Shown here: one piece after another, positions 1-64,000 of the stretch
Layout of the letters: each line of letters opens with the position of its first letter
How positions within the stretch are numbered: the stretch's first letter is position 1
NCBI GenBank assembly: GCA_019096065.1
Contig: JAGUCH010000002.1
Span: forward strand, 8,754,501 to 8,818,500
Source: Paracyclopina nana
Taxonomy: Eukaryota > Arthropoda > Copepoda > Cyclopoida > Cyclopettidae
DNA length: 64,000 nucleotides
Direction: 5' to 3'
Made by a program: the position numbers and the translations under genes
The notes under the pieces: model-generated
Databases searched by the model: none
What the model was told of the DNA's origin: nothing
What the model saw: only the letters and a program-made list of their open reading frames with translations

Positions 1-322
1 CCTTTTACGAATAAATCAAATACATTCGAAACTAAATCAATTTTTTTCGCCTAAAAATATATGCTCGCTTTACTTTTCCTTAAGCGATTTTTGAATTCAC
101 TATTCAGTCACAACTCAAACTCACCAGAGCGCCAACTCAAAAATATCAAGGGCTATGATTTGAAGCCGGATGATATCGAGATGAAAAAGTTTTGAAAACT
201 CTTTTGCTCTAAAATCATGTCGAATCTTTGGTAGATATTTATTTTTGTTGCAAAATGGCAAGTGTTGGAATTGTAGAAATAGTCTTTTTACACAGTTGGA
301 AAGATTGGTTAAGATTGGTCAA

Positions 323-985
323 TCATTCTACTTTCTTGTAGTGGTCCTTTCCCTTTACAGCATCAGCAATTTTCAGCGTCAGTTGGGCTCCATACTGTTG
401 TAGAATTCCTTTCTTGTGAAGACCAGGTAGCATCAGGAGAGAATTAGTAAGAGCGTAAGCCAAGAAGAAGTTGTTCACTCGATTGCCTAGCCAAGCAACT
501 GTAAACAAAGCCACAATTGTAGCCACAAAGTGGAATACAGGCTTTTGAGATCGGGCCTCGCGGTACAAAAACCAAACGGCCTCAATTTTGTCGCAACCAG
601 CCACAATATTTTCACAAACCATATCAAATTCTTTCTCCTTATAAGCGTTCCAACTGTTTTGTCCACATACCTGTATAAATATGTTTGAGAAAAAGGTCCC
701 GTACAAAATACTAATCAACACTTAAACCTGGCCAATAACTTTAGGTCCAAGGTAATCTGCCATGGTTAGAAAGAGGCCAATGAAGGCGAGAAAAGTGATG
801 AGCGTGGGATCCCAATACCACACAAAAAGGTAAAAAGTCGAAACGACCGCAGCAATAACACCAGGGTACCAATCTTGCTGCCAATTCATAACAGCATTTA
901 ATTGAAGCACAACTTCACGCCAGTCTGAGAGGGCATGCTTCACCTTCGACACTCTTGTCTCCGTAAGTTCAGTCAAAGTAGACAT
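323..985 (-). CDS. ARL6IP1: ARL6IP1-like ER membrane-shaping protein
   Basis: Two coding exons on the minus strand, 985-728 and 670-323, join in phase 0 across a 57-bp GT-AG intron and give 201 residues; human ARL6IP1 has 203. The first exon carries a paired hydrophobic stretch (about residues 35-75, ending in ADYLGPKV); the second has another pair and ends HYKKVE. This is the reticulon-like hairpin pattern of ARL6IP1, an ER tubule-shaping protein. I chose the ATG at 985; a non-coding 5' exon ending at 1042 seems to splice to it (donor GTAAGT, acceptor CCTCCCTAG). The upstream frame is open but has no ATG. A poly(A) signal on the minus strand lies at 238-243, giving a 3' UTR of about 80-100 bases. 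Family call is by recognition of overall similarity; fairly sure. Confidence 0.85.
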
Positions 986-1666
986 TTCTAGGGAGGAAGC
1001 ACTTAGGAGCAAATATAAGCAAGGATTTAAAGAAAACTTACTGGTCCTTCTAAAATAAGCTGCCTTTTCTGAACTGTCAATATCAGACAGATTCGTTAAC
1101 AATGAATTTTTGAAAATAGACCAGAGTTACCAGATGAGAGTACAATTATTTTATCTTTCAAAATTACCTTGACACCATATCTGTTTGTTTTGTGTCTCGA
1201 AATTTTTCAAGTAGTGCCTTCAAGTAATTTTTCACGGGTATCATTCAAAATTCAAGTAATTGACGAAGTTTCAAGCCAACTTTAAGTTGTTGCGTTTTGA
1301 CGACATTTTTTATTTATCTGAAACCTCTGCGCAGTTGCGTAGTAAATGAAGATCGTTACCCTAACAAAGAAGCCATCCACAGATACCTACTTTTATGGAA
1401 CATTGAGTGCTATGGAATCATTGGAAGCAAGGAAAAAATAACATGTTCAGATTTTGCCCAAAACAATCTGTAATGCTTGTCAGATAAACTCGATGAGAGT
1501 TAAGTCTGACCGCATCAATTCTCGATAAATCAGGCTGTGTGTCCGTTTTTTTCCAATGTTTTCAGCAAGCTTGGCAAGGCAAGGTGCAAAATTGATTATC
1601 TTCACCACTTATCGTTAATTTATTATTACTATTAACAGAAGTAGAGCATTGATTCGTTATAACGCC
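986..1666. promoter_or_regulatory. Divergent intergenic region between ARL6IP1 and NitFhit
   Basis: The coding starts of ARL6IP1 (minus) and NitFhit (plus) are 681 bp apart. The segment holds the probable ARL6IP1 5' UTR exon (about 1042-1110) and a likely NitFhit 5' UTR splice acceptor (TTAACAG ending at 1638), so both genes probably have a spliced leader exon. I see no TATA box I would defend. A shared bidirectional promoter is an inference from arrangement only. Confidence 0.4.
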
Positions 1667-3022
1667 ATGATGAGTTCCACTTGCACCATAGCTGTGCTTC
1701 AAATCACGTCAACCTCGGATAAGCTTCGGAATAGAGATAAGTGCCTAGAGCTTTTGACAAAGGCCAAGAAATTCGGAGCTGAAGCAGCCTTTCTGCCCGA
1801 AGCATTTGACTATGTTGGAGAGTCGAGTCAGCAAACCCATGAGCTTGCTGAATATTTAGATGAAAAGAACGGAACAATTTCATTTTACCAAGGAATTGCC
1901 TCTCAGTTGAAAATGGCTTTGTCCCTAGGAGGCTTTCATGAACGGATGCCACATGAGGAAAGGAAGCTATCCAACTCGCATGTTTTCATTGGATCTGATG
2001 GAGCTCTGAAGGCTGTGTACAGAAAGGCTCACCTATTTGATGTTGAAATTCCTGAGAGAGGTGTGCTACTCAAAGAGTCTGACTATGTGCGAGCTGGTGG
2101 TTCCATTGGCCGACCTGTTCAGTTGCTTGTTGACAATGTTAACTTCCACCTTGGACTCTCAATTTGTTACGATCTTAGGTTTCCGGAACTTGCATTAGCA
2201 TTGCGTCGAAGAGGAGCAAACATATTGACCTACCCTTCGGCATTTACAGTTCCAACTGGCGCTGCTGGGCATTGGTACGCTTTGCTGAAAGCCCGAGCCA
2301 TTGAGAATCAGTGCTACGTTATCGCTGCTGCTCAAACAGGAAAACATAACGAGAAAAGATCATCTTATGGGCATGCATGTGTCATCGACCCTTGGGGAAC
2401 AATAGTGGCGGAATGTTGTGAGGGAGAGAGTATGGCCATCGCTGAGCTAAACGTCTCCAGAATAAGCACCATTCGAAGAGACATGCCCATAGAAAAGCAT
2501 AGGAGGCACGATCTGTACGGTCTGATTGCTAAAGGGGAAGCAATAGTTGGAGATGATGCGCTGGATTCTTCTACTCTCAAGTTTGGCCCTCACGATGTGC
2601 CTGGTAGAAGTGTGATATTTACCTCTAGGATGTCCTATGTATTGGTAAACCGTAAGCCTGTTAAAGATGGTCATTTACTAGCAGTCCCGAAAAGAGGAGC
2701 TCTTAGAGTGGTGGACTTGACTGCTGACGAAGTCCAGGACTTGTTTATGACCGTTCAAGTGGCTCAAAAACTTGTTGAATCTTTTTATTCGGTGGAAGCC
2801 TCTACAATCAGCATCCAGGATGGAAAAGATGCTGGCCAAACTGTACCACATGTACATGTTCACATACTTCCCAGAAAAGCTGGCGATTTTAAGAAGAACG
2901 ATGAAATATACGAGGCCCTCGAGAGTCACGACAAAGGAGATGATATCAAATGGCGCGACTACGAGGAAATGTTCCGTGAAGCTGCAACTTTGCGGCAGCA
3001 CTTCAGGGACATACAATTATGA
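1667..3022 (+). CDS. NitFhit: Nitrilase-Fhit fusion protein (NitFhit)
   Basis: A single uninterrupted exon of 451 residues encodes a nitrilase domain (about residues 5-285) followed by a Fhit HIT domain (about 300-451). The nitrilase Glu-Lys-Cys triad is visible: Glu in LPEAFDY (about 44), Lys in YRKAHLF (about 120) and Cys in SICYDLRFPE (about 168). The HIT motif is HVHVHILPRK (about 395-404), the nucleotide-binding site of diadenosine triphosphate hydrolases. Nit1 hydrolyses deaminated glutathione; Fhit cleaves Ap3A. The two are separate genes in vertebrates but fused in flies and nematodes, so this marks an invertebrate. The first in-frame ATGs are at 1667 and 1670; codons upstream are non-ATG. 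Poly(A) signal AATAAA at 3065-3070, only about 43 bp past the stop. Length agrees with known NitFhit proteins (about 440-460). Confidence 0.95.
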   Translation: MMSSTCTIAVLQITSTSDKLRNRDKCLELLTKAKKFGAEAAFLPEAFDYVGESSQQTHELAEYLDEKNGTISFYQGIASQLKMALSLGGFHERMPHEERKLSNSHVFIGSDGALKAVYRKAHLFDVEIPERGVLLKESDYVRAGGSIGRPVQLLVDNVNFHLGLSICYDLRFPELALALRRRGANILTYPSAFTVPTGAAGHWYALLKARAIENQCYVIAAAQTGKHNEKRSSYGHACVIDPWGTIVAECCEGESMAIAELNVSRISTIRRDMPIEKHRRHDLYGLIAKGEAIVGDDALDSSTLKFGPHDVPGRSVIFTSRMSYVLVNRKPVKDGHLLAVPKRGALRVVDLTADEVQDLFMTVQVAQKLVESFYSVEASTISIQDGKDAGQTVPHVHVHILPRKAGDFKKNDEIYEALESHDKGDDIKWRDYEEMFREAATLRQHFRDIQL

Positions 3023-4674
3023 GCTTACAGCAGTATGCTTTATTTTCTGCAATACGGTATAATGAATAAAGTCTTCTCTGTTCACTTATGTTTGTAGCAT
3101 TTTATGATGATTTTTACAGTATACTTAGTTGGCTTGATCGCATCTGTAGCGTCATGCCTCTCATATGCGCGCAAAGATTTGTGTAACATAATTATTATCC
3201 GATTGATAGAATATAGAGGAAGGAAAAAGAAGTATTGGCACTCGGGTTGTAAGGATGAGTGGGGACAGGGGATTTCAATTTCTTTTAAATTACATTTATA
3301 ATAAAAACACATCAAGTACCCGTAATGCAAAGACGAAAAAAGGAATTTGATTGAATTTGATGGGCAACACGGAGAAAAAAGATGGGGGGAGAAAATTTCG
3401 TTGAGTAAGTTATTTGAGAGTAAGACTTGGTAACTGCAAACGAGCTCAGAGAATGAAATAAATTGATTAGTACGGTATTAATCTGTAGTAGTAGTAGTTG
3501 TAGATTATGTCGAAAAACGAGGCAGCATGAATCAGTCTTCTTGGTAGATCTGTAAATCAGCAGTCTCTTGAGTCGGAAGTAATGGATGATGTGATTTTAC
3601 AATGTGAAAATTTGGGTAGGTTTGCGAACGCCGAAAACAGCTGCTACTGCCAATAAAGTGATAATTATCGGGATGGAGGTTTGCCGTCTGCAAATTTCAT
3701 TCTTAATAAGTTGCCTTTCATCCGTCAACACTCGCAAAATCACTAAGAATAAGAGCTAGGAAGTTTTCAGGGTTCACCCCTCCACTTGATAAAGTTCTTT
3801 CTTCTTGTTTAAGGGAGCGTAGAAATGTAATTGCTTATTAGCGGAAATATTAGTTAGCAAGCATAGTGAGGCAGCTGGATCAAAAAGGCCAAATTGACCT
3901 GAATGGGTGATAAATGTTTTTCTCTTTCGTGAGTCAATTAGTAAGGCAGCCATAGTTTTATACACCAGATTTTTGTCACCAGGAGAAGGGGGAAATAATT
4001 TAGTTAAGGTACCCCGATGCTTGTTGCTTGGATATAACATCGTTCGTTTGGTTAAAAGCTGTGCTTTCGATTCTCAATCAGTACATTTACATTTGCAGGG
4101 CAGGGAGAGAAGTGGACATAATAGAACATAAAAATCTTCACTTGAGGTAGATTGTAGTGGATGATCTTAATGAAGGGGGATCGTATTTAAGAATTTATCT
4201 GATTGAATAGGAGGGTTGCAGTTCATTCATCTTGAATAGATCAAAACGTTTTCCAGTCAATTGTTCATAGCTTCTCAGAAAGAGGGGTGTGCAGATTCTC
4301 TGGGTTTTTTACATAGTTAAAGTTCATAGCCGCTAGAAATTCGAGTTTAGCCTCCGCCACACTTTTTGAGGGCAGAGTAGGAAAGTAATAAAAAATCGTA
4401 ATTATCTCGTGGCAGTTTGAGTGAGAGTAACTGTTAGGTCTCCTTGCGGATTTGCTGGTTTGATAAGAGGAAGAAGGGCAAGTCTATTGCTAAGTACGTG
4501 GATCCTGGATTCTTCAACACCATCCTCCCTTTACAAGCGGTGCATACTCATCAGATCATCTTGTTGCAACAACGTAGAATTATGTGTGTACGGTCATTAC
4601 TTCTGGGGAATATTCGTCTCTACATTAGAGCTGGAGGTAGATTGTTACTAAAAAGATGTCACAGCTAGGTTCGT
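3023..4674. other. Intergenic region, no gene seen
   Basis: About 1.65 kb between the convergent NitFhit and betaglycan-like genes. It includes the short NitFhit 3' UTR and presumably the 3' UTR of the minus-strand gene. Open frames here are short and lack splice or domain support. A short GTA/GTT run lies near 3486-3503. I see nothing else. Confidence 0.6.
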
Positions 4675-7467
4675 TTATGCGCTGACGGCAAGCTTCTGGG
4701 GCTGATGAATGACCCCGTTGGAGGGAGTGTCTATCATAGACTGAAGCTCACTGCCCTCATGGCTGTCTTCTACGCGGCTCCTCGCCTTTTGAAGAAAGAC
4801 ATGCGATTGAAGTCAGCCATAATTATCGATCATTGACGGACTTACCGATTTCGGCGGAGCTCTTCGGTGGTGGATGCAGCAAAGCATTCCAGTCAGCGCT
4901 GCTCCAATGAGAAACGAGGCCAAGGATATTGCGACAGCAATTTCGGCCGGAACTCCCACCATCACCACATGTGAGGAGTGGAGGCTAGGAGATTCGGGTG
5001 TTCCATTTTCAGACTCATTGTTGCTTCTCACCTTGTCTGTGATAGCAGAATAGTTGGCCGTATCATACTCAACGGGCAGCCGCAAGTCGACCACCTTCAA
5101 AGGCCCCCTTCGAGAGAGTTGTTGAGCGGCGGGGCCGATGTGCCAATCGTCTGAGGCACATTTCGATACAGGATCCACGCACTAAAAGAAACGCAAATTA
5201 TTATGAAGTCTTCACGTTGTAAATAACATTTGTTACCATAACAAGATTCCCACTGGTCAGAGATTCGACGGGCGAGCAAAGGCCCATGATGCAAAACACA
5301 TAAAACTGGCCCATTTTTAGGTGCTCTTCAGTTACAGTAAAGGCAAATGCGGGATTAGATCCAAGTGGGGTAGGAAACATGGAGAGGTTCTTGCTGGTAG
5401 GACAGCCTTCGTAAATGAGCCATTTGTCTTCGCTCAAGGCTCGCTGATCGGCTGACGCATGATCAGCAATCCAACACTGCTCAATCATGAGCGACAAGAA
5501 TGAGCGAGTCTTGAAGTCGGACTGAACCTTGAGTTGATCACCGACAGAAACTGTGGCGTGGTCATCGGGACGAGTGACTAGGATTTCGGGTCGTCGCTGG
5601 TTGCGAACTTTTCTCAAGATTTTCAAGGAGTACATTTCATCGTCATCGTCTGCCTCCAGATGGCTTCCATAGTCTTCGTATTCTCCGTCGTCCTCATTTT
5701 CGGAGACTGAAAAGCCGAGGAAGCCGGGAGCAAATTTGCACGTGAAGGGAATTCGCACAGGGTGATTGTGGAACTCGGAGCCCTCAGCAAACTTCAGATG
5801 AACTTCATTCATCATAAAAGGGTTATTCCCCTTAAATGAGTTGAGTGAACCGCACGAGGTGCTCTTAGTCTTCAATACCCAATGAGTACCGTTTTTAGTA
5901 GCTGAGCATGAAGCCTCGTTCAGAGTCATGGTGGAGATATTAAATTTGGAAAGTGCAGCGATAGGAAGCGTGATCACACTTTCGGATTGGTCGCACGTTT
6001 TCCCGATCAACACCGAAATGTCTTTTTCGACCTCCTGCACTTTTTTACCTAGAACAAAAAAAAGAGAAAGGTGTCAGGCTATGATGACACTGACAGCCAA
6101 ATATGATAAGCATACTTATGGCCATAGCGTTGTTTACGACCCTGTTGGGAATGAGGACAGTCTTGACGGCCAAGTCTGAGTTTCCCTGGGCAGGAGCATC
6201 ATGTAGAGACACGGGGTCCGGTACAAAGTTGGAAGTCATTCGGATTTCCGAGGTCAGCGAGCTGGGTATACGCCTCGGAGGAATCACCATTGAGATTACA
6301 TTGGCCACGTCCACATGCACAAAGGACATGGGAGTGGATCCTGTCTCGGTTATGGCTGTCCGCCAAAGCTGTTCAAAGTTATTGGTCAGCGGCTTTCGCA
6401 CGATTTCCAGCGTTTGCCCACCGGACAGGGACAAGTTTTCGACTGGCCCATTCGTTGAGATGACTTTTAGGAAGCCCACCATGCGCCATGACTCAAGGTA
6501 CCACTTGACGGGGAACAATGACTTGAGGATCAGCGTGATATTTCTCGGCGAGGCGTCGACGACCTCTTTGTCCTTGCCCACCTTGGGAGTCATGGATAAG
6601 ACGACTGCGGGCAATTTGCTCTCGTCAGTGCGAGACGACCTCGAGCTCCTCGTGAAGGATTCATCATCTTCCACATTATTGAGGCCTCTCAGCGAGGACG
6701 GCTCGGCTGACATGAGATCAATGATGTGCACATCAGAGGGCATGGTGCCAGCTACCTCTGGGTGATAGCAGCCGTACATTTTCTGCTCCCGCACTAAAAA
6801 CGACAACACAGAGTCAGTGATTGATGTCAACGTGGTCAAGTCGCATGTGAGCGGCTGGCGGACAGCCTTGTTGTCGGAGAGTGAGAGGCTGACCCGATTG
6901 GCGCCAACAACCTGAGCCAGAATGGAGAGGCCACCATAATGTTGCCTCACGATCGAGCCGAACTTTTCGTCCGACATTGAAGGGGAAACATTGAGCGCTT
7001 CATAATGCTTGTCGAGTACGTTCACTTGTGCATTGGTTTCCTCCAGCACGGATCCAGGGGCCAACACCAATTGCCTTTGCAGAGGCGCTTTCTCAGGGCC
7101 GAAGAACCTCAGCCTCCATCGTATGGCCACGGGGGAATCGAGAATGAGGACGACTCCCCCCGAACTTATTTCTGTAAAATAAGGGAATCTCATTAGTAAC
7201 GTCAACAATATCGCGAAAATAAGCGTGTCTACCTGTCAATGTGAGCAAAACATCCTCGGATGAGGTATTGGTCCTCACCACCACGACGAGGAAGCCGTTG
7301 TCTGTTTGTCGTTCAGATGATACGCAGCCTTGAACAGGCCTTGTCGCTTCGTAGGAGGGCTCCACGTACTCGGTGGTCAAAGGTGTCTCTTGGCTGCAGT
7401 AAGTGGTCGACGCTCGACCCTGGTGGCCGCACAGCGCCAGGATGAGGGCGAGGGCCAAGTAGGACAT
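4675..7467 (-). CDS. Betaglycan/endoglin-like ZP-domain membrane protein
   Basis: Five exons on the minus strand (7467-7233, 7171-6116, 6048-5237, 5181-4846, 4785-4675) keep phase throughout and yield 849 residues, close to the roughly 850 of TGF-beta receptor type III. Seen: an N-terminal signal peptide (MSYLALALILALCG), a long ectodomain with an endoglin/betaglycan-type stretch (NITLILKSLFPVKWYLES), a cysteine-bearing ZP-like module in exons 3-4, an acidic segment, one transmembrane helix (EIAVAISLASFLIGAALTG) and a short 45-residue cytoplasmic tail ending KLAVSA. Betaglycan presents TGF-beta superfamily ligands to signalling receptors at the cell surface. The architecture is clear; the betaglycan label rests on remembered family resemblance rather than alignment, and another ZP protein remains possible. 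The GTG upstream of the chosen ATG is not needed as a start; an upstream ATG-TGA mini-frame sits at about 7476. Confidence 0.65.
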
Positions 7468-7636
7468 GTTCACATTCTCGCGTAGGAGAAGATGGGGTAA
7501 CTTCAGTCTCTTTTAAGGTCGTAGCTAAGTAGGTGGCTGCAAAAATGGCGGGACACGTTTTTAATTGCACAAGGCCTAGTTTTGAGGCCGACCTTACCTA
7601 GTTCAGTTTGCTAGGGCTCAAGGCCCAGCCTCGGTC

Positions 7637-8024
7637 ATGGAGGCTTCCGCGGCCTCGGCTCCCATTGAACTTAGGATTCAGATCAAATCTTGGGCGATGC
7701 TTGATGGTAATTTCGCGTTTTTAGCTGCTTTGCGTGACCCAGCTGAATTCATGCCATTCGCACATTTTGGGATTTATGTGTTGCCAATAGGGGCGCAGGG
7801 TCTTCGAAACGGTCACTTTTCCTGTTTTTCTGTAACTGTAAAAGCCAAACGATAACGCTTTTGGCTATTTTCCAGCCAAGATTTGCTGGGCAGATGGATT
7901 CATGCAACTGCCAGGGGCATCTCTATCGAGCAATCCTGACGGAACAATTCTACTTTTGAATCACGAAACTATGATAGTTATTTTGTCCTCCGCAAGGGAG
8001 CGCTCCAGTAGCGCTAGTACATAA
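7637..8024 (+). CDS. Doubtful two-exon small gene, function unknown
   Basis: An ATG at 7637 opens a 70-bp exon ending at a GTAATT donor (7707), and a strong acceptor (TTTTGGCTATTTTCCAG) ends at 7875. Joining them keeps phase and gives 72 residues to a TAA at 8024, with exon 2 reading KICWADGFMQLPGASL onward. The reading looks more protein-like than random sequence, and it starts 170 bp from the divergent betaglycan-like gene. I recognise no domain. It could be the 5' end of a longer gene, a promoter-associated transcript, or chance. Low confidence. Confidence 0.22.
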
Positions 8025-9154
8025 AAATAGCGCGAAATTCAAATTCAAGAACTGGATAAACCAGTATGAGAGTGAGCGCTCACGCTTGCTCGCATCACAT
8101 GCCTGAAAGTGTTACCAGCCTTTTTCAAACTTTAGCTCTTCATAACATAAATTCTGGCTGTTTTTATGGGTTCTTGGGGATAATTTTGAATCCATATATT
8201 CTAACACAAAGAAGAATCCACAGATTTAAATAGAAATTTTGTCCTGCACCCTACCATAGCATAGTCCGATGACGTGCTATAGTAAAGCTGCGCATAGAGC
8301 TCACCTTATACTATAGATCATCTTGGCAACTGCGACGCAAATGTTGGCCTTAGCTTAATGCACCGATTTTCATAGCCGAGTCAATGAAATTAAGGCAAAA
8401 TTAACGCTTTGATTTTGTTTATGCAAGGTAGTTATCATAAATCTGGTGATGGAAAGGTATAAGAGTGAAATTCAATTTTAATTTAGAGAGTCTTTAGTTT
8501 TATCATAAAGTCGCTATGAATTTCTTTATGTTTTTTATAAACTGCCAACTTTAGGCTGTGCTATAAAATTGAAGTCTCAACAGATGCTTGCCTTACTTCC
8601 CTTTTTTGATTGCGCATGTACGGTCCCTGCCTAGTGATAGTGAAAAATGGGGGGATTTATTCCTTTCTTCTTTTGCTATTGGGGCTCACATTTTTCCCGA
8701 TTTACAATGATGCAATAATGCTTTGTTAGTGACCTTGCACTACCTATGTTTCTTGAGGTCACCCTTGCCTTATTTTTTATCCCGGTTCATCGTACAACTC
8801 AATTGTCGCTCACAATTGTTTTACTGCTCCTACCTCTGCTTCGAAAGGGATATGGGTGCTTGCTAGGGATTGGCGATCCCAAAAGGAACCTGAAAGACCC
8901 AAAGCTAGTTGCTATGTGCATGACCTACGGTCAATCTGCTTCACCATAAAACTTATGCATATTGGTCTTCCTTCCCAGCATTAATTATTTTCGCAGCATT
9001 CATCGATAATGTAGAGCAATGCTAGCTACACTAAGTCTACCTTTATCAACGAACCACACTGTTTTGCGTGTTGGTGGATAAAAATGTTCTTGAACACACT
9101 GCTAGGCGCACAGTACGCTAGTAGCAGTTTTTGCACATCTAGTGCATTAAAATC
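8025..9154. other. Intergenic region, nothing seen
   Basis: About 1.1 kb, AT-rich. The longest plus-strand frame (8746-8949) is hydrophobic but has no splice partners or recognisable motif, so I do not call it. The proximal promoter of the 9155 gene must lie in its last few hundred bases. Confidence 0.5.
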
Positions 9155-10201
9155 ATGCACCTTCCTTTGGGCCTCTCGCACTTTTTGTCAATTGTCACTC
9201 CCGTAGTGTTCCACAGATCGGACAGCGCGTGGTGCCCGACAATAAGCTACCCAGGGGTGCAAGTGGGAACTGTGACAGATCCGCAAATCAACGAGGCTAG
9301 CGGACTTGTTGCCTCTCGCACCAACCCAGGCGTTTTCTGGACGCTTAACGACTCTCAGGGTCCGGTGTGCATTTATGCCATCACCACAAACGGAACCCTT
9401 ATCAAAAAGGTGGATATTTATGCTCTCAACCTGCCATTAATATTATCTCTCTCCACGGGTGTGTTTCAGATCTGCCTGGAAGGTGCAGAAAATTTCGACT
9501 GGGAAGCGATAGCAACTGCGCCATGCGATCCTAAGTGAGTTAGTAAATATATGCGCGCATATCGCTAAATGGGCGCTTAATCAACCACATCTATTAATTG
9601 CAGGGTCCCCAATGTCATGTGCTTGTATATTGGAGACATAGGAGACAACAGCTATGTCCGCGATCATATCAGCATTTACCGCTTAGAGGAGCCCAACCTC
9701 GAAACCGACCTAACAAGCGAAGACACTTCCAAGTGGCAGGTGTTCCATTTCAAGTATCCGAATGATCAAAGTTTCAACGCTGAAAGCTTGCTGATTGACG
9801 CAGCCTACCGAGAAGTGGTGATAGTCACGAAATCCCAGCGTCCACCCTATTCTCTCGTGTTCAAGGCCCCCTTGGACATCCAGTCGGGATCCACGGAACA
9901 GCTCGCATTCACCAACATCTCTCTTCCCCTGTACGACGCGACAGATGCAACAACTTCCGCTGATGGGCAAGTTGTCATGATCCGACTTTATGTGGGAGCC
10001 TTTTTGTGGCCACGCAGGACAACTAGAGGCGCCGGCAATAACGATTCAATTGTGGACATCCTCAGGGAAAAGGAGTGTCTCGTGAGCGTTGGCATGCAAA
10101 CCCAAGGCGAATCTGTTGCCCTAAGACCGTCGGGAAACGCCTACTTTACGCACTCCGAATTTGTGAATGAGCCCATTTACAGATACGATATCAACGCGTA
10201 A
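9155..10201 (+). CDS. Secreted beta-propeller-like protein of bacterial type
   Basis: Exons 9155-9534 and 9604-10201 join in phase across a GT-AG intron. A further 60-bp in-frame segment, 9410-9469, starts GT, ends TTTCAG and interrupts a conserved-looking stretch; removing it joins GTLIKK to ICLEGAENFDWEAIA, so it is probably also an intron (305 residues; 325 if retained). A weak hydrophobic N-terminus suggests secretion. Signature segments are EASGLVASRTNPGVFWTLND, YIGDIGDN, SYVRDHISIYRLEEP, FNAESLLIDA, QGESVALRPSG and YFTHSEF. These recall bacterial, especially actinobacterial, WD40/SdiA-regulated-like propeller proteins. Function unknown. Poly(A) signal at 10270-10275. The family resemblance is from memory; the gene model is well supported. 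Confidence 0.7.
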
Positions 10202-11188
10202 TTTTACTCTGTATTAACGAGCTCAAGCTGCAGCGTTTCATCTCCACCACCTGTGACCCGGAGAGGTCCAATAAATCTGATGCGAAAAAGAGCAAAAAAT
10301 GCTGCAACACTTGCTCCACTTGATTGCCTTCGCTTTGATACGGGTGGAGGTAATGGCACCAAATGTCATAAATGCAGCTGGTAAGGATGTGGTTTGCGCC
10401 ATTAGCATTTCTTGCCTCCCAAACTTGACGCCGTCTCCGTCGTCCGCCAACCATATTCATATTTTCATTCGTTATCATGATGTCGAACGTATTAAGATTA
10501 CCTAGAGGAGCAGACATGATAATGTATAGTTTCCGCGCGCGTCATCATAACCACATGCGCTCGGATCTTGATACTCCAAGGCGTACATATGGTTTAAATT
10601 TCAAAATTAATGGATTGTGCCAGAGACATTAAAATATAAGTCACTGGATTGGACCTTAAGCTTGGGTCGAAGCTGATTGCACCAGAATCTCGGGCAAGAT
10701 ATTCTTATGCTAAACTAAAACATTGGACAAAGACTGCAACTTAAACAAATCAGATGACTTTTTTAAAGTCTTTTTCAACAAATAAGTGATTTTTTAAAAA
10801 GTCAACCCTGAAGCAGTAGCACTAGTTCTTATCGGGAACAGGGTAACCAGAAGTTTGGTCGCAAAATTATTCATCGAAAATAAGTAATTTGATTTTAATA
10901 TAAAAGTTGGCCATTTTTAGCATGCTTTGTTGTTTCTGGATATCCATACATGGCGTCGTTATTGTAGAAAAAAATTCTAGTCACATTGATTAATGTAACG
11001 AAAGCGAATAGAAATTCGTGGAGTTTGGTTTCGAAAAGTTTTTTCGCAAGTCAGAAAGTTATGAAAAAAAGAGTAAATATGTAATGTACATAAGAGTGTA
11101 TAATCGGAAAGCTGATAGTCTTAATGGGCTCTGTCAGATATTTTTTAAATAAGTGTCCAGTGGCACCGAGACCTTTCGAAAAAGTGTA
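10202..11188. other. Intergenic, nothing coding seen
   Basis: About 1 kb of AT-rich sequence after the propeller gene. It contains the gene's poly(A) signal (10270-10275) and a small imperfect hairpin at about 10756-10803 (GACTTTTTTAAA pairing with TTTTTTAAAAAGTC). No convincing gene. Confidence 0.5.
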
Positions 11189-11473
11189 CCCAACCAGAAA
11201 TTTTCCCAAGTTTTCTGAAAGTTATTGTAACGTGTTAGCACTCCTTCGTTTTACCCAGGTTGAGTTTATGTCGTTATGTAACATTAACTTCCATACCACC
11301 TATGTAAAAAAATTGGAAAAAATCGAATCTGACAAGGAAAATGGGTGTTTTCGATTTTACCTAGGTGCCAAGGCAGTAAATGTTACATAATGACTAAAAG
11401 TCAATGTTGATAAAACGTATAAGTTTCACTGAGAGTTTTTTTGGCGTATCAGGGCTCAGAATTTCTGGTTGGG
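11189..11473. mobile_element. MITE-like element with 14-bp inverted ends and TA flanks
   Basis: The 285-bp segment starts CCCAACCAGAAATT and ends with its exact reverse complement AATTTCTGGTTGGG. It is flanked by TA on both sides (11187-11188 and 11474-11475). Internal sequence also folds back, for example TTATGTAACATT near 11272 against AATGTTACATAA near 11380. No transposase is encoded. Inverted ends plus a TA duplication are typical of Tc1/mariner-derived MITEs, so I infer a non-autonomous element of that kind. The spanning short reading frame is an artefact of the repeat. Confidence 0.65.
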
Positions 11474-11475
11474 TA

Positions 11476-14400
11476 GGGACCATCTAGTGAGGTTGTCCCT
11501 GGGTAGTCACCATACCAAAGGGTTTTCTATTGCCTCGGGCCCCTGGCAGGAGATATATTGGGTCCCAAAGTTTAGGGCAACTCTTATGTAGTAAAACTTA
11601 GGACCCCTCTCACGGCCATATGAAGCAACTTTTATCTACCCATTTTTAGGCAATTTTAGCCTATATAACTTTGTTTAACAGACCTAAAAATGAAATCTTA
11701 TTACAATTATAATATGTTGTGAACAATATTTATCATGGTCATTTCCTGGGGGTACTTCCTTAAAAGTAGCAAAACTTTTCCAAATCTGCTGATATGGTGC
11801 ACATCCGTCAAATGTATGCACTTTGACGTATCTAGATGTAAGCACGAACATTTTGTTCCGAAGAATTTTACTTGATCATCGAATATTTGGCTAGTATATC
11901 ATTTGAAGAAAGGTATGCGATATTTTGCGAGTGAATAAACTCTTTTCGAAATGTGTTCATCTTTTCTCTCGGAACCTCCTTCTACACAAACTCTAATGCT
12001 AAACGACCGAACGATTTTCTTGACGAAATGTACATCTTTTCTCACCGTTGTTGTTGTTGTTATTGTTGTTGTTGTTGCTGCAAAGAATAACTGTTTGACG
12101 ACGCTTTTCAATGGTAGCAGAAATCACCATTTTGGCTTACTTGTTGTTGTTATTATTGTTATTTGACACGTTGACGATGTTGATGAGCATTTGAGCCACC
12201 AGAGCAATGGTTGTCATAAAGTTCATCATGTTGAGCCCTCCTCCACCCCCAGAGCAGTCTCCCGAATGCGAGGACATTCTGGGCTCGAAAGAGTCCATTT
12301 CGCGTTCAATCTAACGTTGCACTGCCCTGCTAGATGCGAATGGATATAGCGGTGCGGATAACTGTTTATTGTTTCATGCGCGGTTATGCCGTCAGATGGC
12401 GTTGGCTTGTAGTAGGTCGTCACGCACCATAAATGGTGCTGAAAGGCAACTTGGGAACGAGACTGAAGATGCATTGATGAAGATATGGCCGCGAAGTTTA
12501 GCGGAGGAAATGCGCGTTTTTGATGCTGAGCAGGCTTGACTCGCGTTTCCCACGGAGCAGTAGCTGGCAAACAAAGCTGTAACTAAAGCGATAAAGATAC
12601 TGGAGCTACGGAGAGATGCACTGCACAGTGGGTTTATTTGCCGATTTCACGCGCACGGAAAAAAGTCGCGAAATCAACGTAGCACCTTTTCTTATTGGCT
12701 GTAAGCTAAAAATATTGCATCCTGGCACCCGGGAGAGCAAGTAAGAGCAGCCAATTCTGGTGGATTATCAATTTATGCTATTAGCTTGACTTACCTGTCT
12801 TGGTCACTCAATTGGAGTCGTTTGGAATCAAAAGTTATGGGCGATTCAATTTTTTCTCAAATTGTGCAAAGTTGCTGTTCTACTGAATTCGCCAAAATCA
12901 ACTTTTGCCCAAAAATTATGCTTCCTTCACCAAATTTGAATCTTTATCTCTCAATTAACATTAATTTGTGCTCTTTAGATAGCCTAGAAGTCATACAAAT
13001 TAGAAACTGAAAATGGGTGCTAAAATTGGAAATCTGCGATTTGACGTAATTTCTCGTGCGCGTAAAATCGGCTTTTTGATCCACTGTGCACTGGCGAAGC
13101 GGTTGACTTGGAGTTGTCGCCGCCGCAAAAGATCCATATCTGTTGGTCCCAATGCAAGCAAACCAAGACGAGTTTTCCTCTGTTTTTTATGATCCCAAGA
13201 TTATCTGGTGGTGCTGGCTGCAACAGCAGTGGTGACTGGTAGTGCACAAACTCTGCGCGCGTTATCTTTCCATCTTGATTTGGACGACGACGACTCCTGG
13301 AAGACAAGAAGTCTCGAAGCCAGCAGTAATTCTCGCGGTCCAGCTCACCTGCTGCTCCAGAAGCATTGGCAACCCCTTGGCTGGAGGTGAGTGGGGCCAG
13401 ACATCTGACAACTTTACTACTTCGCCGAGCTGCGAGGAAAAGTGATACTTTTTAGCTTTAGGACTTTTTCACTCTCGGCCGGACCAGTTCTCCGGGCTGA
13501 TGAGGAGATATGCCAGTCCCATCCTCTCGCCAATCGATCAAATCGACAAAAAATGCTGCTGCTGCCCAAGATACTACGTGATATAATGCGGTCCGCCTCC
13601 CTGTCAATGATTATTAGTTTATGACGGCGAGCCAGGGTCGGTCAAACGCCAAGCGCCGTGATCCTGGGCTACGAGAAAGGGCTCAAGGTAGCAGCAGTGG
13701 TATATGGTCGACATTCCTTGGCGAGCGACGTCGTCTTGGATTTGGCCAAACTGCGGCCCCCCACAGCTACAATTTGACTGGGCTGACATGCCTTTACCCA
13801 GCGGGAAGTCCCCGGTTACCCCAACGCGCGTGCCACGGAAGCCTCATAATTTTCAAAAGATATGCCAAGATGGCAAACGAAGCGTAGAGGCCTTATGCTG
13901 CGGTAACCCGATCGAGACCCCCAAGTCCCTCACGCCTTGCACCTGCCACCATGGCATCGTCACTTCTTTGCTACGTTCGCATGACTCGATTCATATCCAT
14001 TTCACGGTGCGAGCTTCCTTTCTTTTGGAGAAAAACCACCACCACGAACCCTCAGAATAAGGGGGCGTCGTCACACCTGAGATGGCCAGCATCAAGGCTC
14101 GCGATGAGATGCCAATTTTCCAAGGTAGGATGATTTAAGCAGAACAGCGTTCAATGGCGATCGTGCAGATAAGGATGTGGTCAAGCAGTGCACCTTCTTC
14201 ATCTTGAATGAATGGCTCGAGATGATCTTGATGCTATGCTGCTGGTCAAACTGGTCAACAACATCATCATCATCACTGCCATTGTTGTTGTCTTCGTTGT
14301 CTTTTGAAAACAGATCGGTCATGTGCCATCATTCCAGAGGCAGCTGCTCCACATTTCAACCCTACGTGGACAACTACTCGGGGGACAGCAGCAGGCAGCA

Positions 14401-15156
14401 ACTCGAGCACTTGAATGAACTCCGAATGTATTTTTGGTTGCTGTTTGACCGACATCATTGTGTAGCATCTGAGATGATCCGGACCTCCCGCGAGGCTGCG
14501 TTCAGTTTCGCTTCTCATGACAAATGGTAGGAACGCGCAAGGGCCGAGGAGTATATGCGCATAACATCTTTAATGAGAGGTTTCTCTTCCCGCCTAAAAA
14601 GCGTCGACGTTGTAAATTCACGCGGTTCATTATGCTGCCATACAGCACATAAATGTAGCTCCTTTTAATGCGCAGCCCAAAAGCCTCGTGGAAGCATTCT
14701 TCGGCCATTTGAATGCTAAGAGGCCAATTAGAGCGCGCCAGTCTCATTTGTTGCGACGATGGCAGGCTCAAAATTGAGTCCTTTTCAAAAGCCCCTTTGT
14801 GCGCTGGCAGGAGTGACACATGCTCCTCACCTGAGTTGCAAAAAGACACCTTTTCGCGCCGCCATAACAAGTAAAAAACGAACTACTAACTCCCCTGTCA
14901 ATGGAAAATGGATGGGTTTTTCGCCTTTATTGTAGTGAGAGCATTGAGAGTCGTACTAGTATAGCGTAACACAATATGTTGTACATTTACAGGGCCAAAG
15001 AGAGGCGCGCTTATAAGTTGACAAAAATCACAGAAAAAGAAGAAGAAATTATTCCTCGATCGACTACTTGGGTAGTACACGTACACATACTACACTGACC
15101 ATTGAACAGCAGTAACTGTTGGCTCTTGATATCTTTCCAGGGGTGCTATGTACACA
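11476..15156. other. Intergenic region downstream of Lmx1 copy A
   Basis: About 3.7 kb with no gene I can support. It contains (GTT/AAC)n microsatellites at 12046-12080 and 12141-12162. The Lmx1 copy A 3' UTR enters from the right, with a minus-strand AATAAA at 14926-14931. The many reading frames around 12.2-14.9 kb are short, overlap on both strands, and have no splice or domain support. Confidence 0.5.
12046..12162. repeat. Two (GTT)n microsatellite runs
   Basis: TTG repeats with one or two interruptions at 12046-12080 and again at 12141-12162, about 60 bp apart. Simple-sequence repeats; no coding interpretation intended. Confidence 0.85.
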
Positions 15157-18100
15157 CTAGCAGCATGGGATCATCGGCCCCGAGCAGTCGGACGATGGAG
15201 AGCCTAGCCCGAGGTCACCATCGTCGGGCCCACCCGGGCCTCCACCGCCCATGCCAGCGTTGTTGCCATTGGGTGGGGCGCCCCCAGGCTCCTGGGCCCG
15301 AGTGCGTCGCCATTTGGCGCGAGCATTTTGAAACCATACCTATGGTAGAGAAAAGCCGCGTACACTAAGAGCTTGCTAATGAGGCCGCTGAGGATAGTTA
15401 TTTTACCTGTAATACTTTCTTGTCGAGTTGTGTCTTTTGTGACAGTATCTTGAGCTCCCGGCTGTCAGGGTTTTGGTTGATTTGAAAGTGATGCTTCATT
15501 ATGCGAAGCTGGTGGTGTTTGAACGACGTGCGAGCCCGTTTCGTTTTGCCGGGGCCCCCTTGGCCGTCCATGCCGGTGGAGTAGCCGCCGGCATCGAGGT
15601 AGCCGTTCATGGCCGCAAACGTCTCCACCTTTCGCTTCTTCCGTCCCCTTCGCTTCTTGAGCATGGGCTCGTTGTTGTTGTCGTACTGAAAGTCCCCGCC
15701 GTTTCCGCCCATCGGGGGAAAGTCGGGAGGCGGATACCAGCCGACTTCGCCGGGTGGCGGAGGATATGGGCCCGGTGGAAATGGCGGCATGTGGAGGCCG
15801 TGGTAGGGCGGCACGCCTTCCGGTGGGCCCACGGGGCTGTGGCCTAAAGGGTCGGGCGTGAAGGGCCCGTTGGATGGCACTGGTGCGTGCGGCGGCGGCG
15901 CCGTCGAGGGGAGGTCAGCGGAGGCCATTTCGTAGTGGACTCTGCAGTAGAGATGGTCCATGAACATGCCGAAGAGATCGCCCTTCTTGAGCACGGTGGC
16001 GCAAGTGTCGCAAGTGAAGCAGTTGACGTGGAACAGCAACTGTTTGGCTTTCATGACTAGATCCGAGGGCTGGATTTCTTGCAGACACCTCGCGCATTTG
16101 TTCACGTTGTAGATCCTGCAAGAAGAGAGTGGCGGCGATGCTGGTTAGGCGAGCTTAACAGGTGGATAATGAACTGAACTTGCCTTCGGTAATCCTCTTT
16201 GCAGTAGATGTGGCCGTCCTTTTCAAAGCAAGAGTTCTGAGTCTCCAGCTCGACGCCGCACTCCACGCATTTCAGGCAGTGCGAGTGCCACTTGACGTCC
16301 ACTGCACTCAAAAAGTATTTGTCCTTGATGCGAAGACGACAGCCCGCACAGAGGGGCAAGTAGTGGCCGCCGCCCTCGGGGTCCTCGGAGGGGTCCCCCG
16401 GGGGGCCGTGCATCGCAGGTGGGGGAGGCCCCCAGCAAGAGTCCGAGGGGGGCTTGCAGTCCATGTAGTACATCGAGCTTGGAGGCTGCTGCGGCTGCTG
16501 TGCAGGCCCCAGTGAGGTCATCTCTGACGGACTCGAGGTGGGCGGGAGCAGGAGCATGGGCTGCGAGGTTGGCACCGGCATTGGCGGGTGGTACTGGTCC
16601 ATGCTAATAATCCTATCGTCATGCGATTTGAACTCGTGATGCTGGTGGTGCAGTTTAGTCTGAAAAGACAAAAGTCTCAGTAGCTTGAGGCCGCAGGGGA
16701 TTCGCCCCGAGCCGAGGAGAAGAAGTTGACTTTTCCCTCAAGTGTGTTTAGGATGTGAGAGATCCAGTGTCTGGAGACGACACTCTCGAAAGTTCACACG
16801 CAAAAAGGAGAAATAGTAGCAGCAAAATGGGGAGGACTCCTTTGAATGGAAGCCCCCCGCTGAAAAATGTCTCTGCTTGAAATATTGCGAGGACTTTTGG
16901 CGGCTTGAGCGGCCTCCGCTGTTACTACGGCGCGGCTTTGACATGGACAAAAGCGACATGTGACCTGGGGCTTCATCATGTGTCAACCAGCATTTGTACT
17001 CGTTTCCCTGGCACTTTTATTTCACCCCCTTATTTATTATTTCAGAAGTTGACTTTACTGCTCCTCTGTTTGCTGAGTGTGAGGAGAGACTGCGAAAAAA
17101 CGATCGCTGCTGAAACATCTTCATGCATCTAATATTTAGCTGAAAAGGCGTACTCTAAAGAATTAATCTTTTCATCCAAAATGCTCGCGTCATGGAGGTG
17201 AAAAATCATCATGCGTTTTTCAGCTTTGATCTTGATGATGAATTAAATTACTGAAACGAAACATGACTTCATAAAAAGGAGTAACTCAGCTCCTACGAAT
17301 ATTATTTCTATCCATCTACTGATTTTTATAAGGCTTCTTTTAATTGCTTGTTCGCCAATTGTCGAACATCTCATCATAAGTCATGAAATATTGATATGCA
17401 ACAGCGAGTTTTACCAGCACAAGCTAGGCCAAATCGCCAGTGTCTTTGCCAACTTTGGGGCCAAAGGTCGACGTTGACGACGGGGAAAAAACACCTCGCT
17501 GTCAATCAAGTAAAAACTTGCCATAAGTGAAATGTGAGGAAAACTCGGTCACTTGCTCATTTTGGGTCATTTCAAAATGCCAGCTATAAACATGGAGCAG
17601 CACAAACTCTTTTTTCTTTCTTCCCAGGAAAGCCTCATAACATGAACGCAAGGTCAGGCTGTAAAACCTTTATTTACTCAAACAAAATACTGAAGTTGTT
17701 AAAAAGGGATGAAATATGCAAGCAATAAAAAGGATTTACGAAGGTTTGCAGCGGCAGCAGCTGTAAAATCTGCCATTTTACCACTGCAACAGCAGCGCTA
17801 GCTCTGACGTTTGAAAAATGCCATCCAATTTGATAAGCTATCTAAACGAGATGAAGGCTAGAAAGCATTTTCAGCTTTGTTAAACAAACATGGCGGCGGC
17901 AACAGCCGGTGTGCACAAGGGAGGGTAAGCCTCAAATAAAAAGCGATCAACATGTTCTAAGTGGACGCATTATTTTGCACGAGTGTCCGCGCCCGGAATT
18001 AAAGGTTGCCCGCAAGATTGAGTGGGGCCGAGGTGCGATTTTTTACCCGCTCAATTTAGAAAGGCCATACGTTATGCCCGCCGAGCCATTTGCTATGCAA

Positions 18101-18321
18101 AGCTGAACGCAGAAAAAGATGCGCTGCTGTTACGATCAACTCCTTGGGGAGTTGGATCGGATTTGCCAGACTTATTAATCCTTCTTCGCAATAAATAGCA
18201 GAATCGGATTAAAAACGACTCCCCAGAGATCAGATCCTTCAGCCTAGGATATTCTTACCTTTCCCGGGCTGTCCGAATTGCGGTGGGGTGAGGACGAGGC
18301 CGGCTCGATGAGAATCCCCAT
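15157..18321 (-). CDS. LIM-homeodomain transcription factor, Lmx1 class, copy A
   Basis: Four minus-strand exons (18321-18259, 16659-16184, 16115-15407, 15339-15157) stay in phase and give 476 residues. LIM1 is at about 124-177 (CAGCRLRIKDKYFLSAVDVKWHSHC on), LIM2 at about 185-240 (CARCLQEIQPSDLVMKA on) and the homeodomain at about 370-430 (KTKRARTSFKHHQLRIMK..., ending VWFQNARAKWRR). These are the Lmx1a/Lmx1b hallmarks: nuclear DNA-binding regulators of neuronal and limb identity that bind FLAT/AT-rich sites and recruit LDB through the LIM domains. The LIM2-homeodomain linker is proline/glycine rich. The intron at 16116-16183 has a GC donor (AAG|GCAAGT) rather than GT; only this choice keeps phase. 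The first exon is a 21-residue piece starting MGILIEPASSS and is the least certain part. Minus-strand AATAAA at 14926-14931. Confidence 0.9.
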
Positions 18322-18635
18322 AGTGAGGTCACACGGCGAGGTCACTTAATAGCGGCTGCATCGACACTACAGCCTCGGAGGTCGTCGTCTTTCTCGTGGT
18401 TGCAACCGAACTTTCCACGTGCTGGTCGCACATCGACTGCCACTCCACTTCGTCGTCCACATCCAGGTAAAACGAGTCGCGGAACTCGGAACGGCGAACG
18501 GCGGCGCGAAACGCGGTTGGGAGGCCGGCATGTGCGCAAAAGCGCAAATCCTGCGCGCGCACCCATTTTCCGCCCGCAGACCCCGCCCCCCGTCATCACT
18601 CCAAGCGTGAGATTTTGCAATCTTCTACGCCTCAG

Positions 18636-18664
18636 CATCATCATCATCGTCGTCGTCGTCGTCG
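18636..18664. repeat. (CAT)n(CGT)n microsatellite
   Basis: A compound triplet run, about four CAT units followed by about six CGT units, just upstream of the first Lmx1 copy A exon. Confidence 0.8.
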
Positions 18665-20380
18665 CAGTCATCTCGAGAAAAAATGGAAAAGCAACGCTGC
18701 TGCGTGAGAAAGAAGAAACCTTTCTTCGGCCGCGAGCTTCTGGGGGATATCTTTATGGGCGACGGCGATAAGAAAGTCTGTCCAATTTGAGATAGGCGTG
18801 TAACAAGCACACTTCTTGGCAGCTTCGATAAGGGCGTAGTTGTTTCCCCCCGAAGCAGCAGGAATGGCAGCCAAATAAGTGGGGTGGTCTTCGCATGATC
18901 ATGGATAGGCGGGGGAGTCACTTTGGTGTGTTCCACGTTGGGTAGCCTGCAAAGAACTAGTCATTTTGTCCACACCGAATTCATGCGTGATGGCCGATCG
19001 CGCTCGTTTTTCCTCGGCACCTCGGTTTATCAGCGGTTTTAATTAGGTACTACACAACCTGAGCAACAACCCAAAAGTTGGTTATCTAGTTTCCACCGCC
19101 ACAAATACTTTTTTTTTCGTTCGGCAGCGAGACGTCTTGACCGACGAGGACGATTAAAAGACTCGTTCTTGCACGCAAACCGCGATTGCAAAGCTAATCG
19201 ATGACGTTCTCCTCCATTCACGATGGCTGGCATTATGCGGAAAAAATTATGATGATCCTCCTCGTTATTCTGGTCGAGCTTACAAAGGAGCTTGTTAGTC
19301 GCTTCAGCAGCTACTTTGAAGAATAAAGAGAACCACTCGACTCACGTTCATGCATTTTGAAAGAATAATAAAAAACGAGTAGCATGCCGTATACTGGAGG
19401 CGAACAACTTTCCTCGTCGGTGCTGCGAGGAAACGATGTAGGTTTTTTAGTAGGTGTAGACCACCCCAACGAACGACAACTTAGAATAGTAGCTAAAGCT
19501 ATCAGCAGCATTCTTTTTTTGTGTGTCCAGAACCGGTCTAGATGTTCAACCCGAAACTGATAGAAACGGGGGCAGATATGGACTTGAGTCTGACCTTTTC
19601 GAGCAGCTCGGTGCACTTCTTCTTATAGTGCTTTTTCTACGGAGTGGCGCACAAAAGCGCTGAAATAGCGCGTGGCGTAACTTTACGCAGAGCGCTTATT
19701 GATTTTCCACCCCGTGGCTTAGTTTTCGAGACGACAAGAAGGGGCAGCCGTAAAGGCTGAACTCATGCAAATTGGACGCGCGCAGTTTGAACTTTTGATT
19801 GGCCACTCCATAAGTGCATGAAGGATGCCATGGCAGAAACCCGCTTCGAATTTCACCGGGCCACGATATGCGGGGACATACTGAAGGAAGAGCCGCCGTG
19901 AGAATCTTGCCACGATTAACATTCATGAGCGGCTGTCGGCGTAAATCTCCAGGCCCCCGAAAAAGTCATCTCGAGTCAAGTAGGCGGGGCAGTACCGTTC
20001 CCAATTAACCGCGCCATTATATCAGACTCGCCCATCTTTATGTTAGTAGCCACGGATGGGTCAGTCCAAGCTCATTATTCATTCGGCCGATTCATCGCCT
20101 CCTGCAGCGAAATCAGTGCAGCAGCAGCAGCAAAGATGAAACATCGGCCCCAAGCACGAAACCCGCTCGCTTCTGAATGTATGCAGACCGACCCCTTATT
20201 CCTTCCCCTCCTCGCCGAGCCCATAAATATCATCGACTAGAATCAATTTCCAAGATAGCCTTATGCCATGACATCCTACTTGACCATGTTAATGGAATAT
20301 TAACTTCGGGCCTCGTAACTTAGACCAGAGTCAATATTTGAACAACGCCCATTTTTTGCCTGAGAAAAAAAATGGTTTTT

Positions 20381-20788
20381 GATGATGATGATGATGCGTT
20401 CGTTGGGTCAACGGCCACAAGTATATAGAGACAGTAGTCGTAGCAGTGCATAGACACATCTGTCGTTGTGGGCTTCGTTAACATTCCTCGGCTTCCCATC
20501 GCATCGCAGCCGAGCAGAGCTACTGTCTGTCGATCCCAATGCCGATCCACGGCAAATCGGAGCAATTGGGTCATCACCATTCGACACGCTGCAATTAAAC
20601 GGCTTTCACGCGCGTGCATGCGCAGGTACAACAACGATGATGATGATGATGTCAACAGCGGCCAGCATCTGCCGTGATCAATCGATTTCTAAAAACCATC
20701 TCATGAATTCTTCATGTGATGGATCGTGACAAGTTATTGTAGAGCGCAAAAGCACGCGCCCGATTAAAAAGGACAGCAGCAGCAGCAG
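20381..20788. repeat. Cluster of GAT and CAG triplet runs
   Basis: (GAT)5 at 20381-20396, (GAT)5 at 20637-20651 and (CAG)5 at 20773-20788, within 400 bp in the Lmx1 intergenic space. Confidence 0.8.
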
Positions 20789-21212
20789 TTGTTATTATTA
20801 AGTGGAAAAAGGGGTTATCGCGCGGGGCTAACCTTTTTAGAGTGCTCATCCATTACCCGAAACTGAAGGCTGATGGATGGATGGGCATCCAAACTGATAT
20901 TCCGGATGCATGCCACGAAGAGATGGATTTGGGCTTATGGGTCGTGTGAAAAGTCAGCACGCTCGCTAAAACGCATAACGAGCGAGTGGGAGGAGGGTGA
21001 AGAATGTCATCGGGCTGGAAGTGAGGCGACCCGGAGAATTTGGAAGCAGCAGAGAAAAGCAATAACAGTAAAAATGCAGAAGCTGAAAAATTCAATCTCG
21101 CCACGATATTGGCATTATTGCACCGCCCGCGGGGTCGGCACAAAAGGACTCGCGATTGGCTTTTTATTGCAGCCCTTCAGCTTTTTAATGCTTGCTTCGC
21201 ATGTCATTGCTA

Positions 21213-21230
21213 AGCAGCAGCAGCAGCAGA
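21213..21230. repeat. (CAG)n microsatellite
   Basis: About six AGC/CAG units. Similar runs lie at 21661-21671, 24764-24780 and 25257-25272. Confidence 0.8.
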
Positions 21231-24200
21231 TGAAACACTAGCATCTTTAATAGACCCATGGGGTCCCGAAAACGAGTCACGCCCAACGGACCGACTACTG
21301 AGTTACCCACCCGGGGGTGTCCTTTGCAGGCTCCTTTTCGGGATTTGGCATCATCGAACTTTTTCCCAGCAATCCCCTACACGTGTGGCATTTAGCATCA
21401 TCGGTAGCAGTAGTAGTAGTTTGGAGGAGGCTTGACAAATTGGAATTGGATCTTGTCCGGATATCGACTTACATCATGTCCGGAATCTCTCACACGCATC
21501 CCAATCTTTCCCATGCACTATGACTGGCTGACTGGGCTCCAATTTCATCAGAAGAGCAGGGAAGGCCGACAAAAGCAACGCATTAAACACTATCTTGTCC
21601 GCCGCAATTAGCCGGGCTTTTGATCCCATTATTTCAGTTATGGCACCGTCATCCCAAAAGCAGCAGCAGCTCCCCAATGACTATGATTATTATTATCCCC
21701 CCTCCATGCCATGTTTGTAATCCTACGCTAAATCAATGTTGAGCAGTTTTGAATAATAAGAATAATAATAAGGATTTACCGACGGGAGCAGAAAAGCTAG
21801 CACACTTTTCGAGCATTCGTACAAAAGGCTGGTCTTTTGTTGCCTGCTGTCTGCAGACGGCGCTATACTTCATGCTCCGCTGAGATCTGACCATTTTCAG
21901 TGTACTACGGCACATGTGACGTAGAATGCTATGCTGGCTGCATATTTTAACAAAGAAGAAAAAAGCGGGCCATGGATGTGTAAGGAGAGCGAGAAAAAAT
22001 AGCCCTCAGCAGCCAGACCGATCGCTCATCAAAGCCATAAGGGTTTGCTTTTGTTTCACAAGAAGTTTTTTCCACGTGCCACGCACGTACGTCGAAGCAG
22101 GACAGAAATCAATATTGACACAGCTTCCCGTTTCATTTTGAAAGCGGGATCCACTGGTGGTAAAACAACCCATTTAGGAGTTAACTGTCCAAGCACTACG
22201 ACGACGAAGTCGGCAACTGCTCGTGTCAACTAGGGGGTCTGATTTCAAAACAAACATCGACCCCAAGTTTCGCCACCAAAATGTACGCGACATGACATGC
22301 GAGCAAACATCACATTTTTTCATCTTGGGATTAGCAGTAGCAGCAGCTAGAGAAAATCTTCAAGCCAGATGTCACAGCAGATTGCGTGACAATAATTCTT
22401 GGCTTGATTTTGAGAAAGAACAGAAATCCATGACGACTTCAAGGAAGTTTGCATCATCATCATCATCTATAGAAGAAAATCACCGTCATTAATGGGCAGA
22501 GCCAACCAGCAGGTTCTCTGTATGCAGCCAGCTAGGGTAGCATTTGGCCGAGGAGCAAGGGCTTTTTTGAATGGAAATAAAAATCCGTAGAGCGAGAGCA
22601 TGTCAGCAGCATTGACAACAACATCATCAACGCCTAGTTAGGTGAGTTGACACAAAAATCTGCTCGGTCATGAATCAGTATGGTGGTTTATTGCATTCCA
22701 TTTCAGACTAGTGAACTTGTGCATGCACACTGAGCCCCTGCTGGGCTTGAATAAGTTCCTTCGATAATTTTCACGGCCCACCACCTCCGGGATATTTGCC
22801 TGATTTCAAGGATGTCTGAAAAAGCAGCTAAAGTGCAAGAAGAGAGAGCTCTGTAGCATGTTTCTGCTCCTCGCGCTTAACGAAGGCAATTCGAGACTCT
22901 CCCCCTCTCGAGCTGCAGTGCTGATGCCGTGCTTGTTAGTTTTCCCCCTATACGCCACCCCTGACTTTTCAAAGGCCCTGTTCATGTGGCAAATGTGCAA
23001 CATTTCCAGCCCTAATAGCTCAATGTTTCACCTGCTGCCGAGAAATATGAACGCTCCACGCTCGCCCCTCTTCACAGTAATAATGCTGCGCTGAAACAAT
23101 GCAAATTATTCAGCAGGAAAATGCAGTGACCATGGCAATCAGATGAGTGCAAAACAACGCGCAACTGAGATACGCTCGTCAGCAGCTCCACTAAATTGCT
23201 TGACTTGTTAAATGTCACGATAAAGCCGAGGAGGAGCGGCGATAGGATCAGAAAAACAGTGGCCATCCATTCAAACGATCCAACGCTGCTGGCTGGCGAT
23301 CTGAGGAAAATCAAACAAACAAGACGAAGGGTTGGAAAAATGACTGATTGCCCTCATTTCAGTATCTAATGAAGAATTCCAGGAATGGACAGCAGCACTG
23401 ATGATGGAAGCGGGCAGCCCCCGCGCAATTGGGGCCGCCCCGCCCTCCCCACCTTTAGTCCATAGATCAGAGTTGGCAACAACGAGGCCAACAGATAACT
23501 TGGCCGGTCATTTGTCATGGATATGGAGCAGCAGCAGCGATAAGTTGTTGTGCATACTGGATCATCAGTCAACGAGCACGACTGCTACAAAGAGAGAGAA
23601 AAAATACTATGACACGTTCCATGCTCACCGGTGACACATTTACTGCAATTGTGATCGTGATCTCTCTCTCGAATTCTTGAGAGCAAGATGATGATGATGA
23701 CAACATTGACGAGTCATCGTGCTGTTCCCGCCCGCAGAGCAGCCATACCTGAAAAAGAGCATATTATATTGAAATCTCCGACCCGAAGGACACGCCATTA
23801 ATCATGGCTGGGCTTTTGTGTGAGCGTTCTTTTCTTCCTGCTTACTTTGCCCACCTGTTGAGCATGAGAAAGTGAAACTTGAATTCTTCATTATTCAGAG
23901 TTGAGGCTTCTTTCTTTGCAGTGGATGTGAGCTCCAGCGAGCTGTAAGAATAGCTAACAGACCATTATGATGATTATTATGAACTACTACTGTATGCGCT
24001 TACCGTTGAAAATTCGACGATCTGCTTGTTATCCTGGCCCCATACTGGGCACCCCCAAAAAATGGTTATGCACCAAAAAAAATCAAGATCAACTCCAATT
24101 ACCGCAGAGCAACTGCAACGGAGGATCGAGCAAAAATGTCGAGTACAACTTTTAGAGAGACCCCAAGGGGGAAATCTCGTTTGCGTTCTGCGTGACAAAA

Positions 24201-24763
24201 ACACGAACAATATGCCAGCAGGACATGATGCTATGGGGACAAACCAATTCCAACAATCTGCTCATGTATAACGCGTTGCAGTGGAAATATGGCTGCTGCA
24301 ACATGCTGGGCTCCTCAAATTTTTACGACACTCAGCCCTACTTGACAGATTTATTGTTTCAAGCATGCCAAGCCAGTAGTGCTGCGCTGCTACCCTTAAG
24401 ACTTTTTTCCGGGGCGAATTTTCCGCACGATCTTTAATTGTCCGTGACCGCAAGATGATGCGGCAAGCAGAATTGTAAGCCACTTGCGCTCAAAGTAGCG
24501 GCACAGGGTGGCCAACAGGCAAAGGCGGGGGGTCGATGACAATTCAGGCAAATGGGGCACCCTGTGCGAGGAATGCCGGTTATGCATATTAAAAGCATGG
24601 GAAACAAAACATCTCTTTCCCAAGGAGGGAACATCCATTGTTTTCTCGCGTTCAGCTCTCAAGACGCAATTTCAGTTGCTGATTAAAAGACGCTACTGAG
24701 CGCTTCATCACATCTGATAGTTCTGGCCCAGAGACCTCGACATCCGTTCACTCACAAAAAAGT

Positions 24764-25272
24764 AGCAGCAGCAGCAGCAAAAAACCTCGATTTCAGCTGC
24801 TGCCTTTTATTATCATGACCGATTGGTATCTCGCCATTATTCAATATAGAGTTGCAGCAGCCCCGACTACTTTTTTATGGGGAGGTCGACAACGGGGAAA
24901 ATGGCGGCGTAACAATTTGCGGCAACGCGATCCCTAATAACCACGATGACACGCGGTACTACACATAACAAGTGAATATGAACTGCAATTTTAGCAGTAA
25001 TGAGGTCTTTGGACACGTGGCAATCGCGTGGCGTAGACAAATCAGAGAGGGGAAACCGAAGCAGCGCAAGAAGGAGACAAAAAAAAAAAACTTTAATCCC
25101 CCATTTCCCCGCTGTCCAATTGTCCATGCATCGTCTTCCTCAGCTTTTGATTTGACAAGCAAAAAGTCACAGCATCAAAATAACACTCTAGCTGCTCTCG
25201 TCCCAAGTCAAGTTGTCATGGAAAATAATAATAATGATGATGGTTAAAGGTCATGAGCAGCAGCAGCAGCTT
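24764..25272. repeat. Two (CAG)n runs
   Basis: CAG/AGC runs of about five units each at 24764-24780 and 25257-25272, both in the same orientation, in non-coding sequence between the Lmx1 genes. Confidence 0.8.
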
Positions 25273-28200
25273 CGAGCGCCAATTAGGAAATCTTCGAAGA
25301 AAAGTTTTTCTCCCATGGCATGACGACAAAATGGATGGTTACAGAGCTCCATGTTTAGATAATGCGTATCATCTAATGGCTACCTGATAATGCCTGCTTC
25401 GATGTTGCGTGGGTTCATTTGGAATTCTTTCAGCAGGTCCGCGAATAGGTCGATAAATGCGGTCGGCAGCAGCAGCATTTTTTCTCCAAGTGCATGGCTC
25501 TTAAGAGCTCCCTTAAATGGGTCATTGATTGACTGACATCCCATACGCCTGATCATCATCAACGTCGTTGTCGTCCACGACGTGGTAGTGTCATTCAAGC
25601 GCTCCTATCTGTCGCTTTTTGGTTTTGAGCAGGTCTTCTTATCATCTCTGCACCTCTTTCCTGAGCCAGGTTATGGCCACTGTCTGCTCCTCGGCCAAGG
25701 AAACGACCGCACGAAATAATGCAGTTCGTTAAGAAAATAGCTGCCATACCAGATCCTGAGTTAGTGGAGCAACCGTTGCAATCTTTGCCCAGAGATGCTA
25801 AATCACGGGATTAAAACGCAAGGATCGAGAGTTGGGGAACAAAATGTGACCACCTGTTTTTTACCAGCCACCCAAAGAGGAGATGGGATCAAAAAGCGAG
25901 GAAAAATCATCGCACACACGTGTACAGGTTTGAAAACTTGACGACGGACGGACGAGAAAAGGCCAAAAAGCAGGGAAGCATCGCCGCGCTGCTGGAAATG
26001 CTTTTCTCCGCGAGAGAACGCGAGCGGATTTGTCTTGTTATGCGGGGATTATGCTCATACTCGTGGATGAATTTAATCTCCCCTTTACTTTGATGATTGC
26101 AGAGAATTCGTCTTTATCCGACAAACACGACGACGCTGGAGAAAACAACAAGTCAAGTTGGGGATTTGCACACATTAAAACAACCGGATCGTTGCTATTC
26201 GCTCTGGAGCAGCAGTGATGATCAGAAGTTGTCAGATGTAACACGTGTCGACAGCAGTAGTACAGCATAGTGCTTTATCGCGCACATGAGCTCGCATTTC
26301 CCTCCGTGACAGCCATGGCACCATGTAGTGCATTGCAGCCTCCGAGGTCAGGGATTATCTGAACGTCGTTCTCATCAACTATTTTCGTAACTAAGTCACT
26401 TACCTCGATGATCGATGCTTCCCATGGAACTTGTTGAATGGCATAACTTGGGGGACGGATGAAGGGAAGACTCTGGGAAAACAATTCATGTCTTGGAGAA
26501 GGAGCATGATTTACCGCATGATCCTTGACAAATCGGGCGCCAGGCGGTGATCTCGGTGACGCTCAAGGCTCGGATTACTTCGTGGGTAGAATGATGCTCT
26601 TCAGGCTTGTCGTTCCGACCGCAGCCGCAAAAATGTCAGCCCAAAAATCACAGCAGCAAGGAAAATTTTCCACATTTTGTTGCCTCGGTCTCGACTTCAA
26701 AAAGATGCTCATCTTTTTCTTTCGTTAGAGGTCAAAAGTGAACTCCATTTAGCTTTTTGAGCTTCAGCTCAGCCAGACAAATTAACCTCGCTTGGCCACA
26801 ACTCGCAAAACACACTCCCAACTTCGGTCGATGTCTCAGCTCAAAACAGAAACGTTTTGGTAGGAACGTTTGATCAAGACGTAATTCTGCCTGCGCGAAA
26901 TTTGAAATTTCTTCAAATTCGGAAAATTGGCGATGTTTGATCAAGCCAAAAAGTCAGCTAGACTTGAAAATAAAAATTAAATCTGCTGATTGCTGAGCAG
27001 CCCTCTCGGCTCTCGCAGGCCCCGACTCTTGCAGCAAGCCAGCAACTTTTCACTTTTCAGCTCTCAGCAAGAAAAGCCGACAACTTAATCAAATTAGAGC
27101 TAAGTCGATATTTGTTTACTTTTTCTTTGCTCCTTTCAACCGGGTGACTTCAACAAAAATAGCGTACCTCTATTTTAATTGTCATGCTCTATATTCCGTA
27201 AAACAAAACAGCCATTTGAAAAATTTGCAATTTGTCAATCTTTTAAAAATACTATTTTAAAATTTAACTTTTCAATGAAAGTTTAACGGAAAAAACTTAA
27301 AAAAACATACATAAGCAAATTTTTTATCCGGCAAAAAAATGATGAGCTTTTAGTTTTACTGGTTTTAGTGAGCACAAGTTAAAAGCAGACCAGAATCACC
27401 AGATTTTCATTCTTCACTTATCTTCAGTAATAATGGGACGAGACGAAAAAAATGGCTTTAAGCGATTTCGCGCTTACTTATTTTGAAAATTGGCTCGTTC
27501 GAGTTGATTACAAGCTTCCGAGTCCATCCGAATTTTCAGCACTGAAAAATGCCAATTTTTCTAGCGAGTTCGAGTTGGACGCTTATGCAGTCCGAGCTTG
27601 TTTTGCTTTCGAGTTACCGAGTCGAGTTCGAGCTCGTTCCATCACTATTCTTCAGTTTTTTCCACAATTCAGTGAAATCGCAATGTCAAATGTTAGAAAG
27701 AAAAGCAGCGTAGGATCCGTTATCTAAACCTTCTCCCAGCTTCGGCAAGATTCCATCGTCCAATGTTTACGTAAGATCAATTTAATTTGCATTTAGTTTT
27801 TTTATTATTCGTACGTTGAGTAACCCCCAGGATTTTCATTTCTGATTTGGTCACAAAGTTGAAACTAAGAGAACATCTTATCGCAGTAATATATGAGAGT
27901 AGGCAACCCTTCTTCTGAAATTGAAACGCTAGATTCCCTATATGGTTTGTGTTACATGGGTAAAATATTGGATATTTTTCCTTGGAGAGCGAGCCACTTG
28001 AAGTCAATTAAAAACTAAAGCCTTCATTTTCGAGTTCAAGCCAGTCCAATCGAAAGCACTTGAACAATAAATAATTGCTGGCTGCTGGATCCTACCTTTT
28101 ATTTCATTGCAATGATTTTATGGGTGATCATTGATTTGGCGGTTTAGCATAAAAATATCGCGTTTTCAAGCTGCTGCGATTGGCCTCCCATTTTCCCATT

Positions 28201-31035
28201 ATGATTGTAGTGTGACAAAATTCCCTAACAGAGTAGTTGATAATACAGCTCCATTGATGGTGACGGCAACGACAACGCCCACCTCATTGATAAGTTTGCC
28301 ACAATTGACACGTTTTTCACTCTCTCATCATCCCAGCTATTTTCCTTCCCATGAGGTGACAAAGCAACAAGTCCCATCATCACAAATTGTAACTTTGTCG
28401 ATGACAAAACTGCCCATTCATCCCGATTCCCACGCGAATTGTTTAGCCGGAGTTGTCCGAGAGAATAATAAATGTGCCGAATTCGTATGTTAACAACTGC
28501 GCGGAAAGCATTCTTAGCCATTTGGCAACGCGTACTTCAGAAATGCTAAAGCTACTTCTGCCGCGGGAGTCAAAAGTAGATAAGATCTTTTTTTTTGCAT
28601 TCTGTGAACGGATGGGTAGCAGAAAAAGATCCGCCGCCGTGGCCTGTGAGCAGCGTTTGCCAGACTAGCTCTGCAAGATGATTGTCATTGAAGAATGTGT
28701 GGTTGACTGCGAGCCCAAAATGGTCTGGGTTTCACACAGCCTTGCAGCACGATTATCATCATTCCTGCCCGGTGGGAGGGTCATTGATTCTTAAAACAAA
28801 GTTTTGGCCCTCATTTATCTTCCATAGGCTAATGATGGATTGGAGCATCTTGTCCGGCTCAGCGAGGTGTCGGCCGCATCTCGGGGATCATTTTATCACT
28901 TTCCGCTTGCCCATGTCGAACGCATTCGTCAAATGCAGCGAAGAAAAGCCGTAGTTGAGGTGGCTTAGATGGCGCTATCCGATAGGGGTGACAAACAAAT
29001 GTGTCAAAAATGCACCTATCCTCCCTCACACTGTATATATGCAGCGTATGCATGAACTACTCGTCGCCGGTGTGTACTTAACGAGCATAATGAGCTTAGA
29101 TTATGAGGGAAAGCTGGATGGTGCTCCAGTGCGTGCTACTTCCTGCCATTGCTGTCAATCATGGCGAATGAGCGGTGAACTGAAATAATGCATCCAGGTG
29201 CTTTCACGCCCTCCCTTTCGGCGAAAGTGCTCCCAATTACGAAGCTAGGTGCGCTGCTACGACGTGCGCTTGAGCGCTGGAACACGTGCTACATGCAATT
29301 ACGATCTACGTATATCAAATTGCTGCCGCTACAATTATGTACCATGACTGTTGCAAAAGTATTATCTGTGATTGTTGCAGGTCTCTGATTCCTGGGAGGT
29401 CCGTTGGAAACGCGGAAGAATGCGAGAAAACGCTATTTGCAGCCAAGCACAAATGAGTTGACCAGCTCCTCATGCTTCAGTGATGATGATGGCCCTGGCT
29501 GCCAGCCAGCAGATGTGTGGCTTTCACTATGAATTCCTTGGTTTCACATTACCTTGGCTAGGATCGAATCAAAACGTGCAATGTTCTTGGCTTAATGATG
29601 ACGTGGCATCGGATCATGACTTATGAGTGCTGCCATGGAGGAGCGCGAAAAGAACTCTGCTCGCTGTACTGTGTATGCATGTATGAAGGCAAAAGCTACA
29701 CGATCATCATGCTTCTTCTTCCATTGGAGTACACAGTAAAGGGTCCCACCGCTCATAACTCATACCACTAATTGACAGTTAGTGGAGCGATTTCAAGCAG
29801 CCAACTGACTTGGCCGACGAGAGGAGACCTGTTCCAGGTAGGTAGTTGCTGCTCATATGGCGAAAAGTACTAATATTTGCATTATTATCCGTTCATTGAC
29901 ACATGGCGGTCATCTGCTGCTCGTTTTTAAAAGACCGATTTTCTTTTGTCACCTGCCTCGCATGGCTATTCAGCGAGCTAGCTGGACACGGCTACAAAGT
30001 ACAGCCGGGTTATGTCGAGAATCTTCCCTTGTTATCATTCCTTTTCCCCATTCCGGAAAACCGCACGAGCGAAACGTCCACATTTGGGGTTTGCTGCCTC
30101 TGCTGCACCTTTGCTCTAATAATTTACCTATCTTTCCAGATACTTGTAAATTCTCCAGCCTACCGAAAAAACTGTAGCGCCGGTTGGACAATGAATGAAT
30201 CCAGCTTGACCCTTATCACCGGGGTTATCCATTAAGTCTCTTTTCAATCGCTGCAAAAGCCCTTGGGCACGACGCGAACCTGACACCCTGCTACAACATC
30301 GATTTCCGTGTTGACACTGCTCCAGCGGCCAGAGGGTTGATGATGATGCTGGACAATGTCCACTTTGTGTAACCCAAGACGTTCCGCGCACGTTACAAAA
30401 TTCACTGCCTAAAATGGGAAACGGTGGCGACATCGGGTCTGTCTTGGAAAAAAACCGTAGCTGGCTTTCGCCATATTTCTTCTGTAGTACATGGACCATA
30501 CTACGGATATGCTATGTAGCAGGAGCCGGGAGGGAGGAGCCAGCGCGAGCCGTCCGCCATCTCCGTCACGATGCGGCCGTCGCCGCAACAAGTACTCCGA
30601 GAAGCTCTCTTAGTTTCTCCTCTGCATGCTCAAGACCTCCTACTGTCCTTGGATGCAGTGAACAAGCCAATTCCTTGGCAGCATCATTAGAGGCCACCAT
30701 GGAATTGTGGAGGTCATCCTCCTCGTCGTGATCCCATTTTCTCCAGACCATTGACAAAGGTAATCAATGTCCATCAACCGAGATTTAGCTCAAAAGTAGG
30801 GCCAGCGGGGAGCCTCGCTGTCACAATAGGAATTACTTCTCAATACACTCTCCAGCTACGAAGAGGTCACATTTTATACTGCTGCTGTTTGAATGGATCG
30901 ACAACTACGGCTATTTTTCAAAATGACATGTTCCTCCCCTCCATCTCCTCCCTTAAAAAAGCTGGCGCATTTATCATCAGCTCTTAGCGAAAAACAAACT
31001 ACATGCTACTATGTATTTCCTACAGCTTCCACAGA

Positions 31036-33446
31036 ATGATGATGGAAAAGAGCGGACATCTCTCATCGACCTCGTCGTGGCTGCTGCCTTTGACGATTGA
31101 GGCCGGAAGGGGCCCATCGACGACTCCGCCCCCTCACCTTCTTGCGACCACGCCCTCGGAGCAGGCCTCGCCCCCAGAGGACCTCAGCGTCAGTCCGCCT
31201 CCTTTTTGCGCCGGTTGCAATCTGCGCATTGTGGACAAATTTTATTTAAGTGCAGGTCTGGTTAGATGCTCTTATGCCATATATAGGCTCGTGAAAATGT
31301 ACTGACTTTTATCTTTAATTTTACGCAGTGGATTCAAAGTGGCACACCTCATGTCTCAAATGCTCCGAATGCGGGATGGAGCTGGGAGGCCACATCTCTT
31401 GCTACGAAAGGGATGGACTCATTTTGTGCAAACAAGATTACATCAGGTTCGTGAAATGCCATAGTATATATACACTTTCACGCTTTGTTGCGTTGCCTCA
31501 ATAATGTGATAATTTATATTTTCCTCCCGGTGCAATGCGGTGGTAGAAAAAACACTGTAGCGTTGGGAACATCTGCTTGTAGTACACGTTAATCTTTTTA
31601 TGACTCGAGTGTCTCTCGTTTCATTGAGATCGCTGTATATGGATGTCAAAACGATTGAATTGTCTGATTTTGAACAGCAAATCAAGCGGAAGCCAATTTG
31701 ACGTGAAAGTCATATTTGGCTAAGAATGGCTAGATTTACGATTTGGCAATGAGCGTGAGTCGGATGAAAAGTGGATTAATAGGAGCTTTAGTTTCGCTCG
31801 ACTTAAACATCATCATCATCCGTTGGCAGTGATTTTTTTTACCTCATTGGCTAAATGCAAGAAAATGCACCTGGCTTTGAATTTCTGCCTGCTTTTTTAT
31901 GTGGAGTCGTAAAATCGGTAGCTAACTGCTTCTTCATTAAGCGCTACCCGAAAATGTTAGCTACTCATAGCGAAATGATGGCGGTGAAAGGTAGCGCGAA
32001 GTAGTAGTTGTGTATAGCCTTCGATGAACTAGTTCTGGGGAGGAACAAGTTTAAGCATTTATGTCAAATAATGTGGCTTTACTGCATTCTGAGACAAAAT
32101 CAGCTTCGAGAAGAGGAAATCTACTTTTTCCCATTTTTATGACACACGCACTCTTCTCCCCCCTCCCTATTTAAGAAACTGTCCTAAGCAATCTTGCAGC
32201 TGTGGTAATTGATCCAATATGCCAATATAGTAGTATCCGTCAGGATCGGCTTCTTTAACGTGTACAGAATTACGTTTAGCTGGGCCATAAATGTAGGCTC
32301 CTGTTTTGCGGTCGGAATCTTGCCACCACCACACCATGATGTGGTAATTGTGGCCTTATAGCAAAGCAGCTAGGGGGGCCGGACGGCGGGAAATGGAAAC
32401 CGCAGAAATATGGGAGAAAGACATGCAAATGAGTGACAAGCCAATGTGCCTTGAAACCCAGCGAAGCGAGCGAAATTGCGGGAAAAACGACTTTAATGAT
32501 GGTCAAGCGGCGACGATGCTGCTGCTACTATTACTGCGGTTGACGGCAATTAGTGGCCTTCATCAGCAGGAACACCTCCAATTACTTTATAGCTACTTTT
32601 TCCCATTTCCCGAAGGATTTACGGAGGAGCCTCAAGAATGGGAGCTGGCTTGCGCCAATGTGCAAGGTGTCTCATGACCATTGGCAGCTCGGAGCTTGTC
32701 ATGAAGGCCAAATGCTTTCTGTACCACGTGGAGTGCTTCCGGTGTGTGGTCTGTGACGTGGCCCTCATCAAGGGTGACCTCTTCGGCATGTTCGACACCG
32801 TGGTCTACTGCCAGGCCCACTACCATCAGCAACAGCAGCAGCAAGAAAACCAACTCATCCTCAGCGATCCCGAATTTGGCAGCCACCAGAATTTCTACAG
32901 CTACGAAGAAAACTCTAGTTCGGCGTTTAGTGGGCCCCCGTCGGGTGGGGGCTGGTCCACTCCCACTGGCGAGCCTGATTTCCCCAGCGATAACAACAAC
33001 AGCATTCCATCCTCGAAGAAGAAGCGAGGACGGCGGAAGAGAGAAATGAGCGAGGAGGAGGCCAGTCGAGGCTGCTTTCCGTACTTGGACCCTGCAAGCG
33101 CAATGGCCGAAAAGACCAAGAGAGCGAGAACCTCGTTCAAACACCACCAATTGCGCATCATGAAAAGCCATTTCCAAATGAACCAGAATCCCGATAGTCG
33201 AGAGCTCAAGGAATTGGCCTCCAAAACGGGCTTGGACAAAAAAGTGCTACAGGTATTTTTTCCATTATATCTGATGCTCTGCCCGCCTAATCTGTGAAAT
33301 TATTTCAGGTATGGTTTCAAAATGCACGAGCCAAATGGCGGCGAATGAACAATTCGCAGGGAATGTCCTCTTGCCCCTCCACTTCGGCTCTTGACAACTC
33401 TCCCCTTGGCGATTCCAATCATCCTTTTGGCGGAGGCTCGCTGTAA
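31036..33446 (+). CDS. LIM-homeodomain transcription factor, Lmx1 class, copy B
   Basis: Four plus-strand exons (31036-31255, 31329-31446, 32616-33252, 33309-33446) join in phase to 370 residues. LIM1 is at about 57-110 (CAGCNLRIVDKFYLSA, then VDSKWHTSCLKC), LIM2 at about 126-178 (CARCLMTIGSSELVMKA) and the homeodomain at about 278-338 (KTKRARTSFKHHQLRIMKSHF..., VWFQNARAKWRRM). It is plainly paralogous to copy A at 15-18 kb. LIM1 is split here by an intron that copy A lacks, while the LIM1-LIM2 and homeodomain introns sit at the same positions and phases. The start is uncertain: an acceptor-like site ends at 31025 and another at 31034, so an upstream coding exon is likely. The LIM2 exon acceptor (CCGAAG, 32615) is weak and adds about eight residues relative to copy A. 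Confidence 0.88.
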
Positions 33447-34557
33447 CACGTCCTTGGTGTTTCGTATTTATTTATGTTCCATATGCATATAATAATGCTC
33501 GTGTCTTTCTTGTCTGTCAACTGATAATGTTCTTCTGCTAATACCAAGTCACTGTAACTGTCATTGTAGTAAATGGGCCCTTCCCCCCTTTTTGAGCCAG
33601 AGTAACTGTCACACACGAAGCATTCGCAATGATGATGGTCAGTGGGGCAGAATGAATCCTTTTACAATGTCCATATATTGTAGCGAGTTTTAGACCCCTT
33701 GCTCATAAAAGTTGGACAACTCTTTAGCCACGCCAATCTGTCGAGAATGAGGCTCTCGCACGTGGAAGAAAAGGCACCTGCAAGGGCGAGCCATAAAAAA
33801 TGACCCAAAGTCCAATTTCTCTTGCATGCTGCTGCCACAGTGGAAACGTGTATTAGTGACGACCATGGAGCAGCTGGTTTTTGATCGGTGGTCGGCAATC
33901 TCGAGCAGCGGGATATCAGAGATCCGTCTTTGGACGGCAACGGTGACGCCACTTCCAGCTGCTCCAGATTCAAATGAGACCCGAAAACTGTGGCAGAGCA
34001 GCAAAATTTAAAGGCAGCATCGCGAGAATGCGACACTTCATGATTTTACGAGGCGCCCATCACTCGAGAAACGCAAAAGATGGATGAGCCATAAAGCTAT
34101 TGGTGATAAATCTTCAGGTACACTACCGGAGATACTGACCTTGTTTCGGCCATTTTTTGTGCATACCAGGCCATCATGCTCATGATGGCTTCATTACCCC
34201 TGCTGCTAACTCTTTTCATTCATACTACTCCAGGGCTACTTGTCGTCCCACTTTCAGGAGCGGAATTCATTCGACTTTGAAAAATAGATAAGCGTCCAAA
34301 CAAAGAAGTAAGTGACGGACAAAAGGACTCATATAGACTGTATGCGCAGCGCTAGTCGATCAATTAATGCGTGGAAAACGGATGGCAGTATCTTTTTGTT
34401 TGTTTCTATAGCCGCTAAGTGGTTATTGGCAAATATTGGACTAACAACGCAAATTGTAGTGTAGGGAAAACATATTACTTTTTTTGCAGGGCTGCCGCAC
34501 ACCTTGCAACAACAGTGCATTGGTAGGAAGACTCGCTTTTTATCAGGGTGGAAGAAT
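33447..34557. other. Intergenic, nothing seen
   Basis: About 1.1 kb between the convergent Lmx1 copy B and DDX51 genes, including both 3' UTRs. No gene, repeat or RNA that I can support. Confidence 0.55.
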
Positions 34558-36336
34558 CTACTTTTTCAACTTCCTTTGTTTCTTCTTGTGCTTAATCCGC
34601 GCCACATTGCTAGACTCTGCTTCTTTTTCCAGAATGGTTTTGGCACTGTCAAGGGCATCTTGATAGTCTTTGTCGTCCGTTGCAGATATGGGAACCGTTT
34701 CTTCGTGCAGCTCAAAAAGTTTGCCAGCATCGGAAAGCATTGTCTTGAAGGCCTTGACCTTTTTCGGCTCGATCATCGTCACTGCATGTCCGGTTTTGCC
34801 TGCTCGCGCAGTTCGCCCAATGCGATGAATATAAGTTTTCACGAATTTGGGGCTGTCATACGATACGACATATTCAATTGTGCCAATGTCAATTCCTCGA
34901 GCTAGAGCATCGGTGCACACGACTACGTCGAGCTTGTCATTTTTGAAGGCACTCAGGACCTTGGCCCTCTTGAATTTCAGCTTTGACGAGAGCTCTCCTG
35001 CTTTTAGCCCAAGCTGCTGCAGAACAGTGCACAAGTAGTGGCAATTTTCGATGGACTTTGCAAACACTAGAGTCTTTTTGCTTTTGTGCAGCCTGATAAG
35101 GTTGGCTAAGAGGATGGGCTTTTTCAGAGGCTCATCTACAGGGAGGATTGACTCGGTCAAACTGGCGGGAGTTGTGTACTTGCCAATGAAGACATCTTCA
35201 TCGTCCTCCTCTTTGAATGCAGACAACGTTGTGTGGTCGGCTAAGATGTTCTCAGGCTGAACAACCGAAGTGTAAAGTTTTGGCTCATAAAGCGACAATT
35301 GCTGCAATTTTTCCGGATTTTGGCTGAGTGTTGCACTGAACAGTAGTTTCTGCAAAGGCAGCTCCATTTGCATAGCATTGGCGCAATTTATAGCACCTGG
35401 CTTCTTCCGGTCCCCTGCATAAACTGCTCTTTCCACGTGAGTAAGCCAGTCATTTTGCACATCTTCCATAACTCGATCGGCCTCGTCGACCACCAAAAAC
35501 CTCAAATGGGACAATGAAAAACCTTCAGTTTTGAGAATGTGATCGACGATGCGACCAGGAGTGGCTACAACAATGTCGGCCAGACTGTGATATTGGCCAT
35601 CCACTCCAACTGTCACAAGTTCAGATTGCTCTTGCGCAAACGATTTCTGGCCTGATATCAGACGAATCCTCAGACTGGTTCTGTCTGTGAAAGTCTGGAA
35701 CACTTTAAATACCTGGGCTGCCAGATCTTGAACGGGCAGTAGGATTAGAGCTCTGATGCGGGTCACAACCCTAGGTTTGAGGGCCTGAACGATGGGCAAA
35801 ACAAAGGCCAAAGTTTTACCACTTCCTGTAGGAGCAGACACGCATATGTCGGGAGGCCGATAAAACTTTTTTGCCAATGAATCCAACAAATGAGGAATCA
35901 CTTGACGCTGAACCGGAAAGAAATGCTTTATCGAATTGGCTTCCAGAATCTTGATCAGGTCCCCATCCAGGCCCGTCATATCGCTCACTGCCATCTGCCG
36001 GTCTCCCAAGTCCACAGCAACTATGTCTGGGGTAGCTAACCATTTGGGCAACACTCTTCTAATCTTGGACTTGCCGTGAGCAGCAGCTTCACCGAGAGGA
36101 GTGAAACCTGTATCTTCATCAGTTAGCTTCGCAGCTGTCCTTTTCCTCTTCTTTCTTTTCTTTAGTTCTTCTTGAGCTGCAACATCCTGAGTTGATATTT
36201 TCTCTCCAATAACTGGAGGTATTTTTGCTTTCTTCTTTGAAATTCTCTGCTTGAGCTTTTGTAGAATTTCATTTTCGTTGTTGACAGCCTCTTGAGCTTG
36301 CTCCTCGCCAAATCTGGCGACTTTAAATACACTCAT
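34558..36336 (-). CDS. DDX51: DEAD-box RNA helicase DDX51 (Dbp6)
   Basis: One intronless minus-strand exon of 592 residues. Helicase motifs are in order: Q-motif region FFPVQRQVIPHLL, Walker A APTGSGKT (about 170), DEAD in VVDEADRVM (about 284), SAT in LFSATLS (about 333), and motif VI HRIGRTARAGKTGHAVT (about 508). The FPVQ-type entry before the helicase core and basic N- and C-termini (ending KKKQRKLKK) match DDX51/Dbp6, a nucleolar helicase needed for early 60S subunit assembly. Human DDX51 has 666 residues, and the difference is mostly in the N-terminal tail. The ATG at 36336 is the first in frame. It lies 282 bp downstream of NUDT21 on the same strand. Confidence 0.9.
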   Translation of the reverse strand: MSVFKVARFGEEQAQEAVNNENEILQKLKQRISKKKAKIPPVIGEKISTQDVAAQEELKKRKKRKRTAAKLTDEDTGFTPLGEAAAHGKSKIRRVLPKWLATPDIVAVDLGDRQMAVSDMTGLDGDLIKILEANSIKHFFPVQRQVIPHLLDSLAKKFYRPPDICVSAPTGSGKTLAFVLPIVQALKPRVVTRIRALILLPVQDLAAQVFKVFQTFTDRTSLRIRLISGQKSFAQEQSELVTVGVDGQYHSLADIVVATPGRIVDHILKTEGFSLSHLRFLVVDEADRVMEDVQNDWLTHVERAVYAGDRKKPGAINCANAMQMELPLQKLLFSATLSQNPEKLQQLSLYEPKLYTSVVQPENILADHTTLSAFKEEDDEDVFIGKYTTPASLTESILPVDEPLKKPILLANLIRLHKSKKTLVFAKSIENCHYLCTVLQQLGLKAGELSSKLKFKRAKVLSAFKNDKLDVVVCTDALARGIDIGTIEYVVSYDSPKFVKTYIHRIGRTARAGKTGHAVTMIEPKKVKAFKTMLSDAGKLFELHEETVPISATDDKDYQDALDSAKTILEKEAESSNVARIKHKKKQRKLKK

Positions 36337-36424
36337 TTCAAAACACGGATGTGAAAACGATTGTATAAAATGACAATGTGATAGTACAGTAAAGTATAAA
36401 TATATGGTTAAATACAGTAAAGTA

Positions 36425-36500
36425 TTAATATATGATTAGTTTACAATCTTCTTATTGGTTACAGACTTCTTGGGTCCCCCAAAATACCAGCCAAAAGCCT
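36425..36500 (-). other. Orphan exon-like segment between NUDT21 and DDX51
   Basis: On the minus strand an acceptor (TTTTTATTTAACAG) is followed by an open stretch reading AFGWYFGGPKKSVTNKKIVN and a stop. It looks like the last coding exon of a small protein, but I find no matching upstream exon and recognise no family. It could be an alternative 3' exon of a neighbour or chance. Just downstream, at about 36387-36442, a roughly 28-bp unit (ACAGTAAAGTAT...) is present twice in tandem. Confidence 0.2.
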
Positions 36501-36618
36501 GTTAAATAAAAAGTTAGATTAGTTTGATTGAACATCGTAGAGTTTATGAAAATATGATAAATGCATAATAAAATTGACAACACAAATCTTCATGTATTCT
36601 TTACGAGTAGGCGATATT

Positions 36619-38052
<1,434 letters not shown>

Positions 38053-41000
38053 ATGGAGTGGCTTGGTCGCCTGAAAAAATTAAAAGATAAAGTCGTAGGT
38101 GAGGTTGTTTTAAAATTATGTCTGTTCTTTTAGATTAGTCTTCATTTTATCAATCACGTATACATGTCTCAAACTAAAGGATAGCCACTAAAACGCTTAT
38201 AAACGTTTTTGTTATCCATGCGGCTGTTTGGATGCCTATACCAGGAACTACAAACAGAACGTACGCAAAACTACAAATAACGGATGCGCACATGGATCTA
38301 CAAAACTTTTTTTTACTAAACCAACCGCATATGGACCTACACTGAACCAAGCGCACTCAAGCTACATTTAGCAGATACGCACATGAACCTACATAAAAAG
38401 CTGTTAGCAAAATGAACACAGATGATTTGCACAGGAAACTACATTTGACTAAATGCACTTTTGAAAAAAGGGACCTCATAAAAGGCACACAATTCCCACA
38501 ATTTGGCACACACAATTATTCCAAAAAGTCCAAATATTCCAAAAAGTCCAAATATTCCAAAAAGTCCTAAAAGATAAAAAAAAACTAAAAATAGTGAAAA
38601 GACCAAAAAGTCCAAAAAAAGCCTAAAAGTCCAAAAAAACCAAATAGTCCAAATTGTTCTAATAGATTGAAAAAGCAGAATTTTACCCATATTATTGACT
38701 GCTATAGAATGATCAGAGATTACAAAATAAATTATCAGATTCTTCTAATTACTTAATAAACTAAGAGAGTGGACAACGCCAAAAGTTAGCACTGTGGTTT
38801 CAGTTGCCAATTTCAATAATTGATTTGATTGTAGTTTAGTGTGCGTTTCCGTAATTTGTAGTTCATGTGCGAATAGTTGTATGTAGATTCATGTGCGGTT
38901 GGGGTTGTTTACATTCTAGGCCAAAAATCTTTGTAGTCTGACGTGCGCACTGTTTTGTAGTTTTATGTGCGATCGGTTGACTGTAGGACAAAGTACGCGC
39001 CCCCGGCTGTTTTAGTCGATTTTTCACATTTTGGGGCTCATCACGCAAAGATATTAAACATATTTGCTCTTGACTTTTTGGGAAATCTCGCCTATTATTG
39101 AGTGGTACTTTATTTGGATTCAAGACATTTTGTCGTGGTCCGTAGCAGAAAAGTTACAAATATTCACCAAGGTTCATTTCTTTAAAGACAGATTACCTTA
39201 GTCGGCCTAATTTGCGCTAGAGATTATGGTGGCTTACGAGATTTTGCTGCCGAAAAATGTACAGTAATTGGCACTTACTGGATACTGCCTGTTATCAATG
39301 GCAGCTATCGTGACGTCCTTTCTTATATCACTTTTCAGTTCTGAATAGTGTCACAGAAGTAATTCTCCTTAAGTAGTTGTGAAAATCTTAAATTGATTTA
39401 ATTATCCAGTTTTTACATACTAACATTTTTTGCTGTTAACTTGGGAGATAAGCTTAATTCCATGATATACAACTCTATACAATGCATTAATGTAATATGC
39501 ATCAGCTAACCTACGTTGCTCAAAAGCTTGATACTCTCACTTGCTCCAGGCCATTAACTAGTCCTTAATTAATTTGAGCAAAGCTAAGGCTAAAATCAAT
39601 TTCTGTAAATGCTGTTTATAGGCTATTACAAATAATAGACCTGTTGTACATTGTGCACGAGTTGCCTAGTATGGTGCCCCAAATGTGAAGAAAGTTAGTT
39701 CAGGTAATGCTGCTTGGGATATATTTTATCGAGCAAACAATCAACATAGTAGCTGAGGTACATCAGCAATCCCATGCCTTTTGCCTGACATTTCAAATCC
39801 CCATTTTGGCAGTGAACAGAAGCGCAGTATCAAACTTTCCTGTATGCTTCTCGCAAATTTTAAGCTTGCTATCATCATGCACATGCCGTCGTGCCAAGCC
39901 TCAGCTGCCTGTAACAACTTGTAGCCGCACCCAGCCTGCGTAGTGCTCCTATAGGCAAGCAACACTATTATGTTTCCATAAAGTGTGGCAGGTTGGTGAC
40001 TGACAACATGAAGTGATAATTCTCGTTTCAAAATGGGGAATATGCTAGCATGCTTATGTGCTAGTGAAGTAGGTTAGATCTGATAAATTCAGTTATCTTT
40101 CACACATTGCTGCAATAACTCAACTCAACCATATGTTTCAGGAGAAGATGAGCTGGATGAATCACACATGACATTTTTCCACGGGAGGCTGAAAATCCAC
40201 GTGATAGAGGCTCAAGATTTACCGGACACTGACACAGCTTTCTTCAACATTGACGGTAAAGATGTCACCGACCCTTATGTCACCGGAGATCTCGGAACTG
40301 CCAGGCTGTTCAAGACTCGTTACATTGCCAATGACCTCAACCCGCATTGGGACGAGCATTTTGATGTTTATGTGTGCCATCATGCTACAAGCTTCACGTT
40401 GAAAGTCAAAGACAAGGAGCACGTGGGTGCGACCTTCATCGCAGCCACCGTGATAAGGGCTTCGGAATTGGTGACTGGTCAAGTCATAGATGGCTGGTTC
40501 GATTTGCTCAATGGAGGTAACAACGTGGGCAGAATCAACGTTTCCGTACAGTACATTCCAAAAGCTGACCTTGGGGAAGACACCCATGAAGTTACTGACA
40601 GTTACTTCCCACTGAGGGAGAATTGTCGCATGATTTTGTATCAAGATGCCGACACACCTCAATTGCCTCAGGTATAGTAATTTTTACTGCTGGCTCTATT
40701 GCGGTTTTCATGCAAAAAGTTATTCTTTGTTGCAACTTTTATTGTAGTTTGAGGGCGTTGTCCATCCCGATGGTAGTCCTTATGGGGCCACTCGTGCCTG
40801 GAGGGACCTGTACGATTGCATAAGAAACGCACAAAAGTTCATCTACATCACGGGATGGAGTGTTTTCACTGGAATTCAGTTGATTCGAGGTGAAGAAGAT
40901 CCTGATGGATTCAGCAACGTCGGAGAGCTCCTCAAAGCCAAGTCAGAAGAAGGCGTGCGGGTGCTCCTAATGATTTGGAATGAAAGGCTGTCAACTGAAA

Positions 41001-42545
41001 GCAGTCCAGGTCTCATGGGAACCCATGATGAGGAAACGCGGGCCTTTTTGAAGGCACCGCTGTGGATTGTATCCTTGTTTCACGAGCCAAAACGGAGGGA
41101 ATTTTAGCCGACTCCTTCGTGGGAACCTGCTACACTCACCACCAAAAACAGTGATTTGCGACGCTGCATTTGAAGAGGACGATAGTCTTCGAAGGGTAGT
41201 TGCCTTCATAGGAGGACTGGATATCACTGATGGGCGTTATGACAGTCCCGAGTTCCACTTGTTCAAGACTATCAACACACTTCACCAGGGTGATTTCTAT
41301 CAAAACTGTGCTGTTGGCGTGACCTCTGATTATGGACCTAGGCAGCCTTGGCACGATATCCACTCCAAGGTAGAGGGACCGATTGCACTCGACATAAAAA
41401 AATTTCGAAGAGCGATGGTGCAGGCAGTCCGAAGAAATGGTCACCAGGCTCTTTCCCTGGATGAATCAGAATTTGCTCTTGATGCTCCTGCAACGCTTTT
41501 GCCATACGAAGGAGGCTTTTGGAATATCCAGCTGTTTCGGTCAATTACTTCAGACTCGTGCATCCTTGATACCGACAAGCATGCTTGCTTGTACAGAAAA
41601 GGAGGCCGCCTGGTCGAAAATAGCATTCAGAACTGCATGATCAGGCAAATACGTAACGCCAAAAATTTCATATACATGGAAAATCAGTATTTCCTGGGCA
41701 GTGCTTATTCATGGGTGGCAGATAACTCCACTCTGACCCATCACTTGATTCCCAGGGAGCTGACTCAGAAGATAATTGAGAAAATTGAGGCAGGGGAGCC
41801 GTTCAAAGTGTACATTGTAGTGCCTATGTTTCCTGAAGGTGATCCAGCCTCTGATGCCATCCAAGAAATCCTGTTTTGGCAGTTTCGCACAATGGAAACT
41901 ATGTACTTGAGGATTGCACAGGCTATCCAAGATCAATTATTGGATGGCCATCCCAGGGACTACTTGTCCTTCTTTTGCTTAGCCAAGCGTGAGTCTCCTG
42001 ACGAGATACCTGTGGACGAGTTGGGCACTCCAGAGCCTGGAACAATCATGGAGAAGTTGAGGTCCACCCTCCGTCACCCGGTTTACGTCCATTCCAAAAT
42101 GACCTTGATCGATGATGAGTATATCCTTGTCGGGAGTGCCAATATTAACGAAAGATCTCTTGGTGGGAATCGTGACACTGAAATTGCAGCTGGAGGCTAC
42201 CAACCAGACCACACAACCGAGTCAGAAGGCGACCCAAGGGGCGACATTCACACCTTTAGAATGGCACTTTGGGCAGCTCATTTTGGAGGCTTCAATGAAG
42301 CTTACGCTAATCCAGTCTCCGATGAGTGTTTGAATCAAGTCAGAGAGGTTACTCAAGGATTTTGGGACCTTTATACTGCAGAAGAGCCTCAGCACAGCGA
42401 TGTTCATGCCCTACCTTATCCTATCAATGTTGATAGCAATGGCAATGTGACAGCCTTGGAAGCGCCATATGACTGCTTCCCTGATACTAGCGCATCGGTA
42501 CTTGGCTGCAAAAGTGGCTACCTTCCTGAAAAACTTACAACCTAA
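38053..42545 (+). CDS. Plant-type C2 phospholipase D (two frameshifts in this assembly)
   Basis: Exons 38053-38098, 40142-40671 and 40748-42545 join in phase. After a short N-terminus comes a C2 domain (about residues 25-160, with DLPDTDTAFFNIDGKDVTDPYV), then a PLD core with two HKD motifs: HQKTVICD (near 41140-41165) and HSKMTLIDD (about 42092-42118), plus ENQYFLGSAYSW. Length is about 790 residues, like plant PLD-alpha, which cleaves phosphatidylcholine to phosphatidic acid under calcium control. Animal PLD1/2 instead have PX-PH domains, so this is an unusual type. In the given sequence the frame is broken twice by apparent one-base losses, near 41053 (GG in KG codons) and in the A-run at 41144-41148, flanking the first HKD. 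Both are at homopolymers, so sequencing error is likelier than pseudogenisation. AATAAA at 42575-42580. Confidence 0.85.
38200..38995. repeat. Inverted minisatellite blocks in PLD intron 1
   Basis: Within the first PLD intron, a motif close to CGCACATGGACCTACA recurs about four times in plus orientation between 38286 and 38395 (spacings about 26-39 bp), with further decayed copies nearby. It recurs in the opposite sense between about 38840 and 38990 (TGTAGTTCATGTGCG, TGTAGATTCATGTGCGG and similar). Between the arms lies an 18-bp simple repeat (AAATATTCCAAAAAGTCC, about 38515-38570) and related A-rich sequence. The whole could fold into a large hairpin, like a decayed foldback element. No protein is encoded. 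Confidence 0.6.
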
Positions 42546-42755
42546 TATATTAAATCCATTACTTCTTCGAAGTCAATAAAAGGTTGTAAAAATTACCTGA
42601 CAACGAAAGGCACAAAATGGCCAATCAAAGCTAGGTTTAGCGATCAGCTCATAAATCTTACGTTTAAACATAGCTTCATCTCAGTAGTGCTGATTCTTGG
42701 AACTCTGTACTTCATTAATCGAGTTCGAGAAATTGGCCTTCATGTAAAATAGAAA

Positions 42756-44244
42756 ATGGTGCTCATTACGGTGGTGCTTATTTTGCTGGATTCTGCTACT
42801 GCCTTTGTCTTTCCTGCATTCAATTTAATACCTTTTGAGGCGATCCATTTTCACCTTGATATGCCTCATTTTGCAGTGGATAACCTGCCTTCAATTCGGC
42901 CAAGTGAGTTCCTAGCATCAACGGATCCAAGTGGACTTGCAGATCAGTTCACACTAACCGTGGTAATACCGTAATTAAAAAAGTGACCTTCTTTGGAAGC
43001 CATGTTTCTGCTTGTAGCCGCAAATGGCCCGGAAAGAGGGGTTTGAGTCGGAAGAGTTCTCAGTGACCACCCCGGATGGATACATTCTCAAAGTGCATAG
43101 AGTTCAGGAACCTAGTAATGAATTAATGAGGAAGCCAGTGGTCTTTATTCAGCATGGACTATTATGCTCCGCCGCTGAATGGGTGATAGGCTCGCATAAA
43201 AATAGCTTGGCCTTTTTGCTGGCAAACGAGGGATATGATGTGTGGTTGGGAAATTTTCGGGGCAATCTCTATTCACGAGGCCACATTAGCCTAAATGTGA
43301 CCAATGATGCTTACTGGGACTTCTCTTGGGACGAGATGGCTAAATATGATTTACCAACTATGCTCAATCACACTCTGAATGTGACTCGCCAAGAATCCTT
43401 GATCTATATTGGACATTCTATGGGAACGACTGCAATGTTTGCCATGACTACACTGTATCCACAGTATGCCAATAAAGTCATCAAAATGGCAACATTGTTA
43501 GCTCCTGTTGCTGCTATTCCCAACATGAGCAGTCCAATCAGATTTCTATTTTCTCCAGTAAGTAATATGGCTCAAACAGCTCTTTAATATAATACTTTTT
43601 ATTTATCTCCTCTGATTCTTCTTGCATAGATGAATGTGATTGTAAGGAGCTTCGGTTTGAATGAGTTTATGCCTCCCAAGAACTTTCTTCAGCTGTTGTC
43701 GTTGTACGTCTGCAAGCATGGAAGCAATCCATTGTGTGAAATTGCCACTGCCAGTACAATGTTCTTTCTAAGTGGCCTTAATTGGCCCCACTTGAATCAG
43801 ACCTTGGTGCCATACATTGCCGGCCATAGTCCGGCTGGAACCTCATCGCACACTGTTCTTCATTTTGTGCAAATGTACAAATCCAAAGGATTTCACTCCT
43901 ATGATGGAGGGGTAACTATGTTTTCTTATTCAGCATATTGCACTCTATGGCATTTTTATTTGCATTTGCAGCCTGACTACAATTTGAAAAAGCACGGAAA
44001 CACAATCCCCATAAAGTACTCAGTGAGCAGGGCTCGTTTTCCAACAGCAGTTTACTGGTCAGATCATGACTGGTTTGCCACCCCCAAGGACGTAAGGCTA
44101 TCAGTGCTGAAGCAATTGCCCAATGTCATTGACGCCGCTCAAGTACCGACCACAATGTTTAATCATGTTGACTTCCTTTATGCTAACGACATCAAGAATA
44201 TTTTGTATGACCGAGTTATTTCGACTTTGAATAAATTCAAGTAG
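42756..44244 (+). CDS. Secreted acid-lipase family protein (lipase 3-like)
   Basis: Exons 42756-42962, 43018-43557, 43630-43911 and 43972-44244 join in phase 0 to 433 residues. The last intron (43912-43971) is exactly 60 bp and stop-free, and removing it joins YDGG to PDYNL as in other lipases. Seen: signal peptide MVLITVVLILLDSATAF; entry motif QMARKEGFESEEFSVTTPDG; oxyanion region FIQHGLLCSAAEW; nucleophile elbow GHSMG (about residue 200; GHSQG is usual); catalytic Asp in WSDHDWF and His in NHVDFLY. This is the alpha/beta-hydrolase family of gastric/lysosomal acid lipases that hydrolyse triglycerides or cholesteryl esters, often digestive in arthropods. An AATAAA lies inside the last coding codons (44231-44236), and the next gene begins only 68 bp after the stop. 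Confidence 0.92.
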
Positions 44245-44312
44245 AGAAAGCAGCTGAAGTATGCATGATTTTTTTTTCACTTCCTTTGCAGTCTTGCGCT
44301 GAATTTTGAGCA

Positions 44313-45273
44313 ATGGAGTCAATAAAGGGTAAAATGTTGGCGTTGGAGGCGGACACTGAGCTGATGGAAACGAAGGCCAAACTATTCGAAGAAGAAGCAA
44401 AAAAGTCCAACATTTTTGCTCATCGCAATGAAGAATTGGTGAAGTGTCTACAAAAGAAATTGAATGAATTGGAGGCCCAATATGATGCGAACTTGAATAA
44501 ATATCTTCTTTTGTCTTCTCAATTGGAGAAAAAAGAAAGACAAACCAATTCAATAGAAAATAAAATCGGAGCCTCATTAAGGTGATCATATGCCTTACAC
44601 GTTATCTGATAATCATCATTCCCAGCTGATGCTTTTTTCCAGAAAGATATCCCTACTAAATGAAGGGCTCGAGCGAACCGAAGACAAATTGGCAGTTACA
44701 TTGCATGAATTGCACATGGAATCAAAACGTGTTGAAAAGGAGTTGGGTAGAATCAGGCAAGAAAAGCTGCAAGTTGCCATAGAAAGTGAGACGATGACAA
44801 TGGAAAAGCAACTGAGGAACGCCAAAGAACTTTTGACTGACTTGGAAGGGAAGTACGATGATAATTGCAGGAAACTGGGAATAGCCCAATCAGAATTGGA
44901 AAAAAGCATTGAAAGAGCCGAATCAAATGAAATGAAAATTCTATGCATAGAAGACGAGTTAAAGGAGGTGGGCAATCGGTTGCAAATTTTAGAGGTATAT
45001 GCAAAAAATATTGCGTCCCCGCCATCAAAGCTATGCTTTTAGGTCGCTGAGGAGAAAATCTCGATAGAAGAAGATGCTTTAATCAGGGCTGTCTGTGACC
45101 TCCAAAACCGACTAAAAGATGAGGAGGCCAGAGCTCAGAATGCAGAAATGCACATGAATCAGCTTAGGTCTCAAATAGATGAACTGGAGGACGAGCTTTT
45201 GGATGAGAAGAGAAGAGTGGCAAAAGTATCATCGGGCATCTGCGATACTTTGGATCAAATGGAAACATACTAG
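44313..45273 (+). CDS. Divergent tropomyosin
   Basis: Three exons (44313-44581, 44643-44994, 45043-45273) join in phase to 283 residues; canonical tropomyosin has 284. The whole chain is alpha-helical coiled coil with no proline. Family landmarks are recognisable in order: start MESIKGKMLALE, LLNEGLERTEDKL (for LLEEDLERSEERL), KILCIEDELKEVGNRLQILEVAEEK (for the [20 protein letters not shown] region) and C-terminus GICDTLDQMETY. Tropomyosin lies along actin filaments and gates myosin access. Divergence from the highly conserved muscle form suggests a specialised or cytoskeletal paralogue. A strong 3' splice-like signal (T-run then CTTTGCAG, ending 44290) sits just upstream of the ATG, so a 5' UTR exon or trans-spliced leader probably joins there. 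Confidence 0.88.
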
Positions 45274-45968
45274 CCTAAACAGCATGTATCAGATGATTAT
45301 ACGTACGTTATAATTAGTTTTTTTTTGCATAAAAACCTTAATCCCATAAACCTCTTTACTTCAGTTCTCAAACCATAATTGTTAAAGATGAATGCTCTTC
45401 TTTGTGCTTTTATTAATTATTTATGTATTTTTACATATTAGATAGAAATATGAGTGAGTCATCATTCGAAAAACGCAATTTTGTTATTATTATAACCCTT
45501 CAATTAGTTCAACATTTTGTAGTTTTTTTAAACCGCGGGGATCTAAAACATTTCTTTCTTACTTTTTTTTGGCTACATAAACAATGATTGCACCTTATCA
45601 TTTGGAAGGCCCTTGAAAAGAAATTACTTTAATATTTTCATAATTTCAAACTTTTTACCTTTAAAATTTCATAAGTAAGCTGTTTAAATATCAAAGCCAC
45701 TACTGCATTCACATTAAATTATTCAAAATAATCAGATTTTATTTAAAATCAAATGAGCACATTAAAATCAAGTAAGCCTTGTACATCATAAAACAATTGT
45801 TAGCGGTTATGTACTGAAAGTTTGCCGTCTGATTGTTCTGTAAAATTGAAGTTAGCTTTTTGCTTGAAAACCATAAGCCATTGAATTATCTTATGCAGAA
45901 AGCATTGAAAAAATGGGTGGCCGTACTTGGATCGTCTAGAGCACACTGTCCCGGGGAAACATTTTTTG
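45274..45968. other. AT-rich intergenic sequence
   Basis: About 700 bp, strongly AT-rich, following tropomyosin. No coding support and no clear poly(A) consensus that I would assign. Nothing else seen. Confidence 0.5.
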
Positions 45969-46182
45969 TCCGAAAATCTAGTTGTAAAATCTCCGAAAAG
46001 TTGAGTGGTTTTATCTCCGAAAATTTGAGTATCACTATATCCGACCAATTATGCACAGTTGCAAAATGTCCGAACTCGCCTACTTGTGTTATCTCAGAAA
46101 TGTTTTGCCTAGTTGTACTACCTCCGAAATAATTTGTTCAGTAGTAAAATGTCCGAACCCTTCTAGTTGTATTATCTCCGAA
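45969..46182. repeat. Degenerate minisatellite with a TCCGAA core
   Basis: The hexamer TCCGAA (or one-base variants) occurs at 45969, 45992, 46016, 46040, 46069, 46094, 46123, 46152 and 46177. Spacings are about 23-25 and then alternate near 25 and 29, giving a higher-order period of about 54 bp in the right half. Intervening words such as AGTTGTAAAAT and AGTTGTATTAT also recur. Short frames across it are repeat artefacts. Confidence 0.7.
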
Positions 46183-46951
46183 TTGAGTTTACCATATATG
46201 CCTTTTATGGGGTTAAATCTATTTCAAAAACTTTATTCTTCTTCTAGCTCAGTACCACTTTGTTTTATTCCTATCATGTTTTTCTATAACCCCCAACAAA
46301 ATTGTAAGATCTAACTTTTAATTTGATAAGCAAGCTGCTAGGATGTCCAGGAAAAGAGATACAGAGGGACCATTTTTTAAGTAGTTTGGCACTCCTTTCT
46401 TAAAAAATATCTTTACATCTACTGTTCGAATGACGCGCAGGCTTAATGGCTGAATTTGGAAAAATTGAGAAACCAAAGTTAGGTGAGAGTTGAGAGTTGA
46501 GAGGCCAGGTTGATAAGGTCCTTCTTATGTGCAGACCAAAGCTGTGTGCTACTGGAAACTTATAAAATATGCTGTCAATGGACAAAATAGAAGGATTCAC
46601 GTAATATGCCACCCCCAAAGATACGGTTTTTTCTAGTCGACCCAAGGCGAATTTGTTGCGTCGATGCAAGGACAATTAAATAGCTGGGCGAGGATTTTAA
46701 AATAGGAAAACTCGAGTACAGCTTTACTAATCCGAGCCAATATTTCTTGAGAAATGTACATGGACACATTAGCCATGTCTTACTTGAGTAAGTGGGCTGA
46801 TCTTATTTTCATAAAGAATGGACTAAATACATAAAGTCGCTTCTGCTAAATCTAGCTCGCTATTTGCAACTTGCGTTTATTTGCAATGTATCACTCTGTG
46901 CTTATCACAACATAAGGTGCCATAATAGTTAGAACAAGAATAACCTTAAAA
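46183..46951. other. Intergenic, with a 28-bp copy of PARP coding sequence
   Basis: AT-rich segment downstream of the minus-strand PARP gene. The minus-strand AATAAA at 46876-46881 is its likely poly(A) signal, about 71-76 bp past the stop. At 46754-46781 there is an exact 28-nt match to PARP exon 2 (48027-48054). Confidence 0.55.
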
Positions 46952-49900
46952 TTAGAGGGCATCGGATACCCGAACTATGTATCGGACAGCAACTTGGTCA
47001 GATTTGGCAGCTACAAATTCATTATAAGTGCCGATAGACTTTCCTTTGGTATGCTTAATCCTTCCATTTGGAACAACAATTCCAAGGCACGACGGACGGA
47101 CGCTCTCCTCCGGATCCGGTTGGTATCGACCAACAGCCTGAATAGAGTCAAAGTTTTTTTTGTCATTCGGAAGGTATCTGTGCTCCGCCATTTTGAAAGT
47201 GTTGCCTAATGCGACATCACACAAGAGGAAATATCTTCCGTCGTAGTTGTCAGTGTTTACCATGGAACTTGAGTAACTGAAGCTCTTGTCCAACACATCA
47301 GCAGCATAGATGCCTTCGCCATAGAGACGACCGGATACATTGGCAAAAGAGTAATTGAGCAACAGTCCTTTGTTCAAAATACTGATGAGGTTCTCCAGCT
47401 TTGTGCCATGCCACAGCAGTTTTCGGTTCATAGCTTTCGTAGTTTTCCACATTCCTTGCTTGGGCTGCAACTTTTCCTGATCAGCCTTGATTGAGACCTT
47501 GTAAATGGCAGTAACATTCTTGCCAGCAAATCCATTGCTGTTATAAATGTACTTCAGAATATGTGGTGCAATTGCAGAGTCATCCTTCGCTATGCACTCT
47601 ATCTGGCAGCCTATGGCTTTGAAGATGTAATCAATGGGATTGATTTCATCCTTTCTGTACTGTGCTCCGAGCAAAATGCGCTCAGCAATTTCGAAATCCA
47701 GCATCCTGTCGAGAATATCCCTTTCTACTTGTATCTTCTCGGCAGAGTCCAAGGGTTCTAGCCTGGTGAATTCAAATCCCTGTTTCGGCATCAAATAGTA
47801 ATACTCGGTGGAGAGATCAGATATCTTGGATAAAACATTGTGAAGCTCATCATCCAAGTTGGTCGCTTTATTTTTGGGATCATTTTTCCTCTTGGTAATC
47901 TTCTCATTTTCTTTGGCAAGACCTTCCAACTGGTTTAGCAGCTCCTGGGCCTTCTTCAAGTCGTCTCTCTTAATGCGACCAAACGGAACTACTGAAAAGT
48001 CAATACCAACTTTTTTGTAGGCGTTCATGTACATGGACACATTAGCCATGTCTTTCATCATCAGTTGCACATCAGATGACAAACTTGATGGCTTGTCGGA
48101 TCGCAGATCAAAGACCAAGGCAGACTTCTTCACCCGTCCCATCTTTTTGGGGTCCACCAAGCGATATTTGCCCTTTTTACATTCAAAGTTGGAATCCTTT
48201 TGACTCCATTCGTTTCCACTCTTCGCTTTGAAAATCTTTTCAAATTCTTGCGCGGCTTGATCCGCTGATCCATAGGGAGTATTTTGACATTGGCTACCCC
48301 ACCAATGCGAACCAATCCTACCCCAATTGGTGAATAGCACATACAAGTCCTTGTGCTTCTCTTTCCAAATTTGCATCCTGTAAAAGTTGTACAGTCCCCA
48401 AGCTCCTTGAGATACGTCGATTTTCGTCATCAATATTGAGTAATTCATGTACAGCTCTCCGTCCTTGACATTACACTGGCTTGGAGGCTTGGATTCGTCA
48501 ACTTCTTTAAGTTCCTCATCTCCAACACTTTCATCCCCCGAACTCGACTCGCTGCCTCCATCGGAGTTTTCAATGGTATCCTCCTCATCGGAATCAATGT
48601 CCATAGGGGCTCCAAACTGCGGTCCTTCCACATGAGAAGCCTTGTCAGCGTCCGACTCAAGCTTTTTTACCATTTTCCTCGCATCAGCAGCAACATCATA
48701 GTCTTTTATCCGATTGAGAGCTGTCTCTCCCTCAAAGGTGATTTCTGCATAAATCGACTGTTCATCTACTTTTCTGTTAAGGCCAAACCTGGTGGAAATG
48801 TAGTTGGCAATTCTGATAGCTCTTGACTGGACGGCTTCTCTGTACCAGACAGCGGCATTGCTTTTAGCTAGATCAGGGTTGGCCCCAATGAATGCATCGG
48901 TCAAGGCTGCAATCATAGACTCATTGTCGTAAGTGAAATTTCCCACGTCTTCACAATATTGAGAAGAGATGGCATGATTGACCGCGCCATGGCCATGACA
49001 ATCAAAATGAAAGACATTGGCTCCATAGTTGATCAAGAGTTTGGCAGCGGCAACGTCATTGGCCTTTGCTGCATGCATCAGTGCTGTCATGCCATCGGTG
49101 TCACACGCATCCACATCCGCATTCATTTCCAGCAAAAGCTCGACAAGATGAGCATTTTTGAAAACAACGCCGATAATCAAAGGGGTCACTTTGCTGATAT
49201 CATGCCATGGCTCGTCATGGAAACCACACTCAAGAGATTTAGCAGTAAAACCACCTCGAAAGTGGGATAACGGCTTCAACTGGATCTTGTGATTGACGTC
49301 AGCTCCCTTTTCAATGAGAGTTTTGACCATGGAGAGGTCAGGTCCATGATCGCATTTCCACAGCATGCACAACAACGGCGTGCGTCCATATTTGTCTTGC
49401 AAATTAGAAAGTGCTGTCATTTTGGACGGGACGATGTTTTTGAGCAAGTACTCAAACAAATCTTGGTTGCGATGCAGGCATGCATAATGTAAGGCTGTGC
49501 ATCCATACTCATCAGCTTGAATTAGCTCTATGCCAGACTCAATGAGCAGATCTAGGACGTCATGCAACAACATTTTGTCTTGACCTTCATTCGAGTTTTC
49601 GAAAGCAAGAGATGTGACCAAGTTCCTGCTCGCAGTTACCTTTTGCTTTAGTTTAAATGCTGACACTTGCTTTTCAATCAGCCGTTTGGCAAATTGAAGC
49701 TTCTTCAAGCTAAAAGCTACTTCAATCAAGCTTGCATAGGACATGCCAAACTTCTCCATTTGCTCCATGGCAACAAATGTGATTCCAAGCCAGTCATTTT
49801 GAACCAATGATTTGAACAAGGACACTTCATTGGTTGAGCCCTTGGCAGTTTCAAAATGTCTTGGCAAATACTTGAATATTTCCTCTTTGTTTTTTGATTG

Positions 49901-52900
49901 CTTAGAGTCACTTCTCCAGTCAAAATTGATAGTGACATTGACATTGGCCCCTTTCTGAATGAGCATGAGCGAGCAAGAATCCTGACATCCAGCCACGCTA
50001 TATGCAAGTGGGGTGTTGCCATACATGTCCACTCTATTTATATCAGCTCCTGAAAAATCAACAAGGATTTATTAAAATTCAAAAGATTTTAAAATATGCG
50101 TTAGTTACCTCTGCTCAAAAGTAGAAGGCAAGAGATGGTCCCACCGCAGAAAGCTGCATAGTGTAGAGGACTCCGGCCTTGATCATCCGTCTTGTCAATT
50201 TTATCTTCTTGCATGGCTTCCACCAACAGGCTACACACTTCTATAGGATCTTTGGTGGCCGGAGATACGGATCCATCTCTGAAGAGGTCATGCAATGGGT
50301 AGCGTCCGTTACACTCGGCAAACACATTTGCCCCGCTTTTGATCAGAACCAATTCCAAGTCCAAAGACTCATCGGCACGACCACTAGAGCCATACACAGC
50401 TAAGTGAAGAGCAGACATGCCTTTCTTCTTGTCAGACTCTTGGACCACTGATGCAATGTTGGCTCCGGCATGAATGATATCCTTAACAATGGCTAGTCTG
50501 GCCCTGTCAAAACGAGCTCTTCTACTAAGCGCAACAGCCAAGAGAAATGGATTTGGAGTGAACTTCGTCCCATTGGGTAGTTTGCTTTCGCATCCTTTTG
50601 GCTGCAAAGTTGCACCGTGCTCCAAAAGTAACTTTACCAAACTGTGCTTCCCACTCCTGATGGCTTCCAGAAGCGGAAAAGATTTCAGTTTGTAGGCTAA
50701 AGGCTGACCATTGACGTAGCAGGTCTTCACTTTTTCAGACTCATAAATTAGGCTTGGATTTGCACCAGCTGCGAGGAGGTTCCTCGATTGCTTGATATGT
50801 CCTCTGATAACAGCTTTGACAAGTTGAGTGTTCCCATTGATGTCAACGCAGTCAACTTCCTTGCAAAATTGCAGCATGAGCTGAAATCCTGGTCTCATGT
50901 TGTTGACCTCTGGCTCGTTTGAGCTCTCCATTCCAAGAATAGCCAACGAAGCAGAAATAGTCAAGGGCTTACAGCCCTTCCTAGGTGAGTGAGTGTAGGC
51001 CATGGTGGGGTTGAATTCTTTGATGAACATTGTAATGATATCTCTTGCCAGAGACCACTTTTTGTCATAGTCAACGAGGAGTAGCGAGCATTTATCATAG
51101 TTGAGTGAAGGTAAAAACCGAATTGGTTGTTCTGGTTTTGAAGGCCTTACTATTTTTGGAAAGCAACTGTAAGTTCGACACAATGTGAGAAAGGCCGACA
51201 TTGATCCATTCCTTGCAGCCATCAACTCCCGAATGTCCAATGAGCCCTTCTTCTCGAGCATCTTGAGAACTTGAACTAATTTTTTGAAGATTTCCAACTC
51301 TTTCTCAACATACGCCAGAGAGACATTGGAAGAAAACGCTTCCAAAATTGTGTTCTTATCTTTGGGTATGACCAGTTTGCCAACTTCGTCATTTGCAGCA
51401 CTTGCACTCATGCTGCTTAGAATCAAATCTATCAGGGGATAATTTCGACCATGGTTGACTTTAATTCTGAAGACTTTCGCCAAAGGCCAATCTCCATCTT
51501 CGTCTGCTGTCCACAAGTTGCACTTGTAGTCAAGGAATTTCTCCACAAATTTGAGTTGCATTTGGATGCGATGATTCTGCTTGGCTGAAATCTGCTTTTG
51601 AGTGCCTTCAAAGAAACTGTCGTCTACCTCACAACTATTCCATCCGGCTAAATAATGCAAAATATTCCTCTTGAACTTGTCAGCCACAGTTGGGTCAGCA
51701 TTTCTGCGATCAATCATATCACAAATCTCCTCTAGGAGCTGCTTGCTCAAGCCTCTAGAGTCATTGTCAACGCTTGCAGCATTGCTTCTCTCAGCAAATG
51801 CTTCAACAATCATAGTCATGATAACCGTTCTTTCATTGTCGTCTCTGCCATTGATGTCGACCCCAGGAATCTCCAAGAGCCATTTGGCCAATCCGGAGTG
51901 GCCTTTCAAGAAGGCCACTGCCACCGGGGTCAGTTTCCACTCATTGGCAGCATTGGGATCAGCTCCAGCTTCAAGGAGAAGCTTAGCGCAAAAGTACCAG
52001 CCATACGCACAAGCATAATGTAAATTGGTATTCAAAGAGCTATCAGGAGTGTTGAATGCAGCTCCTAGGTGAACCAGATAAGATGCTACATTGGCGTTCC
52101 CATTCATAACGGCATGCGTGAGCGCTGTCTTCCTGTACTTGTCCATTTTTTCCACTTTCGCCTTGCCTTTAGTGACGAGTAGCTTCACCATTTCTAGGTT
52201 GCCTGATGCACTAGCCAACATAAGCGGCGTCAATTTATCGCAATTTGAGCTCAGAGGCTTTTCAACATTTGCTCCGAGATCCAACAGCAGCTCCACAACT
52301 TCCAAGTGGTTCTCCCCAATTGCGAGGTGCAAAGGACACCACGAGTTCCTTTGGGGCATATTGATGCCAGCGATGCCAAACTTTTGCGTGGCTGCGGATG
52401 CTTCATCGTCATTGCTCAACGCTGCCTTGATGTGATCATAGATGAACTTTATGTTGTCAGCTCTGCCTGCCACGCAAGCTGAATGGATAGGGGTCAATCC
52501 TTGCTTGGTCGAATCCAGAAGGTAGACACCTTTACCCTGCAAGTATTCAAGGGGACCAGTGCCTTCGCAAACGGCAGCATAGTGAACAGGTTTCCGTCCA
52601 GCTTGGTCAGCCAAGTGAAGATTGGGATATCCATTGTATATCTCGTCGAGGGCTTTGGTGCAGGGGTTGATGCAAGCCAAGTGCATTGGAGTCATACCCA
52701 TGTCAGCTTTTTTCGTTATGCTCGCCTCCTTTATGCTCGGATTCCAATCTGGATCTTTGCTGGTTTTGGTCAAGCTCTCCAAATGGAATTTGGAGTACGG
52801 GCTTTCCATCTTGCTAAAGTCCATTACTTGCTTCACCAAGGCTGCTGCCAGTCGCCTATGACCTCGAACGGCTGCATTGACAATTATTCTGGAGTCAAAG

Positions 52901-53898
52901 CAATTCTTGCTCTTTTCCTCGTTCAGCTCTCTAAGAATTGCTAAATCCGCATTTTGCTCAGCAGCATAGTAAAGATAGGACTGGAATGAGCACGGGTAGA
53001 AATCCGATGTGGCATCTTTGGTGAAAGCATTGTTGCCCTCCCGGCTACCTCGGCTCATTTGCAGTCGGCGAATGTGACGTATGCCTAGGGAACGATAATT
53101 GTAATGCCCAGTGCTGACTACTTGTAAGTGACACCTCGTCTCTTCAACTCGCATCTGCGCTTTTGGTTTCATCTCACTCTTGAGCAGCTTGATAGCTGCC
53201 AAATTGCCAGATTGAATGGCATAGTGCAGTGGAGTCAGGGCAGTCATGATTGAACGCCGTCTGCTCACGGAGCTAATATTTTTCCTATCGTTGATGCACT
53301 TTTTGAGCAAGGCAACATCGTTCAGAAACACGGCTCTTGTCACAAGATGGCTGTGAGCGGATGGTGACACGAAAGGCACTTCCTCGGTCGTCTCAAAAAG
53401 TGGGTCTTTGCTCCACACATTGATTTTGGGACGAGGTTTCAGTCTCCAATTAGGATTCGATTTGTCAACCTTAGCCTTCTCCACTTTGGTCTTTTTGGCA
53501 TCGGGTGGAGCACAAAGTTTGGTTTTCTTTCCTTTGCCACCAGAATTCTTGGTCTGCTTATCTTTCGCAAGCTTTCTCTTCCTTCCAGTTTTAGTTTCAT
53601 CTTCGTGTTTCTCATCTTCTGTAGGCAAAAGCTTTTCGAGTTGCAAGCTGGTTTTCAAGGGCAATTTGTAGGCTCCGTTCGATTTGACAAGCCTCACCTT
53701 TTTGATTATAGAATCATATGGCACCAGATTGGGCTCACTTTCTAAGGTATAATCCCCGCACTGATTTCTTTCAAACCAAACACACTTAAAATGACTTTTC
53801 GTATTTCTGGCTTTTTGCAAGTATTTGCATAACCAAATCTGATTACCTTCGCCGTGAACGGCAATGACATCATTTCGACTATAAGTCAAGACCGCCAT
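46952..53898 (-). CDS. Ankyrin-WGR poly(ADP-ribose) polymerase, PME-5 type
   Basis: Two minus-strand exons, 53898-50109 and 50049-46952, join in phase across a 59-bp intron to 2295 residues, close to the roughly 2.3-kDa-residue size of nematode PME-5. A basic nuclear-localisation-like tract (GRKRKLAKDKQ, about 105-130) precedes a very long ankyrin array (about 170-1500; units such as TALTHAVMNGNANVASYLVHLG). An acidic linker follows, then WGR (about 1810-1893; NWGRIGSHWWGSQ), the PARP regulatory helical domain (about 1923-2060) and the catalytic domain. The H-Y-E triad is complete: His in LWHGT (about 2142), Tyr in GEGIYAAD (about 2177), Glu in TYNEF (about 2271), so polymer synthesis is expected. 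Unlike vertebrate tankyrase it has WGR and no SAM. The first ATG is at 53898; the frame extends upstream only with non-ATG codons. Poly(A) signal at 46876-46881. Confidence 0.93.
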
Positions 53899-54941
53899 GT
53901 TGCCACTTGCCAGGGAAATGGCCTTACAGGCAAACACTCATAACGATAAGCTGATACCGACTGAATAAGGCTATGAGAACGGAACGTTTAAATAGTCACT
54001 CGGAATTTTCAAGCACGAACATGCTGTACATGCGCAGAAAACACCGACACGTCTACAGGGCATGTAGGCCTACACTAGTCGATATGAGTAACGTATGCAC
54101 AGTGGGACTTACCCTTGTAAAAATATACATGGAACATCAGCTAGTTTCATCTATTAGCATTCTGATAATTTGCTGCACGTACGATGCTAGTTTCTGTATC
54201 AAGGTGAAAATGAATTTAGATTTCGCTTGTTAGGTTCGTTGCCAGGGCACCCAATAGAAAATCAATAGGGTGACAAACAATGTGACACGTTCGCAAATTT
54301 AGGGGAAACTCGTGACCTTGCCGTGAATATCTAAGTAATGTTTTTAGAGCCACTTTTTCAAGGGGTCTTGCCTGAAATATTTCACCTAGAGCCTAGAGAG
54401 GTGAGAATTCCCGTGTTTCCGAAATTCGCTAAAGGGAATCATGAAGTGAGCCGAATATTTTTCAGGCATTTAATGAAGGGAAAAATAACAATTAGCATAG
54501 TTACTAGCACTAAACCGAATTAATTATGTTTTCAATGCCCAAGTCAACCGCACATAGCTTCATCTTACATTCTCTAAACCAAAAGCAGCTGCAAAAAAAT
54601 GGCTTTGAATTAAAGTTGAAGATTGGAATTATCTTCAACCGACTAGAGCCCTAGATTTTGATGAGAGCATCTCTTTCTCAACAACAGCTGAACTTTTTTT
54701 GGAAAAAATTTACTAAGGTACAGCTCAAACTACAGCTCTGATCGGAACGAAATTTTGAGGGGTTCATGGTTTCTCGGTACAGTTACCAAATAAAAAAATA
54801 GCATAACATAATATGGAACAAAAATGGGCAGATGTCGTGCTACTGTAGGGCGGCCAGCCACCTTTGGGCTGTTTTTGGAACTGAGTTTTGAGAACGATCT
54901 ACTCATCAAAATCTAGAGCTCTACAGCCGACATTTTAATAT
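53899..54941. other. Intergenic, upstream of the PARP gene
   Basis: About 1 kb that includes the PARP 5' UTR/promoter on the minus strand. A small hairpin (GTTGAAGAT ... ATCTTCAAC) is near 54616-54640. No coding evidence. Confidence 0.5.
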
Positions 54942-55482
54942 GAAGGGTTGGGTGCCGTCACTAAGGCCTAAAATGTGGTGGGTTTTAGGATCTAAAATAC
55001 AGGTGGGTTTTAGAATCTAAAAAATGCGTTTTAAAGCCAACCCTTTTTTTGGATTTGGGTACTATGATCTTGTTGAAAAATTGATTTGAGCTTTACCTGT
55101 GTTTCAAGATCTAAAGAACAAGATTTTAAGATCTAATAGCGACAAGAAATTGAAGTTTTCACAACATATTTTTGTTACTGGAAAGCACATATTATTGGTT
55201 CACCAAAATACCCGTTTATATTTAAAGTTTTTCAAAACTTCAAAATCTTAAAAAAAAACATTCGACTGGATTTTAAAAACTAGGAACAAAAATTTGAATG
55301 TTTTTTCAATGTAGATCTTAAAACCCATATGTTGACATCCAAATATTAGGATTTAGCATCCAAACCTTTAGATCTTAAGACCCAGAGCCAAAAGAGTGTA
55401 GGCTTTAAAACCCACCATGATTTTAGATCCTAAAACCTACCCCTATTTTAGGCCTTAGTGACTTCTCCCGAAGGGTTGAGTG
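54942..55482. mobile_element. Hairpin element with inverted ends and direct-repeat flanks
   Basis: GTCACTAAGGCCTAAAAT at 54957 on is matched in inverse by ATTTTAGGCCTTAGTGAC ending at 55462, and the complementarity continues inward (GGTGGGTTTTAGGATCTAAAAT against ATTTTAGATCCTAAAACCTACC). Outside lie GAAGGGTTGGGTG (54942-54954) and GAAGGGTTGAGTG (55470-55482), same orientation with one mismatch, which may be a target-site duplication. The interior is rich in GATCTTAAAACCC-like words. This fits a non-autonomous foldback or MITE-like element; no transposase. Confidence 0.55.
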
Positions 55483-56666
55483 AACTTTCAGCTCCAACTT
55501 TCGCAAAATTTCCACATTGCTGTCTAGTGTTTAATTGCTGTCAACGGAAAAGAGCTCTCTAATAATAGTTTCTTTTTTAAAATGGTCACTGAGTGATGTG
55601 TGCTAGTGATGGGATCAAGCTTTGGCTCGGCTTGAAAGTGTTAGTTTTTAAAAAATCAAGATCCCAATCATTTTTTTATGGGATTAGAATTAGGATTTTT
55701 CCATTTCAGCCTACAAAAAACCAGTAAACATGGGTATTTTTTTAAAGCTGTCAGTTTTTTCCATCGATATCAATAGTATCCAATGATTCTCGAATCTGTT
55801 ACACAAATGTCTTATTTTTAAGTGCGTAGAAATATCTGAAACTGACTATTGTTGGGGGAGGAGCGAAGCCCCTACTATCTTAGTTTCATGGAATGTTAGG
55901 GGTATAAAATTACATAATTTACCCCAAAATTGATTCCTGGGCTATAAAGTTTTTTATATGCCCCAAAATGCTTAGAAAGAACTCTGACATGAAAGAGCTG
56001 AGTCGGATCGGTAAACTGAATTATAACTTGTTAATTTTTATAATCATCGCATTCGTCTAAATAAATCCTAATTCGGATAATGTGTAGGACTTTCTACGCT
56101 CGATCGACTGCAAAAAAACATCTTTATTTATCCATCTTGTCAGCACAAGTTTTTTAAAAGTGGTTCAAATATAGATGACAAAAATACTCGGTAAATGGAG
56201 CATTTAGAGCTATGATTGCAATTATTACAATTATAAAAACGAGAAAGCTGCAAATTATTTGGCTGTTAACAGACTGATTTTTTAGGCCAGAGCTTCGTTT
56301 GATACATCGATTCGGGTTTGATTTTTCAATTTTGGGCCCAAACCCCTTGTCACCATGTGGTTTGATGGGGTTTCAAGTTTGGCGGCCCCCAGGATGCTCT
56401 AAGGGGGTCAAATGGGGCCTGGTCTTATCAGCTGATTGAAACAAGGCAAATCTTTGCGGGGGCGTGGCTGGAGGAGTGGAGGGCAGCCAAAATCAACTAT
56501 GCCCCAATTCTTGAGGCCCCTGGGGGGTGTCCAGATGTCAGGGGAAAAAAGTTGGAAAAAGTCCTCGGCAAGGCCAAAAAAAGCCAAAATTTGCGTTTTC
56601 GGACCCAACTTTGAGGCTGATTATCTCCAAAGGCTACGGATGGATTTTGGATTTTTTTGCTCCAAA
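55483..56666. other. Intergenic, nothing coding seen
   Basis: About 1.2 kb. AT-rich to about 56.3 kb, then GC-richer from 56.4 kb toward the palindrome. The segment 56436-56660 has the same texture as the palindrome arm but no inverted counterpart on the far side. Confidence 0.45.
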
Positions 56667-59087
56667 TGGCAGATAAAGATCCAAATTAGTACCAAGAAAA
56701 AATTTGGGAGGGTGTTATTCCTCGTTTGTCCGCTACGAGCTCTCAAAGTTGGACAAAATTCACTTTTTCACAGTAGTAACAAAATGGCTACTTTTCTTCT
56801 GTCAAAAATTCTCGATTGGTCACAGTGGCCAAGTTGATGGCTGGAGTGTGGGCCATTTGGTCTGGAGGACACCTCTAGGGTCTCAGTGGTTGGTATCAGG
56901 TCCAACTTCCTTGGTAGGGCAAGGTCAGGCCCAGCCAGGAGCCTTGGAGCCGAGCCATCGCGACGGCCATTTCGATTCAGTGGCAATTCCAAGGGCCTTG
57001 CTGCCAATTCTGGGGACAGATTGTTGACCATTTGGCCTTGATCACTCCTTTAGGGTCCCAACAGATGATTTCAAGGCTAACAGTCAAGGTACAGCAAGGT
57101 CAGCTTGATCCAGGGGGCTCGGAGTTCACTTGTGGCATTGGTGATTTGGCTACAGAAAGTCTTCGAGGGCCTCGATGGCCAAGTTCTCTGATCAGGTGAG
57201 GATTTTTTGAGCTGTATCACTCCTTTGGCATCCCATGAGATGATTTCAAGTTCAACTTTGATGGTGATCATCAGCTGACTGCTTCCAGGGCTACCAGAGC
57301 TTATTTGCCAACTCAGCTGCCAATGGTTCAATGAAAGGCAGCATGGATCACAGCCAAGACCAAGGTTGGAAAGTGGATTTTTTAGGCTGAATCAACTCAA
57401 ATGGATGCAAGGAGATGAAAGAAAGTCTAATTTTCATGGTGTTATGCTCCCTTCTTCAACCAGGAGTGCCAAAGTTTCGTATGAACAAAAATCGAAAATG
57501 GCTTCAATAAAGAGCTCATTTGATTGCAGCCAAGACGAGCAATGACAAGTCACTTTTTTGCCCCAGCTCATCTCAGAAGGTGCCAAAGAGAATTTAGAAG
57601 GTGTAAACTTTCAGGTGTTGTGCACCTTTCATGGTTCTGGATGCGCAAAACTTTCCTGTTACAGCCATTGCTCCTATAATAACAACTGCTACTCAGAAGG
57701 AAAACGCCTCGCGCTCAAAAATTTACGGATGAGTTGCATCCAGAACCATGAAAGGTGCGCAACACCTGGAATTTTACACCTTCTAAATTCTCTTTGGCAC
57801 CCTCTGAGGTGATCTAGGCCAAAAAAGTCGCGTTTCATCCGTAAATTTTTGAGCGCGAGGCGTTTTCCTTCTGAGTAGCAGTTGTTATTATAGGAGCAAT
57901 GGCTGTAACAGGAAAGTTTTGCGCATCCAGAACCATGAAAGGTGCACAACACCTGGAATTTTACACCTTCTAAATTCTCTTTGGCACCCTCTGAGGTGAT
58001 CCAGGCCAAAAAAGTCCCGTTTCATCCGTAAATTTTTGAGCGCGAGGCGTTTTCCTTCTGAGTAGCAGTTGTTATTATAGGAGCAATGGCTGTAACAGGA
58101 AAGTTTTGCGCATCCAGAACCATGAAAGGTGCACAAAACCTGAAAGTTTACACCTTCTAAATTCTCTTTGGCACCTTCTGAGATGAGCTGGGGCAAAAAA
58201 GTGACTTGTCATTGCTCGTCTTGGCTGCAATCAAATGAGCTCTTTATTGAAGCCATTTTCGATTTTTGTTCATACGAAACTTTGGCACTCCTGGTTGAAG
58301 AAGGGAGCATAACACCATGAAAATTAGACTTTCTTTCATCTCCTTGCATCCATTTGAGTTGATTCAGCCTAAAAAATCCACTTTCCAACCTTGGTCTTGG
58401 CTGTGATCCATGCTGCCTTTCATTGAACCATTGGCAGCTGAGTTGGCAAATAAGCTCTGGTAGCCCTGGAAGCAGTCAGCTGATGATCACCATCAAAGTT
58501 GAACTTGAAATCATCTCATGGGATGCCAAAGGAGTGATACAGCTCAAAAAATCCTCACCTGATCAGAGAACTTGGCCATCGAGGCCCTCGAAGACTTTCT
58601 GTAGCCAAATCACCAATGCCACAAGTGAACTCCGAGCCCCCTGGATCAAGCTGACCTTGCTGTACCTTGACTGTTAGCCTTGAAATCATCTGTTGGGACC
58701 CTAAAGGAGTGATCAAGGCCAAATGGTCAACAATCTGTCCCCAGAATTGGCAGCAAGGCCCTTGGAATTGCCACTGAATCGAAATGGCCGTCGCGATGGC
58801 TCGGCTCCAAGGCTCCTGGCTGGGCCTGACCTTGCCCTACCAAGGAAGTTGGACCTGATACCAACCACTGAGACCCTAGAGGTGTCCTCCAGACCAAATG
58901 GCCCACACTCCAGCCATCAACTTGGCCACTGTGACCAATCGAGAATTTTTGACAGAAGAAAAGTAGCCATTTTGTTACTACTGTGAAAAAGTGAATTTTG
59001 TCCAACTTTGAGAGCTCGTAGCGGACAAACGAGGAATAACACCCTCCCAAATTTTTTCTTGGTACTAATTTGGATCTTTATCTGCCA
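56667..59087. repeat. 2.4-kb near-perfect palindrome (1066-bp arms)
   Basis: Arms 56667-57732 and 58022-59087 are reverse complements about a centre at 57877: paired positions sum to 115754 wherever checked, and long stretches on both strands translate identically in the two arms. I found one base difference (57617 G against 58137 A, where C would be expected), so the arms are nearly but not exactly identical. The 289-bp spacer (57733-58021) consists of tandem units. The arms contain no recognisable gene; their open frames are mirror-image duplicates. Candidates are a recent foldback element, an inverted duplication kept alike by gene conversion, or an assembly or library artefact. Confidence 0.9.
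57733..58200. repeat. 187-bp tandem units at the centre of the palindrome
   Basis: The word CAGAACCATGAAAGGTGC starts at 57741, 57928 and 58115, exactly 187 bp apart, and the sequence between copies agrees closely. All three lie in the same orientation. The left arm carries one more copy in the opposite orientation (about 57558-57732), so the central block is head-to-head. The leftmost inverted copy is truncated at the junction (GTTGCATCC, 57733 on). Confidence 0.85.
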
Positions 59088-59393
59088 AATGTAAGACTTA
59101 AAAAAATCCTATACTTTATATAACCTTGCATAGAAAAATGATGTACTTGCAATTTTCACGACGATTCCTCGATTCTTCAAGCCATCACTTGCTTGAAAGT
59201 TGCAAATGATTCCCTCCATGAATTTGAACTTGAAGCAAAGTTGTAAACATCCAAGTGCACCGCTGTTCAGCTGATGCGCGTAGTATTTCGAGAGTTACCA
59301 GAGAAAGAATAAGTGAGTACTTATCTTTTGGCTTTTTTATCGAAATACCGACTCTCGTGATAACGCTCAAATAAATAACTTTCGTCAGCTGAC
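59088..59393. promoter_or_regulatory. RpL32 upstream region
   Basis: About 300 bp between the palindrome and the RpL32 transcription start. It presumably holds the promoter. No TATA box at the usual distance, as expected for TOP-type ribosomal protein promoters. Nothing else seen. Confidence 0.4.
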
Positions 59394-59425
59394 CTTCCTT
59401 TTCCTTCTACATTTTACACTAAAAG
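59394..59425 (+). promoter_or_regulatory. RpL32 non-coding first exon with 5'TOP tract
   Basis: A pyrimidine run (CTTCCTTTTCCTTCTAC) at about 59394-59410 is followed by a GTAAG donor at 59426. The matching acceptor (ACTTCTTTCAG) ends at 59566, seven bases before the ATG. The C-start pyrimidine tract is the terminal oligopyrimidine motif that couples ribosomal protein mRNA translation to TOR signalling. The exact start site is inferred. Confidence 0.55.
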
Positions 59426-59573
59426 GTAAGGAATAGTTTACTCAAAATTGTAAATCGTTAAGTTTCTTCTACATCTTCTACCTCTTGTTGCGGGAATCGT
59501 GTGCTTCTTTATCAGCAACGTCTACCGAGTTATGTAGACAGTATTAAAACTGTATACTTCTTTCAGGGCAACC

Positions 59574-60235
59574 ATGGCTATCACTCCAGCCTCGAAGCCC
59601 AAGATTGTCAAGAAGCGGTCCAAAAAGTTCACTCGCCACCAGAGTGATCGGTACGATAAGCTTTCCCGTAACTGGAGGAAGCCAAAAGGTATCGATAACA
59701 GAGTGAGGAGGCGCTTCAAGGGAATGTACTTGATGCCAAACATTGGTTATGGCTCCGCCAAGGCAACCAAGCACATGCTCCCTACTGGTTTCAGGAAGGT
59801 CCTCGTCAACAACATCAAGGTAGAGTCGAATTTTCGTTTCAATCAAAGTGTCGTTATATGCGAGCCTAGAGTCACTTGGCAGCCAGTTCAATGACAGTTT
59901 TAGTGCTCAAGGTCTTCGCAGAGTAAACCAAACTTTACGTTTTAGCGGGCTCCAATTGCTTGTTTTCACTTAATCATACTGAAAGCGCCGCCCGAGCCTG
60001 TACATTTTCTTAGCTTATAATTTTGTCTCTGTTTTTTTTTCCGTAATTTCAACTAAGGCTTTGATTTACATTACAGGAGCTCGAGGTTCTTATGATGCAA
60101 AACAAGAAGTTCTGCGCCGAAATCGCCCACGGAGTCTCCGCCAAGAACAGGAAGGCTCTAGTTGAGAGGGCCCAACAGTTGTGCATCCGTGTAACAAATG
60201 CCAACGCTAGGCTCAGGAGCGAGGAAAACGAATAA
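59574..60235 (+). CDS. RpL32: 60S ribosomal protein L32
   Basis: Coding exons 59574-59819 and 60077-60235 join in phase 0 to 134 residues, the exact length in flies. The sequence is typical eL32: [68 protein letters not shown] and C-terminus ARLRSEENE. It is a structural protein of the large ribosomal subunit. The AATAAA at 60231-60236 overlaps the stop codon TAA, so the 3' UTR is likely under 30 bases unless a downstream signal is used. The 257-bp intron may host an H/ACA snoRNA. Confidence 0.98.
59858..60007 (+). ncRNA. Possible H/ACA snoRNA in the RpL32 intron
   Basis: The intron contains a box-H-like AGAGTA (59920-59925) and an ACA trinucleotide (60002-60004) followed by three bases. Short complementary stretches flank them: GCGA (59860) with TCGC before box H, and GGGCTC (about 59949) with GAGCCT before ACA. 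Size (about 150 nt) and order fit a two-hairpin H/ACA RNA, and RPL32 introns host SNORA7 in vertebrates. Pairing is by eye and weak; no target is assigned. Confidence 0.27.
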
Positions 60236-60395
60236 AGTCCTTGATTATGATGTTGTTCGCCAATTCTATTTCACTTACCTATAATTATTGTGTTGCGCAC
60301 GTTTCCTTGCAGTGGTAATTAAAACTAAAGGTAGCGTGAAGTGAAAAGTGAATGCAGTGCTAGGGCTATATTTTTTTGTATTACTGGTTAGACTA

Positions 60396-61767
60396 TTAAG
60401 GAAACTTGCGTTGATATACCACTGGAATGATAACATCGTGGTCTACTGCGTCATCAAGTGGCTCTAAATAGCTACGGAGCAGTTCTTCATCTTGAGGAGA
60501 CAAGCTTTCCAAATTGATGCCCACTTCAACTATGTGGTCTCCGCTCAGACCTGGAACTCGCAAACCTTCCCCTGGCAAATGTAGCTTCACGTGGCTTGAG
60601 GTACCTGGTGGTATAGTGAGCTTAAGGCGGCCATTGTGAAGTCCTTTTATTTCTATGGTTCCTCCATGAAGAGCCTCCGAAACTCCAATATCAGCTTTAC
60701 TGTAAATATCCAAACCGTCTCGAACAAAGTCATCACTCTTGCGCACCATGACTTTAACATAAAAGAATTCCTCCCTATTAACAGCCCGGCTCATAAGAGC
60801 TTTGCTGAATGGCACTTTTAAGATTTCTCCATTTTCGGTTCCAGGAGGTATAATAATTCTGAAAAATATTTTTTTGATTGATGAGTTGGTGATAATTCAT
60901 GAGTCGTACTTGTGGGTCACTCCAGCTATCATTTGTCCAGTCCCCGCACAAGTAACGCACTTGAACTTGATGAATAGAGTAGTGCCCTTGCAGTACTTGC
61001 AAGGCCTTCGGGTGGTCAAAAGGCCAACTTTTTCTGTTTCTAATCCTAAAAGCATCATAAATTAACTTATTGACTTGATTTGAAGACTGCAAGTGCGTAC
61101 CTGTTCCATCACAGTAAGGGCAAGATTTCCCTTGAAATCCAAGCTCACTTCTTGTTCCATCGCATTTTTCACAAATAACTAGCTTTTTGGCAACAAATTC
61201 GTGAACGCAGCCCTTGGCAGCCTCTTCGAAAGACAGGTTCAAGACAATGTCACGCGTTGACTCGCTTCCAGCATCTGTGCTCACATATGGGTCATCTTTA
61301 AAGATGTCAACCAATCCCTCTGATCAGAAAAATGTTAGATGAAATAGAATCTTTCTGAAAAAAGTTCTCCGTTGCATCTCACCTTTTTGGTGAAATATTT
61401 TATGAAATAGGTCTTCTGAAGAAAAAGTGTCATCTCCTCTTTTCCTTTGTGGACCTTGTGAGGTCCCTCCATAAGTCTCACCAGCAGAGCCATAATCATC
61501 GTAATTTTTCCTTTTGTCTGGATCAGACAGTACTTCATATGCCTCAGAAATGATTTCAAACATAGGAGCTGCGTTTGGAGAATTGTTGTAATCCGGATGA
61601 AACTTCTTGGCTAGGCGGAAGTAGGCAATTTTTACATGTTTTGGCGATGCATTTCGATTCAGTCCCAGTACGTCATAATAGCTCACTTTCTGGTGGCTAT
61701 TGCACAAGCTACGAGAGCACCCATAAAGGGATTTCCGAATACCGAATGCTCTACTGAATTGAAGCAT
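60396..61767 (-). CDS. Mitochondrial DnaJ co-chaperone (Tid1/DNAJA3-like), with zinc finger
   Basis: Exons 61767-61383, 61319-61101, 61045-60910 and 60858-60396 join in phase to 400 residues. A basic, mitochondrial-type leader ([20 protein letters not shown]) precedes the J domain (about 28-95, with HPD in KKFHPDYNN), a short linker, four zinc-finger repeats (CEKCDGTR, CPYCDGTG, CKYCKGTT, CVTCAGTG) and a C-terminal substrate-binding region (IPPGTENGEILKVP on). This is the DnaJA3/Tid1 layout: a type I co-chaperone that stimulates mitochondrial Hsp70. The ATG at 61767 lies inside the coding end of the upstream DnaJ gene, overlapping by 17 bp in another frame. The glycine/phenylalanine region is much reduced. 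Confidence 0.88.
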
Positions 61768-62749
61768 TTTTCTGACAGGTCTCGGTCTGTTGGAGCTCAA
61801 TCGATTTAATGCGAACGTGTAGGTAATGGTTGCCAAACTGTCCAGGTGACTTGGCAATGCAAAAGCCTTGATTTCTAAGTATAAGCACCGTATGAGAGTT
61901 CAATCTTTCAGGCAGCTTGACTTTAAGGGAATCTTTGTGCAGTCCTTTCACATTGACTATGTTGCCCAAAGCAGCGTCCGAAATGGATACCTCTAAGTCA
62001 GAATGAACGTGATGTCCGTCCCTCCTCAATCCTTCAATATTGTCTACCCTGACTTGAACTAAAGCCTCTTGGTCGCCCAAAATTCTGATCCTTAAAGTTT
62101 GGCCGTCTTCAACACCGGCAGGAAGATTAACCAGACTCTCTTCTCCCTTGCCAAACCTGTGGTGCGAATGATTAATTAGCGAAAACAATTGTTATTACAA
62201 AGAAACCCACTTTTTAGTATCTTCGGTGGATAGAAACTTAATGCCACGAGAAACGCCGCTAGCCGCCTCAGACAAAGAAATCGTAACTACAGCTTGAGGC
62301 AAATTTTGCCTTAAAAAGGTAGAATGGTCTTCAGATGCTGCTTGAAAGTCAGATGCCAAATCTCCGAAAACCTTTTTGAACAGCTCCAGGGGATCTGTCT
62401 CCAATTTATACTTCCACGACGAATTTCTTCTAGCTGACGACGGTTTGCTCGTTTTTCTCTCGTTGAAGTCACTGAACGAACTCTTAAGCGAATGATCGAA
62501 TTCTCTGCGCTTTTCCTCGTCTCCCAATACCTCGTAAGCCTCGGCTATACTTTGAAACAGAGCGGCCGCTTTGGGATCTCCCGGGTTACGATCTGGATGG
62601 TGTAACTTCGCTAGTTGGTAATATGCTTTTTTCACTTCGGCAGGCGAGGCGTTTTTTGAAACTGCCAGCACTTTGTAATAGTCAGTATGTAAGCTTCTAT
62701 AGCTGATAATCCAAGAAGGCCTAATCGACGTGGACAGGAGTTTGAACAT
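61751..62749 (-). CDS. Zinc-finger-less mitochondrial DnaJ protein
   Basis: Exons 62749-62211 and 62156-61751 join in phase across a 54-bp intron to 314 residues. A mitochondrial-type leader ([19 protein letters not shown]) is followed by a J domain (about 22-88, HPD in LHHPDRNP), a serine-rich linker, and then directly the C-terminal domain ([38 protein letters not shown]). The cysteine-rich zinc domain of Tid1 is absent, replaced by about 50 non-cysteine residues. It is probably a duplicate of its neighbour that lost the zinc finger. It runs into the next DnaJ gene: its TAG (61751-61753) is 3' of that gene's ATG. I found no minus-strand AATAAA between 61750 and about 60660, so the two may share a transcript. 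Confidence 0.82.
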
Positions 62750-63112
62750 GACCTTTCGTCATCAAATTCTGCATTGAAAGCCAAAAATGAGTCCAACGAA
62801 ATTGAAGCTTGAAAGGAGACGATATTAACGATAAAAGTAAACAAACAGCTGGCTTTCATGATTTATACAAATGAGGTTCTCCCAGTTACTGAAAGCTTGT
62901 AACATCTCTAATCTAGGGCATTTAATTTGCAATTGTCGCAACTTTCATAGTTCATTTGGTAATTTACACTAGTTAAGAACTTATCTAGCACCAGTTCACA
63001 ACAAACGATAGCACAATAATGAAAATAGTGAGCACCCATTTTTATGAGCCTTGAAATCAACAGCTGAATGTTGATAGAAAAATCATCAAAATAAACAAAA
63101 GCGTGAGCCAAA
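62750..63112. promoter_or_regulatory. Divergent promoter region, mitochondrial DnaJ and SUPV3L1
   Basis: 363 bp separate the ATG of the minus-strand DnaJ gene from that of SUPV3L1. Both products carry mitochondrial-type leaders, so a shared bidirectional promoter for nuclear-encoded mitochondrial proteins is plausible. No specific factor site is claimed. Confidence 0.35.
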
Positions 63113-64000
63113 ATGAACTCGCATATTTGGAAGAGTGGGCTGATTAGAGCCTGTCAAGTAGCTTCATACAGGCCTCAGACAAGGCAGCTGTCAACAGTGT
63201 TCTCCTCCTCGTTTCCTTCAGCATTGCTCCAAACGACTTCGTCGCTCAAAGAGTTCCATCGAGGCTCCTCCAGAAGAAAAGACGCGAGTAATAGGAACCA
63301 AAAATCACGCCAAAAGGGAGAAAAGTCATCGCAGCTCACAAACACTAGCACTACGCCAGAAATTGAGACACTTTCGGAAAGGTCGTCGAGCAAACTTTTC
63401 AAGCCTGTAGTTGTTTTACCCAATCCTGATGATATCAACCTTGGCAAGGAATTGGCGGGTTCTATCGACCGATCGGAGCTTCTGAAAATGCTCAATTCAT
63501 TCTTCCAGAGCAAGCATACCAAGCAATTGAGCAAGGAGCAAGGCATTGACGACTACCTGTTTGGCCAATCCTGTGTCAGCTTTCGAAAATACTGCTTGAA
63601 CATCAGCTATCTCCCTCCAGATCTGTACGTGTTATTCAGCGATATTCTGCAAGGGGCTGTCCACGAAGACAGCATCTTCCCCTATTTTCTCAGTCACGCT
63701 AAAAGGGTCTTTCCTCATTTGGAATGCTTGGACGAATTGAAGCTAATCAGCGACTTGACTGACCCGCCCAATTGGTACCCAGAAGCTAGAGCCATAAACA
63801 GGAAAATCATCTTTCATTCAGGCCCAACCAACAGTGGGAAAACCTACCATGCCCTTGAGCGTTTCATGAACGCTAAATCGGGCGTATATTGTGGCCCTTT
63901 AAAACTGTTGGCTGTTGAGGTATACAGGAAGGCCAACAAAAGAGGCACCCTTTGCGACCTCGTCACTGGTGAGGAAAGAAGGGTGGCTTGTCCCACCGGA
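63113..64000 (+). CDS. SUPV3L1: Mitochondrial RNA helicase SUPV3L1 (Suv3), 5' part
   Basis: An open frame runs from the ATG at 63113 to the window edge (296 codons, no intron, no stop), so the gene is truncated here only by the window. The N-terminus [20 protein letters not shown] is basic and hydroxylated, as expected for a mitochondrial presequence. A family-typical helical region ([10 protein letters not shown]..., [12 protein letters not shown]) leads to Walker A in [15 protein letters not shown] (about residue 235) and the characteristic [16 protein letters not shown] and [10 protein letters not shown]. Suv3 unwinds mitochondrial RNA as part of the degradosome with PNPase. Missing downstream: motifs III-VI. 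Confidence 0.95.

Follow-up and report, generated by a model that had tools for sequence, protein, structure and literature searches.

The 64,000-nucleotide stretch of DNA that we analyzed (hereafter, the window) carries a long and nearly perfect palindrome in the interval between PARP-type open reading frames (ORFs) and the RpL32 gene. This raises the question of what kind of structure the palindrome is and how its two arms came to be so alike. A sequence-only reading of the locus had offered three answers: a young foldback element, an inverted duplication homogenized by gene conversion, or a hairpin artefact. Here, we argue that it is a right-truncated copy of a non-autonomous foldback transposon that targets TTAA, cut by a transposase acting in trans and with arms copied during repair, and to this reading, taken as a whole, we assign a probability of roughly 85%. 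The window palindrome is ordinary in kind; it is the record of arm homogenization in its relatives that is unusually clear.

The arms of the palindrome lie at 56667–57732 (plus orientation) and 58022–59087 (minus orientation), each 1,066 nt long, around an axis at 57877 and a spacer of 289 nt. These arms, their length and their axis agree with the sequence-only reading, and the mismatch that it had reported, between 57617 (G) and its partner at 58137, proved to be the only one. The spacer (57733–58021) is not mirror symmetric and carries extra units of a 187-bp tandem repeat, three of which run head to tail on the plus strand from 57736 to 58296, the other two being 98% and 61% identical to the first. 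Diverged 187-bp units also occur in the arms (left arm), in mirror orientation. When we scanned the window for inverted repeats with a 14-nt seed and a 60-nt minimum, we found no other, save two sub-repeats within the palindrome. To its left, the minus strand holds a PARP-type ORF with ankyrin, WGR and PARP domains (46952–50032) and an ORF with ankyrin repeats (50101–53937); to its right, RpL32 starts on the plus strand with an ATG at 59574, its exon matched to eL32 chains. Judged by the orientation of these ORFs, the element probably lies upstream of both neighbors, the PARP-type ORFs and RpL32.

We searched the assembly (91.95 Mb in 10 contigs) for further copies of the arm, as the sequence-only reading had proposed, and found a dispersed family in about two dozen genomic places. 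The left arm had at least 121 full or partial matches, its own included, with up to 98% identity to other genomic copies (best 40 of 69 candidates), and its outer neighbor at 56266–56666 had at least 40 (best 40 of 118 candidates). These matches, together with the termini that the family shares, refute the idea that ordinary DNA between PARP and RpL32 was duplicated once in inverted orientation. Nothing speaks for this idea beyond the palindrome itself, and we give it virtually no chance of being correct. The family comprises 20 two-ended copies and one that is interrupted near its end (L016), as well as the window copy and four others that are partial or diverged. The interruption in L016 consists of about 5.1 kb of repetitive sequence (L035:3817-8922) that splits the element near its right tip; element positions 62–71 overlap on both sides of it, perhaps as a 10-bp duplication.

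Among the 24 loci that we read, 19 of the 21 two-armed sister copies have an inverted repeat that runs, uninterrupted, about 401 bp further on both sides than the window palindrome does (in L016 and L024, its outer part is interrupted on the right). The sister copies end in TTAACAGACTG or a near variant. A genome search with the terminal 17-mer returned 41 exact and 7 one-mismatch sites, 46 of which belong to the family: two in each of the 20 complete copies, two in L016, and one each in the window copy, L031, L032 and L033. The other two sites (L034, L036) have no further match to the element, and an additional diverged copy (L030/L039) has more changes in its terminus. Only sites with at most one mismatch were used, because at up to two mismatches a backwards control gave more sites (103) than the 17-mer itself (88). 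TTAA and CAGACT stand at both tips of all 20 complete copies, which are 3,007–7,527 bp long. The best inverted alignment begins at the tip and spans 1,354–2,072 bp in 16 of 21 elements; in the remaining five, the best reported inverted piece begins further inward. Very long terminal inverted repeats (TIRs), tandem repeats in the arms together with a variable middle, and dispersed copies with target-site duplications (TSDs) mark these as foldback, or long-TIR, elements.

Comparison with the sister copies shows that the window copy has lost its right end. What is left of the element measures 2,822 bp (56266–59087) and begins with TTAA-CAGACTG. The TTAA at 56266–56269 is a TSD, identified as such from the empty sites of sister copies, and it is followed by the outer left TIR on the plus strand (56270–56666), which starts CAGACTGATTTTTT and has no partner on the right. 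The sequence-only reading was right about the inverted repeat, but the feature as a whole does not start at 56667, the element reaching out to 56266. The right arm is cut off at 59087, with unrelated sequence beyond; it lacks its outer 401 bp, for which the left arm still has the matching stretch, and the right TSD is missing. Searching the rest of the window to the right for the lost 401 bp, we found nothing significant (best 13 bp, E 0.024), and the break itself showed neither a mirrored flank nor an overrun. Since its right end is lost, this copy should be immobile.

The same comparison bears on whether the palindrome is an assembly or library hairpin, produced by reading a single arm two times over. 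Such artefacts classically take the form of near-perfect palindromes, but here the left arm is longer than the right by 401 bp at its outer end, the spacer is asymmetric, the arms carry a mismatch, and the genome holds 22 two-armed copies with arm divergences of 0–3.2%, of which 20 have TTAA at each tip. We therefore find no support for this option of the sequence-only reading and consider an artefact very improbable.

Apart from L028 and, in part, L029, the flanks of the complete copies show no mutual similarity. For the 19 complete copies other than L028, we joined the flanks around a single TTAA and searched the genome for the result (best 40 of 243 candidates). The target of L014 was found empty at three places, with 100% identity over 124 bp and one TTAA in each. 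The target of L026 recurs at many places with 84–89% identity, and among three that were fetched, two have TTAA and one has TTCA; L024 is inserted in a tandem repeat, and the single related place that was fetched reads TTCA. For L028, a paralog of the target on contig C4 holds a single TTAA. Given that empty sites hold a single TTAA, we conclude that insertion duplicates it. The target of L014 is itself a second inverted-repeat family with tandem units of about 325 bp (L063; C2:14432600-14438600), and identical copies of the target stretch occur on C4 and C3.

Two pairs of copies speak to the age of this activity. L017 and L018, which lie about 44 kb apart in opposite orientation, show 4 differences over 3,007 bp, and L023 and L025, on different contigs, show 19 over 3,761 bp. 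We found no flank similarity within either pair. Near-identical copies thus sit at unrelated loci, and we conclude that the family has moved recently.

We found no coding copy and no transposase among 21 copies (the 20 complete ones and the window copy), in which the longest stop-free stretch is 133–269 amino acids. We listed the ORFs of L011, L016 and L033–L039 and compared nine of them (four in L033, two in L016 and three in L011) with Pfam; none scored above its family cutoff, the best match being to a zinc finger in L033 (E 0.021). In the genome at large, PF13843 returned nothing, as it did in all 14 control genomes; a piggyBac protein used as a query also returned nothing, and neither did the Tc1/mariner domain DDE_3, which was positive in 3 of the 14 controls, return any match. 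RVT_1 gave at least 150 matches in the same genome (best 150 of 658 candidates), so our protein search can detect mobile-element proteins there.

The termini and TSD allow the family to be compared with known superfamilies. As described in PMC10813416 and PMC3849761, piggyBac elements duplicate TTAA, start with C, and include one member with a 528-bp TIR. The family studied here likewise starts with C, and it has TTAA at both tips of its complete copies and at empty sites. It differs in that its arms are about 1.4 kb or more, in that no transposase was found, and in its terminus CAGAC, which is not among the four 5' motifs given in PMC10813416 (CACTA, CCCTC, CCCTT and CCCAT). Mobilization in trans by a piggyBac-like transposase is our leading guess. 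Kolobok elements also duplicate TTAA, but the termini here, CA..TG, break the RR..YY rule set out for them in PMC9587614. The P superfamily, to which Galileo belongs, does not fit a 4-bp TTAA duplication, its TSD being 7 bp. Mutator foldbacks have TSDs of about 9 bp and do not fit TTAA either.

Several foldback systems from other animals offer structural parallels. Galileo and Newton of Drosophila buzzatii are foldback-like elements of the P superfamily with the 7-bp TSD GTAGTAC, and in the account of Galileo arms in PMC2775673, some copies are more than 99% identical within and about 7% apart between copies, while others are about 6% divergent within and more than 99% identical between copies. 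Compared by description only, the family shares with Galileo long TIRs with internal repeats and a similar behavior of the arms, but not the TSD. In a chimeric Galileo pair described there (PMC2775673), left matches left and right matches right, as in an inversion, whereas the arms of L017 and L018 match crosswise; we therefore rejected a Galileo-type inversion for this pair, and the crosswise match fits transposition in opposite orientation. Tetris of Drosophila virilis, according to PMC4079207, is a non-autonomous foldback whose autonomous partner was not found. It resembles our family in having tandem repeats inside long TIRs, a variable middle and no conserved ORF, and it differs in its unit of 220 bp (187 bp here) and its TSD of 8–10 bp. 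TTAA sets the window family apart from both Galileo and Tetris. Repbase also contains a palindromic family named PALTTAA2. In PMC1431705, this family of C. elegans is listed as PALTTAA2/PiggyBac, and its likeness to ours, as a palindromic element at TTAA, is one of name; its host is a nematode, whereas the genome here has arthropod-type TTAGG telomeres. In a literature search covering few subscription journals, we found no report of the family studied here, nor any description of a foldback element that has its flank copied in inverted orientation next to it.

The near-perfect arms of long palindromic transposons are usually credited to unspecified gene conversion. We placed the arms of all 22 two-armed copies on the first 1,285 element positions, ignoring gap columns, and found that the left and right arms of a copy differ by a median of 0.59%, compared with 2.49% for arms of different copies. 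Identity between the arms of a copy is thus far above identity between copies, as the sequence-only reading's suggestion of gene conversion would have it. The copies form two groups, 11 with arms 0–0.25% apart, not all of them independent (the arms of L023/L025 and of L026/L029 are near-identical), and 11 with arms 0.94–3.19% apart. With close pairs defined by a cutoff of 0.35% that was chosen after the values were seen, random re-pairing of left and right arms gave a mean of 0.86 close pairs and a maximum of 6, and none of 20,000 re-pairings reached 11. Given the 11 copies with divergent arms, homogenization is not universal. Five of these (L017–L020 and L028) differ over much of the arm, and in the other six (L010–L013, L015 and L027) the differences are concentrated in the innermost 107 bp. 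When the former five are set aside, the ratio of difference within copies to difference between copies for the remaining 17 stays within 0–0.28 in every one of bins 1 to 11 (107 bp each) and reaches 0.54 in bin 12, the innermost.

The arms of the window copy show no differences over 884 comparable positions, the comparison being limited to these columns because the outer right arm is missing, with the single mismatch lying inward of them; the nearest foreign arm is 1.0% away. Given this distance and the lost right end, arm identity cannot date the insertion, and of the proposed young foldback element, the foldback is supported and its youth is not. The arms may have been homogenized after this copy diverged from all sampled copies, or they may have been inherited from an unsampled copy that was already homogenized.

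One copy suggests how such homogenization could come about. The L028 element (C3:5072516-5076476) has the same 1,465 bp on both sides in perfect inverted orientation (C3:5071051-5077941; L054/L028/L055), and a search with an 866-bp query from this repeated flank had full-length matches on the two sides of L028 and nowhere else among the best 40 of 328 candidates. The C4 paralog of the flank (C4:188400-191800; 3.4 kb fetched), which has about 90% identity and lacks a 380-bp repeat, contains no element and a single copy of the segment, and it runs from the right outer flank through the segment and TTAA to the left outer flank. From this order, we conclude that the right side on C3 is ancestral and that the left copy came in later, separating the element from its original left flank. 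Where this later copy meets the original left flank, the two share the 5-bp microhomology ACATT, whose last base is the first T of the old TTAA. Over their outer 521 bp, the two arms are identical, and 12 differences lie elsewhere (P 0.0019, assuming a uniform spread, post hoc). The repeat of about 380 bp in the L028 flank is dispersed, with copies elsewhere, including one near L032 (L032/L037).

It is conceivable that the flank of L028 was mirrored first, as an inverted duplication centered on TTAA, and that the element was inserted later at the center; with the element removed, the joined site would indeed be a perfect palindrome with TTAA in the middle. However, the left-flank junction, with its microhomology, coincides precisely with the TTAA position in the empty C4 paralog, and identity of the arms is confined to their outer stretch. 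This order of events needs two coincidences, and we consider it quite unlikely. Instead, the arrangement suggests a break at the element end, copying of the other arm and an overrun into the flank of that arm, which would link arm identity to cuts at element ends, as read from this one case among 20 complete copies. The break would have occurred at the left TTAA, copying would have started at the broken left end, with the right arm as template, and run on across 1,465 bp of right flank, and end joining would have closed the gap. In L029, the left flank contains an inverted match of 87% identity to 233 bp of the right flank, offset by about 147 bp, possibly the trace of an older overrun.

A comparable process has been described for single-copy Pack-TIR elements, where, according to PMC8277862, gap filling and FoSTeST place copies of host DNA next to a TIR transposon once a break has formed, and one junction frequently shows microhomology. 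L028 shares with it the capture of flanking DNA with microhomology beside a TIR transposon. In the Pack-TIR case, the captured DNA sits between TIR elements, whereas in L028 the element's own opposite flank was copied, inverted, outside the element, apparently primed by homology between the arms.

For the family as a whole, we infer that a transposase supplied in trans cuts the element at its TTAA ends and that the opposite, inverted arm, either of the same element or of the sister chromatid, then serves as the template from which the broken end is repaired. Such copying would make the arms identical and may run on into the flank, as in L028. An alternative that keeps the same transposon would have the arms equalized during transposition, through a single-arm or hairpin replication intermediate, and not by donor repair, and it is in keeping with almost perfect arms in half of the copies. 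However, L011, L012 and L015 carry one pair of divergent arms to different loci, and L017 and L018 another (in this comparison, a length filter removed both arms of L026 and L029 and the right arm of L027). Transposition therefore preserves divergence, and the leveling happens otherwise; in addition, the copying in L028 was anchored at an existing insertion. We regard equalization during transposition as unlikely.

Repair from the opposite arm could also form a cycle that accounts for arm identity, in which a cut at a TTAA end leads to copying of the opposite arm, an overrun writes a perfect inverted copy of the flank, and microhomology closes the break. We put this forward tentatively, at somewhat less than even odds. 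If true, the element would be an engine that builds ever longer palindromes from host DNA. One genome here offers many copies at different stages, with the order of events in L028 readable against an empty paralog, and by implicating breakage of an element end as the initiating event, L028 makes the question of arm maintenance testable.

The sequence-only reading had also proposed that a transcript through the palindrome would form double-stranded RNA, which our modeling supports as physically sound: the predicted RNA fold of the inner 961 nt (57400–58360) has an energy of -707.7 kcal/mol, compared with -252.0 kcal/mol (SD 7.0) for 20 shuffles. A genome with arthropod-type telomeres carries foldback elements whose arms can pair to form hairpins at the kilobase scale. 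The PARP-ankyrin-WGR gene had suggested a nematode origin to us, but a search for the nematode SL1 RNA gave no match among the best 50 of 27,226 candidates, with the control silent as well, and the telomeric TTAGG arrays favor an arthropod. Several contig ends (L040–L053) carry TTAGG arrays with variants, some have CCTGG-like repeats, and contigs C8 and C9 begin with N.
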